From: Periplaneta americana
Lineage: Eukaryota > Arthropoda > Insecta > Blattodea > Blattidae
Direction of reading: 5' to 3'
Length of the DNA: 64,000 bases
Assembly (NCBI RefSeq): GCF_040183065.1
Contig: NW_027185502.1
Coordinates: forward strand, 3,461,501 to 3,525,500
In this document: in pieces, positions 1-64,000 of the stretch
Layout of the letters: every line of letters begins with the position of its first letter
How positions within the stretch are numbered: position 1 is the first letter of the stretch
Notes under the pieces: model-generated
Told to the model about the DNA's origin: nothing
The model's database searches: none
Seen by the model: only the letters and a program-made list of their open reading frames with translations
Program-made: the position numbers and the translations under genes

Positions 1-2
1 AT

Positions 3-299
3 TCATACCTACAAGAAATAAAATCAAATGCTAAAGACAAAAAATGAATTACACTACTTCCCAACCCAGATATAATCCCCCAGAGACCAAGGAAAACAGC
101 AGTTGCAGCCTTCAGACTATTGACAAATCATGACTGTCTAGCAAGTCATCTCTACAGAATAGGTATCTCAGCTTCACCTATATGTGTCCTGTGTAACGAT
201 CCAGCAGAAATGAATGAAGACCACTTGAAGACCTGTGAAGCATTAAGATCAGAAGAAACTACAGTTCAAAAGTATTGGAAAGCACGACTGCTATATTAA
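3..299 (+). pseudogene. LINE-A reverse transcriptase C-terminal tail (fragment)
   Basis: The plus-strand frame starting at base 3 reads a protein closely similar to the C-terminal 80 or so residues of the element at 1945-2940. Shared features are a PRK-x-AVAAFRL segment, HDCLA-x-HL, RIGI, then a Cys-x2-Cys ... His-x4-Cys knuckle (CVLC, EDHLKTC) and a KYW-x-AR end. A tryptophan codon of the paralogue is TGA here (45-47), so the copy is dead. It is cut by the window edge, so its upstream extent is unknown. It belongs to a RNase H-bearing non-LTR retrotransposon (I/R1/LOA type is my inference). Other tails of the family lie at 48150-48342 and 62076-62226. Confidence 0.75.
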
Positions 300-1290
300 A
301 AATATGAACAGTCAAATGCACAAAATATTAAACGGACATTTCACAATAAAGTCAGAACTCAAACGAACAGGTGAATACCACTCTTAAAATGAGTTTAAAG
401 TCGACAATGCACAATATTTAACAACACCTACACTGCGGAACTGTCAAAACTACTTTCTCAATATGTTTCACAAGTTTAATTTCTTATTGTGTCAGCTTCA
501 TTTTATTACAAGATCAGTACTAGGTAGTAGATCTTTCTATAATAAAGAAAGCATTGTTGCAATTCGAATGTTCCACAGCACCAAAGAACAAAGGCTTGTA
601 ATAATACACTCTAAACAAATAAGTAATAACATAAGGTACAGTACTACCCACAGCAAAGAAAGAAAGAGAGGAAGGAAAGAGCGAAAGAAAGACAGTCGGA
701 TAATCTGCCAATCGGTTATTAGGGTGACGGGTTCTACTTACTCCAGCACTATTATGTCAATACCAATTTCAAACCTCGTGCTCCATCTAGCATCCACCTT
801 GGCCTCCACTCAGGGTTGCCAAACGTAAGAATGCTCTGGCTGTAACTCTGTTTAAGTGTATATTACTGTTGATTACTGGCTTTACCTATGGCATGCAAGC
901 TCCTTCACTTAACTGTGCATTGTACATGTGCTGTGTCACATTCTTCGACTTAAGAGGAATAAACAGTGCAGTTTCCCCTGTGTATGGAGTGTACGGCCAA
1001 GTGCAACATAGTTTACTACACATATGGTGGAAAATTGTGCACATATTGTTTGGCAAGGCATTGCTAAACTTTTTGACCCCACCTTTACTTGCCAGTTATT
1101 ATCAGTTGTTTTAAAGTTTATGTGAGACCAAAATAAAAACAATTTTCCCGTATGTTAACATGAACAGTTCCTTGAGGGTTATGAATATTTTAATACCAAA
1201 ATTGTTCAAAATATTCAGAACAAAAGGATGTGGACTGGGTGTAAATGTCATTGGCTTTAAAGCTTAAGTAGCCACCTAAGCATTCTGCAA
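300..1290. other. No recognisable gene
   Basis: AT-rich sequence. The short open frames here (for example 463-828 and 869-1114) show no domain, no start context and no similarity I recognise, and I treat them as chance. Confidence 0.5.
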
Positions 1291-1436
1291 TATATTTTGG
1301 GTCCTATCAGCAGCGTAGATGCTGAAAGATTTTTCAGTAAATACAATTTAATGTAGGAAGTAATAAGACAACACGAATGACGGAAGAAAATGTACAGGCG
1401 TGTTCCTTCTATGATTTCTTTGTTACGAATTCATGA
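1291..1436 (+). pseudogene. hAT transposase dimerisation-domain fragment
   Basis: The frame from 1291 reads YILGPISSVDAERFFSKYN, the hallmark P-x-S-(S/T)-x-(D/A)-x-ER-x-FS block of the hAT C-terminal dimerisation domain. After a stop at 1354 the reading continues in another frame from about 1359 with RMTEENVQACSFYDF, typical of what follows in BED-type hAT transposases. The frameshift and stops mark it as a relic. No N-terminal part is visible upstream. Confidence 0.7.
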
Positions 1437-1944
1437 ACATGATTAACAGGATCATAAATGAAATTAGTACCTCCATGTAGGTATTATTTTAATCCCCAAT
1501 ATTTTCAAAAGACATGACCTATCTTCCTATATTGACGTAGAGTCCATGTCTTCCTTCAAAACGCCACAGAACGCAAAATGACGAATGTATGAATGCTACA
1601 AAATGCTAAATGTTAAAATCAAAATGCTAAATTTCTAAAAATCATAACCCCTAACAATGTAGTCTTTGTAGTTTTATTCTCTTAAGATCTAATCACCAAT
1701 AGTAATATGCATGTTGCCAGGGGAGGATAGAAAACAAAAGGTATGAGAACAAATGAAAAATATGTATAAACAATACTGAATAATCTTTTAAATTTAAGTA
1801 TCCTAATAAATATAGGGGTGCCATTTGAAATTTCAATTGGCCCTCGGGAGGTGTGAGTGAGTGAAAACTAAAATGCAATTAACATTAGTTTTAAACTATC
1901 CTCTCACGGTCTTACTAATAAAAACTCTATATACAGACGTTTGA

Positions 1945-2940
1945 CTGTCTTATACTTATACAATAGTTCAAGAATTAAAACAGAAAATCAACGCCCCAAA
2001 TTTAAATGAAAACTTACGAATTAAATCAAACCCTTTGACACTATTAAATATAGAGTATAATCTAAATTTAACAGAAGAAATGCTGAAATCAGAAGTAAAC
2101 ACTGATATAATGAAACAATTGTCTTTAGAGACAATTAATATTAGGTACCCTCCACAAAATTGGCTTCATTTATACACCAACGGATCCTTGATCTCCAGGG
2201 AAGAAGGTGCAGGTGCAGGTGTTATGTGCTGTCTCTTCTCACTTTATAGATCTCTTGGATATGGAACAACAAGTTTTGATGGAGAAATCATTGCAATAAG
2301 TGAAAGTCTCAGGAATCTTCTATGCCACATCAATAAATTTAAAAATGCAGTTATATTGTCAGACTCCAAAGCAGCTATTCTATCAATAGTCTCTAAACAC
2401 ACACCTTCATCTCAAATAGCAGAAATAAATAGAATGCTCTCTCAACTAATAACATTCAATAAAAGAATTGTATTCCAATGGATACCATCCCAATGTGGAA
2501 TCCTGGGAAACGAGAATGCGGATGCTTTAGCAAAGAAAGGCAGCACTGCTACTTACAGAACTGTTACTAAATCTACGTATTACTCTGTAAAAAGATTGAT
2601 TAAATCTACATACCTAGACTTCAACAAACAAAATTTGATAACACAATCTCAAGGGAAAAAATGGAACTCTCTGCATCATAATCCACAGTTGATTCCCGAT
2701 TTACCACGCAAATCGTCTGTAGCTGCATTTAGATTGGCAACAGGCCATGACTGTTTGGCCAAGCATCTGCATAGAATTGGAATATATCAGTCTCCTAACT
2801 GTCCATTGTGCAACTCAAATCAAGAAATGGATTCAGAACATCTCAAAATCTGTGCGTCAGTGGCTAACCATGACAATATCTTTGAAAAATATTGGAGTGC
2901 AAGAGGTCAAATGACTTTATTGTCAAATGCCTGGCATTAG
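1945..2940 (+). pseudogene. LINE-A ORF2 C-terminus with RNase H domain
   Basis: An open frame of about 330 codons, open from 1945; no ATG defines a start because it is the 5'-truncated end of a longer polyprotein. The RNase H fold is clear: YTNGS, then FDGEIIAI, ILSDSKAAI and WIPSQCGILGNENADALAKK. RNase H of LINEs removes RNA from the RNA:DNA hybrid during reverse transcription. The first catalytic Asp of the usual YTDGS is Asn here, and the usual His of WIPSHCGI is Gln, so catalysis is probably lost although the frame is open. A Cys/His knuckle (CPLC ... EHLKIC) and KYWSARGQMTLLSNAWH end the protein. The reverse transcriptase domain is absent. The family is an I/R1/LOA-like non-LTR element by domain content. 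Confidence 0.85.
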
Positions 2941-3554
2941 AAAACAATAACAACTTATACAATGAGTAGCTCTTTTATAAGTGTAAATTCCTTACCAATA
3001 ATCACTACATACGTCATGTATAACAGTTCATTACTTCATTACGAAAGGTAATAGAATATCTGAGGTTCTCTACTGCATCCGGTAGAGCGCTCTAGTGTGG
3101 CGTGTTAAATATCGATAGTACAACTGGCTCTAATCGATTATCACACTACATTTTGGTCAAAGAGTACAAGCTACAGCAATATTATTCTAATAATTCTATG
3201 TTCTTTGGTTTGTTCTTCTGTGATTACAAGGTAACCATCATCATAAAATGACAGTTGATACGAACAGCTGTTAGAGGGGCGGCCATTTTTTCCCCTATAT
3301 ACAACGCTTAAACAAGGGGTTTCGTGTATGTAACTACTGCAAAGCAATTCCCATTGTATAGTTACAGCCTGTTTATACGTCCATAGCATATTCACGGTTT
3401 ATTAGTAACGTTTTCTGTCTCAACTCTGCGTAAGTCTCGTATAAAAACTATACACAGTTTATTAGTAAGACTGTCAGTATCTAAATTGACAATTGACGAG
3501 TTTCTTGTTTAAATTTAATTTAACTGAAAACAATCATTCACTAATGCACGTTAT
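2941..3554. other. No recognisable gene
   Basis: Intergenic sequence without a supported coding region. The minus-strand frame at 3171-3395 shows no domain. Confidence 0.45.
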
Positions 3555-4416
3555 CACATCCAAATCACTTTCGCATTCACGCAGAACAATATCAAAAGCC
3601 ACACTAATCACATTTTCAAATGATGATGTTGGTATGTCACTGTCATAACCTGGCTTTTAGCTAAGCATACTGCAACATAGGCTTATATGTAGGTGCAGCA
3701 AATTGGTTGCAAATCACAGATGAAGTTTCATGATGAAATAACGATCTTGTATCTTCACTTGTGGTTTGGCACACTGTAGTCTTACAAAATCAGTAATCCT
3801 TCTGGTATAGAGTTTATATTGCCGAAAGAAGTAAACATCAAGGGGTTGGCAATATTTTGTTGTTTTCGGTGGCAGTATCTTCAGCATAACATCTTTGTTT
3901 GGAAAACTTGCATCTAGAAGGGTACGATCTGTATGACCTGACCAGGAATCACGCAACAATAAGCTCTTTTCACTTGTTACATGTTCGCCAAGGACTGAAG
4001 TTAGAAAATGTTTCATGTGTTCTTTTGTCATTTTTCCACTTTCGCTTGCCTCCACATGAATGTTTCGTGGACAGGTTGTTTCAAGTTTCTTTGAAATATT
4101 TGGGCAGAAAGTGCCTTGAAAACAGATGCACAACTTGTTTGCTAGTCTGCCCATCATTGATAAAGCCACATCAATTGTGTAGCTATGTACAGACTGCAAC
4201 ACACTAGCTGTAGATTTCTCTCCTCTAGGGACAGTGTTGATGCTGAAGACATTTCATACTGGAATTGACTCTGGTCACTGTTCCAAACATTACCTTTCTC
4301 CACACCCTCCTCTCTTATAAACATGTTCACTTCCTCCACAAACTGTTGTGCCTTCTGACGTATACTATTATCGTCTTCTATGTCCTTACGTGTGACAAAT
4401 GTAGTAATATGCCTGG
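3555..4416 (-). pseudogene. pogo/Tigger-like DDE transposase
   Basis: Reading the minus strand from about 4416 gives an HTH-end segment (ITTFVTRKD), then NVWNSDQSQFQYEM with the first catalytic Asp in the N-x-DQS-x-F context typical of pogo/Tigger. LLLRDSWSGH carries the second Asp, and ILPPKTTKYCQPLDVYFFRQYK is the usual 'PP-T-x2-QPLDV' block with the third acidic position. The frame changes once near 4231 and again near 3660, where a tail with FENVISVAFD follows. Stops and frameshifts make it a pseudogene. The N-terminal CENP-B-type DNA-binding half is not recognisable upstream. A different Tigger relic lies at 19859-21017. Confidence 0.75.
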
Positions 4417-4785
4417 ATGAAATGCATATTCACTCACAGTAAGTTTCGTGTAGGTGAAGCAAAATAAAGTTCTTAAAGCAAAGTATACAAAGTGTCCCAA
4501 AAGTTGGTGTCATGGGAAAAATAGGAAGTAACTGATGTAATGACAATGATTTGGTACAGTTAAGCAAATGTAGATTAAATGGATGCCAGAGATGGAACAT
4601 ATACTATGCAAGATAAAGCCGAAATTCAACATGTCTTGGGTCTTTCTCTGTCAATGGCAAACATGGGACGAATTTCACTGTTGCCATCCAATCAAAGAGA
4701 CCTGGAAAATTATCCATCGGTCGAAACTTCAAACTCCTTCAGGAGACTTGTTCTGTAGGAGAGACCACATATAGGGTGTCCCATG

Positions 4786-5790
4786 GTAATAACAGTTCTG
4801 TTGCAGTACTTGATCAAGTTAACAGGAAGTCCCACCCGATTATTGCGAAAGATTGAACAGGAACTTGGAATTCCTAAAACCTCTATGCAAAGTATTCTGC
4901 AATATCATACATTTCCCTCTTATAAAACAAACTTTTGCAGTTACTGCATGGTGATATTGATCATTGGCAAGAATTTGTAATTGGTTTACTAACAATGAGT
5001 CCAAACCTGAGGAGTAATGGTTAGCACGCCTGGCTGCAATATCAGGTGGTCCGGGTTCAATTCACAGTTGGGGCAATTTACCTGGCTGAGGTTTTTCCGA
5101 GGTTTTCCCTCAACCCAATATCAGCAAATGCTGGGTAACTATCGGTGCTGGACCCTGGACTCATTTCACTGGCATTATCACCTTCATCTCATTCAGATGC
5201 TGAATAACCTAAGATGTTAATGAAGCTTCATAAAATAACCTAATAAAAATACTAATAATGAAATAAACAGTGAGAGTATCATGGTCATGGTGTAATGAGC
5301 AAGAGAATCCCCACATAGAATAAGTGTGGTGCGTGATACATGGACAACAGATAATGGGACGAATTTTCCTTGCAGGATGCGTCAACGCTGAACGATGTCT
5401 GCAGCTCGCAGAAGATGTGTTGGAACAGTACGTTGGCGATATGGTAGTAGTAGGAAGTAGGAGAGTCTAATTCCAACAAGACGGAGCTGCCCTGCATTTT
5501 GGTGTACATGTACAGGACCGCTTTAACGAAAATGTACCTGGACTGTGGTTCAGTCGGACCTATAGAATGATTCCCAAGGTCCCCAGACCTCACAAACCTT
5601 GACTTTTTCCTGTGGCAACACCTTAAATCTGTCCACGTCCAACTGATAATCTCAGTGCTGCATGCCACACAACAATGTACCAAGGTCTTCCATGCTCGTA
5701 TCCGTATCTGCAAGGCTCATGAGAGAAACCAATTTGAACATCTTTTACAGAAATGCTTTTTCTATCTCAAAGACTGAGATATCAGTATTA
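4786..5790 (+). pseudogene. Tc1/mariner-like transposase split by a SINE
   Basis: Part 1 (about 4830-4980) encodes SPTRLLRKIEQELGIPKTSM, a helix-turn-helix segment of mariner/Tc1-type transposases. Part 2 (about 5290-5790) reads IMGRIFLAGCVNAERCLQLA, then FQQDGAALHF with a catalytic Asp. After a frameshift comes RSPDLTNLDFFLWQHLK with the third catalytic Asp, and the C-terminal end FEHLLQKCF. In-frame stops occur at 5319-5321 and 5470-5472, and at least two frameshifts are present. A SINE-A copy (about 5001-5264) sits between the parts. This is an old, inactive copy of the broad insect Tc1/mariner group. Confidence 0.8.
5001..5264 (+). repeat. SINE-A (tRNA-derived) inserted in the Tc1/mariner-like relic
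   Basis: A tRNA-like head has box A (TGGTTAGCACGCC) and box B (GGTTCAATTC). A conserved body follows (cctggctgaggtttttccgag ... aaatgctgggtaac ... gctggaccctggactcattt), then an AT-rich tail. The flanks AACAATGAG and AACAGTGAG look like a target-site duplication with one mismatch. Other copies: 17268-17402, 43020-43105, 43495-43665 and 47885-48112. Transcription would be by RNA polymerase III in a living copy. Confidence 0.8.
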
Positions 5791-7333
5791 TAAATAGGTC
5801 TATACAACAATCATTACCGGTACATCAAAACTTCCGATTTGCCCTATGACAGCAGTCTTTTGAGACACCTGGTATAAACCAAAACTGTTATCAGCATCTG
5901 TTCTAAAACTAAATCTAATTTATGATTTTTATCAATGAATACTTTTCATAGAGTGTCCATGATACAGCTTTTAAAGATCTATGTAGTTACTATAAATTAT
6001 ACTGTACTGTACAATTGGTAAATTGTGGAGTTACTTACAAAGTTGGAGAAGGTCATTGGGATTAGTTCTAGTTGTACCAACTCCTATAAAAAGAAAATGA
6101 AATTTGGTAATAATTATGTAGAAAAGATATCTATGGGCAGTAATTGCCAGTGCCTTCATGCTAAGGAAGACGACAGTAACTACAAAAAAATATAAATCTG
6201 CCGTGTTTGGTATCGTTGGATTCGTCTCGATATTTTGCAGTACAAATTTATTTTTGTTCAAATCAAACGAAAAATCACTTACTGCTTTGCTGTTTTTTCA
6301 ACCTCAGTAATGACAGAAAGCAGCATGTAGCCTACTGACCACACTCTAAGAGAGCAGTGTCGGTACCTATACAACTTTCTTAACTGTATTAGAATCCCGA
6401 CCTTCAACCTCAGTAATGACAGAAAGCAGTAAGTATAGGCTACAGTATCTTTCTCTATACTCCTGGCACTCTGAATGTAAAACTTGCAATGATTAGGGCT
6501 TCCAGTGCAATGAGACAAATTATAATCTTGGATACAAAACAATATATGAATCAAGTGAACAGTTTGAACTTAATTTTTTTAAACATGACGTGCAACCTGT
6601 CCACCTTCCAAAATTTTGAGAAAATCTCCAAACAAAAAGTAAAGATATAACAATAAAAAAAAATTGACTTTGCTAATGTCTGAAAATACGTCATTCTGGT
6701 AAAACATTTCTGAATATGAATAACCAACATGTTATGTTTTGGCCGCGAGTTGAATTGTTCTTAAATTTTCTATTCAATAAAGCGGACATAAATAATCTTT
6801 ATTTCTTGTGTATTTTCGGGTAGATATCGTTTCACGAAAACTTAATTGTATTTTTGTCTGTAAATTCTGTAATTTAATTCTACTATAATAAAATTGAAAT
6901 CCAAAACATCCTTCAAAGTGTATTTATTTCTAGTACTGTACAATCAAAGTAAGAAATACGTCATACAACAAAAAAAGGCAGTTACTTCCACTTACTGCTT
7001 CAACAAAAGTTCCTTTATGCTCTGTAAAAGGTAGTATCTGCTGTAATCAGTTTGCGGAAAATTTAAATTTCTGATACCATAAATAAATTTCCTGCTTATT
7101 TTACAACTACACTTTTAATCTGAACTCCATCCAGAATGAGGAAGCAACGGGAAGTATATTTAACTTTGAACGCATTTTTCTCAGGTACGAAGTTCATGAA
7201 GTTACTGCCTTCCACCTTAGCATGGTAGAGTAGCAGTTACTGATTTAACACCAATCCTAATAACAACAAAGAAAAGAATCTACAGCTATCTTTCATCTGA
7301 ACACTCACCATGATACCATCTCCACAATGTGTA
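5791..7333. other. No recognisable gene; short direct duplication
   Basis: No coding region is supported. A 27-bp sequence beginning ttcaacctcagtaatgac occurs at about 6298 and again at about 6402, a local direct duplication of roughly 105 bp. The open frames at 6031-6261 and 6279-6554 (minus) contain no known motif. Confidence 0.45.
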
Positions 7334-8134
7334 TATCCGAGGGTGGACCCAAAAGTAAGTGTTACGCGCCCATGCTTTGTAGTTACGAGTTGTGTTGTCA
7401 GGTGGTGTTAGTTTGGGGTCTCCCACGACCGTTAGTGAGCTGGCGTCAGTCTGAGTTAAGTGGTTTGTTTGTGGTGCTGTGTTGTTTGTGTTCCTGTTTC
7501 AACTGTTTGGCGATTAGTGAGTTGGCCGACCACAAGGAACAATGAGTGTCTGTGAAATTTTGTTTTCTGTTAGGGAAAACTGCAGCCGAGACCGTTGGGA
7601 TGCTTCGGCAAGCCTTTCATGATAATGCTTTGGGGAATTCACAGGTCTACGAGTGGTTTTCCCGTTTCAAATCTGGCAACATGTCAACTGAAGACATGCC
7701 ACACCCCAGGCATCCTTCGACAGGAAGAAATGACGAAAACATTGCCAAAATCAAATGTGCAATTGATGAAGATCGTCGAAAGACCATTGACGAAGTGTCT
7801 GAGCAAACAAACCTGTCATGGAGGACGGTCCAGTGAATTTTAACCGAAGATTTACACATGAGATGGGTGTCTGCAAATTTGTTCCTCGCTTGCTCACAGA
7901 TGACCAAAGAGAAAACAGCGTGAGAGTTTGCCGCGACTTGAGTGAAGTGCAGGACGATCCAAAGAATTGTGACTGGGGATGAGTCTTGGTACGATCCAGA
8001 ATCAAAGCATCGAGCCAGTGGAAGACTCCAAATTCACCACGACCCAAGATAGCATGTCAAGTACGATCCAATGTGAAAAAAATGTTGATTTGTTTTTTTA
8101 ATGTGAATGGCATTGTCCACAAAGAGTTTGTTCC
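7334..8134 (+). pseudogene. mariner element, 5' half
   Basis: The element starts at a mariner-type terminal sequence (GAGGGTGGACCCAAAAGTAA) followed by a 5' leader. The coding frame from 7546 reads KFCFLLGKTAAETVGML, then QVYEWFSRFKSG and RPSTGRNDENI-like blocks, the two helix-turn-helix motifs of mariner transposase. After a stop at 7834 and frameshifts the sequence continues with FVPRLLTDD, ITGDES (first catalytic Asp), WKTPNSPRP and KMLICFF, and stops abruptly after IVHKEFVP. The second and third catalytic Asp and the 3' terminal repeat are missing. The natural start is out of frame. The break abuts the relic at 8155-8600. Confidence 0.85.
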
Positions 8135-8154
8135 GCTATTCCATCTTTATATTC

Positions 8155-8600
8155 TTATTCTCCGTCCGAATCAGACAACTGATCTGTGCTGGAATCAGAT
8201 GTCCCTAAGTTTATGGAAATGTTCTCCAAAATACTGTCCATCACGTGCTCACTTTCAAGGTAAATGTTCTGCATTTTCTTCACATAATCATACACTGATA
8301 TCCATTCTTGGAAGAAGCGATTACAGGGTGGGCCTCTGCTTATGCATAGCGGAGAAATTATAGAGGAGTCTTCTTAGGACTTCCTCATCAAAACTGTCTA
8401 CAGCTGCAACAATCTTCTTTTTCGGCTGTGATTTTTCCGGACTGGAGAAAGAATCTGCTGTTCCTGCATCAATATTTTTCCCTTGTTTCTTGATTCTTGC
8501 CAAGGTTCGCTTTGAAATATCAGTGGCAGCCAGTACTCTTGCACACACGCATTTCAATGGAATTGGTATTCCATTTACAGCCAATTCTGACATGAATTTC
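8155..8600 (-). pseudogene. Tc1/IS630-like transposase with the DDE domain deleted
   Basis: The minus-strand frame at 8593-8321 encodes a helix-turn-helix/linker region (VCARVLAATDISKRTLARI, FSSPEKSQPKKK, DSFDEEVLRRLLYNF). This matches the protein at 23174-23724 in layout: VA-A-T-x-S-x2-(L/I)-x2-I, SP-K linker, DD-x-D-x2-(I/V)-x-R. Downstream on the same strand, about 8310-8155 reads DISVYDYVKKMQNIYL ... DSSTDQLSDSDGE, which resembles the acidic C-terminal end of DDE_3/IS630-like transposases. The whole catalytic core between them is absent, so the copy is an internal deletion. Assignment to Tc1/IS630 rests on recognition, not on a search. Confidence 0.6.
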
Positions 8601-8927
8601 CATACATTGTATGCTATTTCATGTTCGTGACTATGGACTCCTCTATGATTTCAGACCTTAGACAATGCCATAATGAGGGTGCTCAGAAGGACAATGTTTT
8701 CAGTATTAGCAATAGCGGTAGTAGCAGAACGATCTGAACACTTGGAATGCTAGTAACCAACTAACCCAACACCCCTCCAGTTGAGTGTGAGGGCGAGTCC
8801 AAGCAAACGAACTAAAATGGGTCCCTCGCGCTGGTGCCATAACTTCTCGTCCGGGCTCTACATTCTATCATTATGCCTCATCTGATCGTTTTTCACGTCT
8901 GCACAGGCATGCAGCAAACATAATAGT

Positions 8928-9104
8928 ATGACGTACTTATGTGAGCAGGTTTTCTCGGTTCTAAAGATATGTGAAACCAGCCACAGATCATAGCTAAACG
9001 ATAATCATTGACACCTATGATTCAGCTGCATTGGAGTATGTCGATTGTTGCAGATATTACTCGTCTGGTGGCACAGACACACATGCAATGCCCACCATTT
9101 TAAG
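8928..9104 (+). pseudogene. hAT transposase C-terminal fragment
   Basis: YLCEQVFSVLKICETSHRS matches the (Y/S)-x-CEQ-x-FS-x-(L/M)-K block found in the dimerisation domain of the SCAND3/GTF2IRD2/FAM200-like hAT group. A frame-shifted continuation (MSIVADITRLVAQTHMQ) resembles the PDI-x2-LV-x3-Q that ends these proteins. Stops and frameshifts show it is inactive. The N-terminal parts are absent. Confidence 0.55.
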
Positions 9105-9363
9105 TAGTGCTGTTGATCAATGAAAATATTTAATCGATTAACTTTTTGAATTTAATCAGTTGAAAAAATGTTTTAATGTACTGCAATACACAATTATTGT
9201 TAAATTTAACTTGTGTTCGGTGATAAGCATAAGTATTAAATGTTCTATATCTGTATATATTATATCGTTATATTATATTAATTACTTACTAACATATTTA
9301 TTATGAGGGAATTTTTTAGACAAACCTAAATAACAAAAAGTATGAAGACTCACCTAGTTAATA

Positions 9364-9462
9364 TTACTTCATACATGATTTTAAACATGCGAGTGTATTC
9401 ACATGCTCCGAATTAAGTGCCGCTCTACATTTAGTAACAATGTTTCCTGCTTCATTAAACAC
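9364..9462 (-). pseudogene. hAT transposase extreme C-terminus
   Basis: Minus-strand frame VFNEAGNIVTKCRAALNSEH ... LACLK followed by a stop at 9364-9366. This is the F-S-x-AGNIV-T-x3-(R/A)-L-x-x-EHV-x2-L-x-(F/C)L pattern at the end of BED-type hAT transposases. The region upstream on that strand (to about 9700) has open stretches but no domain I can name. Confidence 0.6.
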
Positions 9463-10422
9463 GAAAAAAATTATTTTCTGTCAAGCACTTCTCCACGATC
9501 GTTCAATTTAAATCCAAACGTTTCACCGAGTTTACCTCTCAAATTCTCATTTGACATAATGGAGTTTACACTTTTCACAGGCCACATAAAACTGATTTTA
9601 TTTTTCTTTATCAAGCTAAACACACAACCTTCATATACAAACTCAGTACAGAAACTGCAACTGCAAAACTACAGTGGTCGAAACAGAAGACTGGCCCCTA
9701 TTGTAATCGAATTACCAGATTTTAGAAAGAGAAGAAGGTAGTTATGCTCTCACTTGCACACAGTGTAGACATGGCTAATTTATAAGGGATGAGGGAGATG
9801 AATCCCAGAAAAGTATGTATTTCATAATATGCTAGGAAGATTAACTGACAAGGTGAAAGTTTTCTTGGAAAACCATAAAATTTAATAAAGGCTTCGCATT
9901 GTGTTTCAACTTTCAATAGAGGTAGACTAGGTCACTGTCCTCATATCTCCAATCTCTTGTCCAACACAAATATTCCCTAACGCCGACAGTCTCTTCTGTG
10001 ACATTGAGTTTCTCTGTCTTGTTTTTATTCGTTTTAAACACGAGGAGCTCCTCTCGACGGATACGCTAGTAGATGCTAGTATTAAAATGAGGGAATTTAA
10101 CTTATACACTTCTCCAAATACATCTTTGTTGACATCGTTGTCATGAAGAAGTCTAGCACTTTCATAACTGGTATATTTCTTTATTCATTGTTCTGGTACA
10201 AAAGCTCAAGTTTAGTTTTTAGAACCTACGTCTTTTTTTTTAATATGCTGAAATAGCTAGCTTACAGTGAAGAAAATGCATCATGTGGGAAGTTTCTACT
10301 ATAAGTGTCAAATTTGGAAGCATCAGCCAGACTGACAAAACGAAGTTATTACACAACTTTTAACACTATATCACTTCAGAAAACGTATTATGTGTCTTTC
10401 TCGTGTTAAATTTACATTGCCT

Positions 10423-10463
10423 CGTTAACATGTTTCAGCCTGTTATCGGCCATCTTCAGAACT
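10423..10463 (-). ncRNA. Candidate hammerhead ribozyme motif, left arm
   Basis: On the minus strand the arm contains GTT-CTGAAGA, then TGGCC-gataaca-GGCT, then GAAAC-ATGTTAA. CTGAAGA fits the CUGANGA core and GAA-A the second core box. GGCC/GGCT can form a short stem II if the U is bulged, ACATGT a tiny stem III, and GTT/AAC stem I. Minimal hammerheads are reported from Penelope-like elements. Activity is unproven, and stem I is very short. Confidence 0.4.
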
Positions 10464-10533
10464 GGTTGTTGGTAGTCTTGGTGCCTTGTGTTTGTGTTTC
10501 CTGTGGGGGTGTGTTTGTGTAGTGTAACATAAA

Positions 10534-10830
10534 CTGCAACACCTGCAACAACTTCTACATAGGACAGACAGGCAGATCATTTCAAACACGTTACAAAAAC
10601 CCATCACAGCCATAACAAAACTACAAAACACTTCCACATATGCAGAACACATCACAAATGCTAACCACACCTACAGAGACACGTAAATTCTACATACTTA
10701 ACCAAATAGCCAGAAACTAAACACACTAAAACAATACGAAATATATAGGCACACAAAAACACATCCAAATGAAATTCTCAACACATAATTCAATTTTAGA
10801 ACACACACTCTTTGACTCCACATTACACTA
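10534..10830 (+). pseudogene. GIY-YIG endonuclease remains of a Penelope-like element
   Basis: CNTCNNFYIGQTGRSFQTRY shows a Cys-x2-Cys lead-in and the YIG-Q-T-x-R-x-F-x2-R-x-(K/H) core of a GIY-YIG nuclease. The frame then shifts to ITAITKLQNTSTYAEHITNA (the AEH of this family) and later EQYE-like and HPNEILNT segments. Frameshifts and stops are present. In a living element this domain nicks target DNA for target-primed reverse transcription. Reverse transcriptase is absent. Confidence 0.75.
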
Positions 10831-10886
10831 CACAAACACACCCCTACAGAAAACACAAACAAAAGGTGCCAAGACCAGCTACAACC

Positions 10887-10926
10887 AGTTCTGAAGATGT
10901 CCGATAACAGGCTGAAACATGTTAAC
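10887..10926 (+). ncRNA. Candidate hammerhead ribozyme motif, right arm
   Basis: The mirror copy of the left-arm motif: GTT-CTGAAGA, TGTCC-gataaca-GGCT, GAAAC-ATGTT-AAC. Stem II is weaker than in the left copy because G changed to T. The two motifs point away from each other, each reading from the interior outward. Confidence 0.35.
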
Positions 10927-11510
10927 GAGGTAATGTAAATTTAACACGAGAAAGACACATAATACGTTTTCTGAAGAAACAAAGTTTTTCTAAATCCCCA
11001 AATCTTTTATCGATCTGCATGATGATGTCAAAGATCTCAAAGAACAATATCTTGTAATTATGATCATGTTCTACATCACTTTTTCCACTGTAGCAGCAGT
11101 CTGTACTTCCTCCCTGAGAATTCACTTCTACTTTTCTCTACGTTCAAAATTCTAGCATGGTGCGGTATCTGAAATTACCACGATTAAGCGAAGAAGCGCT
11201 TTCGTCATGGCCCCGAAATGATAATTCCTGCTTGCTTAAATACAAAGCAGAGTCAATGACTGACCGCATAACATGTCTGTTTAAACGAACATTTTCAATA
11301 TACTGCACTAACAATAGCCTAGCATTTTCTTTCAGAACATTCCCAATAGTGTTCATATTCTTCTGTAAATGTTTGAACTGCAGCACGCACTTTAAATGTT
11401 CCGCCGAATTTTCATGTTTTTGTAGAGCATGACTAACATTATTTTAGAAAATCACTGAATCCGGTTTCATTCCACACATGTTTTTCAACCCAAGTAGTAG
11501 GCATGACTAA

Positions 11511-14112
11511 CAAAATAGTATTTCAATGTAGTGGCTCCCACACAACCACTCACTGATGCTTGCAGTACCATGAAGTTTTAAAATTAAGTTGGTATGGTTT
11601 ACCAGCTTGTGAGTTTAACTTTTTACAGTTTGTCTAAAATTGGTTGAGTTCTGTCTAGAAACAATAGATAACTCTTATCCTGCTCACACCAGTGAGGTTT
11701 GAATTAATGTACATACTCGTGATTGAACGGATTCATTTTGACATTGCAACATAATACAAAAACTTATACAGTAGTTCCTAACACACTTATCAGAAAATCA
11801 TTAGAAACTGAAACGCACTTAATGTCTTCACCTAATATAGTAATAAGTAAAATAAATTATATTTTAAAAATTATCACAACTGAATAGCGAGAGTCGAGAA
11901 CCGACATAAAACACAACGAAAAACAGACTGAGGTACTGAGGAAAGGCAAAAATCATTCATAATTTGCACTAACAAGGCTGTGTTCAGAACATCAAACTTT
12001 CTTTCCATTGCTTTCATAATATTAATTTTTAGTGAAATTTTCCTATGAGGTACAGTAAAATTGTAACCAGAAGAATAAAAAATGAAAGGAGTGAAGATAG
12101 CAGCACAAAAATTAAAATCATAAAACATAACAGGACCTATATAGAAAGAAGACTTGACAAAGCAGAATTTTAAGGAAAGTTTTCTTTAGGACGGGCCATG
12201 TTGCTGGACAGACAAGTAGTCGTAAATCTCCGTGTCACCTATTATAGAAAGCGCATCGACTGGGCTGAAGACCAAATACGTGTTCGTCACAGCAACACCC
12301 ATTTTTTGAAGAATATGGAAGTGAGGGGGGGAATGTCTCAGTCGTTGTCATAGCAACCACCCTGACATAGAGGAACAAAATAATATTTTAAATTTGAGAA
12401 TGTGTGCTTCGTCGCAGCCGCTCGAGGAACTGAGACGTGAAAGTTACACAACAGCGGGAATATTTAAACAGACTGGTGATACTGTACTTGAGATTTACTG
12501 ATTTATAGCGCTTTAGTTTTTAAAATTAAATAATTTAATATATGAAATATAAATCAAGTGGCTCGCAAAATAACAAGTGAAATGTTCTTCACCTTCTTCA
12601 TTTGAATAACCGCTACTGTTGTGAATGAAACTGCCAACCAACTTACCACGAAAGGATGCGCAATAACTGCAGAATTTCAACATCTCACTCAACCAGAGAA
12701 ATTCACCACAACTCAAGAACTAACAATGACCACGAACTTTAGCTAGAGAACAATGTGTGACAGTATTTTTAATGATCAATTGATCAGCCCAAACATATTC
12801 CATGGAGAAACAATGACACAACATTTCGACTCATTTTGTAACACAGTTACCTTGACAAAATATTTCAACAAAACTGGATCCCTTATCTCATTGAACTGTG
12901 AAGAATGATCATGCAACGGACTTGAACCAGTGAGCAAACTGTGCAGTTCCTACTAACAACACTAAAATTCAACAACTTAATGTATTAATATATTTTAATG
13001 ATCAGTCTATTATCCCAGCAGCAATGGCAGCATGCAGAATCCTTAATAAACATTTATACAAGATTATAATGCTTATTTCATCCTAACAGCAATAACAGTA
13101 AGTATCGTTATCTGTAGCAGTAGTAATAATACTTAATGATGCTTTAAACTTACAGATGTCATTCAATATACTAAGTCAGATTAATTCAATTTAGAAGTAT
13201 AAACAAGTCATCAATTTACTGAGTAGAAGGTATAAGTACCGGTATGCAGAAATTTTGTTAATTCTGTTCTAAACATTTTCTCTCGATCTTCAAAGCTTTG
13301 AGATAGTTAGGCAGTGAATAGTGAACTCCTTTTTTATAATAGCTGAGACTAACAGAGGGTAGATGGAGGTCTAATTTGTGTCTTGTATTAAAATTATGAA
13401 TTATTTTATTAGTATTACATGTATTTTGGTTTTAACACAAAACATTACAAAAGAAAGAATGTACTCATAAGGTAAAGTCAATATTTATAAATTTTTAAAA
13501 TCTTTTCACATGGTGTCCTTTTATGCATAATTGTCACTATCGTTATACCAATACCTTTCTTTTGTAAAACAAAAATATGTTTAGCTTCAGATGAGAATAT
13601 TAATCCACATTTCATTACACAACGGAAATATGCAAAGTACTGAACTTTAGGAATGCTTATATTGCTAAGAGATCTTAATGCTTCAACAAGGAGAGCTTAA
13701 TTTAGGAGTAATGTATTACATGTGGGTTTTCCAGTCTGACTGTGCTTATAGATTGTTTGGATCAATACCCTTTAATCTAATCTTGTAGAAAACCTGAGCA
13801 CTGTTACATGTAGCTGCTGGTACTAAATTTGACTACAATGGAATTATCAACATTGAGTGCTAGTCTATTTATATTAAACAATACACTCATTAGATTTAAC
13901 ACTATTAGGTGTGTTAATAAGGTGATTGTATCGTAATCACACTTTTGACATCTGCAAATAAGATTACCTGGGATAATTTATGTATGGTTGAGATTAAATC
14001 ATTGATGTAAATTAAAAACAATAATGGACCCAAAATTGATTTCAAGGGACTGGGCAGATAGAAATTATTCAAAGATGAGTACTGCAAAGCCATTAACCTT
14101 TAAGAGATAAGT
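11511..14112. other. No recognisable gene
   Basis: About 2.6 kb of AT-rich sequence. The short frames at 11874-12128 and 12513-12716 (minus) lack known motifs. No terminal repeats or long tandem repeats are apparent to me. Confidence 0.45.
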
Positions 14113-14120
14113 GTTAAAAC

Positions 14121-15200
14121 CAGGGGCGAATGCTGGTCACGAAAGTTAGGCTTGCTCTTTTATTGATGGGGGAAGATGGGAGGATATAATTCATCTGGTT
14201 TGCAGATTTTCGTGTCTTGTAATAGACAACGTTAAAGCATTTAAATTGTCAAAGCCACTTTTACACCATACACTGTTATCTGTAAAAAATAACAAACACG
14301 GCCAACAAAACAGTTTATTCAGTTTTTTCGACCCTGCCAATCAATGAGTATTGTTGTATTGAGATGCACTGAAAGACCGCACATATTCTCTATTTTTCTC
14401 CTTATGCTGTCTTTTTAAACCTGGGAGCCCTGGACATGGTCTGCCGTTCATATGTCGGTCTTCTCTTGAATAGTCCTCCGGGAAAATGGATTTGATAATA
14501 GAGTTTCAATAACACACATTTCCAAACTCATTGCAACACTTCAAATTAACGTTAATACATGCAGCAGCTAACATATGCATTCCGCTCATAAAATTACATT
14601 GCACTCGCAAATCACAGCACATTCACTGGTAGAAACTGCTGCCAATCAGTGTTGCCAACTCGATTCTTAAACATCCGTTGTGGAGCCTTGTAGAAACCGC
14701 AAAATTGCTATATTGTCAATGTAAAATTATATTATTTTGCCGCTGTGAGTGCTAAAAATACCCGCTAAATCCCTAGATCAGCAATACAAGTTTCATAAAT
14801 TTTACCCGCTAAACTAACGCCGAAAAACGCTAGATCTAGCGGGAAAACCGCTGAATTGGCAACACTGCTGCCATTTGTGCAACGTTAAATAGTCAGTGTA
14901 GCTCTCGGACCAGAGCTTCATACAACATATAACAGAAGCATTGCGACTGGGACGGATTAGGAGGAAGGCACTTGCGCGCGCATCATATTCTCGCTGTTTC
15001 TACGTCTTTCCTGTAGCTCCGAGAAACGAGCAAGCGTTGCGATCTCGCGGTGTGCAACCTGCGGATTGTATTATGCCTAGACATTATTACAAAAATGAAA
15101 AGAAATTTTAATGTACGTAATCCCATTTTGAGAAATACGCATTCTACGAAAATATTGGGCTTGCGCAGCAAGCATAGCATGCCCTGAGAAATCACCCCTG
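14121..15200. mobile_element. Non-autonomous hAT element with 8-bp target duplication
   Basis: Termini CAGGGGCGA ... and ... TCACCCCTG are flanked by identical 8-bp copies of GTTAAAAC (14113-14120 and 15201-15208). CAGGGG termini plus 8-bp duplications are the signature of hAT elements. The interior of about 1.08 kb contains no recognisable transposase; the minus frame at 14983-15195 has no domain. A second hAT MITE is nested at 14647-14867. Confidence 0.85.
14647..14867. mobile_element. hAT-type MITE nested in a larger hAT element
   Basis: A 221-bp element has inverted ends CAGTGTTGCCAA ... TTGGCAACACTG. Its 8-bp flanks CTGCCAAT (14639-14646) and CTGCCATT (14868-14875) differ at one base. 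It contains repeated motifs of the CCGCTAAAT / TAGCGGG type. It lies inside the element at 14121-15200 and is therefore younger than it. Confidence 0.8.
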
Positions 15201-15208
15201 GTTAAAAC

Positions 15209-16010
15209 AGTATTGTAGTCATGACTTGATATATGTTATAAATTGTGTATTATTTATAAAGTACGTTGATATTCTTCAATTTTATGTAACATTAAGAAGA
15301 ACATTAGATTAAATAAAATAATTTTAAATTTTTTCTATTGTAAAGTTTTTTTCTTCAAAGGAGCAAAGTCAGTTCTACTACAATCAACTAGATTCAAAGT
15401 ATGAGCATGGTCAAGGACAATGAATTTTGAAGAATTAAGCTTTGTATCTAATGGCAAGCAACTAATCACTAGGATGGGAACACTATATAAAACCACACAG
15501 GGGTTAAATAAAAAAATTATAGCTTTAAAACATAAAAACAAAAGAACTGACAGTGTTATCCCAATTACTAGCAGCGGCAGCAGCAGCAGCAAGTGTGCAT
15601 GTCTCGTAACCTACATATTTATTCACCATAAATTTTCACACAGAATGGATTCTGAATAGACAAAATCTGTCTACTTATATATTTTTACTATCCACAATGT
15701 CAAAACACCTCTGATTGAGGTTCTGGTTGATGTGTACTGTACATCTATTATCAGGCAGTACATGTCACTTGACGATAGGTGTCAGAGGAAGAACAATAAT
15801 TATTACTTGTATACATTTTAAGTCCGATTAGTGGAATATGTTACTAGTCAATGATGTATGAAATGAAGAGGGAAAGGAACTGGCCACCCTACCCCATTAT
15901 CTCATAGCTTAGTTACCTCATGAGTGTTACCTTACTGGTGTCACTTATGGGGCTCCAACCCGTCCTCGGACAGTTGACTAAACTGACAACAATGTAATAA
16001 AATTGAAATT
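15209..16010. other. No recognisable gene
   Basis: A short plus frame at 15420-15659 encodes a Lys-rich segment followed by a serine run from a CAG/GCA-like repeat (about 15572-15590). I see no domain and do not call it a gene. Confidence 0.4.
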
Positions 16011-16211
16011 AATTCTCCAGAAAAACATCAAAGGAGGTACATCTCTCTTTCTCTCCACTACTAAATACCAACATAACACGCGAGAGGTCCAGAATGAATT
16101 ACTAGGGAAATGGTCTGCTTCCCTAGTATTGCGTCCTGAACCTCTCGTCTGTTTAGCAAGAAGGGAGCAAAGGCAGATGTGCCTCCTTCGGTGTAATTCT
16201 TTTAGAGAATT
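16011..16211. mobile_element. MITE, family M1 (copy 1), with internal palindrome
   Basis: The ends are AATTCTCCAGAAA ... and ... TTTTAGAGAATT, followed inward by AAGGAGG/CCTCCTT. The interior holds a hairpin: gagaggtccag ... ttactagggaa, a short loop, ttccctagta ... ctgaacctctcg (16081-16150). The same ends and interior words recur at 57942-58289. Confidence 0.65.
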
Positions 16212-16934
16212 ACCAAATTCATTTCCTGTCATCAGTACATTTCAGAACCATGTACGAAGTATCAAGGAATATGTTTCCAGAAAACCTCAAGTAGGTCTAA
16301 TTTATCCAAAATTTGGTTATTTGTATGTTTACGACAAAACTCACTACTTTCTTTTAAGTAGGCTTACAAACACCTTTTAACATATCAGAATAAATAAAAA
16401 ATATAAATGCAATTACCATAAGCTATCCCCATACTAGTCGGATGATCGTTCACCTTTGCCAGCAGTCGGCCTTGATCCTCTACAGGCTGTTGTGCCACAC
16501 GTTTATTAATTTTTAAACTTGAAACTCAGGTTGTAAACAGACTATACGAGGGGCACAAATGAACCAACATACAGATGAAACCATCTGAAATGTAAAAAAT
16601 ATGCACAGTTTAAAACGTACTGTTGCACTACACAATGAAAAGTCAGAAAGAACAATGAGAATGAATGGCCCTAAAAGAACCAACCGTACAATGAATTCAC
16701 ATATTATTTAATTATATTTTACAAAATGTGGTCAATAACAAGAATGTGTGCTTCAACATATCATACAAAGACTGCACTGTAACACGAACATCAAGTAAAA
16801 GTGAAGTAGTACATAGGGGCCACAGAACAATAACAAGCATGTCTCCTTCCACCCATTCTTTTTAATAATTCTATTCATGAAGTCACAAGGGAATTATATA
16901 GGCCTACAGAAAAGGAGACTTATACCAAAAGAAT
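16212..16934. other. No recognisable gene
   Basis: Nothing coding is supported. AT-rich sequence between a MITE and a LINE fragment. Confidence 0.4.
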
Positions 16935-17130
16935 TCTTAAGCATACTTATGGATTTTAGAGAACTGGAGGTTCATTTCCGCCCTCACATAAGCTAGCCAT
17001 CGGTCCCTATCCTAAGCAAGATTAATCCATTCAATACCATCATATCCCACCTCCCTCAAATCCATTTTTATATTATCCTCCCATCTATGTCTCGGCCTCC
17101 CCAAAGGTCTTTTTCCCTCCGGTCTCCCAA
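16935..17130 (-). pseudogene. LINE ORF2 C-terminal fragment (RTE/Jockey-like, copy 1)
   Basis: The minus strand reads LVGRPEGKRPLGRPRHRWED, then NIKMDLREVGYDG ... DRDRWLAYVRAEMNL. This conserved C-terminal block (RPLGRPR-x-RWEDNIK-x-DL) is found at the end of many insect endonuclease/reverse transcriptase LINE proteins. A Gln codon before DRDRW is TAG here. The copy is only the 3' end. A second copy lies at 38755-38970, and a 5' part of a related RTE-like LINE at 25540-27724. Confidence 0.75.
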
Positions 17131-17267
17131 CTAACCATACATATTCATGAACTCATTATTATATCTTCTTCATCAGTTGACGCCATCATGAACTGCTCTC
17201 AATATCTTCCTCAAAATCTTTCTTTCAAAAACTGCTAGCCTGTTGCAGGTTTCAACATTTAATGTTC

Positions 17268-17402
17268 ATGTTTTTTTTTTTATTTTAGTAGATTATTTTA
17301 CGACGCTTTATCAACAGCTCAGGTTATTTAGCATCTGAATGAGATGAAGGTGATAATGCCGGTTTCGCGGCTAGGCATGCTAACCGTTACTCCACAGGTG
17401 TG
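17268..17402 (-). repeat. SINE-A fragment
   Basis: Minus-orientation pieces of SINE-A: the tail (ttattttacgacgctttatcaac ... tctgaatgagatgaaggtgataatgccgg) joined to a head piece (gctaggcatgctaaccgttactccac). The middle of the SINE is deleted. Confidence 0.65.
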
Positions 17403-18897
17403 GACCGTTCATGTTTCTGCACCATATAAAATAACTAGTCTTATTAAGGTTTTATATATATATACTTTCTTTTCCACCTTTTCAAAGAATAAATTTAAAT
17501 TTCCAATTTGTATATTTCCATTTCGTACTATATTCCAGTCACGAGACATAAACATATATACTTTATCTTTTCGGGATTTACTTCCAAACCTACCTCTTCA
17601 CTATGAGCACAATTCAGGAACTAGAAAAGAGCAGTCTAAAACCATCATTGTATACCACTTAAAAAATCGCGTTCTTTCTTTTTGATGCAAATAATCCACA
17701 GTAAGGTTAGTTGAGGGCTGGATAATGGAGATCCTATTGCATTCTCCAATGACAATCACAGTGAGCCTCAGTGCTTCCGACTGACTGAAGTTTGTGCTGT
17801 CAATGAAGAACAAAGAAGTTACAGTAAAGAGAAAATTCTCGATGAATAAAACCTTTAGTACATTTGAAGCAAATCAGCAGCCCCACTCCCTTTTTTTCTT
17901 TTGATTATTTCTGAAACCACAGTTTCTTTGCATTCCCATTCTGTAATTCAGTACTCTGTTTCAGAGCTATCTGTTGCAATAAATCGATTCCAAGAATTTT
18001 GTTTTCTTGGAGCATTTTCTGTGATATCTAAGGCATGTCCAATACAGTCACGTCATGATCTTCTGTCAAACCGTGTACAATCTGGATATTTTTCCTTTAC
18101 ATGTTTGACACCAACTGCCGAGTGTGAGTTCTCACTGTACTTATAGTTCATACTGTCCTGTGTTTTTATTGTGATTTCAAATCATTCCTTTGTTCCTATA
18201 AAGGGTCACTGGGACTGAGTTTAGAAACTTTAAAAACTTTTTATCAATTGCTTCCAAATACGTTGTGTTTCCTGTGTCTGTACATTTAAATGATAGTAAC
18301 AAATTTCATAAAGTTTCAGTTAGTTCCTTAGGTAATAATGTTCACTTATTTTAATTAAATTATGTATAAATTCAAAACATTCCTCATGGCTTCAGATTTG
18401 TTACTTGCATTTTTTAAATTACATCTCATGATTAGGAAAACTGTGCGTGGATTTTTAGAGTTGAGTATTGGTTAATGAGATAAAAATATTAATAGAAATC
18501 ATAATTTTTACGTGATAATATTCTTTGATTTTTTAAAGTTAAAAATTTATATCATGAAAAGTTTATAATTAAGAGCTGTGCATAGCATTTTAAAAATGGA
18601 TGTCAGACCTTTAAAAATGACAGATGAAGGCTAAGTATAGGGCAGAATATTAAACAAATATATTTGCCTTTTTGGTAAAAAAAAAAAGTTCGTCCAAATG
18701 TTCCAAGTACTAGATCACTCAGTGCGGCAACTGAAACATGGGACTAGTGTTACAAGGCATCAACTGGTGCTGTCATCTACCAGAGGTGAATATGAATCCA
18801 AAGAGAGATCGTTCTTAAAAGTGCTACACTGAAGGTCATCATAAACTGACGCCATTTGAGAAGGAAATGTGTGAGAAGAACTATAGGTCTCTCTTAT

Positions 18898-18900
<3 letters not shown>
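17403..18900. other. No recognisable gene
   Basis: About 1.5 kb without a supported feature. The frames at 17344-17685 and 17901-18146 show no motif. Confidence 0.4.
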
Positions 18901-18936
<36 letters not shown>

Positions 18937-18937
18937 T
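18901..18937. repeat. (TG)n microsatellite
   Basis: About 16 TG dinucleotides ending in a short GC-containing stretch. The open frames that translate it as CVCVC/HTHTHT are artefacts. Confidence 0.95.
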
Positions 18938-19317
18938 GTCATAAAGCAAGAATGAAACAAAAGAAAGAACATAACATTTACAGTTTAGCTGGGCAGAAGT
19001 GTCATACAGGCCCTATTGTATGTCAAAAGCAGTTAATTTTGTCAATGTGATTCGAACTTCAAAGCAAACAACAGTTGGCTACAAGGTTTTAAAGTCAGAC
19101 ATGGGATTACTTTCATTAAAGTGGTAGCTGTAGAAGAAAAATCAAACACAGTGCTGGTAATCAAATGTTATTTCACAGTATGTAATGTTTCATAGTTATT
19201 TGTACTATACTCTCTCTTTCACAACAGAAAATTTGGGAAAAATTTCATAATCCTTCAATACAACAATAAGCCTAATATAACACAATTTTTCTAGTCCCCA
19301 GAAAACTGTTGTATTGA

Positions 19318-19467
19318 GATGGTGAAGAATCGGCAGAACAGAGAGAAGTTCTCTCTTCTCTCTGTGGCTTAGTGGATAAAGCACCGGCACATAAAGCTGG
19401 AAACCCGAGTTCGAGTCTCGGTGCCAGAGAGAATTTTTTTTCCGTCCTACCAATTCTTCACCATATG
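19318..19467 (+). repeat. tRNA-like repeat bounded by 12-bp inverted ends
   Basis: A tRNA-like core at about 19358-19432 has potential acceptor strands CTCTCTG/CAGAGAG, a D arm GCTT-AGTGGATA-AAGC, an anticodon-like arm CCGGC-ACATAAA-GCTGG and a T arm CCGAG-TTCGAGT-CTCGG (box B). Three extra bases separate the T arm from the 3' acceptor strand and position 33 is C, not U, so it is not a functional tRNA gene. ATGGTGAAGAAT and its complement ATTCTTCACCAT bracket it. I call it a tRNA-derived SINE or similar repeat. Confidence 0.6.
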
Positions 19468-19858
19468 GAAATGCAGAATTACTGCACTGAAACTCCATAT
19501 GTACTTCGGTACATCACAGTAATATGTTGTATCGAGGTTCGGCTGTATAAAAGATAAACAAGGCTGTAAGTCATTTTGTGTGACAGCAAGGGAGTTGTGC
19601 ACAAAATGCTTGTGACAGTTAGTATTATCTGGAAACTTTGAGATTCCATTGTGTACAGTGTAAGTGTCAAGAAGAAAACAGTTTGTTCCTATTGCCTGAC
19701 TACACAGTAAGTCACAAGGCTTTCATTACTAGGAAGTTTCTGATCAACACAAAAAAAATGTGTGTTGTCTCATCTATTGTAGTCAGGTAATCACCGATCT
19801 TAGCACCATGCGACTTATTTTTGTTCCCAGAAATCAAAGTAACCTTGGAAAGGTGTTA

Positions 19859-21017
19859 CAGTGAAACCTGTTCAAATCGGAACCTGAATAATCCGGAATC
19901 CTGTCTAATTCGGAACAATTTATTGGTCCCGGCAAAATTTGTATATATTATGTGTAATTTTTTCTGAATAAAACGGAAACTGTCCAACGCAGAAATGGAA
20001 ATTGTCTGCTACTGTTCAAAACGGAAATAATATTTTCGACACACTACTGTAATGTAAACTATATTTTGAAACAGTATGTGCTTTCAAGAAATGTATGAAA
20101 TACGTAGGTCACTAAGATAAAAACAAGTTTTCTTCGCAAAATTTTTGAGGGTGCGAGAGTTTGTTGGCCTGGTGGTCATAAATTTTATTACCCTATTGAC
20201 TAGGTAGACGAGTCCCTTCAAAGAAATTCAATGCTTCACGCTTCATCCCTGTATACTGTCGTAGCTGGGTAGAACGAAAGTCTATTAGTGATTTCATGAT
20301 GAAATTTTGCACTATCATTAACTGATGAAGTAAAAGTTATCGAGGAAAATTAGAAACGAAGCGTATGGAAAATAATGTTGAAATTTAGGAATGGAAAACT
20401 CAGGTGTAACTTAACACTTTCAGAAATAAAGGCCGTATCATGAGTGAGTGGCTTGCGGTCAATAATGGTGACATAAAAAGAAAACAGAAAACAACTGGTT
20501 ACATAGAAATAAATGAACTGTTGTGAGAGTGGATTCTTCTTGCTCTTTCAAAGATCGTGCCAATTTCTGGATCTATTCTGCAATGCAAACCCTTGAACTG
20601 GAAAAGAAATTGGATAATCCAAAATTCAAGGCTTCTAATGAAAGACTCCTAGTCCAATTAAATAATGTGCTGTGATATACAGTCCAGTATTATAGTATAG
20701 AGTTAGATATTAAATTTAGTGTAATTAATAAACTTTATAGTGCTTAATGAGTGAGTTACGATACAATTTATACAGGAAATGAGATTTTCATCAAGATCAT
20801 TCACCAATTACATAAGCAAAAGGAAGCTAATTTAATGTCACTAGTGTTAAACGGAATATTTTGTGATTCCTACAATTTGCAGCATGCCATTTTGTTTTTT
20901 ATTTATACAAATGATAAAATATTCCATTTTAACTTCACACCTGAATAATACGGAAACCTGTCCACAACTGAAAAAAAAATAGGACCATGTCACTTCCGTT
21001 TTGAACAGGTTTCACTG
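19859..21017 (+). mobile_element. Tigger/pogo-like element, internally decayed
   Basis: Terminal inverted repeats CAGTGAAACCTGTTCAAA at both ends are flanked by TA (19857-19858 and 21018-21019), as expected for pogo/Tigger. Subterminal sequences repeat the words CCTGAATAAT-x-CGGAA and CCTGTC. At 20505-20652 a CENP-B-type DNA-binding segment survives: VPISGSILQ and, one frame over, LELEKKL ... FKASN. The DDE half is gone. Confidence 0.8.
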
Positions 21018-21019
21018 TA

Positions 21020-22624
21020 TTTTGATGTGGTAAAGACAGAACAGAATTCTATACATGGCCTTCCACCATTCCTTTCAATTGCTTCACGATCATTGTCTGC
21101 AGTGTGTAGGTGAAGGAGAAAGAAGGAACTTCGTAAACAATGCTTAGATTGTTCATACATGGAATCTTCACTTTCCAGATGTCGCACTGAGTGGAACAAT
21201 CTTTACAACCAATTAGAAAATCTGTGGTTTTTTATTATACATAACAGAGAAATGCTACAAATGAGAGATATACTTTAAAAAGTCATAAGTACCATCTCTT
21301 TCACCCACTAGAACCAGTGCACCCAGGCCCTTCATGTGATATGTTGACTGTTTCAAAGGGTTATCATCTAGACACCATCTGCAAATGGAAGTACAAGAAA
21401 TAATGAAAATTTAAGACAAACTATAATTAATAACAGTAGTGGGTCGTGGGTATTGAATTCAGAGGGGCTGCATACATTATAAATCATGCAACTTCCTTAT
21501 TTAAAGATTAGTTCCATTCGCCTTGTCTTGTAGGTTGCAGACTTTTGACTCACCTTATTAATGTCGTTTAACATAGTCTTTTCAATGGACAAATGGCTAA
21601 TGCGATCAGTCCCTCTTCTCTCATCGTATTTCTAAGACAGCATTTTACTCTTTTCAAATGAGGCGCCTGAGATCACAATGGGCTACGTGACTTTTTTTAG
21701 AAAATGAGTTATTGACGTCATGGGCAAGTTTGGGTTGAAGACTTTATACAGAGAAAGGTTCAGTTTCAAAATGGTTTATTTTAGAAGCGTAAAATGCATG
21801 GAGAAAATCAGTACATAGATCAAAATGGGATATATTATTATTAATGAATTAATCAAAATGGGATATGCCAACCATTATCTGAACAGAACAAAATGGGCCA
21901 TATTTCATATTGTTACGTTATATTTCCAGAGCACATGAAACAGAATGGTCTATGTTTGCCAAAGTTTGTGTGGTTATAGTTTTTCTGCCTGATTTTTCAG
22001 AAAACCAACATGGTTGAGGCCTTAGTTACACAGTAATCATACGTCTACACTTCTCTTCTCATTTATAAGGCCAGGACTGTATTGCTATGAAAAATATTGA
22101 TGAAAGCTAATGTAATAAGCGTTATTTTATGAATTACGATAATACGTCAGACGGAATATTACAGTCCATCTTGAGTCTTGTGTACACTACTTTTAACACT
22201 TTATTACAGAAGATTGATAAATGGGCAACTTACTAGTGTTATATATTTAAGCACGTGTTAAAAGAATTATCCTTGCAGGAAATGAGTGCTCTCTGGACCA
22301 AAATGATCGTATTTTAATTATTTAAATGCAATTTCAATTAAGTAACATATTAAACAATTTATTCTCCTATCAAACACGGATGTTCCCTGGACCAGATGTC
22401 CTATTTTAATTGTGTAATTACTTCATATTTATTTCTAACAGTGCAGTGAAGGGCACAGGTGTGACTAGTTTTTAATATTTTCCAAAATGTGGAAACAGTA
22501 ATGGTAGGCTTGATGATGATATTGAGGGTCCCAATTATTTATTTTTATCTAAAAATAAACTATTTGAATTAGTTGGGAGGCTGGGATGCAAGTATGGAGA
22601 CAGAGCCAACCTTGAAATAAGTTC
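21020..22624. other. No recognisable gene
   Basis: Unassigned sequence of about 1.6 kb. The word AAAATGGG(A/C)TAT recurs several times between 21675 and 21960, without a regular period. Confidence 0.4.
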
Positions 22625-22970
22625 TTCTCATGGTTATAGTCACACACTGGTTCTACATGCGAAGATTGTGGCTTTGGAGGAAATGTTACTTCATCAAGTA
22701 GAGCAAAGTGTGATGATACTTCAAGCCTTGCTCTTGATGTCAAACACAGGATTGTACGAGCATTTTCCGAAATTGGAAAAGATTACATGGTACAAGAAAG
22801 TTTCGCAATGGTCATGGATATGAACCCATTGTCTAAAACTGCATACAATGATCATCTAAGTAAAATATGTGTTGCTGCTACACACACTAGTACAGATGTT
22901 CTAGTTTATACTAGACAAGAAGTGCTTGATGCCCACAGACTGGTGTGAGTGTGGACTGGAGAGACAGCTA

Positions 22971-23953
22971 TAGTTCGACCATCGAATCTGTGCCCCGTAA
23001 GATATGCAAACTGAACCTTAATTCCTTTTCAGCCTCGGCAATTCATTTCTCTCCCTGTATTCCTATTTCTCTCTTTTCTATCCCTCTCTCTTTCTCTCCC
23101 CCACTACTCACAATTTTGAGCCTTCTTGTGGGACAGTTTATTTGCACTTGCAGTCCAGTGTTGTCAACTCAACATGAATACTGTAGCACGGAGTGGCGAA
23201 AGAAATATTATTAAGCAAGTAATAGCATTTTGCGATGAAGAGAAACAAACAGGTCAATATTTGTTTCCTATAAATCAGGCAACGAAAAGAGCAGCTGCGA
23301 TCACAGGTGAGGCTTATTGTATTTCAATTGATTACGTATTAAAATTACTTACTTAACTAATACTAATATAATACTACTTTTTAATGTAATTTATATAGGC
23401 AGGTCAGAGGGCCTAATAAAGAAAATCAGGAGAGAGGGAGTCTGTGCAGGAGATGAAAAGCTAGAGTCACCAGGGAAGAACAGACCAAGGGAACCTTTAA
23501 TTCTTGTAGATGATATGGACAGATGTATTTTAACAAGAAAGATACAAGAATTTTATACGATGCAGAAAGAAGTTCCGACATTGGAGAAATTATTGAAGGT
23601 TGCGAGAGAAGCAATAAATTTCCAAGGAGGGAGAGAAACAGTACGGAAAGTGATTCGAGACATGGGATTTAGATTTAAAAAATGTAGAAATACAAGATGT
23701 ATTTTGATTGAAAGACGTACTTAAATTAAATTATGAATAAGTAATAATTAACCTTACATTATTATAAGCAATATTCAAGAGACATGACACTGTTTGACGG
23801 AAGTTTGGCAACATCCCTATTCGGGAAGGTTCGTGGCCTGCTGTTTGACGTAGTGGGAGAGAAATGGGTGGAATGGGGTGAGTAGAGGCATTAACTTTTC
23901 CAAGAACGACGACAGTGCTGAAGGGGCACAGTTCCGATGGTGCGACAATACAT
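22971..23953 (+). mobile_element. TIR element encoding only a helix-turn-helix protein, nested in the MULE
   Basis: Similar inverted sequences lie near both ends: TTCGACCATCGAATCTGTGC on the left, and the complement of the right end containing CGCACCATCGGAACTGTGCC. The exact borders and duplication are uncertain (TA is possible). Its only gene is the two-exon frame 23174-23724. It separates the N-terminal and catalytic parts of the MULE. Confidence 0.6.
23174..23724 (+). CDS. Helix-turn-helix protein of a Tc1/IS630-like element (two exons)
   Basis: The ATG at 23174 opens MNTVARSGERNIIKQVIAF. The frame reaches AAAITG at 23306, where a GT-AG intron (23307-23398, 92 bp; CAG|GTGAGG ... TATATAG|GC) can be removed. 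It then continues GRSEGLIKKIRREGV, a linker SPGKNRPREP, and DDMDRCILTRKIQEFY ... GRETVRKVIRDMGFRFKKCR, ending LIERRT and a stop. About 152 residues. The layout matches the N-terminal DNA-binding half of insect DDE_3/IS630-like transposases; the family normally continues into a DDE domain that is not present here. Both exons are open, so it may still be translatable as a DNA-binding fragment. Compare 8155-8600. Confidence 0.6.
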
Positions 23954-25143
23954 AATATTATGGTCAGTTTCGATGGTACTTGGCCATACCTCAAACTTTG
24001 GTGTCGGTTGTGTGATTGATGTAGTCACAGGATATGTGATAGATTTTGTTGTTTTATCGAAAACAGCCAAAGATGTTCAGTAGCAAAAAAAAGCTTCATG
24101 AGAACAGTGCAGAATTTCACTTTTGGTTTGAAGGCCATAAACCAGATTGTAACATAAACTATACTGGTTCCTCTCCTGCCATGGAACGAGAAGCTGCTGT
24201 ATGCTTGTGGACAAGGTCTGTTGGCCATGGATTTAGATATGCAACAATACTCAGTGATGGGGATTCCAAAGCTTTCAAAGAACTGGTCGGGCTAAATGTA
24301 TATGGAGACAGTCACCCCATTGAGAAAGAGGAATGTGTGAACCATGTTCTGAAACGAATGGGCACTGCTTTGCGTCAACTTATTAGTGAGACAAAGAAGG
24401 GCACCACTTTAGGGAGCAAACGTGCTGGTCCTTTGACGAAAAACATGGTCGAAAAGGTTCAAAAGTATTATGGAAATGCTATTCGCAATAATAAGGATCC
24501 TGCGGAAATGAAAACTGCAATTTATGCCATATTGAATCACTACAGATCTACTGACGAAAACCCACAACATAAGAAGTGTCTTACTGGTGAACATTCATGG
24601 TGCGTTTTCAATAGAGATGCTGCAAGGAATGTGCCACCACCTTTACCCAAGCATAAGATAAAAACCACATTATCAGATTTTGTGGTTGCCAAAATGATGT
24701 CAGTGTTCCAGAGACTAACCAGTGATGACTTGTTAATGAGGTGCAAAGAAGGAAAGACGCAAAATGCCGATGAGTGTCTACACTCTGTGATATGGTCCAA
24801 ATGCCCCAAGACTACCATGGTGACATAAAAAAGAATTGAAGTGGCAGTGATTGAAGGAATTACACAATTCAATAGCGGAAGCAGCCTTTACATTGTCAAG
24901 AGATTGGGAAAAGGACGTCTCACACCAGGAAAAAAACACAATGAAAGTTGCACGCAGAAGAACCACAGCAGAGTATCTCACAGTAAATTTCAAAGAAATG
25001 AAAAAATCCGGAGGTATTGTAAAGCTGTTCGAATTGGCAAAAACAGGGTTGAGGAACAACAAAAGCAGACAGAGGGCCCAACCTATGGTGCAGGAGACTT
25101 CTAAATAATGTATGACTTGAGGCTTTCCCAGCGTTTGATGTAG

Positions 25144-25400
25144 AATAACTCTTCTCGGATTCTCAGCCAGGTGAGTTGGAGATTTGCTTCCAAGCTTTCG
25201 ATGGCAAGCTCTGCCATCTTCTTCAGGGAATGAAGAAGAAGATGGCAGAGTTAGCCATCAAAAGCTTGGAAGCAAATCTCCAACTCACCTGGCTGAGAAC
25301 CAGAGAAGAGTTATTCAGGGAATGAAGAAGAAGATGGCAGAGCTAGCCATCAAAGGCTTGGAAACAAATCTCCAACTCACCTGGCTGAGAACCCAAGAAG
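25144..25400. repeat. Long inverted repeat plus direct repeat
   Basis: About 25144-25210 (gaataactcttctcgg ... caggtgagttggagatttg) is the inverted complement of about 25250-25319. The loop region carries gatggcagag/ctctgccatc, so the whole folds into one hairpin. The right arm is then directly repeated at 25320-25395 (gaatgaagaagaagatggca ... acctggctgagaa). No coding function is evident. Confidence 0.8.
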
Positions 25401-25539
25401 AGTTTTTCGACTTCTAAATAGTTCAAGTAAGTTAAAGCAGCCATACAAGAAACATAGTTGTAAAAGGTAGAATAGTAACATGAAACTTCTTTTGTCATTT
25501 CCCGATAAACAAAATTCCTACACTTTTCATTCTTTAAAC

Positions 25540-27724
25540 TGTAAGAAGGGGGTCATGGGGTAGTATGTGGTCTCAAGGGCACACAATCTGCTGATGGTTG
25601 TGTGCTATTCAAAAGCTTGAGAAATGCCATTTATTCCTACCAAGCTCTATGTATGCACTTCCTCGTAGTGGCCCTGGAAACGTTTTAAGGCTAAGCATAC
25701 AAGGACGCAAAAGCGAGCCCCCGACACTATAATTGGGAACTATCAGCTAAGGAAGTAAACCCTAACAGAAAATCATCAGCCACCCAGAATTGCTGGATGG
25801 TTGGGCTTAGGCATGACGACCCCATCCCGGAAAAACCCACTGTTACGAATTCCAAAGTAAAAATGAAAGCCGGATTGTCTTATGGACGAAGACCTGGCAA
25901 ATGTAATAAGGACTTGAATCTCGGAACATGGAACATTTTATCTCTGTACAGACCTAAAGCCCTGATGATGCTAATAGATCAACTTCAATGCTATAAATTA
26001 GATATTACATGTTTACAAGAAATACGGTGGCCCAACATGGGGTCATTGAAAAAAAGGATTTTACAGTATTTTATAGTGGACACAAGAAGGAACACAAGCT
26101 TGGCGTAGGCTTCATTGTGAATAATAAAATTAAACATAATATTTTGAATTTTAATGCAATTAATGAGAGAATTTGTTATTTAAGATTTAAAGGAACATTT
26201 TTGAATTACAGTATAATTAATCTCCATGCTCCAACAGAAGACAAAGAGGATCATGAGAAGGATATTTTTTATGATATTCTCACGGAAACATATGATAAAT
26301 GTCCAAAACATGATATAAAGGTTATCATTGGAGACGCCAATGCACAAATTCGCAAGGAAGATGCATATAGACCCATAATAGGCAAATATAGCCTACATGA
26401 GGTGACTAATGATAATGGAGAGCACCTCATTAATTTTGCTGTCTCTCAAAACAAGGTAATAGGATCTACTATGTTCGATCATAAGAAAATACACCTAGCT
26501 ACATGGAGTACAGCTGCCAACCAGATCGACCATGTCTTAATTGATAGAAGACATGCAACCGAACATATAGAGGCGCCAACATTGATACAACCATTATTTG
26601 GTAATATCACGACTCCGAGCAAGAATTAATAATGGAAGAAAAATACAAAGTACAAAAACACGGAGATATGATTGTAAAAAATTTAAAGATCCAGAAATTA
26701 GATATGAGTATACTAAGAAATTAAATGCCTATTTTCAAAGTAACCAGTTAAATGATCAAGCCTCTATTGGGAACAGGTGGCCCTATTTGTCGAATGGGAT
26801 TAGGAAGACAGCACAACAGGTATTAGGAATGGCGGAAGTAAATAGTAGAAACAACAGGAATAACTGGTATGATGATGAATGTAAGAGGGCCACAGAAGAA
26901 AAAAATAACTATATAATAAAATGCATCAGAAAAACTTTACGAGAGGTGCATTGTAAGAATATGGACAAGCAAGAAAGAAGGAGAAGAAGACCCACAGAAA
27001 GAGAAAGAGAGAATATGAAAACCAGTAAGTTTGAAGAAATAGAAAATCTAAATACAAAAAATGAAGTAAAATTATTTTATGGGGAACTAAATAAATCAAG
27101 GAAAGAATATAAGCCTAGATTAACTATATGTAAAAACGAAAATGGAGAACTGATTACCGATAAAACCAAAATTCTACGTAGATGGAAAGAGTATTTTAAC
27201 AATCTTTTATCGAGTAAACCAACGCAGCAGGAGAATATGGATATCAGTAATGACGTTTTTAATGATGAAGATCTAATAAACAAAGAAGAACCACCCACAA
27301 TGGAAGAGATACAAAGCGCAATACCTAGGATGAGGAATGATAAAGCTCCAGGAATTGTTCAAGCAAGGAGAGGAATGCCCCAAACAGATACATGAAGTCA
27401 TATGTAAAGTTTGGACATATTAAACCATGCCAAAAGATTGGAAAATCAGTATTATATGTCCTATACTAAAAAAAAAAAGGGGACCCCTTGGAATGTAGCA
27501 ATTATAGAGGCATCAGTCTGCTGAGCAATGTCTATAAAATTTTCTCAAATGATCTTTATAAAAGACTATCTGAATACACAGAAAGAGAAATCGGAAACTA
27601 CCAATGTGGCTTTAGGCCCAACAGATCGACCATAGAACAGATGTATACAATGTTTCTCTGTAACAGCCTGTACTCGTGTGTTAGAAGTCTGCAGGTGTTC
27701 AGGACGCCACTTGGAGGAATATGA
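25540..27724 (+). pseudogene. RTE-like LINE, 5' region, endonuclease and start of reverse transcriptase
   Basis: A leader (from about 25540) precedes LGTWNILSLYRP, the N-terminal block of an apurinic-type endonuclease. CLQEIRW holds the catalytic Glu. After a frameshift near 26060 come YSIINLHAPTEDKEDHEKD, KVIIGDANAQI (GD-x-N), LATWSTAANQIDHVLIDRRH (IDH), then a linker with WYDDECKRATEEKNN and DKAPG. RT block 1 (CSNYRGISLLSNVYKIFS) and block 2a (YQCGFRPNRST) follow, and the sequence ends near 27660-27724. The catalytic FADD block and C-terminus are missing. Several frameshifts separate the open frames 25797-26108, 26009-26629, 26598-27395 and 27488-27724. RTE is my clade assignment from the endonuclease style. 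Confidence 0.85.
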
Positions 27725-28155
27725 ATAACACACTACACAACAATGCAGAAAAAAGAAAAATGATTCCAGTATAATGTGTAAATAAACTTAAAGACGAGAT
27801 TAAATAAAATAATTAGAATTTATATTTCATGATATCTTTCTTTTTGAAATAAACAGATAAATTAAATGTAAAATTGTCTGTATATTTTGTTACAATTTTA
27901 CTTTCAATATATTGTTGTGAATATGTTATAAAAATACCGAACAATGCACAACAAACACGGAACTGTGATTCTGTACATTATTATGATTGCCAGCTGTGCG
28001 AGAGATTTCGAGGCAATGAGTTTGCGAGACATTCGTTCATTCTTTGTCAGTGTACAAAAATCTAAAAATGGGTTAACTAGTGTTAAAAATGCTCCAGTTG
28101 CATCATAAGTAATCACTACCACTACTGATGCTAATGCTAGTGTGACCAGTACTGT
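27725..28155. other. No recognisable gene
   Basis: AT-rich spacer between a truncated LINE and a hAT gene. No supported feature. Confidence 0.4.
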
Positions 28156-30541
28156 GTGATGATCAACATATTGCTAGTGCTAGTCAGTGAAATAGATATT
28201 GCTGATCTTGGCAATCTTATTAGTGGCGCTTCCAGACCAGTTGTCTCGGAGTTTCCCCAAAGTGAATGTGCTGGTATTGAGAGAAGTTTTACAACTTCAT
28301 GGTACAGTAAATCTGAATGGCTACAGTACAGTGTGGAGAAAGATGCTGTATTTTGTTTTCCTTGCAGACAGTTTTCGAGTTCTGGTAAAGAATGTGTATT
28401 TACCAAAAAGGGCACTCACAACTGGAAGAAAATATCAGAAAAACTTAGTAAACACGCGATAAGTTCATCTCATTTGTTTTCAGTTACTAAATGGACTAAT
28501 ATGGAACATTGTAAAGAATCAGTAATCACACAGATTTTCAGTTTACACAAGGATCTGATTAACACAAATCGACAGTATTTATTTAAGATAATTGACATAC
28601 TGTTGTACTTAGCAAAGCAGGGTTTAGGTATAAGAGGACATAATGATGGTGAAGAATCGTGCAGTAAAGGAACCTTTCTGGAGTTACGTGAAATTTTTTC
28701 GAAACACGAACATTTCAAAAGTAAATTCAGTTGTTATTATAATCTAACCAGTGGAACTGTATGGAACGAATTGTTAGAGATATGTTCTAATGAAACAGTG
28801 ACAAAAATTGTTGAAGAAATTAATGATGCGGGGTTTTATGCACTTCTTGTGGATGAAGCTAAGTCTCATAAGTGCGAAGAGACGAGTAGGCTATATGTGT
28901 TAGATAGCTAAGGGATCTGCTGTAAAGGAAAACTTATTAGGGATGGGAGACGTTTCAATTTCATGAACTGGTAGTGCACATAATTTCAGTCATATGTTAA
29001 GAATTTAGGGATCATAGCATTAATGATTGGGCAATCTTATGGCGGGTGTTAATAGTGGATTGCAGGCTGTAGGTCGTGAAAACCTCAAGTACCCTATGCA
29101 ACTTACATACACTGCATGGCTCACAAATTAAATCTTGTTATAGTTTCTACTTGCTTGTTATGGATTTAATATAATGAGTCATTATATGAGTTTCCCTCTC
29201 ATCCCGATACGCATGTGCAATTTGTGGATATTCAGAAAAAGCTTAAAATAAATAAGCATGAATCAACAACTCAGTGATACTCGCTGGGCTTGATTTCCAT
29301 TTAAGCAACATATCCTGCAATAGTAAGGGTGCTAAAGAATACATCTAGTAACTTAAGACACCCAAGATGTTCAATTGCTAAAGAACTGCTACAAAATATT
29401 CAATCCTTAGATTTCCTTGTGTTTCTGATATTTTAGAACATCATTTTTCAAATACAAATGTTGAACGTAGATCACTACAGCATCTCGATTCATGTATTAC
29501 TTCCTGCAATCTGGCAGTTCAAGGGGCTATTGGAAATTTGGAGTCAAGCAGGAATGAAAAGATGTGGTTGGAGATGTGGGAAGAAGTAATAGAATATTGT
29601 AACAATAATAATTTACAACATATTCCTAAAGATATTTTGAAAGAGAATGACACATTTACAGAGCAAGAAAGATGTAAATACAGACTAAAACGACCTCGTA
29701 CAATTTCAAAAAAAATTTGATGGCTATGTTGTTAGTGAAACAGTGGGGCAAAGATACAGGAAGGGCTGACAGTGCAGCAACACAGAGTGTTTGTACTTGA
29801 CATGCTATTAGCAGAAATAAGAAGATTTTCAGATGGAGGTATGATATTAGCAATGTCATGTGAAGAATTTTTGAGATTGAGATATTGAGAAGGTGCAAGA
29901 TATTTTATTGATCATTCATTATTCAGTGCCACAAACAAATAAGAGAATGTTAGAAGCTGATATAGACATTGCTAGGAATGTGGTAAGCACTAAACTCAAA
30001 GACGACACTTTGCAACTAATAATAAGTGAACTTCTGGATAAAATAACAGCTTATGTTCTTCCAAATGTTAATCTCCTGATCAAAATAGCATTAACGCTGC
30101 CTTAAAACAGCGAAAAATGCGAAAGGACTTTCTTAACAATGCGCAGAATAAACAAATGGCTTCGGTCAACAATGACACAGGATCGATTGTCAAACTTATT
30201 GGTTCTGTATTCGGAAAGTGATATTGTTAATGTTATGTTTTATTTAACGATGCTCGCAACTGCAGAGGTTATATCAGCGTCGCCGGATGTGCCGGAATTT
30301 TGTCCTGCAGGAGTTCTTTTACATGCCAGTAAATCTACTGACATGAGCCTGTCGCATTTAAGCACACTTAAATGCCATTGACCTGGCCCGGGATCGAACC
30401 GCAACCTTGGGCATAGAAGGCCAGCGCTATACCAACTCGCCAACCAGGCCGACTGGAAAGTGATATTGTTCAGTGCCTAGACCGTGATGTGAATGTTGAT
30501 AAATACATGCAAAACGGAAACAGAAAATTCACACTGCAGTA
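28156..30541 (+). pseudogene. hAT transposase, ZMYM1-like
   Basis: The first open part (28156-28911) carries a TTF-type zinc finger region (SWYSKSEWLQYS, AVFCFPCRQF), KLSKHAISSSHL, LYLAKQGLGIRGHNDGEES, TFLELREIF and FYALLVDEA, in the order found in ZMYM1-like hAT transposases. Beyond stops, weaker pieces follow: HCMAHKLNLV (about 29109), QLSDTRWA (29270), then open frames at 29538-29720 and 29893-30105. The dimerisation domain lies at 30070-30230 (ALTLP ... CERTFLTMRRINKWLRSTMT). A SINE-C copy with a 16-bp duplication sits at 30229-30454; removing it and one duplicate lets the frame run on through SDIVQCLDRDVNVDKY to a stop at 30541. Confidence 0.85.
30229..30454 (-). repeat. SINE-C inserted in the hAT gene
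   Basis: Perfect 16-bp flanks GGAAAGTGATATTGTT lie at 30213-30228 and 30455-30470. On the minus strand a tRNA-like head (ggcctggttggcgagttgg, then box B ggttcgatccc) is followed by a body (gcatttaagtgtgcttaaat, cgacaggctcatgtcagtag) and the end catcgttaaataaaacat. This is a complete, young-looking insertion by LINE machinery. Confidence 0.9.
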
Positions 30542-31247
30542 ATTCAGTGAATTTCTCAACACAAAACAGTTTCTGATTTATTTATTTATCTATTTATGTC
30601 CATAACAGGGCAAAGCCCCAATTACAATAGACAGTACAGATTAAAAAAAACATAGAATTGCATATAACACGAAAAAAGAGGTAAAACAGATACAAGTGTA
30701 AATACAAATTAAAAATGGAAAAGAGAAGAAGAAAAAAAAAAACAAATAGATACCACCTAAATAAAAGACACAGATACAGATATAAATGAAAAACACCAAA
30801 TAAAAAAAATCAAAAAGAGCCAAGTACAGACATCACAGCCAAAAATGCAAAATGTAAGTAGTAAATGATGAGTAGTGACAGTGTTTTTCCTTGCGTTACT
30901 CCTCATTTGTGAAGAGCCACTTGTATTGTATTGTATTGTATTGTATTTATTTATTCCCTGTACAATCTATTACAGATTACAGGTTCGTCATGACTATTGT
31001 ATGTATAATTCCTAGTGATGGTGTTTATTGAAATACATGAACTAGTGTACTAATAACTGCAGAGGTGGCAAGATATGGAGGCAACAGTATGGCAGATTAC
31101 TTTCTTCGGGAAGGTAAGCTTCATATAAAAAAGTTCCTGTTAGCTGTTACGTAGTTTTGTTGATGTATGCATGTGTTTGTGTACGAGAGAGATTGTTTTG
31201 AGTTATGTCCTATTATAATTTGTAGTAGATCTACAGTTCAAACCTTA
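30542..31247. other. No gene; microsatellite
   Basis: A-rich and T-rich sequence. A (TTGTA)n run of about six units lies at 30923-30953. The stretch at 30575-30650 (TTTATTTATTTAT, then tccataacagggcaaagccc) looks like a LINE 3' end in minus orientation, but I cannot name it. Confidence 0.45.
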
Positions 31248-31879
31248 GGGGGCTGTCACACTGAATCGATCGAACGACTGTGATCAACCGACCTCAGAAA
31301 CGTACAGAGGGCGGTGACAGCAGTCACACAGCAATCAACAACGAGCGTCTAAGATCAACTGGTTGGTGAAAACAAACGTGTTCATTTTTCAAGCGACAGT
31401 TGATGCAAGATGGCAGATGAGTTGACGAAACTGACAAATTAATCTGCCTTGTCGGAGAAAACGAAGTGCTATTCAATCCAAGGCTCCCTGGATATCGCAA
31501 CAGAGAAACCATAGACTTTGTGTGGAATGGGATTGGCTCAAGAATGGGACAAAAAGTGGTAAGTAACTATATGAATATTCTTCTCCAATAATAGTAACTG
31601 AAAACTATTTTGTAAACGTGTTGATGTTAGGAATACATTATGAAATGTTGTTATCCAAGAGTGATTGATTGATTAAAACACTGTTATATTAATATAAGAA
31701 TAGTAATTATGCTCGTGACATAATCAAAAGCAATGCCATATACTTAACCTCTATCACTCAGTCAACAAATTTAATGGAAAACTCTGTTTTCTTTATTCAC
31801 AAAGAGTATGTGAACAACGAGAAAAGGTTCAGAAAAGAATTAACCAAATTTCTACATACTCATACCTTCTACACAATTG

Positions 31880-32645
31880 ATGAATTGTTTATGCTTGTGA
31901 ATTGAATTATTCTACTTAAATGACATGTACAATTTTATATAGCTCAACTAAAATATGTTTTTATATTGACTTAATCTGTTTACTATGTATTGTATTTTTT
32001 GTTTAGCATAACTGATGAATTGTATGTACTGTAAATTGAATAGTATGCTGTATGGGTCAACTGATGAATTGTTTAAGCTTATAAATTGAATTAATCTACT
32101 TCATATGAATTGTATAGCTTAACGAAAATAAGTTTGTAAATTGAACTAATTTGATTGTATATGTTTGTATAGTTTGGCTGATGAATTGTATATGTTCTTA
32201 AAATGATTACTAGTCTGTGTAGCTCTACTGATGAATTGTATATAGCCTAGACCTACTGTAAATTGAATGGCAATATGTATAGCTCAACTGATGAATTGTT
32301 TATGATTATAAATTGAATTAATCTACTTGATATTAATTGCACAAATTTGTATAGCTTAATGAAAGTATGCTACTTTGTATTGTATATATTTGTATAGTTT
32401 TGGCCGATGAATTGTATATGCTTTAAATTGAATAGTAATCTATATAGCTCTACTGATAAATTGTTTGTGTTTGTAATTTGAAGTAGTTTGCATGATATGT
32501 ATTATCAATTTCTGTATATCACAACTGGTTGAATTGTTTATGCCTTAAATTTAATTAAATTGTTTTGTATTATAATATAGCTCAACTTATGAATGATCGT
32601 TTGCGTTTGTAAATTTAATAATCTGATTGGCTATGTATTGTATAC
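31880..32645 (+). repeat. Degenerate AT-rich tandem repeat (GATGAATTGT family)
   Basis: About ten copies of GATGAATTGTTTATGC-like words are spaced 47-115 bp apart. They alternate with TAAATTGAATTAATCT and GTATAGCTCAACT. The same repeat occurs directly before the SINE-B copy at 58995, which suggests that it belongs to a composite unit. Confidence 0.7.
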
Positions 32646-32649
32646 TTTT

Positions 32650-33130
32650 AGTAGAGCCATCGATGTAGCTCAGTCGACAGACTCGCTGGGCTGCTGATCC
32701 GGAGCTGCGTTCGGGCTTGGGTTGGATCCCCCTTTGGACTTTGGTTTCTTCGGAGGTTTTCCCCAGCCGTGGGACTGAAGCCGGATGGTCTATGGCGAGT
32801 CCTTGGCATCAACCCCTTTGATTTGATTACCTGGTTGGGTTTTTCCGAGGTTTCCCCCACCGAAAAGGCAAATGCCGGGTAATATTTTGGCGAATCCTCG
32901 GACCTCATCTCATCTCACTACATCTCGCCAAAATGTAAAAAAAGTAAAAAAATTGTACAAAATTGTAAAAATTGTAGAAAATTACTAAATTGTAAAACTA
33001 TAAAAATTTGTAAAAATTGTAATTGTAATATTGTAAAATGTTGACATGTTCCACATCTTAAAGCTTCATTGCTCATGTAAGATCAATGGAATAAAATAAA
33101 TGAATGAATGAATGAATGAATGAATGAACA
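32650..33130 (+). repeat. SINE-B copy 1
   Basis: The tRNA-like head (gatgtagctcagtcgacagac) has a degenerate box B (gggttggatcccc). The body contains gatttgattacctggttgg, gtttttccgaggtttccccc, aaatgccgggtaat and gcgaatcctcgg. The distal part is a degenerate TAAAAATTGTA stretch, ttccacatcttaaagcttca, and a (TGAA)n tail. Copies 2 and 3 are at 33980-36606 and 58995-59215. Confidence 0.8.
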
Positions 33131-33979
33131 ATTGCATGACATTTTCGTCACAGAACGTAATTCTTTGTTTCAGCAAAGACTTGTGTCAAGAAATAGCAAA
33201 TTTTGAGGGCCGGGTATAGCAGTAGAAGAGGTAGTGTGCTCCCCTCAGGCTCTGGAGCATCGAAAGTAAAGAAGTGAGTATACTTTGATGTCCTCAATTT
33301 TTTGGAGCCATTTGTTGCTGGAAGAAGGTAAAATATTTTTCTTTTCTTCTATAGGTCTAAGCCTGTAAGAAATGTAGATAAATATCCACAACCCAATAGG
33401 TTGTTAGGTTCAGCTAGTTTTATTATTAATCTATGTTAGGTTATGTTTAGTGTAGTTTATGAATAATTTAAGTTAGGTTATGTTCTTTTCATTTTCCTAA
33501 CCTACTAGATTAATCTGGATCTCTACCACAATTTAGATGTATTTGGCTAGTGAAAAAAAAAATGAGAAAGATTGTATAAACAAGGCATATTATATCAGAT
33601 ATCATTATTCTTTCCAGTTCGTTTACAAACACCCCTACTCAAAATTCTCCTCAAATTTCTACATCAGCTCTCAAATGTAGGATCTAATAGTGGAGAACAG
33701 CAAGAAGCCAATAGGTACCACACTCAAACCTGTTCATTATTATCATAATGATTTTTAATTTTCTTTCAAAACACAAATATCTTACTTTCAGTATTAATAC
33801 ATTGGTGTAATACAAAGACTTATTAAATGTGAAAGGAATGCATACTGTACCATATTGATAAAATTTATGTTGCATACTAATATAACGAGTTTGTTTTGAT
33901 ACACTCATTTAAGGTGGCTGGATCAGTGTAATGATCGAGACCGAGCTGATTTTTTTCCTTTCACAATATTAGCGAAGTT

Positions 33980-36606
33980 GCACTTTAATTTATTGTTCAC
34001 TACACTTATTGTATTCCACAGAACTTACATTAGCACTGAAGCTTGAAGATGTAGAGCAACTCAAGAGTTACACAAATTTTTGGAGAGGTGAGCTGAGGCC
34101 GAGGATTCATCATAGATTATCTGAAATTTGCTTTAAGGTTGGCAAAAAAAAAAAATAATAATAACTGGAAAAGGGGGGGGGATAAAAACCAACCAGGTAA
34201 TCAGTCCAAGCCCGAGCGCAACTCGAAGGGGGGGGGGGGGGAGATAAAAACCAACCAGGCAATCATTCCAAGCCCGAGCACAACTCGAGGGGGGGGGGGG
34301 ATAAAAACCAACCAGGCAATCATTCCAAGCCCGAGCACAACTCGAAGGGGGGGGGGGATAAAAACCAACCAGGCAATCATTCCAAGCCCGAGCACAACTC
34401 GAAGGGGTGGGGGGGGATAAAAACCAACCAGGCAATCATTCCAAGCCCGAGCACAACTCGAAGGGGGGGGGGGATAAAAACCAACCAGGCAATCATTCCA
34501 AGCCCGAGCACAACTCGAAGGGGGGGGGGGGGATAAAAACCAACCAGGCAATCATTCCAAGCCCGAGCACAACTCGAAGGGGGGGGGGGATAAAAACCAA
34601 CCAGGCAATCATTCCAAGCCCGAGCGCAACTCGAAGGGGGGGGGATAAAAACCAACCAGGCAATCATTCCAAGCCCGAGCACAACTCGAAGGGGGGGGGG
34701 GATAAAAACCAACCAGGCAATCAGTCCAAGCCCGAGCGCAACTCGAAGGGGGGGGGGGGATAAAAACCAACCAGGCAATCATTCCAAGCCCGAGCACAAC
34801 TCGAAGGGGGGGGATAAAAACCAACCAGGCAATCATTCCAAGCCCGAGCGCAACTCGAAGGGGGGGGGGGATAAAAACCAACCAGGCAATCAGTCCAAGC
34901 CCGAGCGCAACTCGAAGGGGGGGGGATAAAAACCAACCAGGCAATCAGTCCAAGCCCGAGCGCAACTCGAAGGGGGGGATAAAAACCAACCAGGCAATCA
35001 GTCCAAGCCCGAGCGCAACTCGAAGGGGGAGGGATAAAAACCAACCAGGCAATCAGTCCAAGCCCGAGCGCAACTCGAAGGGGGGGATAAAAACCAACCA
35101 GGCAATCAGTCCAAGCCCGAGCGCAACTCGAAGGGGGGGATAAAAACCAACCAGGCAATCAGTCCAAGCCCGAGCGCAACTCGAAGGGGGGGATAAAAAC
35201 CAACCAGGCAATCAGTCCAAGCCCGAGCGCAACTCGAAGGGGGGGGGATAAAAACCAACCAGGCAATCAGTCCAAGCCCGAGCGCAACTCGAAGGGGGGG
35301 GATAAAAACCAACCAGGCAATCAGTCCAAGCCCGAGCGCAACTCGAGGGGGGGGGATAAAAACCAACCAGGCAATCAGTCCAAGCCCGAGCGCAACTCGA
35401 AGGGGGGGGATAAAAACCAACCAAGCAATCAGTCCAAGCCCGAGCACAACTCGAAGGGGGGGGGATAAAATCCAACCAGGCAATCATTCCAAGCCCGAGC
35501 GCAACTCGAAGGGGGGGGGATAAAAACCAACCAGGCAATCAGTCCAAGCCCGAGCGCAACTCGAAGGGGGGGGGGATAAAACCAACCAGGCAATCAGTCC
35601 AAGCCCGAGCGCAACTCGAAGGGGGGGGGGATAAAAACCAACCAGGCAATCATTCCAAGCCCGAGCGTAACTCGAAGGGGAGGGGATAAAAACCAACCAG
35701 GCAATCAGTCCAAGCCCGAGCGCAACTCGAAGGGGGGGGGATAAAAACCAACCAGGCAATCAGTCCAAGCCCGAGCGCAACTCGAAGGGGGGGGATAAAA
35801 ACCAACCAGGCAATCATTCCAAGCCCGAGCGCAACTCGAAGGGGGGGGGGGGATAATAACCAACCAGGCAATCAGTCCAAGCCCGAGCGCAACTCGAAGG
35901 GGGGGGGATAAAAACCAACCAGGCAATCAGTCCAAGCCCGAGCGCAACTCGAAGGAGGGGGATAAAAACCAACCAGGCAATCATTCCAAGCCCGAGCGCA
36001 ACTCGAAGGGGTGGGATAATAACCAACCAGGCAATCAGTCCAAGCCCGAGCGCAACTCGAAGGGGGGGGGGATAAAAACCAACCAGGCAATCAGTCCAAG
36101 CCCGAGCGCAACTCGAAGGAGGGGGATAAAAACCAACCAGGCAATCATTCCAAGCCCGAGCGCAACTCGAAGGGGGGGGGATAAAAACCAACCAGGCAAT
36201 CAGTCCAAGCCCGAGCGCAACTCGAAGGGGGGGGGGATAAAAACCAACCAGGCAATCAGTCCAAGCCCGAGCGCAACTCGAGGGGGGGGATAAAAACCAA
36301 CCAGGCAATCATTCCAAGCCCAAGCGCAACTCGAAGGGGGGGGGGATAAAAACCAACCAGGCAATCAGTCCAAGCCCGAGCGCAACTCGAGGGGGGGGAT
36401 AAAAACCAACCAGGCAATCATTCCAAGCCCGAGCGCAACTCGAAGGGGGGGGGGGGGGATAAAAACCAACCAGGCAATCAGTCCAAGCCCGAGCGCAACT
36501 CGAAGGGGGGGGGGGATAAAAACCAACCAGGCAATCAGTCCAAGCCCGAGCGCAACTCCAGATCAGGAGACAAGCGAGACTACCGACTGAGCTAGAGTGT
36601 GGGCTC
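33980..36606 (-). repeat. SINE-B copy 2 expanded by an internal minisatellite
   Basis: The minus-strand head lies at 36606-36547 (ctctagctcagtcggtagtc ... ctgatctggagttgcgctcg). The tail lies at about 34150-33985 (aaagcaaatttcagataatc, gaatcctcggcctcagctc, tgctctacatcttcaagctt, then acaataaattaaag). Between them the middle of the SINE is repeated about 43 times (34180-36560). Without the array it would be an ordinary SINE of a few hundred bases. Confidence 0.8.
34180..36560 (-). repeat. G/C-run minisatellite, about 43 units of 53-59 bp
   Basis: On the plus strand each unit is ATAAAAACCAACCAGGCAAT-CA(G/T)TCCAAGCCCGAGC(G/A)CAACTCGAA and a run of 6-14 G. Length varies almost only in the G run. 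Variants with CATTCC and GAGCAC cluster toward low coordinates, and CAGTCC/GAGCGC dominates the rest. The complement (GAGTTGCGCTCGGGCTTGGA then CTGATTGCCTGGTTGG) is SINE-B sequence. The long proline- and Ser-Cys-Ala-Arg-rich open frames across it are a by-product of the repeat. Confidence 0.97.
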
Positions 36607-38668
36607 TATAGAAGTTACAATACATAACAAACAGATTAATTTGATTTACATGCAGATAAAATTCATCACTTGAGTTACAAACAAATATACAATGCAGTGA
36701 TATGCAATGCACTACACAAATGCCTTACTATTAAATATTTTATCCATAACTGGTATCAAAACTGGTCTTAATTTTATTGCTTTTAGCAACCTAAACTACG
36801 GCTTTTTTCACAACACTGAATTAAAAACTTTTTCACATTAGCAACCATAAAATCCATACATTCATTCATTTATAACTTGTTCACAAACAACACGTGACAA
36901 AGAAAAGGCGTGCAATTTAAAATTGAATTTAGATACCAGTAATGGATAAAATATTGTATAGCACACGAGAGTGAACAGATTTTATGCACTCATGGAAATT
37001 ATCGCCCAAGGCATAAAATCCAATTTTACACTCTTATACTATAAATTGCTATTAAATCAATGAAGGAAACATGCGTTAACCTAACTTATGCTGAACTCTC
37101 CAAATAAATAAAGTAATTACAATCTTATTATCATATTCCATATGCAATTCCTTACCTTATTAATTATGATTTGTCAGGCATAATGTTCAAACAATATCTG
37201 ATATATCTGCTCCAAAATGGTAAATGTTAAATTTAAAAATGGTTAAGGGTCTTAAAACTCTACTGCTTGTCTATTCCTCTTGTGTAACATAGTCTCTGTT
37301 GAAATATTCTTTAAATCTTGTCTCTAATTTCTTGTGAGCAACGACTTGAGGCATTCACATTTGTTTCTGTGTTGCTCTGTATCTCACTGGTTGGGTTCAC
37401 AAAGGCAAACGTTCATCACACACTTCCCCATCTCTGTCCAATATCATGTTATCTAGAACACAGGTAGCCTTTTTATTATTTTGTCTACATTCTCAGGTTT
37501 AACTGATATAGGTGTATGAAAAATTCTAAATTTGGAAGCCAATAGCCCAAAGGCACACTACACTGCTTCTTGCATGTGACAATCGAAAGTTGAATATTCT
37601 CTTGTCAGGAGTGAGGCCCCGCTTGGATACGGTTTCATTAGATCAGGCAGTAATCTAAATGCCACTATCGCGTGAGGCGTAGTTGGTCCTCCAGTGTGCA
37701 GTGGCTTATCATCTGGAAAGCCTATCTGTTTATTAATTATTTTCTGCCCAAATGCAGAACTTGCAAATACCCCACCATCACTGTTCCTCCCAAATGATCC
37801 AACGTCAATGACAATGAAATGTAGATCTGCAGACACAAGTGCCATGAGGATAATGGATGTATACATCTTGTAGTTAAAATATAAAGATCCACTTTTGCAT
37901 CCTCACATGCTTCCCATCTAATGCACCCACACAATTACGAAACTGTTTCTTTGTTTCAAATTTGTGTGCAATGGTAGCCCAGTCTTCTTTATTTGGGAAT
38001 GCCAAGAATTTCGGCTACAGTGATGAATAGATGGCATCACATATTTCAGGGATAAATCCACTGATAGTATTATGTGCCATCCTAAATCTGTACGATGCAG
38101 ACATGTAAGTCACCAGTAGCCAGGAACCTTTAAAATAAATACGTTCAATGTTAATTGTGGCGCATTAAAAGTGAGGAATTAACATTAAGATAGATTGATA
38201 AGAGATGTGTACATGTACTTAATTGGGTCAGTTAAGTTTTAAGCACTGCAGAATATTCTCTTGATTCTGTTCTCTGGTCCAGGTGAATGTATTTGAATAC
38301 CGAATACATGTATTAAGTCGAATTTTAGCTTGAACAGAATGAAGGTAAGTCTTCTCTTGAATTTGTACTGCTAACTGTTTACTAATTGAATCATGAATTG
38401 CAGAATAAATTTTTTAGGAGATACAAAAAAACTGATTATCTTCAAAAGCGTTTAGTATTTTGAAGTGATTATTTTTTATTAAAGCATAATAATAAATTCT
38501 AGTGTATGACATACATGAACTTCAATTTTTTTCTTTACTATTTTCTGGTAAAAAATGTGAATTGCCTGAACATATGGGGTTTCAGCAATTCACTACCAAT
38601 AACAATCATTTTATTTCTTGAAAACAATTTTTAGGTGAAGAAGACAGAGAAGGCCATTTTTTTATTAT

Positions 38669-38670
<2 letters not shown>

Positions 38671-38712
<42 letters not shown>
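38671..38712. repeat. (TA)n microsatellite
   Basis: About 20 uninterrupted TA units in the Harbinger transposase intron, beside the LINE fragment at 38755-38970. Confidence 0.95.
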
Positions 38713-38714
<2 letters not shown>

Positions 38715-38754
38715 CCAAGACATTGAAAAAAGTACACAAACATACTAAATTGTG

Positions 38755-38970
38755 TCGATACATACTTACTTATGGCTTTTAAGGAACCCAGAGGTTCATT
38801 GCCACCCGTCACATAAGCCCACCATCGGTCCCTATCCTGAACAAGATTAATCCAGTCCCTACCATCATATCCCACCTCCCTCAAATCCATTTTAATATTA
38901 TCCTCCCATCTACATCTCGGCCTCCCCAAAGGTCTTATTCCCTCAGGCCTCCCAACTAACACTAACAAAT
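38755..38970 (-). pseudogene. LINE ORF2 C-terminal fragment (copy 2)
   Basis: The minus strand reads LVGRPEGIRPLGRPRCRWED, NIKMDLREVGYDGRDWINL and DRDRWWAYVTGG, then a frameshift before NEPLGSLKAISKYVS. Same family as 16935-17130, and better preserved. Confidence 0.8.
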
Positions 38971-39157
38971 TGTGTGAATAGCACATGTAATTCTTCAAAT
39001 TCCTGTAAACCTATAAAAAAGAAAGAAAAGCAAACTGACTTTTTATTAATTACCGGTACAAAAAAAATTCAACATGTCCTAAACTGGCGGCCTTACTGCA
39101 ATGCACTGTGACTTATTGCCACTGTGAAATGCACACTGAGCACTGGACGTGTGGGGT

Positions 39158-41306
39158 CAGAGCCTTCTTTAGTTACCAGCTGGGGCATGGCTAGGTTTGG
39201 CAACGCAGAGTGGAGTGGAGTGGATTTTAGAGTGATATTGTGTTTGCTCATTGCTTTTGTTATACATAACGCGTATTTTTTCAATATTACTTCACGCACA
39301 AAGGTAAGATCAAGATTCAGAATAGTGATGTAAATTATTACGGGTTCGAAAATAGTGTTTTATTGCAATCAATTAGCTATACTTCAGAATACGGCGTGAG
39401 TAGGCTACTTACATACAAAGGCTGCCACTTAAAATAATTACAAAAAAAAACATGTTTTTGATAGTACGAAGGTAAATAAATAAATAAAAAAGATATTCCT
39501 TGCACCGAAAATAATAAATCAATAATGCAATAAAGACGTAAGTTCCTACGCAGTATTCTTAAGTTCCTTTCAGTTAACAAATTTGTGGCTAGCAAATTGA
39601 CAATGTTTTGCGACTTAATAGTGTTTCATCTGTGAAAGGTTTAGGATATATTTTAATATTATCTTATGCGATTATCTATCGTGTTTTTCTACAAATATTT
39701 CAGATGCCTAGAAAGTGCTGTGTGCCTATTTGTCGTAGCAACTACAATACCAAAACAGATGGTTATGTCACTACATTTAGATTTCCTGTTGATCCTGAAC
39801 AAAGGCAGAAGTGGGTTAGAAATATAAAAAGAGGCAATTGGGAACCCCAGAAAGATTCTGTAGTATGCATAAAACATTTTTCAAATGACAGTTTTTCTAA
39901 AGGTGATACATTGTGTGATTCCAAAGGAAATGTTCTTTTTGTACCTCCTAACAGAAAATAGGTATTTGCAAAGAAACTCAGCTGAGCGACTTTATTGATA
40001 CACAGCAGGCGAGATCCTACAACTCTCCCTTGAACAACATTTCTGCCGGACTACAAACCACAAGTAAGACTATAAAAATGCAGTTTATAAAATATTTAAT
40101 GTCTACAAGAATAGTCAATCACTTTCTGTCATTATTAATAACAGTAAAAATTGTCAAAGACTGCAGCCATATTATTTTCATTTACTGTCTTGTTTTTATC
40201 GCCAGCCACTTAAAATAAAAAAAAAAAATAAAATAAAAACATACTTGTTTTTTTATTGATGGTACAAGGGAAAATAAATAAATACTTAAAGAAATGTTAC
40301 TTGTACCAAAAATAAATAAAATAATGACGTACTTTCGCAATACCCTATTCCAATCAATTAACCATTATGTGCCTAGTAAATTGACAATGTTTTGCCGCTT
40401 AATGTTGTTTCACCTCTGACATGAAAGGTGTAGGATATCATATGCATTTTAATTTCATGTGATTATGTCGTGCTTTTCTATAAATATTTCAGATGTCCAG
40501 GAAGCCAGTTTTAGTTTGAACCTGGCCAATCACCATAACAATACTGTTATCCTAAATTATTTGTTAGATGAATGTAGAGTATCCAACGCCCACTGAACGA
40601 ATATTTCACTTTTATCACTGCCAATGTTGCGCTATAATTGTATATGCAAGATAGGCTATAACAAAAACCTAAACTAACTAAACCTAACCTGTCAAAGCAA
40701 CAAGTTATACTAAATATGTGTAAAATTGGCCTATGTCTTTATAGTGGGTGGGACATAAGTAACATTGACCAAACCGACAAAGTGATTATATGCATCTACA
40801 AATTATAGATAGTTCTGACGTATAGCAGGCATTCCGAATCTTCAACAAAACTGCAACATTTATGGGATCACAAAACAGCTGTTTACAATGACTTCGAAAA
40901 CCAACGGCGTAACTTTATTGATATAGCAGACGAGACCCAACAATTTGACTAGAATTCTGATACACACAAACCACAAATAAGAATATAAAAATGTGGTTAT
41001 TTAATAGAATAGTCAATTACTTTGTCATCCATAACCGTAAAAATTCCCAAAGACTGCAACCATTTTATTTTCATTTATTGTCTTGTTTTTTATCACCAAC
41101 ACGCATTTAGTTTATAATACATCAACAATTAACGTTTGGTACGACCGTAAACCTAATTCCATCGACACACACTTATATTGTAACATTAATTTACATTGAA
41201 AATCGGCATTAGCACAAACACGTGTACTGTACGGTCGGCCTCCGGGTGACAGTTAATTATAGTGTTGCCGACGTATGGCCCCGGCTTGTAACTAAAGAAG
41301 GCTCTG
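39158..41306 (+). mobile_element. 2.15-kb TIR element carrying a THAP exon and an internal tandem duplication
   Basis: The ends are identical over 19 bp: CAGAGCCTTCTTTAGTTAC and its complement at 41288-41306. Similarity continues inward (GGGGC ... GGCAAC). The flanks GTGGGGT and GTGGTGT match at six of seven bases, which may be a 7-8 bp duplication. Inside, 39590-40210 and 40378-41105 are diverged tandem copies; only the first keeps the THAP coding sequence. P-like or hAT-like origin is possible, and no transposase catalytic domain is visible. It lies in the Harbinger transposase intron. Confidence 0.75.
39704..39961 (+). CDS. THAP-type zinc finger protein (possibly one exon)
   Basis: Eighty-five residues from ATG 39704, right after a plausible acceptor (ACAAATATTTCAG). 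The THAP signature is complete: MPRKCCVPICRSN (C-x4-C), TFRFP, KWVRNIKR (Trp), VVCIKHF (C-x2-H), and FVPPN near the AVPTIF position. THAP domains are C2CH DNA-binding modules found in P-element-type transposases and host regulators. The stop is followed by AG|GTATTT, so the real protein might splice onward. No frameshift is seen over the domain. A downstream duplicate at about 40493 begins MSRKPVLV and stops at once. Confidence 0.8.
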   Translation: MPRKCCVPICRSNYNTKTDGYVTTFRFPVDPEQRQKWVRNIKRGNWEPQKDSVVCIKHFSNDSFSKGDTLCDSKGNVLFVPPNRK

Positions 41307-41984
41307 GTGGTGTTCCTTCACCCCTCAAAGGCCTATGTATGAATATTACAACTATATGAATAACTGAATTTGAGGAAAACTATGACTTGTTGGCTTTCTG
41401 CAGTTCACGATTCAATTTATAACAAAGAATAAATGCACAGTGTATTAAAATATAGAAAACCGAAGGTGCTTATAAAGTAATTCGTCCTGGGCAATTTATT
41501 TTAATGCATTAAGAATAGACTTAAGTTATTTCTTAAATTTTCTGTGGAACAAATAACAGCAACCATGAGTATTTCTATTACTTAAAGCAAAACCGTCAAG
41601 AGTACATGGACACATCTCATATCAATTTATCAATATTAGTGTAAATAAATATGTCCATTGTTAATTATTGTGCATTAACAGTTGCGGTAGTTATTGATAC
41701 TAATGAACTGTTATATATTTCGTTGCTGTATTATTTGAAATTGCTATTCCATATATCAAACTGCACTCAATGTATATAAGGTTATTTAGGTCTTTGATAG
41801 GTTAGAGTGTAGTTTAGGTTAGTTTAATTTAGTCTTAATTTGTCCGAATTTATTTACAACATACGTCATACAGCCTAATGCTACGAAATTTATTACTAAC
41901 TTATTACTTTCCACAAAAGGGCATGAATACTTTTCGTTATGTCAATACTGAATGTCACTTTCAAACCTCCAATTAAATGCTTAC
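41307..41984. other. Harbinger intron remainder
   Basis: No separate feature is recognised between the THAP element and exon 1 of the Harbinger transposase. Confidence 0.4.
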
Positions 41985-42319
41985 CTCAAAGTTACAGTCA
42001 GTCAGCCTTTCTTCAAAACTTATGCTTCTCCTAAAATTTGTGTGCCCAACATCTATTAGTGGCCTCACTTTCTCTATTATTTCCTTGTATGTATTAATGG
42101 ACAAACGATAATAATATTTAAACTTTTCTTCGTCATCCCACAACGAAGGTACAAGCTGGTGGAACTCTCCCAAGCTCTCACGTTTAAGAAATATTTCTCT
42201 TGTCCACTGCGATCGCCTACTTCTTCATTTTCTCTTCAATTCAAATATTCATGAATGAAAACAGTATCTTCACCTGAGCTGTCGCTATTCATTTTCTACT
42301 GTTCAAGTGTTTACGTTTG

Positions 42320-42340
42320 AACCGTTGCTTAGCAACGGTT
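42320..42340. promoter_or_regulatory. Perfect palindrome containing an X-box-like site
   Basis: Two 10-bp arms (AACCGTTGCT, AGCAACGGTT) around one T. The core GTTGCTTAGCAAC fits the RFX X-box pattern RYYNYY(N)RRNRAC. It lies 28 bp upstream of the Harbinger transposase ATG (minus strand) and 430 bp upstream of the MLH1-like ATG (plus strand). A regulatory role is a guess. Confidence 0.4.
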
Positions 42341-42769
42341 TGAACGATCTCTATTCTCTGTCGATCGATATTCAGTGTGACATGGAAAACAAATTCAGTC
42401 GATACCTCTACATGGCAGCCGGTTGCACTTTGTCGATCGATGCTCTATATATCTTCGAACATAATGCTCGAAGCTATATATGACTACAACAACGTCATTG
42501 TATATGACAGGGAAGGGCAATACATTTCGCATCAATTTTTTGTTTATCTCAATATTTGTTATCTGGAATTCAGTATGTGATACTTTAAGCAAAATAATAT
42601 AGAACATTTATTAATTTGAAATTTTCTGTAGGTATTTTACTTGAAAATGGGGACTTTTTGCGTAGCATTTGGAGACTTTCAGCATTATCGTGTTGGCAGC
42701 AGCGGTAGTGCGAAATATAATATGAATATGAATCAAATAAACAGAAATAAATTAATTTAATTTTATACA

Positions 42770-42879
42770 ATGAATCGACCGGCAGTAATTCGGAAATTAG
42801 ACGACACTGTTGTTAATCGGATAGCAGTAGGAGAAATTATACAGCGCCTCGCTAATGCATTGAAGGAAATGGAAAACAG
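42770..42879 (+). CDS. MLH1-like first exon (partial gene or pseudogene)
   Basis: The ATG at 42770 opens [20 protein letters not shown], then [16 protein letters not shown]. This matches the N-terminus of the mismatch-repair ATPase MLH1 ([32 protein letters not shown]). The piece ends in phase 2 after AAC AG, exactly where the animal MLH1 first exon ends as I recall it, before CAG|GCAAGT, a good GC-type donor. Oddities: Pro of QRP is Leu, AAGE is AVGE, and one residue is missing between the ATP-site Glu and Asn (EMEN for EM-x-EN). No exon 2 is seen in the window. It could be a genuine exon with a long intron or a decayed duplicate. Confidence 0.65.
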
Positions 42880-43019
42880 GCAAGTTTTTTTTTCTTTTAA
42901 CTTCACAGGTTATGTTGTTTTAAGGATATTATAATTACAATGTATATAGTTTACCAAAGGTGCACTAAAGTATATCCTTGCTACCACATTATATTTTTAA
43001 ATTTCAGTAAGAAGCCTAC

Positions 43020-43105
43020 TAGTGGGTTACTTTATGACGCTGTATCAACATCTCAGATTATTTAGCGTCTGAATGAAATGAAGGTGATAATGACGATGAA
43101 ATGAG
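43020..43105 (-). repeat. SINE-A tail fragment
   Basis: Contains gggttactttatgacgctgt and gcgtctgaatgaaatgaagg, the complement of the SINE-A 3' end. Confidence 0.7.
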
Positions 43106-43494
43106 GGGCGCGCTTCCAAACAGGGGCAGTGGCATTTCCCCTAAGGTTAGAGTCCATTTAGGTGTGTGTGTATTAATTGAAAAAAGATGTCACATAAACA
43201 TGCGTCCTATTTTCAATATTTTCTAGCCCCTAATTTTTTATTAATATACAAACACCTAAACTGAGGTCTAACCTTAGTGGAAATGCCGCTGCCCTGTTTG
43301 GAAGCGCGCCCGTTAGTTTTGAGTAAATGCAAGATAAACGTATCAAAGTCGTATGAAAACTCCGAATTACCAAGTATCATTAGCCTGCCTATGAGCCCTG
43401 CAGACTTTGCGCTTGAACTTAGAGATACCACAGTTCTATTGTTTGATAGAGGATTAAATAAAGATTACAGAACTACCTGTAACTGAAAATTCAA

Positions 43495-43665
43495 TTTTTG
43501 AGAGATAACGGCAGTATTATTCTAGGGATGCGATTTGCTCCTATTGGGTTGAGGAGAAAAAACCTCGACCAGATAACTTGCCCCGACCGGGATTCGAACC
43601 GGGCCACCTGATTTCGCGGTCAGATGCGCTAATCGTTATCCACACCGGCCAAGAGGCCTACTATC
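43495..43665 (-). repeat. SINE-A head, tRNA-Arg-like
   Basis: On the minus strand the tRNA-like head has an A-box region (tggataacgattagcgcatc) and a strong box B (GGTTCGAATCCC), with a D- and T-arm-like fold. It is followed by gcaagttatctggtcgaggt and ctcaacccaatagg, as in SINE-A. The anticodon position reads GCG, with C in place of U33, so it is not a working tRNA. Confidence 0.75.
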
Positions 43666-43849
43666 TAGCGTAAACAGTGCCACATGAGGCGCAGAAGTTA
43701 CATCTCTCCCCCTACATGTAGCTATATCATTTCAATTCCATTGTTTTCCACTTGTTAAAGGGAATCACAACACAAAAACATATTAGGCCTATATTTAGTT
43801 TGTCATATAGTTAGGTAAACTAGTGCTGAGGTATCAGTGGTTATTAAAG

Positions 43850-44085
43850 GAGAAAAATTCGCTCAGGCGCCAGGGATCGAACTCGGGTCCTTGGTTCTAC
43901 GTACCAAACGCTCTGACCACTAAGCTACGCCGAAGTTCAATCCACAGCACCGGATCGAATCGCCCTTCTCTAGTGTTTTTTCCGGTGCTGTGATTGAACT
44001 TGCGTAGCTTAGTAGTTACAGCACTTGGTACGTAGAACCAAGGACCCTGGTCCGATTCTCGGCGCCGCACAGTGGTCTAAAATCC
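43850..44085. repeat. SINE-D (tRNA-Tyr-like) foldback
   Basis: Two copies of a tRNA-like sequence face each other. The minus copy, about 43862-43945, has GGCGTAGCTTAGTGGTCAGA, an arm TTGGT-ACGTAGA-ACCAA with GTA in the anticodon position, and box B GTTCGATCCC. The plus copy is about 43998-44070. They are separated by ttcaatccacagcaccgg and its complement. A partial copy lies at 46960-46990, another at 60735-60845. Confidence 0.7.
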
Positions 44086-45129
44086 ATATTTAGGAGGACA
44101 ATGCAGAAAAATGACATGTAAAAAAAATGAAATTAAATCCTTAAATTATTTTTCCTATACAAGTGAGTAACACTCAATTGATTACCTTAATCAGCGGAGG
44201 TGGCTGCATAGCGAGATAAGAAGCCGGTAACATGCCACATTTCGCCACCCAGCATTCTTACTCAGCACGCGCCGCGAGTCTGCCGTTTTCCTTGTGCTGT
44301 AACTCTGTTGTAAGTGGTCGATTCCATTCAGATTTGGTACTGACATGTCAAGTAGTTCTTTAGGTATGTAACACTGTTTGTTTGTGTTACATTTAATGTT
44401 ATTATAGTATGTAAAATTAGCATGAATGGACACGGGACAAAATATAAATATAACCATTGAGTGCAGATTTTGCTAAGGTAGAGAAGAAAAAAAACCCCTG
44501 TGGTTCGTCCAAAAATGATTTTTTTTTTTTCACTTCCTCCACTATTTAAGTTACCTCTATTTTAAATCTAGTCTTAAGCTGCGCAGATTTGCGGAAGTAA
44601 TAATTTATGAGCACTATTCTTTCGAGGTGCAGTAGTGCAATTTTTCTCGTTTGCAGTTAGGCCTATTTCAATATCTGTGAATCGAATCTGCTTTCGCAGT
44701 ATAATACAGGGAATTCAAGATGACAGCTTGTTAATTATATACCAAATAAGCTTCCCGAGTGCCCAAAAGGTGCAATAGTATCTGAAATGTTACATTTTCC
44801 CCCCATAAGATAATTTATCGTTGGAGAGCAAGAGGATAAGGGATATGCGTTTTTTAAACGAAATGGACATTGGCTTAGTGAGCTACTTATTAAATTAGGT
44901 TCTCCTGGTGATAATAATAAACATTTATAGAAAACTTACCCCTGGAAAAAGTCGTGTCTGCCCAAAAAAGCTTTTCCATTACAGCAAGTATGAGGTCGAA
45001 ACAAAGACAATCCAGAGAATTAGAGCTTGTATACAAAACAAGTTTACTACCTCTAATTACTGTGTAAAATTTCATAAAAATCTGTTAAATAAGAGAAAAG
45101 TTACTAATTTTGTCTAATAAGGAGTAGTT
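44086..45129. other. No gene; leads into the satellite
   Basis: No supported coding region. The last 150 bp (from about 44905) are a diverged satellite unit. Confidence 0.45.
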
Positions 45130-46915
45130 CCCCTTATACCAACGTAACGAGAGCTTGTACACAAAACATACATGCTACCTGTAACTACTGTGTAAAATTT
45201 CATAAAAATCTGTTAAGTAGGAGAAAAGTTACCGGTACTAATTTTGTCTAATTGCGCCCCCCCCCCCTATAAGGGGTGATTCCCCTTATACCAACGTAAC
45301 GAGAGCTTGTACACAAAACATATATGCTACCTGTAACTACTGTGTAAATTTCATAAAAATCTGTTAAGTAGGAGAAAAGTTACTAATTTTGTCTAATTGC
45401 GCCTCCCCTATAAGGGTGGTTCCCCTTATACCAACGTAACGAGAGCTTGTACACGAAACATAGATGCTACCTGTAACTACTGTGTAAAATTTCATAAAAT
45501 TCTGTTAAATAGGAGAAAAGTTACTAATTTTGTCTAATTGCGCCCCCTATAAGGGGTAGTTCCCCTTATACCAACGTAACGAGAGCTTGTACACAAAACA
45601 TACATGCTACCTGTAACTACTGTGTAAAATTTCATAAAAATCTGTTAAGTAGGAGAAAAGTTACTAATTTTGTCTAATTGCGCCCCCCTATAAGGGGTGG
45701 TTCCCCTTATACCAACGTAACGAGAGCTTGTACACAAAACATATATACTACATGTAACTGCTGTATAAAATTTCATAAAATTCTGTTAAGTAGGAGATAA
45801 GTTACTAATTTTGTCTAATTGCGCCCCCTATAAGGGGTAGTTCCCCTTATACCAACGTCACGAGAGCTTGCATACAAAACATATATGCTACCTGTAACTA
45901 CTGTGTAACATTTCATAAAAATCTGTTAAATAGGAGAAAAGTTACTAATTTTGTCTAATTGCGCCCCCTATAAGGGGTAGTTCCCCTTATACCAACGTAA
46001 CGAGAGCTTGCATACAAAACATATATGCTACCTGTAACTACTGTGTAAAATTTCATAAAATCCTGTTAAATAGGAGAAAAATTACTAATTTTGTCTAATT
46101 GCGTCCCCTATAAGGGGTAGTTCCCCTTATACCAACGTCACGAGAGCTTGCATACAAAACATATATGCTACCTGTAACTACTGTGTAACATTTCATAAAA
46201 ATCTGTTAAATAGGAGAAAAGTTACTAATTTTGTCTAATTGCGCCCCCTATAAGGGGTAGTTCCCCTTATACCAACGTAACGAGAGCTTGCATACAAAAC
46301 ATATATGCTACCTGTAACTACTGTGTAAAATTTCATAAAATCCTGTTAAATAGGAGAAAAGTTACTAATTTTGTCTAATTGCCCCCCCTATAAGAGGTAG
46401 TTCCCCTTATACCAACGTAACGAGAGCTTGCATACAAAACTTATATGCTACCTGTAACTACTGTGTAACATTTCATAAAAATCTGTTAAATACGAGAAAA
46501 GTTACTAATTTTGTCTAATTGCGCCCCCTATAAGGGGTAGTTCCCTTTATACCAACGTAACGAGAGCTTGCATACAAAACATATATGCTACCTGTAACTA
46601 CTGTGTAAAATTTCATAAAATCCTGTTAAATAGGAGAAAAATTACTAATTTTGTCTAATTGCGTCCCCTATAAGGGGTAGTTCCCCTTATACCAACGTCA
46701 CGAGAGCTTGCATACAAAACATATATGCTACCTGTAACTACTGTGTAACATTTCATAAAAATCTGTTAAATAGGAGAAAAGTTACTAATTTTGTCTAATT
46801 GCGCCCCCTATAAGGGGTAGTTCCCCTTATACCAACGTAACGAGAGCTTGCATACAAAACATATATTCTACCTGTAACTACTGTGTAAAATTTCATAAAA
46901 ATCTGTTCGGTAGCT
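45130..46915 (+). repeat. 140-bp tandem satellite with higher-order structure
   Basis: Thirteen units are marked by the word TTATACCAACGT at about 45135, 45287, 45427, 45567, 45708, 45848, 45988, 46128, 46268, 46408, 46548, 46688 and 46828. The period is 140 bp except for the first, which has an expanded C run. Each unit holds the small palindromes CCCCTATAAGGGG and AAGGGG-tagtt-CCCCTT. From 45848 on, units alternate between a type with GTAACATTTC and AAAATCTG and a type with GTAAAATTTC and AAATCCTG, a 280-bp dimer. The variants AGAAAAATTAC and GCGTCCCC recur every fourth unit. Confidence 0.95.
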
Positions 46916-47392
46916 GAGAAGTTATTAATATGTCAGCTAAATTTGCATTCTGAACCACTGTGCGCCGGAGTGAATTTTTCTCCTTTAATAACCATTGTAA
47001 CCATAACAGATCAATTCTGTAGGACCAAAAGTTAATCTTTACATAGCGCTGAGCTAATTCGTGTGTGCTTACACACCTTGCATATATGAATCTGTGACAG
47101 GTTAGGTTTGATTAATTTAGGCTTTTGTTATGCTCTGCATATATGATCAATTGCATTTCCACAAAAAAATGGCCAAACTAGGCTACCTCTGAGGTAGTTT
47201 CCTTCATACTGCGCTTATACACCTTGTATATACGAATCTATGAAGGTTAGGCTTGGTTAGTTTAAGCTTTTGTTATGCCTTGCATATACAATCAACTGCA
47301 TCATCATAAGAAATCCTTTTTAAATTAAACGATTTTCACTTCTGAAATCACTTGAACTACCTCAGTGCTAGTTTCACTTCAAAAATCCTGGT

Positions 47393-47590
47393 AATTTGGT
47401 AGAAAAAGTTGGTCAATCTGAGGGACATCAGTGACAGGTTGGGTATGGTTTGTTGAGGTTTTTGGTACGCCTTGCATACTTATACGTTTTTTGATAGGGA
47501 TATAAAAAACTTGAACAAACCAAACCTAACCTGTCCCAGATTCTACATGATGTCCGCCATATTGACCAACGTTTTATACCGAATTATCAA
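47393..47590. mobile_element. Palindromic MITE
   Basis: The ends TTTGGTAGAAAAAGTTGGTC and the complement of AACGTTTTATACCGAA match roughly. Inside, ggacatcagtgacaggttgg faces ccaaacctaacctgtcccag. It lies next to the TIR element at 43817-47374 and is followed by a second diverged copy of that element's right end (47600-47660). Confidence 0.5.
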
Positions 47591-47884
47591 ATCCCTTATA
47601 AATTAGACGAATTTCACTTCCGAAATCACCGAAACTACCTCAGCGTCAGCACTAGTTTCACCATATAGTTTAACATAGGAAGGAATTACAATCAGTTTAA
47701 TTCAAACGTGGCATCTGTACCTTCAAAGACACCCGAGGAAAGAGGGAGAAAAGCGAGTACCTGATGACATCATTGGGCTCAGCTGCCGGTGACAACATTG
47801 CATACATACACCTGTTTCTATGCAGATATATAAATCGCATTCATTTTGAGATAAATTATAGTGTGCTATGGCTTCAGGGATCCA

Positions 47885-48112
47885 ACCATCCACCGCTGTG
47901 GAGTAACAGTTAGCATGCCTGACCCTGAAACGATCGGGCCTTGGTTCAAATCCTGTTTGGGACAAGTTACCTGATTGAGGCTTTTTCCCTCAACCCATTA
48001 AGTGCAAATGCTGGATAACTTTCGGTGCTGGACCCTGGACTCATTTTGCTGACATCATTCAGATGCTAGGTAACCTCAGCAGTTGAAAAAGCGTCGTAAA
48101 ATAACCCACTAA
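47885..48112 (+). repeat. SINE-A copy
   Basis: The head has gtggagtaacagttagcatg (box A) and TTGGTTCAAATCC (box B). The body has acctgattgaggctttttcc, gcaaatgctggataactttc and gctggaccctggactcattt, and the tail gcgtcgtaaaataaccc. Full-length but diverged. Confidence 0.8.
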
Positions 48113-48149
48113 AAGAAGTATCCAACGGTACCAGTTCAAACAGGAGAAA

Positions 48150-48342
48150 AGCGATTTTGATAATTTTTCTAATGCCAGGAGTTTGACAATAAAGTCATTT
48201 GACCTCTTGCACTCCAATATTTTTCAAAGATATTATCATGGCCAGCCACTGAAGCATAGATTTTGAGGTGTTGCGAATCCATTTCTTGGTTTGAGTTGCA
48301 CAATGGGCAGTTAGGGGACTGATATATTCCAATTCTATGCAG
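48150..48342 (-). pseudogene. LINE-A C-terminal tail (copy)
   Basis: The minus strand reads HRIGIYQSPNCPLCNSNQEM, then FEKYWSARGQMTLLSNSWH and a stop, nearly identical to the end of the element at 1945-2940. Strong 5' truncation, typical of LINE insertions. Confidence 0.85.
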
Positions 48343-48679
48343 GTGATTTTGATAATGTAATTATAGTGATAATGAAGTGGAAACGTTAATAACTGTTGGG
48401 AGGGCACGTGGAAAGGATTGATGTAAATATGTCCATTGCATTGAAATGCCAACAGATATAGGGTTCCCAGACATCCCGTAAAATATGGGATCATCCCATT
48501 GTTTGCTATTGCGTCCTGTTTCCCGAGAAAAGTGGGACAGCTTTCTGCTCCGTATTTTAGAGTTCCAAACTGAGAAAAAACGGAAAAGTTACAATGTCGC
48601 ACTTCATCATTGCAGATGACTGTAGATGGTCTGTTATGAAACAATATTATTGTGAGTTATTAATTTCTCAAGGCGAGTG

Positions 48680-49006
48680 ATGGCAACACCAAACGTTTAG
48701 ATGAAGTCTGGGTGGATGTTTTTAAAAGTACTGAAGGAGAACTCTCAAATTTGAAGAGAGTGGTGGAGTTCATTATGTGTATCCCTGGAATGAATGCGTG
48801 TGCCCAAAGATTATTTTCTTGCATGAATGCTCTATGCACTGATGAGAAAAATAAATTGTTTGTAAAAAAAGTAAAATTAATGCTTGTTGTAAAATCATTC
48901 TTCAGTGAGGACTGTGTTGCTTTTCATGACATGATTCTTCAAAATAAATAATTGTTAAGTGAAATTCATTCTTTAGAGAAGTATTACAAGGCCAAGGCTG
49001 ATTGAT
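48680..49006 (+). pseudogene. hAT transposase C-terminus
   Basis: The frame reads DEVWVDVFKSTEGELSNLKR, then VVEFIMCIPGMNACAQRLFS (the P-G-x-NA-x2-(E/Q)R-x-FS dimerisation block) and DEKNKLFVKKVKLMLVVK. A TAA at 48949-48951 interrupts it, and the same frame continues LLSEIHSLEKYYKAKAD to a stop at 49004-49006. The N-terminal two thirds are absent, so the hosting element is non-autonomous. Confidence 0.8.
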
Positions 49007-49202
49007 TTATAAGAATATTGTCACATGAGTAACTTAGTGTATTTTGTAACTATTTCTGTAATAACTTAGTAAAACCAATTTGAAAGCAACTTACATAAGG
49101 AAGAGATAATTTGTAGAAACAAAAGCTGCCCTAAATAAGGGTTCGATAGAGCAGCCTACTAATCAATTCATAAAGAATAATAAGTAAACAAAACAATTTT
49201 GT

Positions 49203-50813
49203 GACACTTGGAAAGAAAAAGAAAAAACATTAAGATAAGAAAACGTAGGAAATCATTTACAATAAAAATTTTGTTGGGTACAAATGATTACTAATTATAG
49301 CTAAGGATGATTTTAACACGTGAGATCCTATGGCATCAATCGTTGCATCAGAAATTTTATATTGTTTAAGTTGATTTAAAGTTTCACGTGGGATCGTGCC
49401 ACGGGCACCGAACATGAGCCCAAAAACTGTCCAATGTGTAATGTGGTATTGTGCTCCAAGATGCTGACAACAAGGCTCATATATGACTTGTTTTTCACGA
49501 CACACCTCTTGTGGCTGTTGCTCATGCATCTCAAAATGGATTGTGGGATCAAGAATGACACCCTTATCCTTCTGCCGATCAATTATGATGATATCAGCCC
49601 GTCTAGTAGAGCCATCAGAAGAGACGCAACCAACCTCCTCATAAACCTCATAGGAAGCATTCTGACAGATTGAAGCTGTGATGAGAGAACGAATCGTATT
49701 ATGTCTGTTGATTCGGAGCAATTCTCCATGATGGCAGAAACCCAAGACGTGAGGAAGTGTTTCTTGCTCGTCGCATCTTCTGCAACGGGTTGAGTCAAGA
49801 GTTCTACCAGGGAGAGTACGTACAGGTATTGTATTACAGTTCATCTTAATGGCTTGCGTCCACTGACTGCTCGAAAGTCCCTTTTTGGTTGAGATCCACG
49901 AATTGCCTTTCTTCCAGTGAGAATAGAAAACAACTCCCAAACCTTTACTTTCAGTTTGCTCCATTGATGAAAAGAATCTTCACGCAATGCTTTTCTTAGT
50001 TTTTGATAAGAAATACGTTGAGAACAATCGAAGGTAATTGGTAATTGTTTGATGCAATGTTCAATTTCGTTTGGAAGATTTCGAGTGGCTGCTACATGAG
50101 GGTTGTCAACGTGTAAAAGTCTTTGACAAATATTTAAGTGCTGAAGGTAAGCTTCCCACTGGGCTTTAAATACTCCTAAACCTCGCAATCTTCTTGGTGC
50201 ATACAACATAGCATCCGGGGTGTCAGTAGAAATGTTAATTATTTCCTTAACAGCGCTGCGAATTTATTTGTCAATATCAGATAGAAATTTCACTTTAAGA
50301 TCTTTTAAAAGAGCACATTGGAAGGGGTAAACCAACTGAGGCCAGATATATTGATTTAATATATTTATCTTTGGGTCAGGCATGAGTAAGGGTGAAGTGA
50401 CCAGCTGATTAAGATTTTTTGTCAGTTTTTCAATTAGTTGCACCGCATTAAATTTTATTTCATCATTAAAAGTAATGCTAAGATATCTTATAACTTCATC
50501 CGATTTGATGCAAGATATTTCTTGTCCATCGATCAAGGTGAGGGAATCAGAGCAGAGACATCCTTTACGTAGGTGTATAACATTACTTTTATGCGGGTTT
50601 ACTTCAAGACCAATTCTAGCTAAGGAATTCATAGTCAGTGATGTTGAATATTGAGCGGCAGATTTATTTTTACACAATAATACTAGATCATCCGCAAATG
50701 CAAGAATGGAATGATTATTTAATTGAGGTGATATATTGTATCCATATTCTCCAGAGATATTACTTTCGCTTAATTCCTTCATCATGAAGTCAATGGCAAC
50801 ATTGAAGCTCCCT
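49203..50813 (-). pseudogene. R2-like LINE: reverse transcriptase and restriction-like endonuclease
   Basis: Minus strand, 5'-truncated inside the reverse transcriptase. ILAFADDLVLL carries the catalytic Asp pair, then NPHKSNVIHL. After an in-frame stop near 50264 comes DTPDAMLYAPRRLRGLGVFK, and after a frameshift near 49950 TKKGLSSSQWTQAIKMNCNT. The C-terminal zinc knuckle is CRRCDEQE ... HVLGFCHH, and the restriction-like nuclease reads RADIIIIDRQKDKG, ILDPTIHFE. The Pro of the usual PD-x-D motif is Ala here. AACAATTTTGT at 49192-49202 and 50814-50824 forms an 11-bp target duplication. R2-group proteins normally target rDNA; this copy sits in a hAT element. Confidence 0.85.
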
Positions 50814-51002
50814 AACAATTTTGTTTACTATTTGTTTACTTACTCTTAGTTAGTTGGTAAAGTGTTTGTGTAGTAAACTTTGCTACATACACAGTTTGAA
50901 AGATTGGTATATTTGGTGGATGTGCATATTAAACTTACTTAGTGATAATTGATAAGTGTCCTGCATTTTTTTTCCAATATGTCTGGGAACCCTAAACAGA
51001 TA

Positions 51003-51403
51003 ATGAGTGTGTTGTGTAGAAATGTAAAATGTGAGAACTGTAAAAACTGATACCTAAGGGTGTGTTACTGAAAACTCTTCCTTTAAAAAGCTTAGTATTT
51101 TGGATAATGATGTTCTAAATTTGACCTGCCATAATTTGAGCGCAAAAGACAAAAACAATAGTAAAAGGCGTTTACTTTCACCAAGTAACCCTATAAATAA
51201 AACTTGGTATTATGTAAGTTACAAGTTGTGTAAATTCATGAACAGTTATTGGATACAAAAATCGAGTTGTCATACCATCTTGTGTATAGGATTGCCAACC
51301 ATCCAGAATTTTTCCAGATTGTCGGAAAAAATTAAATTGTTTTCAGGACTCTTAATGTCTGGAATTTTGTTCATTGCAGTATTATATTCTGAATTTTCAT
51401 ATT

Positions 51404-51453
<50 letters not shown>

Positions 51454-51460
51454 CATTCAG
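51003..51460. other. No gene; (TA)n microsatellite
   Basis: A TA run of about 20 units lies at 51410-51450. The frame at 51100-51405 has no domain. A plus frame at 51460-51642 shows a short acidic helix-like segment that I cannot assign. Confidence 0.5.
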
Positions 51461-51926
51461 TGTCCTTACTGAATATGTTGCATGTTAATACAGAACTGGA
51501 CTTTGAAAATGGCGCTGCATTGTACCAAGAATATTGCCTATTGAAAGAGATGATGCCGATGCTGAAAGATCTACCAACTCAAGAACGCAGGGACACTGTT
51601 TTGAAGACATGTAGTGTGCCAAATTTGGTATGCAGTTTTTGATATATAGGTAGAAAGACAGTCTGAGATAAGTGAAAGGTTAGGTTTGATTTGGTTAGAT
51701 TTTTGGTATGAATTGTGTGTTTGGTTTTTGGTATTGATATATAGGCCTAGATAGTCTTCGCAAGGTCTGAGAACAGTTGGAGGTTAGGTTTGGTTTGGTC
51801 AGGTTTTTGGTAGAGATGTATTGTGTTGGTAATATCCTGCTTTAAACAAGAGCAGATGGATTCTTTTTTGGAATGGGATATTGTGAAATTGTGTTGCTAC
51901 TGTATTGTTCTGCGTGCCTGGCAAGA

Positions 51927-52130
51927 TTACAGAGTCAGTGCTGGCCTATAAATGCTCTCAAGTAGTAGTTTCAGTTTGCTGAACAATCTCTCACAGCTGA
52001 CAGTGGAAACTGAAATATTGTGTTGCAATGCATAAAGTGGGGAAACATCATGTTCATGAAATCGAGAATCCTTCAGACCTGAAATTTTCGCAGTGTGAGT
52101 CGAAAGCAGCTTTCTGCAATCCATTCTGCG
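51927..52130 (-). pseudogene. hAT dimerisation-domain fragment
   Basis: The minus strand reads NISVSTVSCERLFSKLKLLL, the (P/S)-V-S-T-x-SCER-x-FSKLK block of hAT C-termini. The adjoining minus frame at 52389-52189 could be more of the same protein (KMDKRFSVLQ) but is not diagnostic. Confidence 0.6.
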
Positions 52131-52794
52131 TTCTGTTACGCATCAGTATCACAGCTGTAGTTTTCGTCCGAATTTCTGCACTTGTTTTTTAAGGTGCTAC
52201 TGGTATTGTCAACACCATAACATAGTCTATTGACTGATATCTAGAAGGAACCCGATTTGATTTGGCTTCTTGCAGCACAGAGAACCTTTTGTCCATTTTC
52301 ATGTGAAGGCAGTTGAGTGATTCCTTCATGACTTTCTCCATGTTTTGTCTAGCGGTTAATGTGATGTATTTCCAGCTCTCGCCAGGCATAATTTTCTTTC
52401 GTCTTTGACATCTCTCAACCTCAACATACCCATATCACTTTTTACAGGGAGCAGTTGACTAAGTTCCTCTTTCGACATCAAAGTTATTTCTGAGACCTTT
52501 CGTATCCAGGGTGGCATCGTGCAATTTCCTGCAGCCTCTTTTGAGCTCGATCAATTGAAATAAGTACTTCGTTCCAACAAAATTCTGTAGGAAAAACAAA
52601 AAAACATGGAGGCTCATGTGTATTTGTAAAACAAGTATAGAAGCAATACCATTTAGCCTACATTATTTGATAATGTTGAAGAACATTTTGAAACTAGCAT
52701 GGTGGAATTCTCTCTGTATATAGGACTCTGTATATATAGGACTCTGTATATATAGGACTCCCAGCAGTAATATCAGATCCTTATTGATAAAGTG
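52131..52794. other. No clear gene; short direct repeats
   Basis: The words TATAGGACTC and CTGTATATA are repeated three times at about 52720-52762. Otherwise unassigned. Confidence 0.4.
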
Positions 52795-53160
52795 GATTTA
52801 ATAATTCATACTTGGCGAAATAGAAACAAAAATATTATAATCGTGGGTGATATAAATGTAGATTTTTAAAAATTATAATAATAATAATATTACTTGGAAA
52901 TTACAACTAGTATTAAACACACATGGCTTAGAGGCAATAGTAAATGTCCCAACAAGAATAGGAAGCAGCAGTCAATCAGCAGTTGGTCAAATAATACTAA
53001 ACAAGGATTTGTGGAACTACAGTTCTAATGTAATAACAACTGGGTTCTATGATCATGAAGCTCAAATCTTGCAGTTACATCTAGAAGATAGGAATAAAAA
53101 TAACTATAATAGTTCTGCTGTATACAAGAAAGTAAGATCCTTTAAGGAAGAAAATATTCA
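52795..53160 (+). pseudogene. Jockey-like LINE endonuclease fragment
   Basis: Pieces read NIIIVGDINVDF (GD-x-N motif) and, one frame over, LVLNTHGLEAIVNVPTRIGS, SAVGQIILN and VRSFKEENIQ. This is the second half of an apurinic-type endonuclease domain as in Jockey-like LINEs. It ends exactly where the CR1-like LINE begins (53161), so the CR1 copy may have inserted here. Confidence 0.65.
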
Positions 53161-53943
53161 GTGAAGAAGCTACGGGAGAAGCTAGAGACGGTGGAGCAAC
53201 GGATCAAGTTTCTGGAGGACGAAAATATGTTGTTGCGACGGGAAAAGGAAAATGGCGAAGAGAGGGAGGAGAAGAAGAAGCATGGTGCGGCAAGTGTTAT
53301 CATCGGAGACTCCATCATTCGACACGTAGGGAATCTACAACCGGAGCTGGCGACGGAGTGTTACCCTGGGATTAGAGTGAAAGAAATGAAAAGCGTGATC
53401 GAGAATCAGGAACGAGGGGACCCGAAAAACATCGTCCTTCACGTAGGAACAAACGATTTGCGAAGAGGTGTTGATTATATCATGGCAGATGTATATGACT
53501 TGGTGATGGAAACGAAGAAGAAATATCCGGCAGCTGAGATTGTCATCAGTGGAATCGTCAGACGGAGGGATGTGAACTGGAGAAAAGTGGGTCGTGTGAC
53601 TAAAGCTTTCGAGTGGGTAGCGGAGTGTCTTGGTGCGCGTTTCGTCGATCCAAATTCCTGGATAGACGACAGATGCTTCGGAAGAGACAGAATCCACCTA
53701 AATCGGAGGGGAGCTGCAGACATGGGATCCCTCTTCGCGCAGGTAGTTACTACAACATGGCGGGGCGGGATCGAGGATCCAACAGCGGGCAGCGGCACCG
53801 AAGGACCATCAGTGGACGGCGGGGGCGTGGGACTACCAGCGGTCAGCGGGGGTGAGAGTCTACCTGCGGGAGGAGGGGTCGAGGGACTACCAGCGGGCGG
53901 TGCGGTCGAAGACCTATCCGCAGGCAGCGTAGACCTGCAGTGA
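53161..53943 (+). CDS. LINE ORF1: coiled coil plus SGNH hydrolase-like domain
   Basis: Open from the truncated 5' end; the first ATG in frame is 53227, and the true start is missing. A heptad-rich, charged stretch (KLETVEQRIKFLEDENMLLR) precedes an SGNH/GDSL fold: VIIGDSIIRHV (block I Ser), IVLHVGTNDLRRG (GTND, block III Asn), and DRIHLNRRGAADM (block V D-x-x-H). Such esterase-like ORF1 proteins are known from CR1-type LINEs, where they associate with the element's RNA. The C-terminus is a Gly/Ala/Glu-rich run of imperfect 9-11 residue repeats (LPAGGGVEG, LPAGGAVED) encoded by GC-rich DNA, ending VDLQ before UGA. ORF2 follows in the same frame. Confidence 0.85.
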   Translation: MKKLREKLETVEQRIKFLEDENMLLRREKENGEEREEKKKHGAASVIIGDSIIRHVGNLQPELATECYPGIRVKEMKSVIENQERGDPKNIVLHVGTNDLRRGVDYIMADVYDLVMETKKKYPAAEIVISGIVRRRDVNWRKVGRVTKAFEWVAECLGARFVDPNSWIDDRCFGRDRIHLNRRGAADMGSLFAQVVTTTWRGGIEDPTAGSGTEGPSVDGGGVGLPAVSGGESLPAGGGVEGLPAGGAVEDLSAGSVDLQ

Positions 53944-55170
53944 CGGCGAGGTGCCACGGGGATTCAGAATGTACAAGTAAGGACAGGCCTACTAAGACTA
54001 CTGCAGGTTAATTGCCGAAGTATTAGAAATAAACTTATTCCGTTTTGGAACTTGGTCGATGTTTATAATCCAGATATAATAATTGGGACGGAATCATGGC
54101 TTAGGGAAGACATAAATGACTCGGAAATTTTTAGGTCGGATTATAGAGTCTTCAGAAAGGATAGAAGTGAAAAGGGAGGGGGAGTGTTCGTTTGTACTAA
54201 GATAGAAATAAGTAGCAATCTTCTGTGGATACATGAGGAAGTTGAAATATTGAATGTTCAGATAAGAAATGGGCGGGAAACCTTAGATGTAATAGCATGT
54301 TACAGACCACCCAGTGAATTAAACAATTTAACTTTGCACAAACTAAATGAATATCTTAATACAGTATCAGAAGACCGAAACGTAGTAATTGCTGGGGATC
54401 TAAACCTCCCGAAAATTAACTGGAACGGGATTTCAGGTACAAATTCAGATGCACAGACCCTTGTTAATGAATTGATCTGGCTTAAAGATTTCACGCAGGT
54501 AGTAAATGGTCCGACGCGTGACAATGCCCTCTTAGATGTTTACCTACTAAGACCTGTCTCTCTCGTTGTCAACTCTGAAAGTCTTCATAAAATAAGTGAT
54601 CACAATAGCGTCTTATTAGAAATCTTCTGGGAAAACACGGTAAATCCGAGGTCAAGTCCACTGTCTGTCTGGAATTTTAACAAAACCGATGTCCATGAAT
54701 TACAAACATTTCTACGACAAAAGCATGATGACTTTCTAAGGACTGAAGGAAATATGGAAAATGTGTGGCATAAATTTAAGAGTATAATTTTCGAGGCATT
54801 AGTAAAATGTGTACCTTCTAAAATAATTAAGAAAAATCCGGACCCAGAATATTACACTAATTATATTCGCTACTTAAAGAAAAAGACAAGGCGCGCATTT
54901 AGCAAACGTAAACGAAGCCATGAGCATTGGGAAAAATATGTCGAATTAATTAAGAAACTTGAGTGTGAAAAAAGGTTAGCTCAGGAAAATTTTCTAAAAA
55001 CTATTTTAAAAGAAGATGAAAGTAACAATTGGAGACAGTTTTATAATTATGTACGCAGGAGAAAAGGAAAAAACGAAGGAGTAGTGCTTTTACGAAATCA
55101 GAACGGAGAAAGTATAACTGATGACAAAGAAAAGGCCGACTTATTAAATTCCTATTTCATTTCGGTTTTC

Positions 55171-55221
<51 letters not shown>

Positions 55222-56781
55222 CCCTCTGATAGGTGTGGTTGTGTCACAGACCATGAATGTGAACCAAATTCGACTTTCAAAATAACTTCCAAAGGGGTTA
55301 GAGAGAGAATAACGAAATTAAAAAATCGGAAGTCTCGAGGACCAGATAGTATTGCTACAGAGATTCTTAAATTAGGTTCCGAGGCCATAATTCCATACTT
55401 AATGCGTATATTTCATGTTTCCATAAACAATGCAGCTATTCCATGTGACTGGAAATCAGCTATAGTGGTACCCATACATAAAGGTGGAAATAAATTAGAT
55501 GTCGGAAACTACAGACCGATTAGCCTTACATCTGTTGTATGTAAAGTCATGGAGCATTTGATATCGAATTATATTCGTCACGTTCTAAATGCGAAAGACT
55601 GGTTTTACAACCACCAGCATGGTTTTAGGGAAGGCTTCTCATGTGATAGTCAAATTACGTCCCTGGTTCAGGATCTAGCTGAAGAGGTAGATAGAGGCGG
55701 AAGAATTGATGCAGTTGTGATTGATTTTTCGAAAGCATTTGATTTGGTGCCACATGACATATTAATAGATAAGTTAAGTAGGCTAGGAATAGATAAAAGA
55801 GTGGCGCTATGGATTCAAGAATTCTTAAACGGTAGAACCCAGAGAGTTAGAGTAGGTCATGAAATATCGGAAATTGGAAATATAAGTTCAGGGGTGCCAC
55901 AGGGCAGCGTTCTGGGTCCATTACTCTTTATAATATACGTAAATGACCTATGCCAGAATATTACATCAAATATGAGGCTATTTGCAGACGACTGCATTAT
56001 CTATAGAAAGATTAGAAATAATTCAGATGTAGATGCTATTCAAACAGACTTGAATAAAATTTATAACTGGGCGTTAAAGCATAGGATGAAAATAAATGGT
56101 TCTAAAAGTAAATCTACAACATTTTGTAAAACCCGAGAGGAAACTAGTCTTAATTATGAATTCAATGGTGTTGTAATTCCGCAAGTACAATATTATAAAT
56201 ACCTAGGAGTGTATTTAAACTCCAAACTTTCTTGGGGAGAGCATGTTGATAATGTTATGGGTAAAGCATGGAGGGCACTTCACTTTATTATGAGAATCTT
56301 GAGAAAGGCTAGCCCCAAATCGAGGGAAATAGCATATCTAACGTTAGTGCGACCGTTAATGGAATACGGAACTACATGTTGGGATCCCTATAGAATATAC
56401 CAGATAAATTCCTTAGAAAGAATCCAGTATAGGGCAGCGAAATTTGTTAAAGGTAAAAGAGAAGATGGAAATGATACGATAGAAGAACTTAAATGGGAAA
56501 CTTTGGAAAACAGACATAGGAAAACTAGAATAACATCATTGTATAGAGCACATCTAGGTCAGAAAGCATGGGTAGACATAACGGCTCGGTTAGGAAAGCC
56601 AACATACTATGGTAGGAACGATCATGATTTTAAAATCAAATGTAGGAAACAGAAAACGGATGTAGGTAAATTCTCATTTTTAAATAGAACTATAAATGAT
56701 TGGAATGACCTACCTGTAGCGGTCTTCGAGGGCTGTCCTTCCTTAAGGAGATTCAAGAATAATTTAAAAAGTTGTATATAA
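53944..56781 (+). CDS. LINE ORF2: endonuclease and reverse transcriptase (readthrough product?)
   Basis: About 945 codons open directly after the ORF1 UGA, in the same frame. Endonuclease: LLQVNCRSIRN, IIGTESW, IACYRPP, VIAGDLNLPKINW and ISDHNSVLL, with all catalytic blocks present. Reverse transcriptase: KSRGPDSIATEIL, NYRPISLTSVVCKVMEHL, HGFREGFSCDSQ, VVIDFSKAFDLVPHD, GVPQGSVLGPLLF, RLFADDCIIY and YKYLGVYL. C-terminus with RIQYRAAKFV and WNDLPV. No in-frame ATG occurs before 54754, which lies after the endonuclease. A poly-Asn run sits between the domains. The protein looks functional; the clade (CR1/L2-like) is assigned from SGNH ORF1 and RT style. Confidence 0.9.
55172..55221 (+). repeat. 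(AAT)n microsatellite inside LINE ORF2, encoding poly-Asn
   Basis: About 17 in-frame AAT codons between the endonuclease and the reverse transcriptase. The frame is kept, which is consistent with either tolerance or recent expansion. Confidence 0.95.
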
Positions 56782-57652
56782 AGTGAAAATTAAAATTAAG
56801 GTGACATTCAACATTTAATTTTTTTAAGATGACATGTATTTATCTAGGCTGACGAGTTTACTTCCTTGGTTTGAATTGTAAATTATTTAAAACTAGCGTG
56901 TAAGAGGGCCTTAGACTAGAAGAGCCCTATTCATAGACATTCTTAGAGCGGGTTAAATAGCTACTTCCGGTGGATGATCAGCGAACTAACGTTTTTCGTA
57001 TTCATAAACTAGTGTTAGCGATAATACGTGTACTAAGAGGGGTTTGGCTGGCTAAATTTTAGTCCCCGCCGGTAGGGTAGTTTAGAGGCCGACTAGCTTA
57101 GCAAGATGGCTGTTATGATGCAGTGAATGTGGGTTATGTACGTCGAATTCGTGATGTGATATGTAGGAGGAAGACGTACCTACCGAGATTGGACATATTT
57201 AGAAAATATGAAGTACACAACATTAGTCAGGCTTCTGTAAGATGTATAATAACGAATGTGTCAGTAGCAATCACTGGACTTGCGCTTCGTTACGTACGTT
57301 TTCCTAGGGAAGAAAAACGAATAACACTGCGAGAAAGTTTGACGACATCGCAAGATTCCCTTCAGGTAATTATATTTCATGATTTGAATATTGTATGTGA
57401 ATGCTTTCTTAGAGAAATTTGTACTGTACCGGTACCATATTGGTACAGTAGGTCTATTGTGATATTTCATCATTTTTAGGTTATTGGCGCCATAGATGAC
57501 ACGCACATACCCATAACAAATGTAGGAGGAGAACTGTCACAAATATATATCGACCGAAAAGGATGGTATTCTCTATTAAACGTTCAGGTACGTACTGTAA
57601 ATGAAATTACAACCCATAAGAGGTTATGTAGACCAAGGCTGAAATTTTGGTG

Positions 57653-57848
57653 AAACTAGCGCTGAGGTAGTTCCGATGATTTCGATAGTGAAAATCGTTG
57701 AATTTGTGAGATATTTTTTGTAGAGATGCAGTTGGTCATATATGCAAGCCATTATAAAAGCCAAAAATAATCTAACCTAATCTATCACAGATTCGTATAT
57801 GCAAGGTGTATAAGCAGAGTACGAAGAGAACCACCTCAGTGCTAGTTT
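57653..57848. mobile_element. 196-bp MITE, family M2
   Basis: The inverted ends AAACTAGCGCTGAGGTAG and CCACCTCAGTGCTAGTTT match those of the 43817-47374 element. The interior also matches that element's right part in reverse orientation. Confidence 0.8.
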
Positions 57849-57941
57849 AGCTTTTAATAACTTTATTTACATTTTAGATAGTAATGCATTATATTACATT
57901 ATTTCAGTTAAATGGTACAAGAAAAAGGATTTGTAATTTGT

Positions 57942-58289
57942 AATTCTCCAGAAAAGCTACACTGAAGAGACACAATAAAAAATCGCCTCAATGTTGTTGC
58001 CCCCCCCCCTCCTTCTAACTAATTACTAATATAACATGCGAGAAGTCGAGGGAGAATTATTAGAGAAATGGTGTTATATTGGTAATAAATGGGAGTGTGG
58101 GAGCTACAACAGTGCATTACAGTATGTAAGTAACAGTACCCAAGTAACTATTAAACGATTTTTATGTTGAAAGTATTTGTGGCTGCTGACTAAAACCACA
58201 TGTTTATTTGGCCTACTGTATATATGTCACGCAAGTCAGTGAAGCAAATATCTATTGTTCCTCCTTCAATGTAGCTTTTCTGGAGAATT
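57942..58289. mobile_element. MITE, family M1 (copy 2)
   Basis: Perfect 19-bp inverted ends AATTCTCCAGAAAAGCTAC. It shares internal words with 16011-16211 (acatgcgagaagtcgaggg for acacgcgagaggtccag; attattagagaaatgg for attactagggaaatgg). Located in intron 2 of the Harbinger relic. Confidence 0.75.
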
Positions 58290-58722
58290 ACTAGAAGGTC
58301 AGCTGTTAGCAGCTCTAAATATCAGAATGAAAAAAACTCAAAGAATAAAAACTGTTGCTTAGTTAAAAAACTTGAAATTTTTTACAAAATTGCACAAAAA
58401 AGGGATACATTTCACTTATATGAGTGACAAATCACATTCGTAGCTTTCATTTGTGTACCCACATGACAGTTTTTTTAACAGTTTTAATTTTTTATAGAAA
58501 TGTCCTTTATGAAATTGCTAGTTAACACATATATTACCTTATTCATTTAAGGTTATAAGTGATGCAAGTTTCCAAATTCTGGATATAGTGGCACGTTGAA
58601 GAGGAAGTGCCCATGACTCTCGCATTGTCAATGAGATTAGAATTAAGAAGCGATTTGAACAGAATGAATTTGGACGCTTCATTTTGTTGGGGGATAGTGG
58701 TTATGGTGTACACAAATATTTG

Positions 58723-58994
58723 TTAATGCTTGTAAAGTGAATTATTCTACTTGCAATGTATTGTGTACTTTTGTATAAGCTTAACTGATGAATTCTACAT
58801 TTGTTTGATAAAATGTCTAAACTTGTAAATTGAATTAATCTGCTTGCTATATACCTAAATTATTGTGTAGTTCAACTAATTGTTTATGCCTTTAAATTGA
58901 ATTAATCTGCTTGCTAGGTATTGTCTTAATTCAATTGCCTATGCATGAAAATTTAATTGATCTGCTTGCTATCTTTTTATACCATTTTAATTGT
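58723..58994 (+). repeat. AT-rich tandem repeat preceding SINE-B
   Basis: Repeats of TAAATTGAATTAATCTGCTT and AACTGATGAATT, as at 31880-32645, again immediately 5' of a SINE-B head. Confidence 0.7.
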
Positions 58995-59215
58995 TTTTAT
59001 ACCTATTTGCAGCTGCTCTCGGGCTTGGATTAGATTCCTGCTTGGACTGATTACCTGGATGGATTTTTCAGAGGTTTTCCCCAACATTAAGGCAAATGTT
59101 AGGTAATATGTGGCGAATCCTCGGCCTCACCTCATCTTGCCAAGAATTTGTGTAACTCTTGACTTGTTCCATATCTTAAAGCTTCCATGGAACACAATAA
59201 ATTAAATAAAAAAAA
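58995..59215 (+). repeat. SINE-B copy 3 (partial)
   Basis: Starts within the head (gcagctgctctcgggcttgg), then gattacctggatggattttt, aaatgttaggtaatatgtgg, cgaatcctcggcctcacctc, ttccatatcttaaagcttcc and an A-rich tail. Confidence 0.75.
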
Positions 59216-59564
59216 TGAAATATTGTGTTATTATTCTAAATGATCATGGACAGAATCCAATGAAAAGTAAGGGAGAATGTTAAACTTTTGTATACCACGT
59301 AATGTAACTGTGTACACCAATCACACTATTACTTTCTTATATTATATGTTTTTTTTTTTATTGTTTAAGTTTGAAAGATTATCATTTTGTTGGAAATTAT
59401 TTCATTCTAACATCTAAGAAAATATAAGATACTCTAAATTATGTGAACTGACTGCACAAATCACTGGTGTGCACTTTGTATTTTATGTCAATTTTATTTC
59501 TTATGAATCACTTATACATTCGTTTCTTGGGTTGCTATACCTGCAATATACACCTCAATTTTTA

Positions 59565-59572
59565 ATATTCTA

Positions 59573-59635
<63 letters not shown>

Positions 59636-59637
59636 GC
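59565..59637. repeat. (ATT)n microsatellite
   Basis: About 20 ATT units with few interruptions. Confidence 0.95.
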
Positions 59638-59639
59638 AG

Positions 59640-60660
59640 CAGTCCAGTACCTGTTTGTATCACTGAGCGAGTATCCCCAGCTTAGTTTGTGCAGTTCATT
59701 TCTGAAATGTTAAAAAAATGGACTCCAGAGAATTACAATTTACAAAGATAGTTCTCTTCAGCCTTAGCCATCTGCACAAGTTGGGAGATGCAAGATATGT
59801 CCGAGAAATAGGGATGGGAAGTGTAGTACAGAATGCCATGTGAGTGCAATGACCATTCAGACACTACACAGTAAAGGTGTGCATAAATTGTAAAGAAATT
59901 ATTTAGAAAGAAAAAAGAGAACATTTCTTTATAATATAAACGTTTCCTCGATAAAAGAGCAAGAGTACCAATTTTTCATAGGGCATTTTGTAAACCTGTA
60001 CTCATTTGCAAGCATATTCTGGAGTATACATGTAACCAGATTGGTGTAGGCCTACATTTAGAGGTTGGTATACAGAAGGTTAATATACATACTGTACTGT
60101 GTGACAAATTACTTTCTATGCTTCCTTATTTATAGAAGTCACTGAAAATCATTATAGTCCATATATTAACATCTTCGTCAATTCGAAGTAAAACAAAAAG
60201 TTGAAGTATGTGTAACGTGGAATGTTGCTAATAAACTTATATTTGAATCAGTAATTTCTGAAAGGGCTTTATTTCAAAATCTCATCTCCATAAAAATCGC
60301 CTTACTGCAGGATTAGGGCCCTCTGAGAAGTGCTGTGAATATTGTGAAGCCTGCATAGATCTGAATAAAATACATGGAATAATCCCCATTATCAGAAAGG
60401 CGTATTCAAGTGAGAATATGATAGCGTTCTAAATTGATTTTAGCAAAAAGATCGGATAAAGTCCTTTTAGAAATGACTGATTTAATTACAGTTACAGTCT
60501 AATAAAAAAAACTCTCACATAAATTACTCCAAGTATAAATAGTGCTAATGCTCACGTCACTCAAACAGATGGCAGAATGCGATTATTTTTAATAGGATTT
60601 TATGATAATATACCTTTCCATGACGTAGAACAAGTTCAATATAAAAATATTTGATTTTAG
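59640..60660. other. No recognisable gene
   Basis: No supported feature. The minus frame 59733-59924 has no motif. Confidence 0.4.
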
Positions 60661-61445
60661 GTACTGGCACCATAGATAGCACATTCTTAAGTCTTGGAGA
60701 ACTTTCACAAATAAATATCAAAGAAAGGTTAATATTTGAGGAGAAAAATTCGCTCCGGCACCGGGGATCGAACCCGGGTCCTTGATTCTACATACCAAGC
60801 GCTCTGACTACTGAGCTACGCTGAATTCAATCCACAGCACCAGATGGAAACCTCCTCCTTCAATGTTTCCCTTTGTGGCCTGACTCCAAGTTAGGCATAT
60901 ATGTTGACGTTTATGTCCAATGTCAACTGCCATTATACTAGGAGCGCACTCAGTTGAGTGATTTGTTGGCCGGGAATCCGCAGTTTAGTGCACAGTAAGC
61001 TGTACAGAAATATGAACTGCAGCTATGAGAATATTATAGACTTATTAATTGTCACTATTACAGATATTATTCTGTAGGACAAATTAATAAGTTTATAATA
61101 TCAAAGAAAGGGGTAGTATAATGGAAACTCAGGGGTTCTGTAAATTAAATTAAAACTCGTATGTAGGTTTAAACTTCGCTTCATACAATAATTTTATTCA
61201 TATTTTGCATATTCACTTATTTCTAAGATACAAACTATTGTACATTCTAAGGACAAAGGGAGAAAAGCCAAACAAAGCATATCAACATAATACAAGAATA
61301 AGCAAACGCCATTACAAAAAAAAAAAAAATCGCTTAGCATAGAGTGAGAGTATTAAGAAAATAAATATAGACATTAATTTTTCTCCTCATTCCTAAGTTC
61401 CATATTCATTTCAGGTTGTAAGTGATGCAAATTAGTAACTTCTGA
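60661..61445 (+). pseudogene. Second fragment of the HARBI1-like element
   Basis: After GATTTTAG, 60661-60730 (gtactggcaccatagatagc ... ggagaactttcacaaataa) is a diverged copy of exon 2 at 57480. After TTTCATTTCAG, 61418-61435 (gttgtaagtgatgcaaatta) matches the start of exon 3. The intron between them took up a SINE-D copy. Frame lost. Confidence 0.6.
60735..60845 (-). repeat. SINE-D (tRNA-Tyr-like) copy
   Basis: The minus strand has a tRNA-like head (agcgtagctcagtagtcaga), an arm with GTA in the anticodon position (TTGGT-ATGTAGA-ATCAA), box B GGTTCGATCCC and the trailing cggagcgaatttttctcc. Confidence 0.75.
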
Positions 61446-62075
61446 ATGAGTTTCATGCAAAAATACAGACGAGTCACCAGTAAAATGATTACAAGAAATG
61501 AGTGAAGCATTGCAGATTTAGCCCTGCATTGGAAAGAATCCCGCGACCAGATATTTACTCTAACATACAGGCTACATTTATTCAATTTACCTGAAGGGGT
61601 TAGGTACAGCTTACAGCAGTAAAATTTTGCAAATATTCAACATTTTTTCCACCATTACTGTATCTTGTACAATTATGAAAATTAGTACGTGTAAAACACT
61701 GTCCTTCTACTATATGAAAAAAATATTTATGTATATATATTTTTTTCTAAATTCAAAATGTTGACAGTTCACTGTGCAGTGATGAAGCATTTCTCTCATA
61801 ACTAAAAAACTATCCAACATTTTGTGATGAAATTTGTTGTGTATGTATGCATGTCATACCTACAATATGATGCAAAATCACATCTCTACCTTTGATAGAC
61901 TGTCTGATAAAAAATAAATTCATTTAAAGAAGTGGTGAATATAAGTATTTTTTTCTAACACAAAATAAAATATTATTTATTAAGGAATGTAGTTGAAAGA
62001 GCATGATATTGTAAACATGAGTTTCAGCAATGTAATAAAAGAGAGAACATTACACTAAAGTACTACATTTCCAGT
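61446..62075. other. No recognisable gene
   Basis: AT-rich, no supported feature. Confidence 0.4.
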
Positions 62076-62226
62076 TTTTGTCCATTGTGCAACTCAAACC
62101 AAGAAATGGATTCGGAACACCTCAAATCTGTGCCTCAGTAGCTGACCATGACAATAACTTTGAAAAATATTGGAGTGCAAGAGGTCAAATGACTTTATTG
62201 TCAAATGCCTGGCATTAGAAAACAAC
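62076..62226 (+). pseudogene. LINE-A C-terminal tail (copy)
   Basis: Nearly identical to 2798-2945 (tgtccattgtgcaactcaaa ... aatgcctggcattagaaaac). One A is missing after CACCTCAAA, so the frame shifts. Strongly 5'-truncated. Confidence 0.85.
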
Positions 62227-64000
62227 ATTTCCAGCTTTTCATTAGGCCCTCCCCCTATTCTTTTCTTTCTAATTGTGTTTTCTTAACATTTCCATTTCTA
62301 ATAATAATTTTGCTTTTTTCAATTCATGGATCAATTCATTAGAGACTTCCAAGCCTAAATTAAAGACTCTGAATTAAATTTCTCTACTAATAACACCTTA
62401 ATTGCATAGTTATAGACATAAGTGTAACTAAATTGCTTTAGGTAGGTACTTAAACCTCCATCAGGGAATATGTTCTAACTCAGGAACTACAGGTTCGATG
62501 AATGATGAATCCAGCAAAAACAAAAAAAATAAATAAGTACCGGTAATCTGTCTTATAAATCAGCAAAACTTTTAACCGACATTAAAATAAGAAAAAGGAA
62601 CACATACATATGTATAGAATTCACTAAACAACAATGTGAAAATAAAAAGTTGAAAACACTACTAGAGCCCAATATACAGTAATACTAATAGTCCTCAATC
62701 TGATGCAGTTGCCCCATTCAGCTTAGAAACTGGCCACAACTGTCCAGCAGCATATCTCCATCAAATAAATTTGTTACACTCATAACACTGTGTAGCATGC
62801 AACAACACAAATATAATAATGAACAAGGAATACTTACTACTCTACACCAAACTCCAGAAAATGATTGGGACAGAAGAATTTCAAGTTCCTATAAACTGCT
62901 GGGAAGCTCGCAAGGAAATGAAGTAGACAAGAACTCAAGAAAATTTCACTACTAGTGTTACTATTACCATCACCACCACCATTACCACTACTACTAAGTT
63001 ACATCTCTAGTTCTTTGATTTGTCCCAGATAATTTTTAACTTTGCCTTTAATAATATTTTATTTCTAATAACAATTTTGTTTTCTGCAATTCATAGAACT
63101 TCTCATCACGTTTAATTTTTGGGCTTCATGCTTAGGAGGAACACTTCTTCATACTCTGTCATTCTCGATGATCTTGCAGCAGAGTCCTATGGAAAGACGA
63201 AAAAAATGTTAATCATTTGCATACTACTGTACACAAAAGACACTACTTCTTATCAAAACTGTGAATTTGTTTAATTGTCTAAGTTTGAAAATTTATCAAT
63301 TGTTTGAAATTATCCATTTGATCCAAACATGCAAGAAAATTTAATTTTCTGCAAAATGTACTATGATTCAAATGCATCCCACTTCATATTGCAGATCATA
63401 AATTTTAATTGTTATGAAGCACTTATACATTAATTTGTTGGTTGGGTTGGAATAACTGTCATACAATGTATCACTCAATTTCTAGTATTCAAATTAATGT
63501 TCCCTTGTTTAACCGTTTCATATTAGTGATACATTGTAATATTATTGTTGCATTTAATATTTATGTCTTAATACTAACTAAACTGTCCTTCATTAAAGAA
63601 AAATAGCCATAATTTTTCATCATGTACACAGTTGTAAAGTCCCATTCTGACCCAATGGACTGCCTTGAAATAATATACAGTACACTGTATGATTATTATA
63701 AACCACAAAAAAAGTAAATTAAAATCATCAGTACCGGTTGCAGAAGACACAGCTCTGCTGGATACATTAAGAAGATTGATTGATTGATAATATTGTAATC
63801 ATAAATAGGCCTAGCAATATTCTTAGGTATGAATGAGATCTTAAACTTACCTGTTGTTGATTACTGTAGAGACTGTTAACGTCCATTCACCTGGGATTGT
63901 GGAGACAGGATTTATTGCAGACATACGTGGGATTGATGATGATGATGATGGTGCAATAATGACATCCTGAAATAAGCATGTAAGTTATTAATATTAAATG
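62227..64000. other. No recognisable gene
   Basis: AT-rich sequence to the window end, with small CAC/ATT and (GAT)n runs near 62970 and 63935. Nothing coding is supported. Confidence 0.4.

Follow-up and report, generated by a model that had tools for sequence, protein, structure and literature searches.

The means by which a LINE produces the scarce protein of its second open reading frame (ORF2) have been worked out for few elements: ORF2 is reached by reinitiation in SART1, and the same has been proposed in L1. Among other elements, a leaky stop codon stands before the polymerase in the gammaretroviruses and in a few LTR elements (VdLTRE5 and Tca2) (PMC5009743, PMC3441728), and the sequence UGA-CGG, which has been described as a leaky, 'type II' readthrough context, precedes a same-frame polymerase gene in certain RNA viruses (PMC3542737, PMC11166343). 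The CR1-like LINEs, for their part, are known to combine a PHD finger with an SGNH esterase in ORF1, and in ZfL2-1 and its relatives these are joined by an endonuclease and a reverse transcriptase in ORF2 (PMC3905857, PMC4120745). Excerpts of the papers cited are the source for these comparisons.

A LINE in the genome of the cockroach Periplaneta americana resembles each of these systems in part. It shares the domains of both frames with ZfL2-1 and its CR1-like relatives, but its two frames meet at a single in-frame UGA and its ORF2 has no AUG ahead of the endonuclease, a layout that was not found described for those elements in the excerpts of the papers that report them. Like SART1 and L1 it is a LINE that needs an unusual step for ORF2 (PMC5972666); those two elements possess an ORF2 AUG, whereas the cockroach element is without one before its endonuclease. 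The type II viruses offer the same UGA-CGG ahead of a same-frame polymerase, although local folding found no stable stem-loop after the stop of the cockroach LINE, a sister family lacks the CGG, and readthrough in the LINE is putative. The gammaretroviruses, VdLTRE5 and Tca2 likewise place a stop between two frames, but readthrough makes their polymerase and is only proposed here; moreover, they are retroviruses or LTR elements, whereas the cockroach element is a non-LTR one. An old, family-wide arrangement of this kind, with an in-frame stop between ORF1 and ORF2, is real in this CR1-like LINE.

The LINE copy in the window

The window (the whole stretch of 64,000 nucleotides that was analysed) contains one copy of the element, the features of which are collected in Table 1. 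It is 5'-truncated, falling about 450 nt short of fuller copies by blastn, with the start of ORF1 missing, and its 3' UTR homology stops near 56921 in comparison with all 20 fetched genomic copies, the fuller of which extend about 550 nt more. The open frame that holds the remaining part of ORF1 spans 53146-53943 in the list of open reading frames. A first-pass annotation, made from the letters of the window, had described an ORF1 ending in CTG CAG TGA, with the next codon, CGG, opening an ORF2 of about 945 codons without a change of frame, and this proved exact to the base, the count being 945. Its placement of the first in-frame ORF2 ATG after the endonuclease was equally accurate, agreeing both with the sequence and with the ends of the Pfam matches: the endonuclease match, which ends at residue 223, lies entirely upstream of that AUG. 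In 18 of the 20 copies the first in-frame ATG is the equivalent one, while the remaining two have an earlier stop.

The SGNH domain claimed for ORF1 is also borne out. The part of ORF1 present in the window matches the GDSL/SGNH family PF13472 with an E-value of 1e-6 (29.8 bits, under the cut-off of 32.9), and the full ORF1 of a fuller copy (L024) reaches 32.1 bits, marginally below that cut-off, and matches chain 4c1b with an E-value of 1.6e-13; 4c1b is the entry for the ZfL2-1 ORF1p esterase (PMC3905857). With the endonuclease and reverse transcriptase of ORF2 (Table 1), this domain make-up is what points to a 'CR1-like' placement. Within ORF2, an AAT microsatellite (window 55174-55221) encodes a run of Asn residues, and the length of ORF2 in copies where it is open varies from 939 to 960 codons, probably by way of that run.

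Table 1. Features of the LINE copy, with positions counted from the first letter of the window
Feature	Position	Strand	Basis
CR1-like LINE copy	53165..56921	+	blastn against 20 fetched genomic copies
ORF1, 3' part: coiled-coil-like region (by eye), SGNH esterase domain and Gly/Pro-rich tail with a final Gln	53165..53940	+	
UGA separating ORF1 and ORF2 within their common frame	53941..53943	+	sequence, ORF list, genomic copies
CGG, the triplet following the stop (context of type II readthrough)	53944..53946	+	window and 20/20 copies
ORF2, 945 codons closed by TAA; first in-frame AUG at codon 271	53944..56781	+	
GGC-GAGGT-GCC hairpin, stability within shuffled range	53945..53955	+	folding
In-frame ACG (GCC ACG G), best candidate for a non-AUG start	53956..53958	+	20/20 copies
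Out-of-frame AUG with a stop three codons on (ATG TAC AAG TAA)	53969..53980	+	window sequence
VNCR motif, start of endonuclease	54007	+	
Endonuclease, Exo_endo_phos_2 (PF14529, E 8e-9), residues 115-223	54286..54612	+	Pfam
First in-frame ATG of ORF2 (codon 271), past the endonuclease	54754..54756	+	window sequence
Reverse transcriptase, RVT_1 (PF00078, E 1.9e-34), residues 512-757	55477..56214	+	Pfam

The stop codon across copies of the family

A search of the genome (3.23 Gb) returned 609 candidate places, of which the best 40 were scored, the window among them; from the other 39 scored places, the 20 ranked most like the window were fetched. In 20 of these 20 copies CAG is followed by TGA CGGCGAGGTGCC (TGA CGGCGAGGTGCCACGGGGATTCAG after CAG in every one), and the triplet after the stop is invariably CGG, so that the comparison of stop and 3' context across genomic copies proposed in the first-pass annotation came out in its favor. 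A junction pattern in which the stop was left free matched 141 places in the genome (reversed control, 0), with TGA in 100 of 100 among the matches listed; when up to three mismatches were allowed, 196 places were returned, and the 100 among the matches listed were all exact and all TGA. Ten further copies, picked from the stop-free pattern matches, also carry TGA, although, having been picked by the junction pattern, they add nothing independent on the letters around the stop. In all 20 fetched main-family copies, the codons leading from the stop to the endonuclease motif include no in-frame AUG. Neither a sense codon in place of the stop, nor an offset between the frames, nor an AUG ahead of the endonuclease, each of which had been named beforehand as speaking against a feature of the family, was found when looked for.

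Four of the 30 fetched copies (L024, L025, L026 and L034) are open in both frames while retaining the UGA, and ORF2 is open for at least 935 codons in 15 of the 30. Divergence from the majority sequence is 0.30-2.45% among 21 aligned copies. The LINE family, which is abundant and has copies open in both frames, is young, and for that reason the uniformity of its UGA reflects ancestry rather than selection on the stop.

A diverged sister family

Older evidence comes from a sister family, sought with a degenerate endonuclease-start pattern that carried AAC in place of the main family's AAT. The pattern matched 42 places (reversed control, 6); 13 were fetched, four (L049, L056, L058 and L059) were dropped as having no junction, being truncated or chance matches, and the ORF1-ORF2 junction was present in the other 9 of 13, all in decayed copies. 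In the least decayed of them (L050), the endonuclease is identical to that of the main family at 126 of 213 residues (59%; dN 0.33); changes affect 109.2 of 135.8 synonymous sites, which is saturation, and the SGNH region is identical at 97 of 143 residues (dN 0.22). The ORF1 tail of the sister family falls 54 codons short of the main family's, and the 15 codons immediately after the stop are weakly conserved between the families (5 of 15 residues: R and QVRT). The comparison with L050 puts the stop itself at one place in both families, 21 codons ahead of VNCR, with no difference of frame. Because its place and frame are the same in the sister, the layout has outlasted the saturation of synonymous sites, with the qualification that only two families are compared, whose frames would coincide by chance one time in three.

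The stop is TGA in seven of the nine sister junctions, TAA in one (L053) and TGG in one (L047). After TGA come AGA (six copies) or AGT (one), and CGG in none of the seven. The leaky UGA-CGG context noted in the window is therefore constant in the main family, which has the UGA followed by CGG or CUA that defines type II readthrough, but it does not extend to the sister family; the position of the stop appears to have persisted while its 3' context changed. An A precedes the sister TGA, so that the seven TGA copies have an out-of-frame AUG overlapping the stop (AUGA); in L050 this AUG opens only a short frame (around position 1434).

These observations bear on two other accounts of the stop. 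According to the first, the TGA would be a recent CGA-to-TGA change (CpG decay) in a single long ORF, as the first-pass annotation allowed, or else a defect private to one copy, as might be imagined of a copy truncated at both ends. The codon is TGA, never CGA, in the 20 fetched copies and in 100 of 100 among the matches listed, and a stop stands at the equivalent place in the sister family; on these grounds recent decay is rejected and a private defect is ruled out with it, leaving this account almost no probability. According to the second, the messenger for ORF2 would lack the stop, through splicing or through editing of UGA to UGG (Trp); with either, the two ORFs would stay in a common frame. 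The TGG of one sister copy in nine is what an edited template would leave, but ordinary mutation explains it equally; no TGG occurs in the 20 fetched main-family copies or in the 100 among the matches listed of 141, and the junction is unspliced in the window and in all 30 fetched copies, the selection of which required at least some junction letters. Removal of the stop from the messenger is accordingly judged highly improbable.

A start codon for ORF2

A more serious alternative to readthrough is a near-cognate ORF2 start after the stop, reached by termination and reinitiation or by internal entry, and most likely at the ACG of Table 1. All 20 fetched copies carry that codon, codon 5 of ORF2, in good context 12 nt past the UGA, and reinitiation is the route described for SART1 and proposed for L1 (PMC5972666). 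When non-AUG initiation, which the first-pass annotation had also considered, is followed into the sister family it loses much of its force: the equivalent codon is GCG in L050, and across the nine sister copies it is ACG in one and GTG in one. Among the in-frame near-cognate codons of the main family, AGG at codon 13 alone recurs in the sister (8 of 9 copies). Furthermore, an out-of-frame AUG 25 nt past the stop (20 of 20 copies) would capture many of the ribosomes scanning beyond the ACG, and separate initiation gives no reason for the frame and the stop position to have been preserved. Taken with these points, such a start is unlikely.

As for conventional AUG starts, the 21 codons that follow the stop are free of in-frame ATGs in all nine sister copies. 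In L050 there is none over 255 codons; in the other eight copies one is found at codons 49-107, and these ATGs appear to lie in, or to have come with, decayed sequence.

Selection on the two frames

Differences among copies of the main family were divided into singletons, which are mostly mutations that followed insertion, and those shared by at least three copies, which arose in active lineages. The ratio of synonymous to nonsynonymous differences is 18:12 for shared and 31:55 for singleton differences in ORF1 (p 0.031), and 18:16 and 68:158, respectively, in ORF2 (p 0.011); for the two frames pooled, p is 3e-4. The copies share ancestry but were treated as independent, and the p-values are therefore indicative. 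They are signs of purifying selection on both sides of the stop.

Probable readthrough of the UGA

Readthrough of the UGA, yielding an ORF1-ORF2 fusion, is the best explanation of the layout and a likely one. ORF1 and ORF2 would constitute one continuous frame, broken by a single old and conserved stop (UGA in the main family), at which most ribosomes would terminate and release the ORF1 protein with its PHD finger, coiled coil and SGNH esterase; a minority would insert an amino acid at the UGA and go on to translate the endonuclease and reverse transcriptase. The outcome would be a fusion protein at a set, minor ratio, much as Gag-Pol is made in some retroviruses. What we infer from the sequence is the passage of ribosomes into ORF2, how often it occurs and what the fusion does. 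If readthrough operates, LINEs and retroviruses would have reached the same solution, which sets the ratio of packaging protein to polymerase, and leaky termination would tether the reverse transcriptase to the ORF1 protein.

RNA structure contributes little to this reading. The GGC-GAGGT-GCC hairpin that the first-pass annotation proposed just after the stop can be drawn (-4 kcal/mol), but 144 of 200 shuffled sequences fold at least as stably, and it is given up here. Local folding of five stretches after the stop revealed no stable structure (z +0.57 to +1.64 relative to shuffles), and the stem-loop about 8 nt past the stop that is a frequent partner of type II readthrough was likewise not found by that means. 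A limited literature search, outside which most subscription journals lie, yielded no description of readthrough in a LINE.

ORF1 in fuller copies

In fuller copies ORF1 is 386 codons long, or 370 in a short-tail subfamily; in the nine copies where a script located the start AUG, position -3 is a purine and position +4 is G. The encoded protein comprises a hydrophobic N-terminus, the peptide GIELNPGP, a PHD finger, a coiled-coil-like stretch (by eye) and the SGNH esterase. The PHD finger of L024 matches PF00628 with an E-value of 1e-6 (29.1 bits, cut-off 24); the window copy itself is without this part. The two subfamilies, represented by L024 (386 codons) and by L025, L026 and L034 (370 codons), differ by 16 codons, in frame, in the Gly/Pro-rich tail.

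GIELNPGP follows the hydrophobic stretch (L024:2739-2762, ORF1 residues 51-58) and is a putative '2A-like' (StopGo) sequence. It is present in nine of the ten copies in which the region is visible in an open frame, the tenth (L018) having NPGS, and in the same nine the sequence has NPG-P with (D/G)xEx upstream. The canonical 2A motif reads D(V/I)ExNPGP; non-LTR elements are known to carry 2A-like sequences, and those at the N-termini of sea urchin NLR proteins can serve as signal sequences (PMC4981915, in excerpt). The cockroach LINE resembles the 2A-bearing non-LTR retrotransposons in having a hydrophobic stretch and then the motif near the N-terminus of ORF1, but it has G where the canonical motif has D; a GxExNPGP form is reported to be active in a picornavirus (PMC6249498, in excerpt). 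If GIELNPGP is active, ORF1 protein would be made both with and without an N-terminal peptide. On balance, we favor the wider view of a LINE lineage without separate ORF2 initiation, in which the endonuclease and reverse transcriptase would be made solely as a readthrough fusion and StopGo would add a second recoding step, giving several proteins per AUG in a set ratio.

Other relatives and neighboring sequence

No relatives were found in viral contigs, and in other genome contigs three pattern matches were obtained, of which none was confirmed. A distant CR1-like family, represented by L014:961-1700, has 3502 candidate places in the cockroach genome, of which the best 40 were scored; many of the matches listed start at one query position, beside a simple repeat, and the ORF1-ORF2 junction was not reached in the upstream stretches of eight places.

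At the 3' break of the window LINE, an open frame and the peptide GAIDDTHI (window 57102-57600) resemble a Harbinger-type transposase; 57102-57476 gave no Pfam match. On the minus strand, window 50264-50824 encodes part of a further reverse transcriptase (PF00078, E 1.1e-8), and just upstream of the LINE a short open frame (52862-53164) looks by eye like part of the endonuclease of another LINE.

Follow-up and report, generated by a model that had tools for sequence, protein, structure and literature searches.

The window, a stretch of 64,000 nucleotides from the genome of Periplaneta americana (contig NW_027185502.1, positions 3,461,501 to 3,525,500), holds on its forward strand the remains of a CR1-like LINE that is truncated at both ends (53161..56921), its limits being those of homology to other copies. 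On the 5′ side the match to other copies sets in at about 53161 (query position 16), and beyond the 3′ break at about 56921 (query 3776) they diverge from the window, all eight copies examined past this break continuing with another sequence. Full-length copies extend about 1223 nt upstream of the ORF1 stop, and the window copy has no ORF1 start of its own. Truncated in this way it cannot be a working element, so that the question raised by its junction concerns the family to which it belongs.

The 3′ part of ORF1 (53161..53940, forward strand, like all features given here) comprises a stretch that resembles a coiled coil by eye, an SGNH/esterase domain and Gly/Pro-rich repeats, and ends in ...SVDLQ. 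Its frame is open from 53146 to 53943 and closes with a UGA (53941..53943), the proposed readthrough codon; ORF2 (53944..56781) continues in the same frame from a CGG (53944..53946), the type II readthrough context, the codons around the junction being GTA GAC CTG CAG, TGA, and CGG CGA GGT GCC ACG GGG. ORF2 spans 945 codons with an APE-type endonuclease (Pfam PF14529, 54286..54612, ORF2 residues 115-223) and a reverse transcriptase (PF00078, 55477..56214, residues 512-757), both matches being above their cut-offs, and its first in-frame AUG (54754..54756) is codon 271, behind the endonuclease match. This layout, from the CTG CAG TGA followed in frame by CGG to an ORF2 of about 945 codons with its first ATG at 54754, past the endonuclease, agrees with the original prediction. 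The SGNH domain that it had assigned to ORF1 is also supported: the window ORF1 matches Lipase_GDSL_2 with an E-value of 1e-6 and 29.8 bits, below the curated Pfam cut-off of 32.9, and the longer ORF1 of L008, a full-length copy of the same family, has a match at 3.7e-12 to a chain of solved structure, 4c1b ('ORF1-encoded protein'), described as the esterase of ZfL2-1 (PMC3905857). In L008, ORF1 also contains a PHD finger (PF00628) above the Pfam cut-off, with Lipase_GDSL_2 again below its own. APE endonuclease and reverse transcriptase thus lie together in ORF2, as in APE-type non-LTR elements, and ORF1 is of the PHD and/or esterase type (PF00628, and the esterase through the 4c1b match). The assignment to CR1 is tentative, being based on this ORF1 type and on general resemblance, and we therefore write CR1-like. 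A Pfam scan found no protease domain.

Between the endonuclease and the reverse transcriptase, the window ORF2 has a run of 17 AAT codons (55171-55221) encoding poly-asparagine, and L008 has a similar, not identical, run. Abutting the broken 5′ end, positions 52780-53160 resemble by eye part of the endonuclease frame of a different LINE, and Pfam returned nothing on 52862-53161. Downstream, the frames at 57102-57580 resemble by eye a fragment of a PIF/Harbinger-type transposase, with nothing returned by Pfam on 57102-57479. The other CR1-like pieces in the window and in the fetched flanks contain no ORF1/ORF2 junction.

The ORF1/ORF2 junction across copies and families

Copies were searched for in the whole genome (3.23 Gb, 91 contigs). 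A DNA search for the junction gave 621 candidates, of which the best 40 (the window and L001-L039) were scored and all read: TGA CGG is present in 40/40. These copies are young, so that their uniformity reflects few source elements. A second search with an ORF1 relative, P0147, for which 127 of 934 candidates were scored, defines three families, A (61-68% identity to P0147), B (80-93% among the fetched copies) and C (54-55%); the ORF1 identity is about 67% between A and B and about 55% between C and B. From part of the rows of this search, 14 copies of B, 13 of C, six of a 371-codon subgroup of A and five diverged A copies were fetched. Eight further places (L079-L086) added four copies of family A (L080, L083, L084, L085) and one of B (L082); L079 lies beside a run of N (327/501 bases) and could not be read, and in L081 and L086 the element breaks off ahead of the junction.

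TGA is present in 82 of the 83 readable junctions (A 55/55, B 14/15, C 13/13). The following codon in family A is CGG in 51/55 copies, CGA in three and CAA in one, all four exceptions belonging to the diverged copies (TGA 5/5; CGG 1, CGA 3, CAA 1); TGA CGG is found in 6/6 copies of the 371-codon subgroup and in each of L080, L083, L084 and L085. L078, also of family A, keeps the TGA and has a one-codon deletion after it. Family C has TGA CGG in 13/13. Family B has TGA AGA in 14/15, the exception being a decayed copy with TGG (L043). No sense codon joining ORF1 and ORF2 was found among the A or C copies read.

The spacing is also conserved between A and B, both of which reach the NC at the endonuclease core 22 codons after the stop, and in none of the 55 family-A copies does this interval contain an in-frame ATG. 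The frame from stop to endonuclease core, as judged by script, is unbroken in 9/14 copies of B plus L082, and in 11/13 of C; in the remaining B and C copies the frame is broken, the search motif carries substitutions or there are insertions. In L055-L065 of family C an Ala/Thr-rich linker, varying in length by whole codons (50, 52 or 54), leads to the NC, the frame being kept in these 11 copies. An AUG in frame with ORF2 is present in family C, 12 codons ahead of the endonuclease core. In B and C an AUG overlaps the ORF1 stop in another frame and opens ORFs that lead nowhere, of 23 and 43 aa respectively; a SART1-like AUG in the ORF2 frame at or near the ORF1 stop was not found. Since the three families are related, their shared frame represents one inherited arrangement rather than three independent ones.

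A search with the endonuclease, in which 150 of 3432 candidate places were scored, gave an open frame of at most 963 aa around the endonuclease in 148/150, with ORF2 frames open for about 939-963 aa in dozens of them. The frame is longer in two places (2610 and 2346 aa), of which one, L080, has the TGA and the other is L079, beside its run of N.

The comparison of stop, context and spacing across genomic copies that the original prediction had proposed is therefore in its favour as far as family A is concerned (TGA in 55/55, an ATG-free interval of 22 codons in 55/55). It had taken as evidence against a family-wide trait that most intact copies should have a sense codon, an offset frame or an AUG ahead of the endonuclease; this is not the case in family A. 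Beyond it, family C has an AUG before the endonuclease and family B a TGA followed by AGA.

Stop context and constraint after the stop

Type II readthrough is described as taking place at a UGA with CGG or CUA on its 3′ side, in many cases with a stem-loop about 6-12 nt downstream (PMC11166343). The UGA-CGG of the window, proposed from the outset as a context of leaky termination, corresponds to this description, and so do 51/55 junctions of family A and 13/13 of family C; family B departs from it. Family C reads UGA CGG CGG CA and then a stem, AAUAGUAU-loop-GUACUAUU, which starts 8 nt after the stop and is present in 12/13 copies (8 bp in 11, 7 bp in L055), being interrupted in L067. It was matched by 3/3000 dinucleotide shuffles, and the 100-nt fold has a z of -2.74 (1/200 shuffles); as the family-C copies are near-identical, they provide no covariation evidence for the stem. 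TGA CGG with a predicted 8-bp stem 8 nt on is the layout described for type II readthrough.

Families A and B have no stem at this distance, and no significant structure follows the stop of family A. The short GGC-GAGGT-GCC hairpin originally suggested just after the window stop did not withstand analysis: the folds of three stretches of 90-120 nt following the stop are not better than those of dinucleotide shuffles (z 0.40 to 0.95), and no stem of at least 4 bp with a loop of 3-9 nt starts 5-12 nt after it. Selenocysteine insertion at the UGA was considered and rejected, an Rfam scan of 53100-57200 giving one chance match and no SECIS.

The comparison of families A (L008) and B (L048) shows where the protein sequence begins to be constrained. 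Codons 1-10 after the stop have almost nothing in common (nine nonsynonymous, one synonymous), and codons 11-21 (53974..54006 in the window) differ almost only at synonymous sites (eight synonymous, one nonsynonymous, two identical, in an ungapped comparison), giving the peptides QVRTGLLRLLQ in A and QVRTNLLRLLQ in B. The same codons of L008 and L041 give seven synonymous, two nonsynonymous and two identical. Over codons 11-59 third positions account for 28/49 substitutions against L041 and 27/46 against L048, the ungapped comparison failing further downstream, where indels lie. An in-frame coding constraint past the stop, as in type II readthrough, is thus present from codon 11 on. Together with the lack of a same-frame AUG in A and B, this constraint implies that ribosomes either pass through the stop or enter ORF2 within about ten codons of it.

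Among 20 copies fetched at length, ORF1 is fully open in 7/20 and ORF2 is open for at least 940 codons in 4/20, and L008 is the sole one with both frames fully open (ORF1 of 385 aa, TGA, ORF2 of 944 aa). L011, L013, L016 and L017 have 3-5.7 kb of upstream sequence in common at about 99% and are segmental duplicates of one insertion; flanks were compared for L001-L020, and three duplicates were dropped to leave 18 family-A copies, whose mean pairwise divergence is 1.8%. With 60-nt blocks more than 12% divergent masked and nonsense changes excluded, variants common to at least two of the 18 copies are 19 nonsynonymous to 19 synonymous, and singletons 330 to 141 (one-sided Fisher p 0.01, with only 38 shared variants). 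This excess of synonymous changes among shared variants gives a weak indication in the direction expected if source elements need both ORFs.

Routes to the ORF2 protein

The UGA being kept in 82/83 junctions of three related families, the enzyme that copies the element is likely made by readthrough of the stop. We consider it probable that the endonuclease/reverse transcriptase of this CR1-like LINE arises by readthrough of UGA-CGG, as a fusion of ORF1 and ORF2; this was the original prediction, and the comparison of copies and families lends support to it. Most ribosomes would stop at the UGA and release the ORF1 protein with its PHD finger, coiled coil and esterase, and a small share would insert an amino acid there and continue into ORF2. 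The two products would then stand in a gag-pol-like ratio. The predicted fusion would keep the enzyme attached to the esterase protein, since the Pfam scan gave no protease domain that could separate them. Readthrough accounts for the constraint pattern and also explains why ORF1 and ORF2 have a common frame. Counting against it is the context of family B (TGA AGA in 14/15), and family C could reinitiate at its in-frame AUG, 12 codons ahead of the core.

The alternative that survives best, although we regard it as unlikely, is termination followed by reinitiation close behind the stop at a codon other than AUG, which would yield a free ORF2 protein; the ACG at codon 5 is the most plausible start. 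GCC ACG G is a good Kozak context, and this ACG is kept in 53/55 family-A copies (one codon nearer the stop in L078), being lost in L022 (GCA) and L083 (ACA), single copies that prove little. Since constraint begins only at codon 11, codons 1-10 need not be translated, and coupled stop-start translation is described for the LINE SART1 (PMC5972666). However, family B has GCG at the ACG site and by eye no near-cognate start in common with A, and nonetheless keeps both the frame and the 22-codon spacing to the endonuclease core; moreover, reinitiation would not oblige ORF2 to keep the frame of ORF1 in all three families.

Still less probable is that the stop has no role, the ORF2 protein coming from a spliced or alternatively started RNA, or in trans from other elements. 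Copying in trans is known for LINEs, but ORF2 frames are open in dozens of the places scored and the shared variants hint at constraint; a spliced RNA, for its part, would be copied back stop-free, and no such copy is present among the 83 junctions read. Finally, that the window copy is merely dead, its stop a recent CGA-to-TGA mutation by CpG decay of a formerly single long ORF, as the original prediction had allowed, can practically be dismissed, because, although CGA is one step from TGA and the window copy is itself truncated, the junction codon is TGA in 82/83 cases, TGG in one and CGA in none, only 87/2577 CpG cells (3.4%) have decayed in the 18 family-A copies, all of which have the TGA, and the same TGA is present in families that diverge from P0147 by 33-45% in ORF1.

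Among 12 ORF2 relatives in other records, nine are called from an M start, which counts against readthrough, and three (P0007, P0008, P0013) begin with V or L and lack an M ahead of the endonuclease; starts chosen by gene callers prove neither case. The search for relatives with both halves joined gave one match, P0001, a protein of 1535 aa predicted for a cockroach; the junction region is left out of it, and it is thus no evidence of a sense codon at the site. Partial matches to Periplaneta americana proteins are P0001 (84% over 43% of ORF2) and P0005 (99% over 31%). No relatives were found in viral contigs or, by protein search, in a collection of genome contigs, and L040, a pattern match on a contig titled bacterial, was rejected, the ORFs there showing no LINE.

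A possible gag-pol-like programme and its counterparts

The full ORF1 begins with MGCELELYRARIGGWAAR..., followed by a hydrophobic stretch, LLIIGGIELNPGP (2A/StopGo-like), the PHD finger, the coiled-coil-like stretch, the esterase and the Gly/Pro repeats. The hydrophobic leader and GGIELNPGP are found near the ORF1 N-terminus in L008 (4587-5741) and in other full-length copies, and [GD]xExNPGP is present in 29/53 ORF1 matches, some of them proteins assigned by name to Zootermopsis, Cryptotermes and Gryllus. Odon reportedly found in 2013 that APE-type LINEs carry 2A, and the cockroach ORF1 is like these in having a hydrophobic leader and then GGIELNPGP near its N-terminus. Compared with D(V/I)ExNPGP, GIELNPGP has the ExNPGP and a G in place of D as first residue, unlike the motif as stated in PMC4981915, where that residue is D; we thus regard GGIELNPGP as a putative 2A/StopGo-like motif. 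According to the same source, N-terminal 2A-like sequences of the sea urchin have a double role in cells of mammals and plants, recoding translation and serving as signal sequences (PMC4981915). In the cockroach element the motif would separate the protein from the hydrophobic leader, and it lies on the same RNA as the proposed readthrough stop, so that one RNA would use two recoding events, StopGo and readthrough. We cautiously favour, by a small balance of probability, a gag-pol-like programme of cockroach LINEs in which StopGo frees the esterase protein from a membrane leader and type II readthrough sets a low, fixed dose of the fusion, a trait that would predate the three families and after which an ORF2 AUG would have become dispensable.

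The closest counterparts by domain content are ZfL2-1 and the CR1 clade of the Jockey superfamily, which, like the cockroach LINE, have an ORF1 with PHD and SGNH esterase and an ORF2 with APE endonuclease and reverse transcriptase. Unlike those CR1-like LINEs, the cockroach element has its ORFs in one frame with a single UGA between them and no ORF2 AUG before the endonuclease. A 2014 survey assigns the esterase ORF1 of L2/CR1 to vertebrate groups only (PMC4120745), the host here being an insect, and a 2013 paper also lists cnidarians and sponges (PMC3905857). With type II readthrough the element shares UGA-CGG (A and C), a stem 8 nt on (C) and constraint after the stop; it differs in that the proposed case is in a LINE, in that A has no stem, and in the UGA-AGA of B.

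The Gag-Pol of LTR retroelements and retroviruses likewise has structural and enzyme ORFs in frame around one stop. In murine leukemia virus a UAG between gag and pol is described as being read through (PMC5009743), and in Tca2 a UGA separates gag and pol, the way past it being called unclear (PMC2194720). In contrast to these elements, the cockroach element is non-LTR, has an APE endonuclease and has a predicted fusion that stays tethered. In SART1 (UAAUG) and mammalian L1, ORF2 expression is described as depending on ORF1 translation (PMC5972666, PMC2881922); SART1 and L1 restart at an AUG, whereas families A and B lack any same-frame AUG between the stop and the endonuclease core.

Control of the protein ratio is described for few LINEs, and the reviewed cases in these sources restart at an AUG (PMC5972666, PMC2881922). 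A limited literature search found no description of stop readthrough as a route to a LINE ORF2, which is not proof of absence. The conserved in-frame UGA is likely the gate to the enzyme of this CR1-like LINE. If so, the retroviral gag-pol solution would be brought into non-LTR elements, and the contexts of the three families, CGG in A, AGA in B and CGG plus stem in C, would form a natural series for the evolution of a readthrough signal. Physical tethering of the enzyme to the ORF1 protein would, moreover, explain cis preference.
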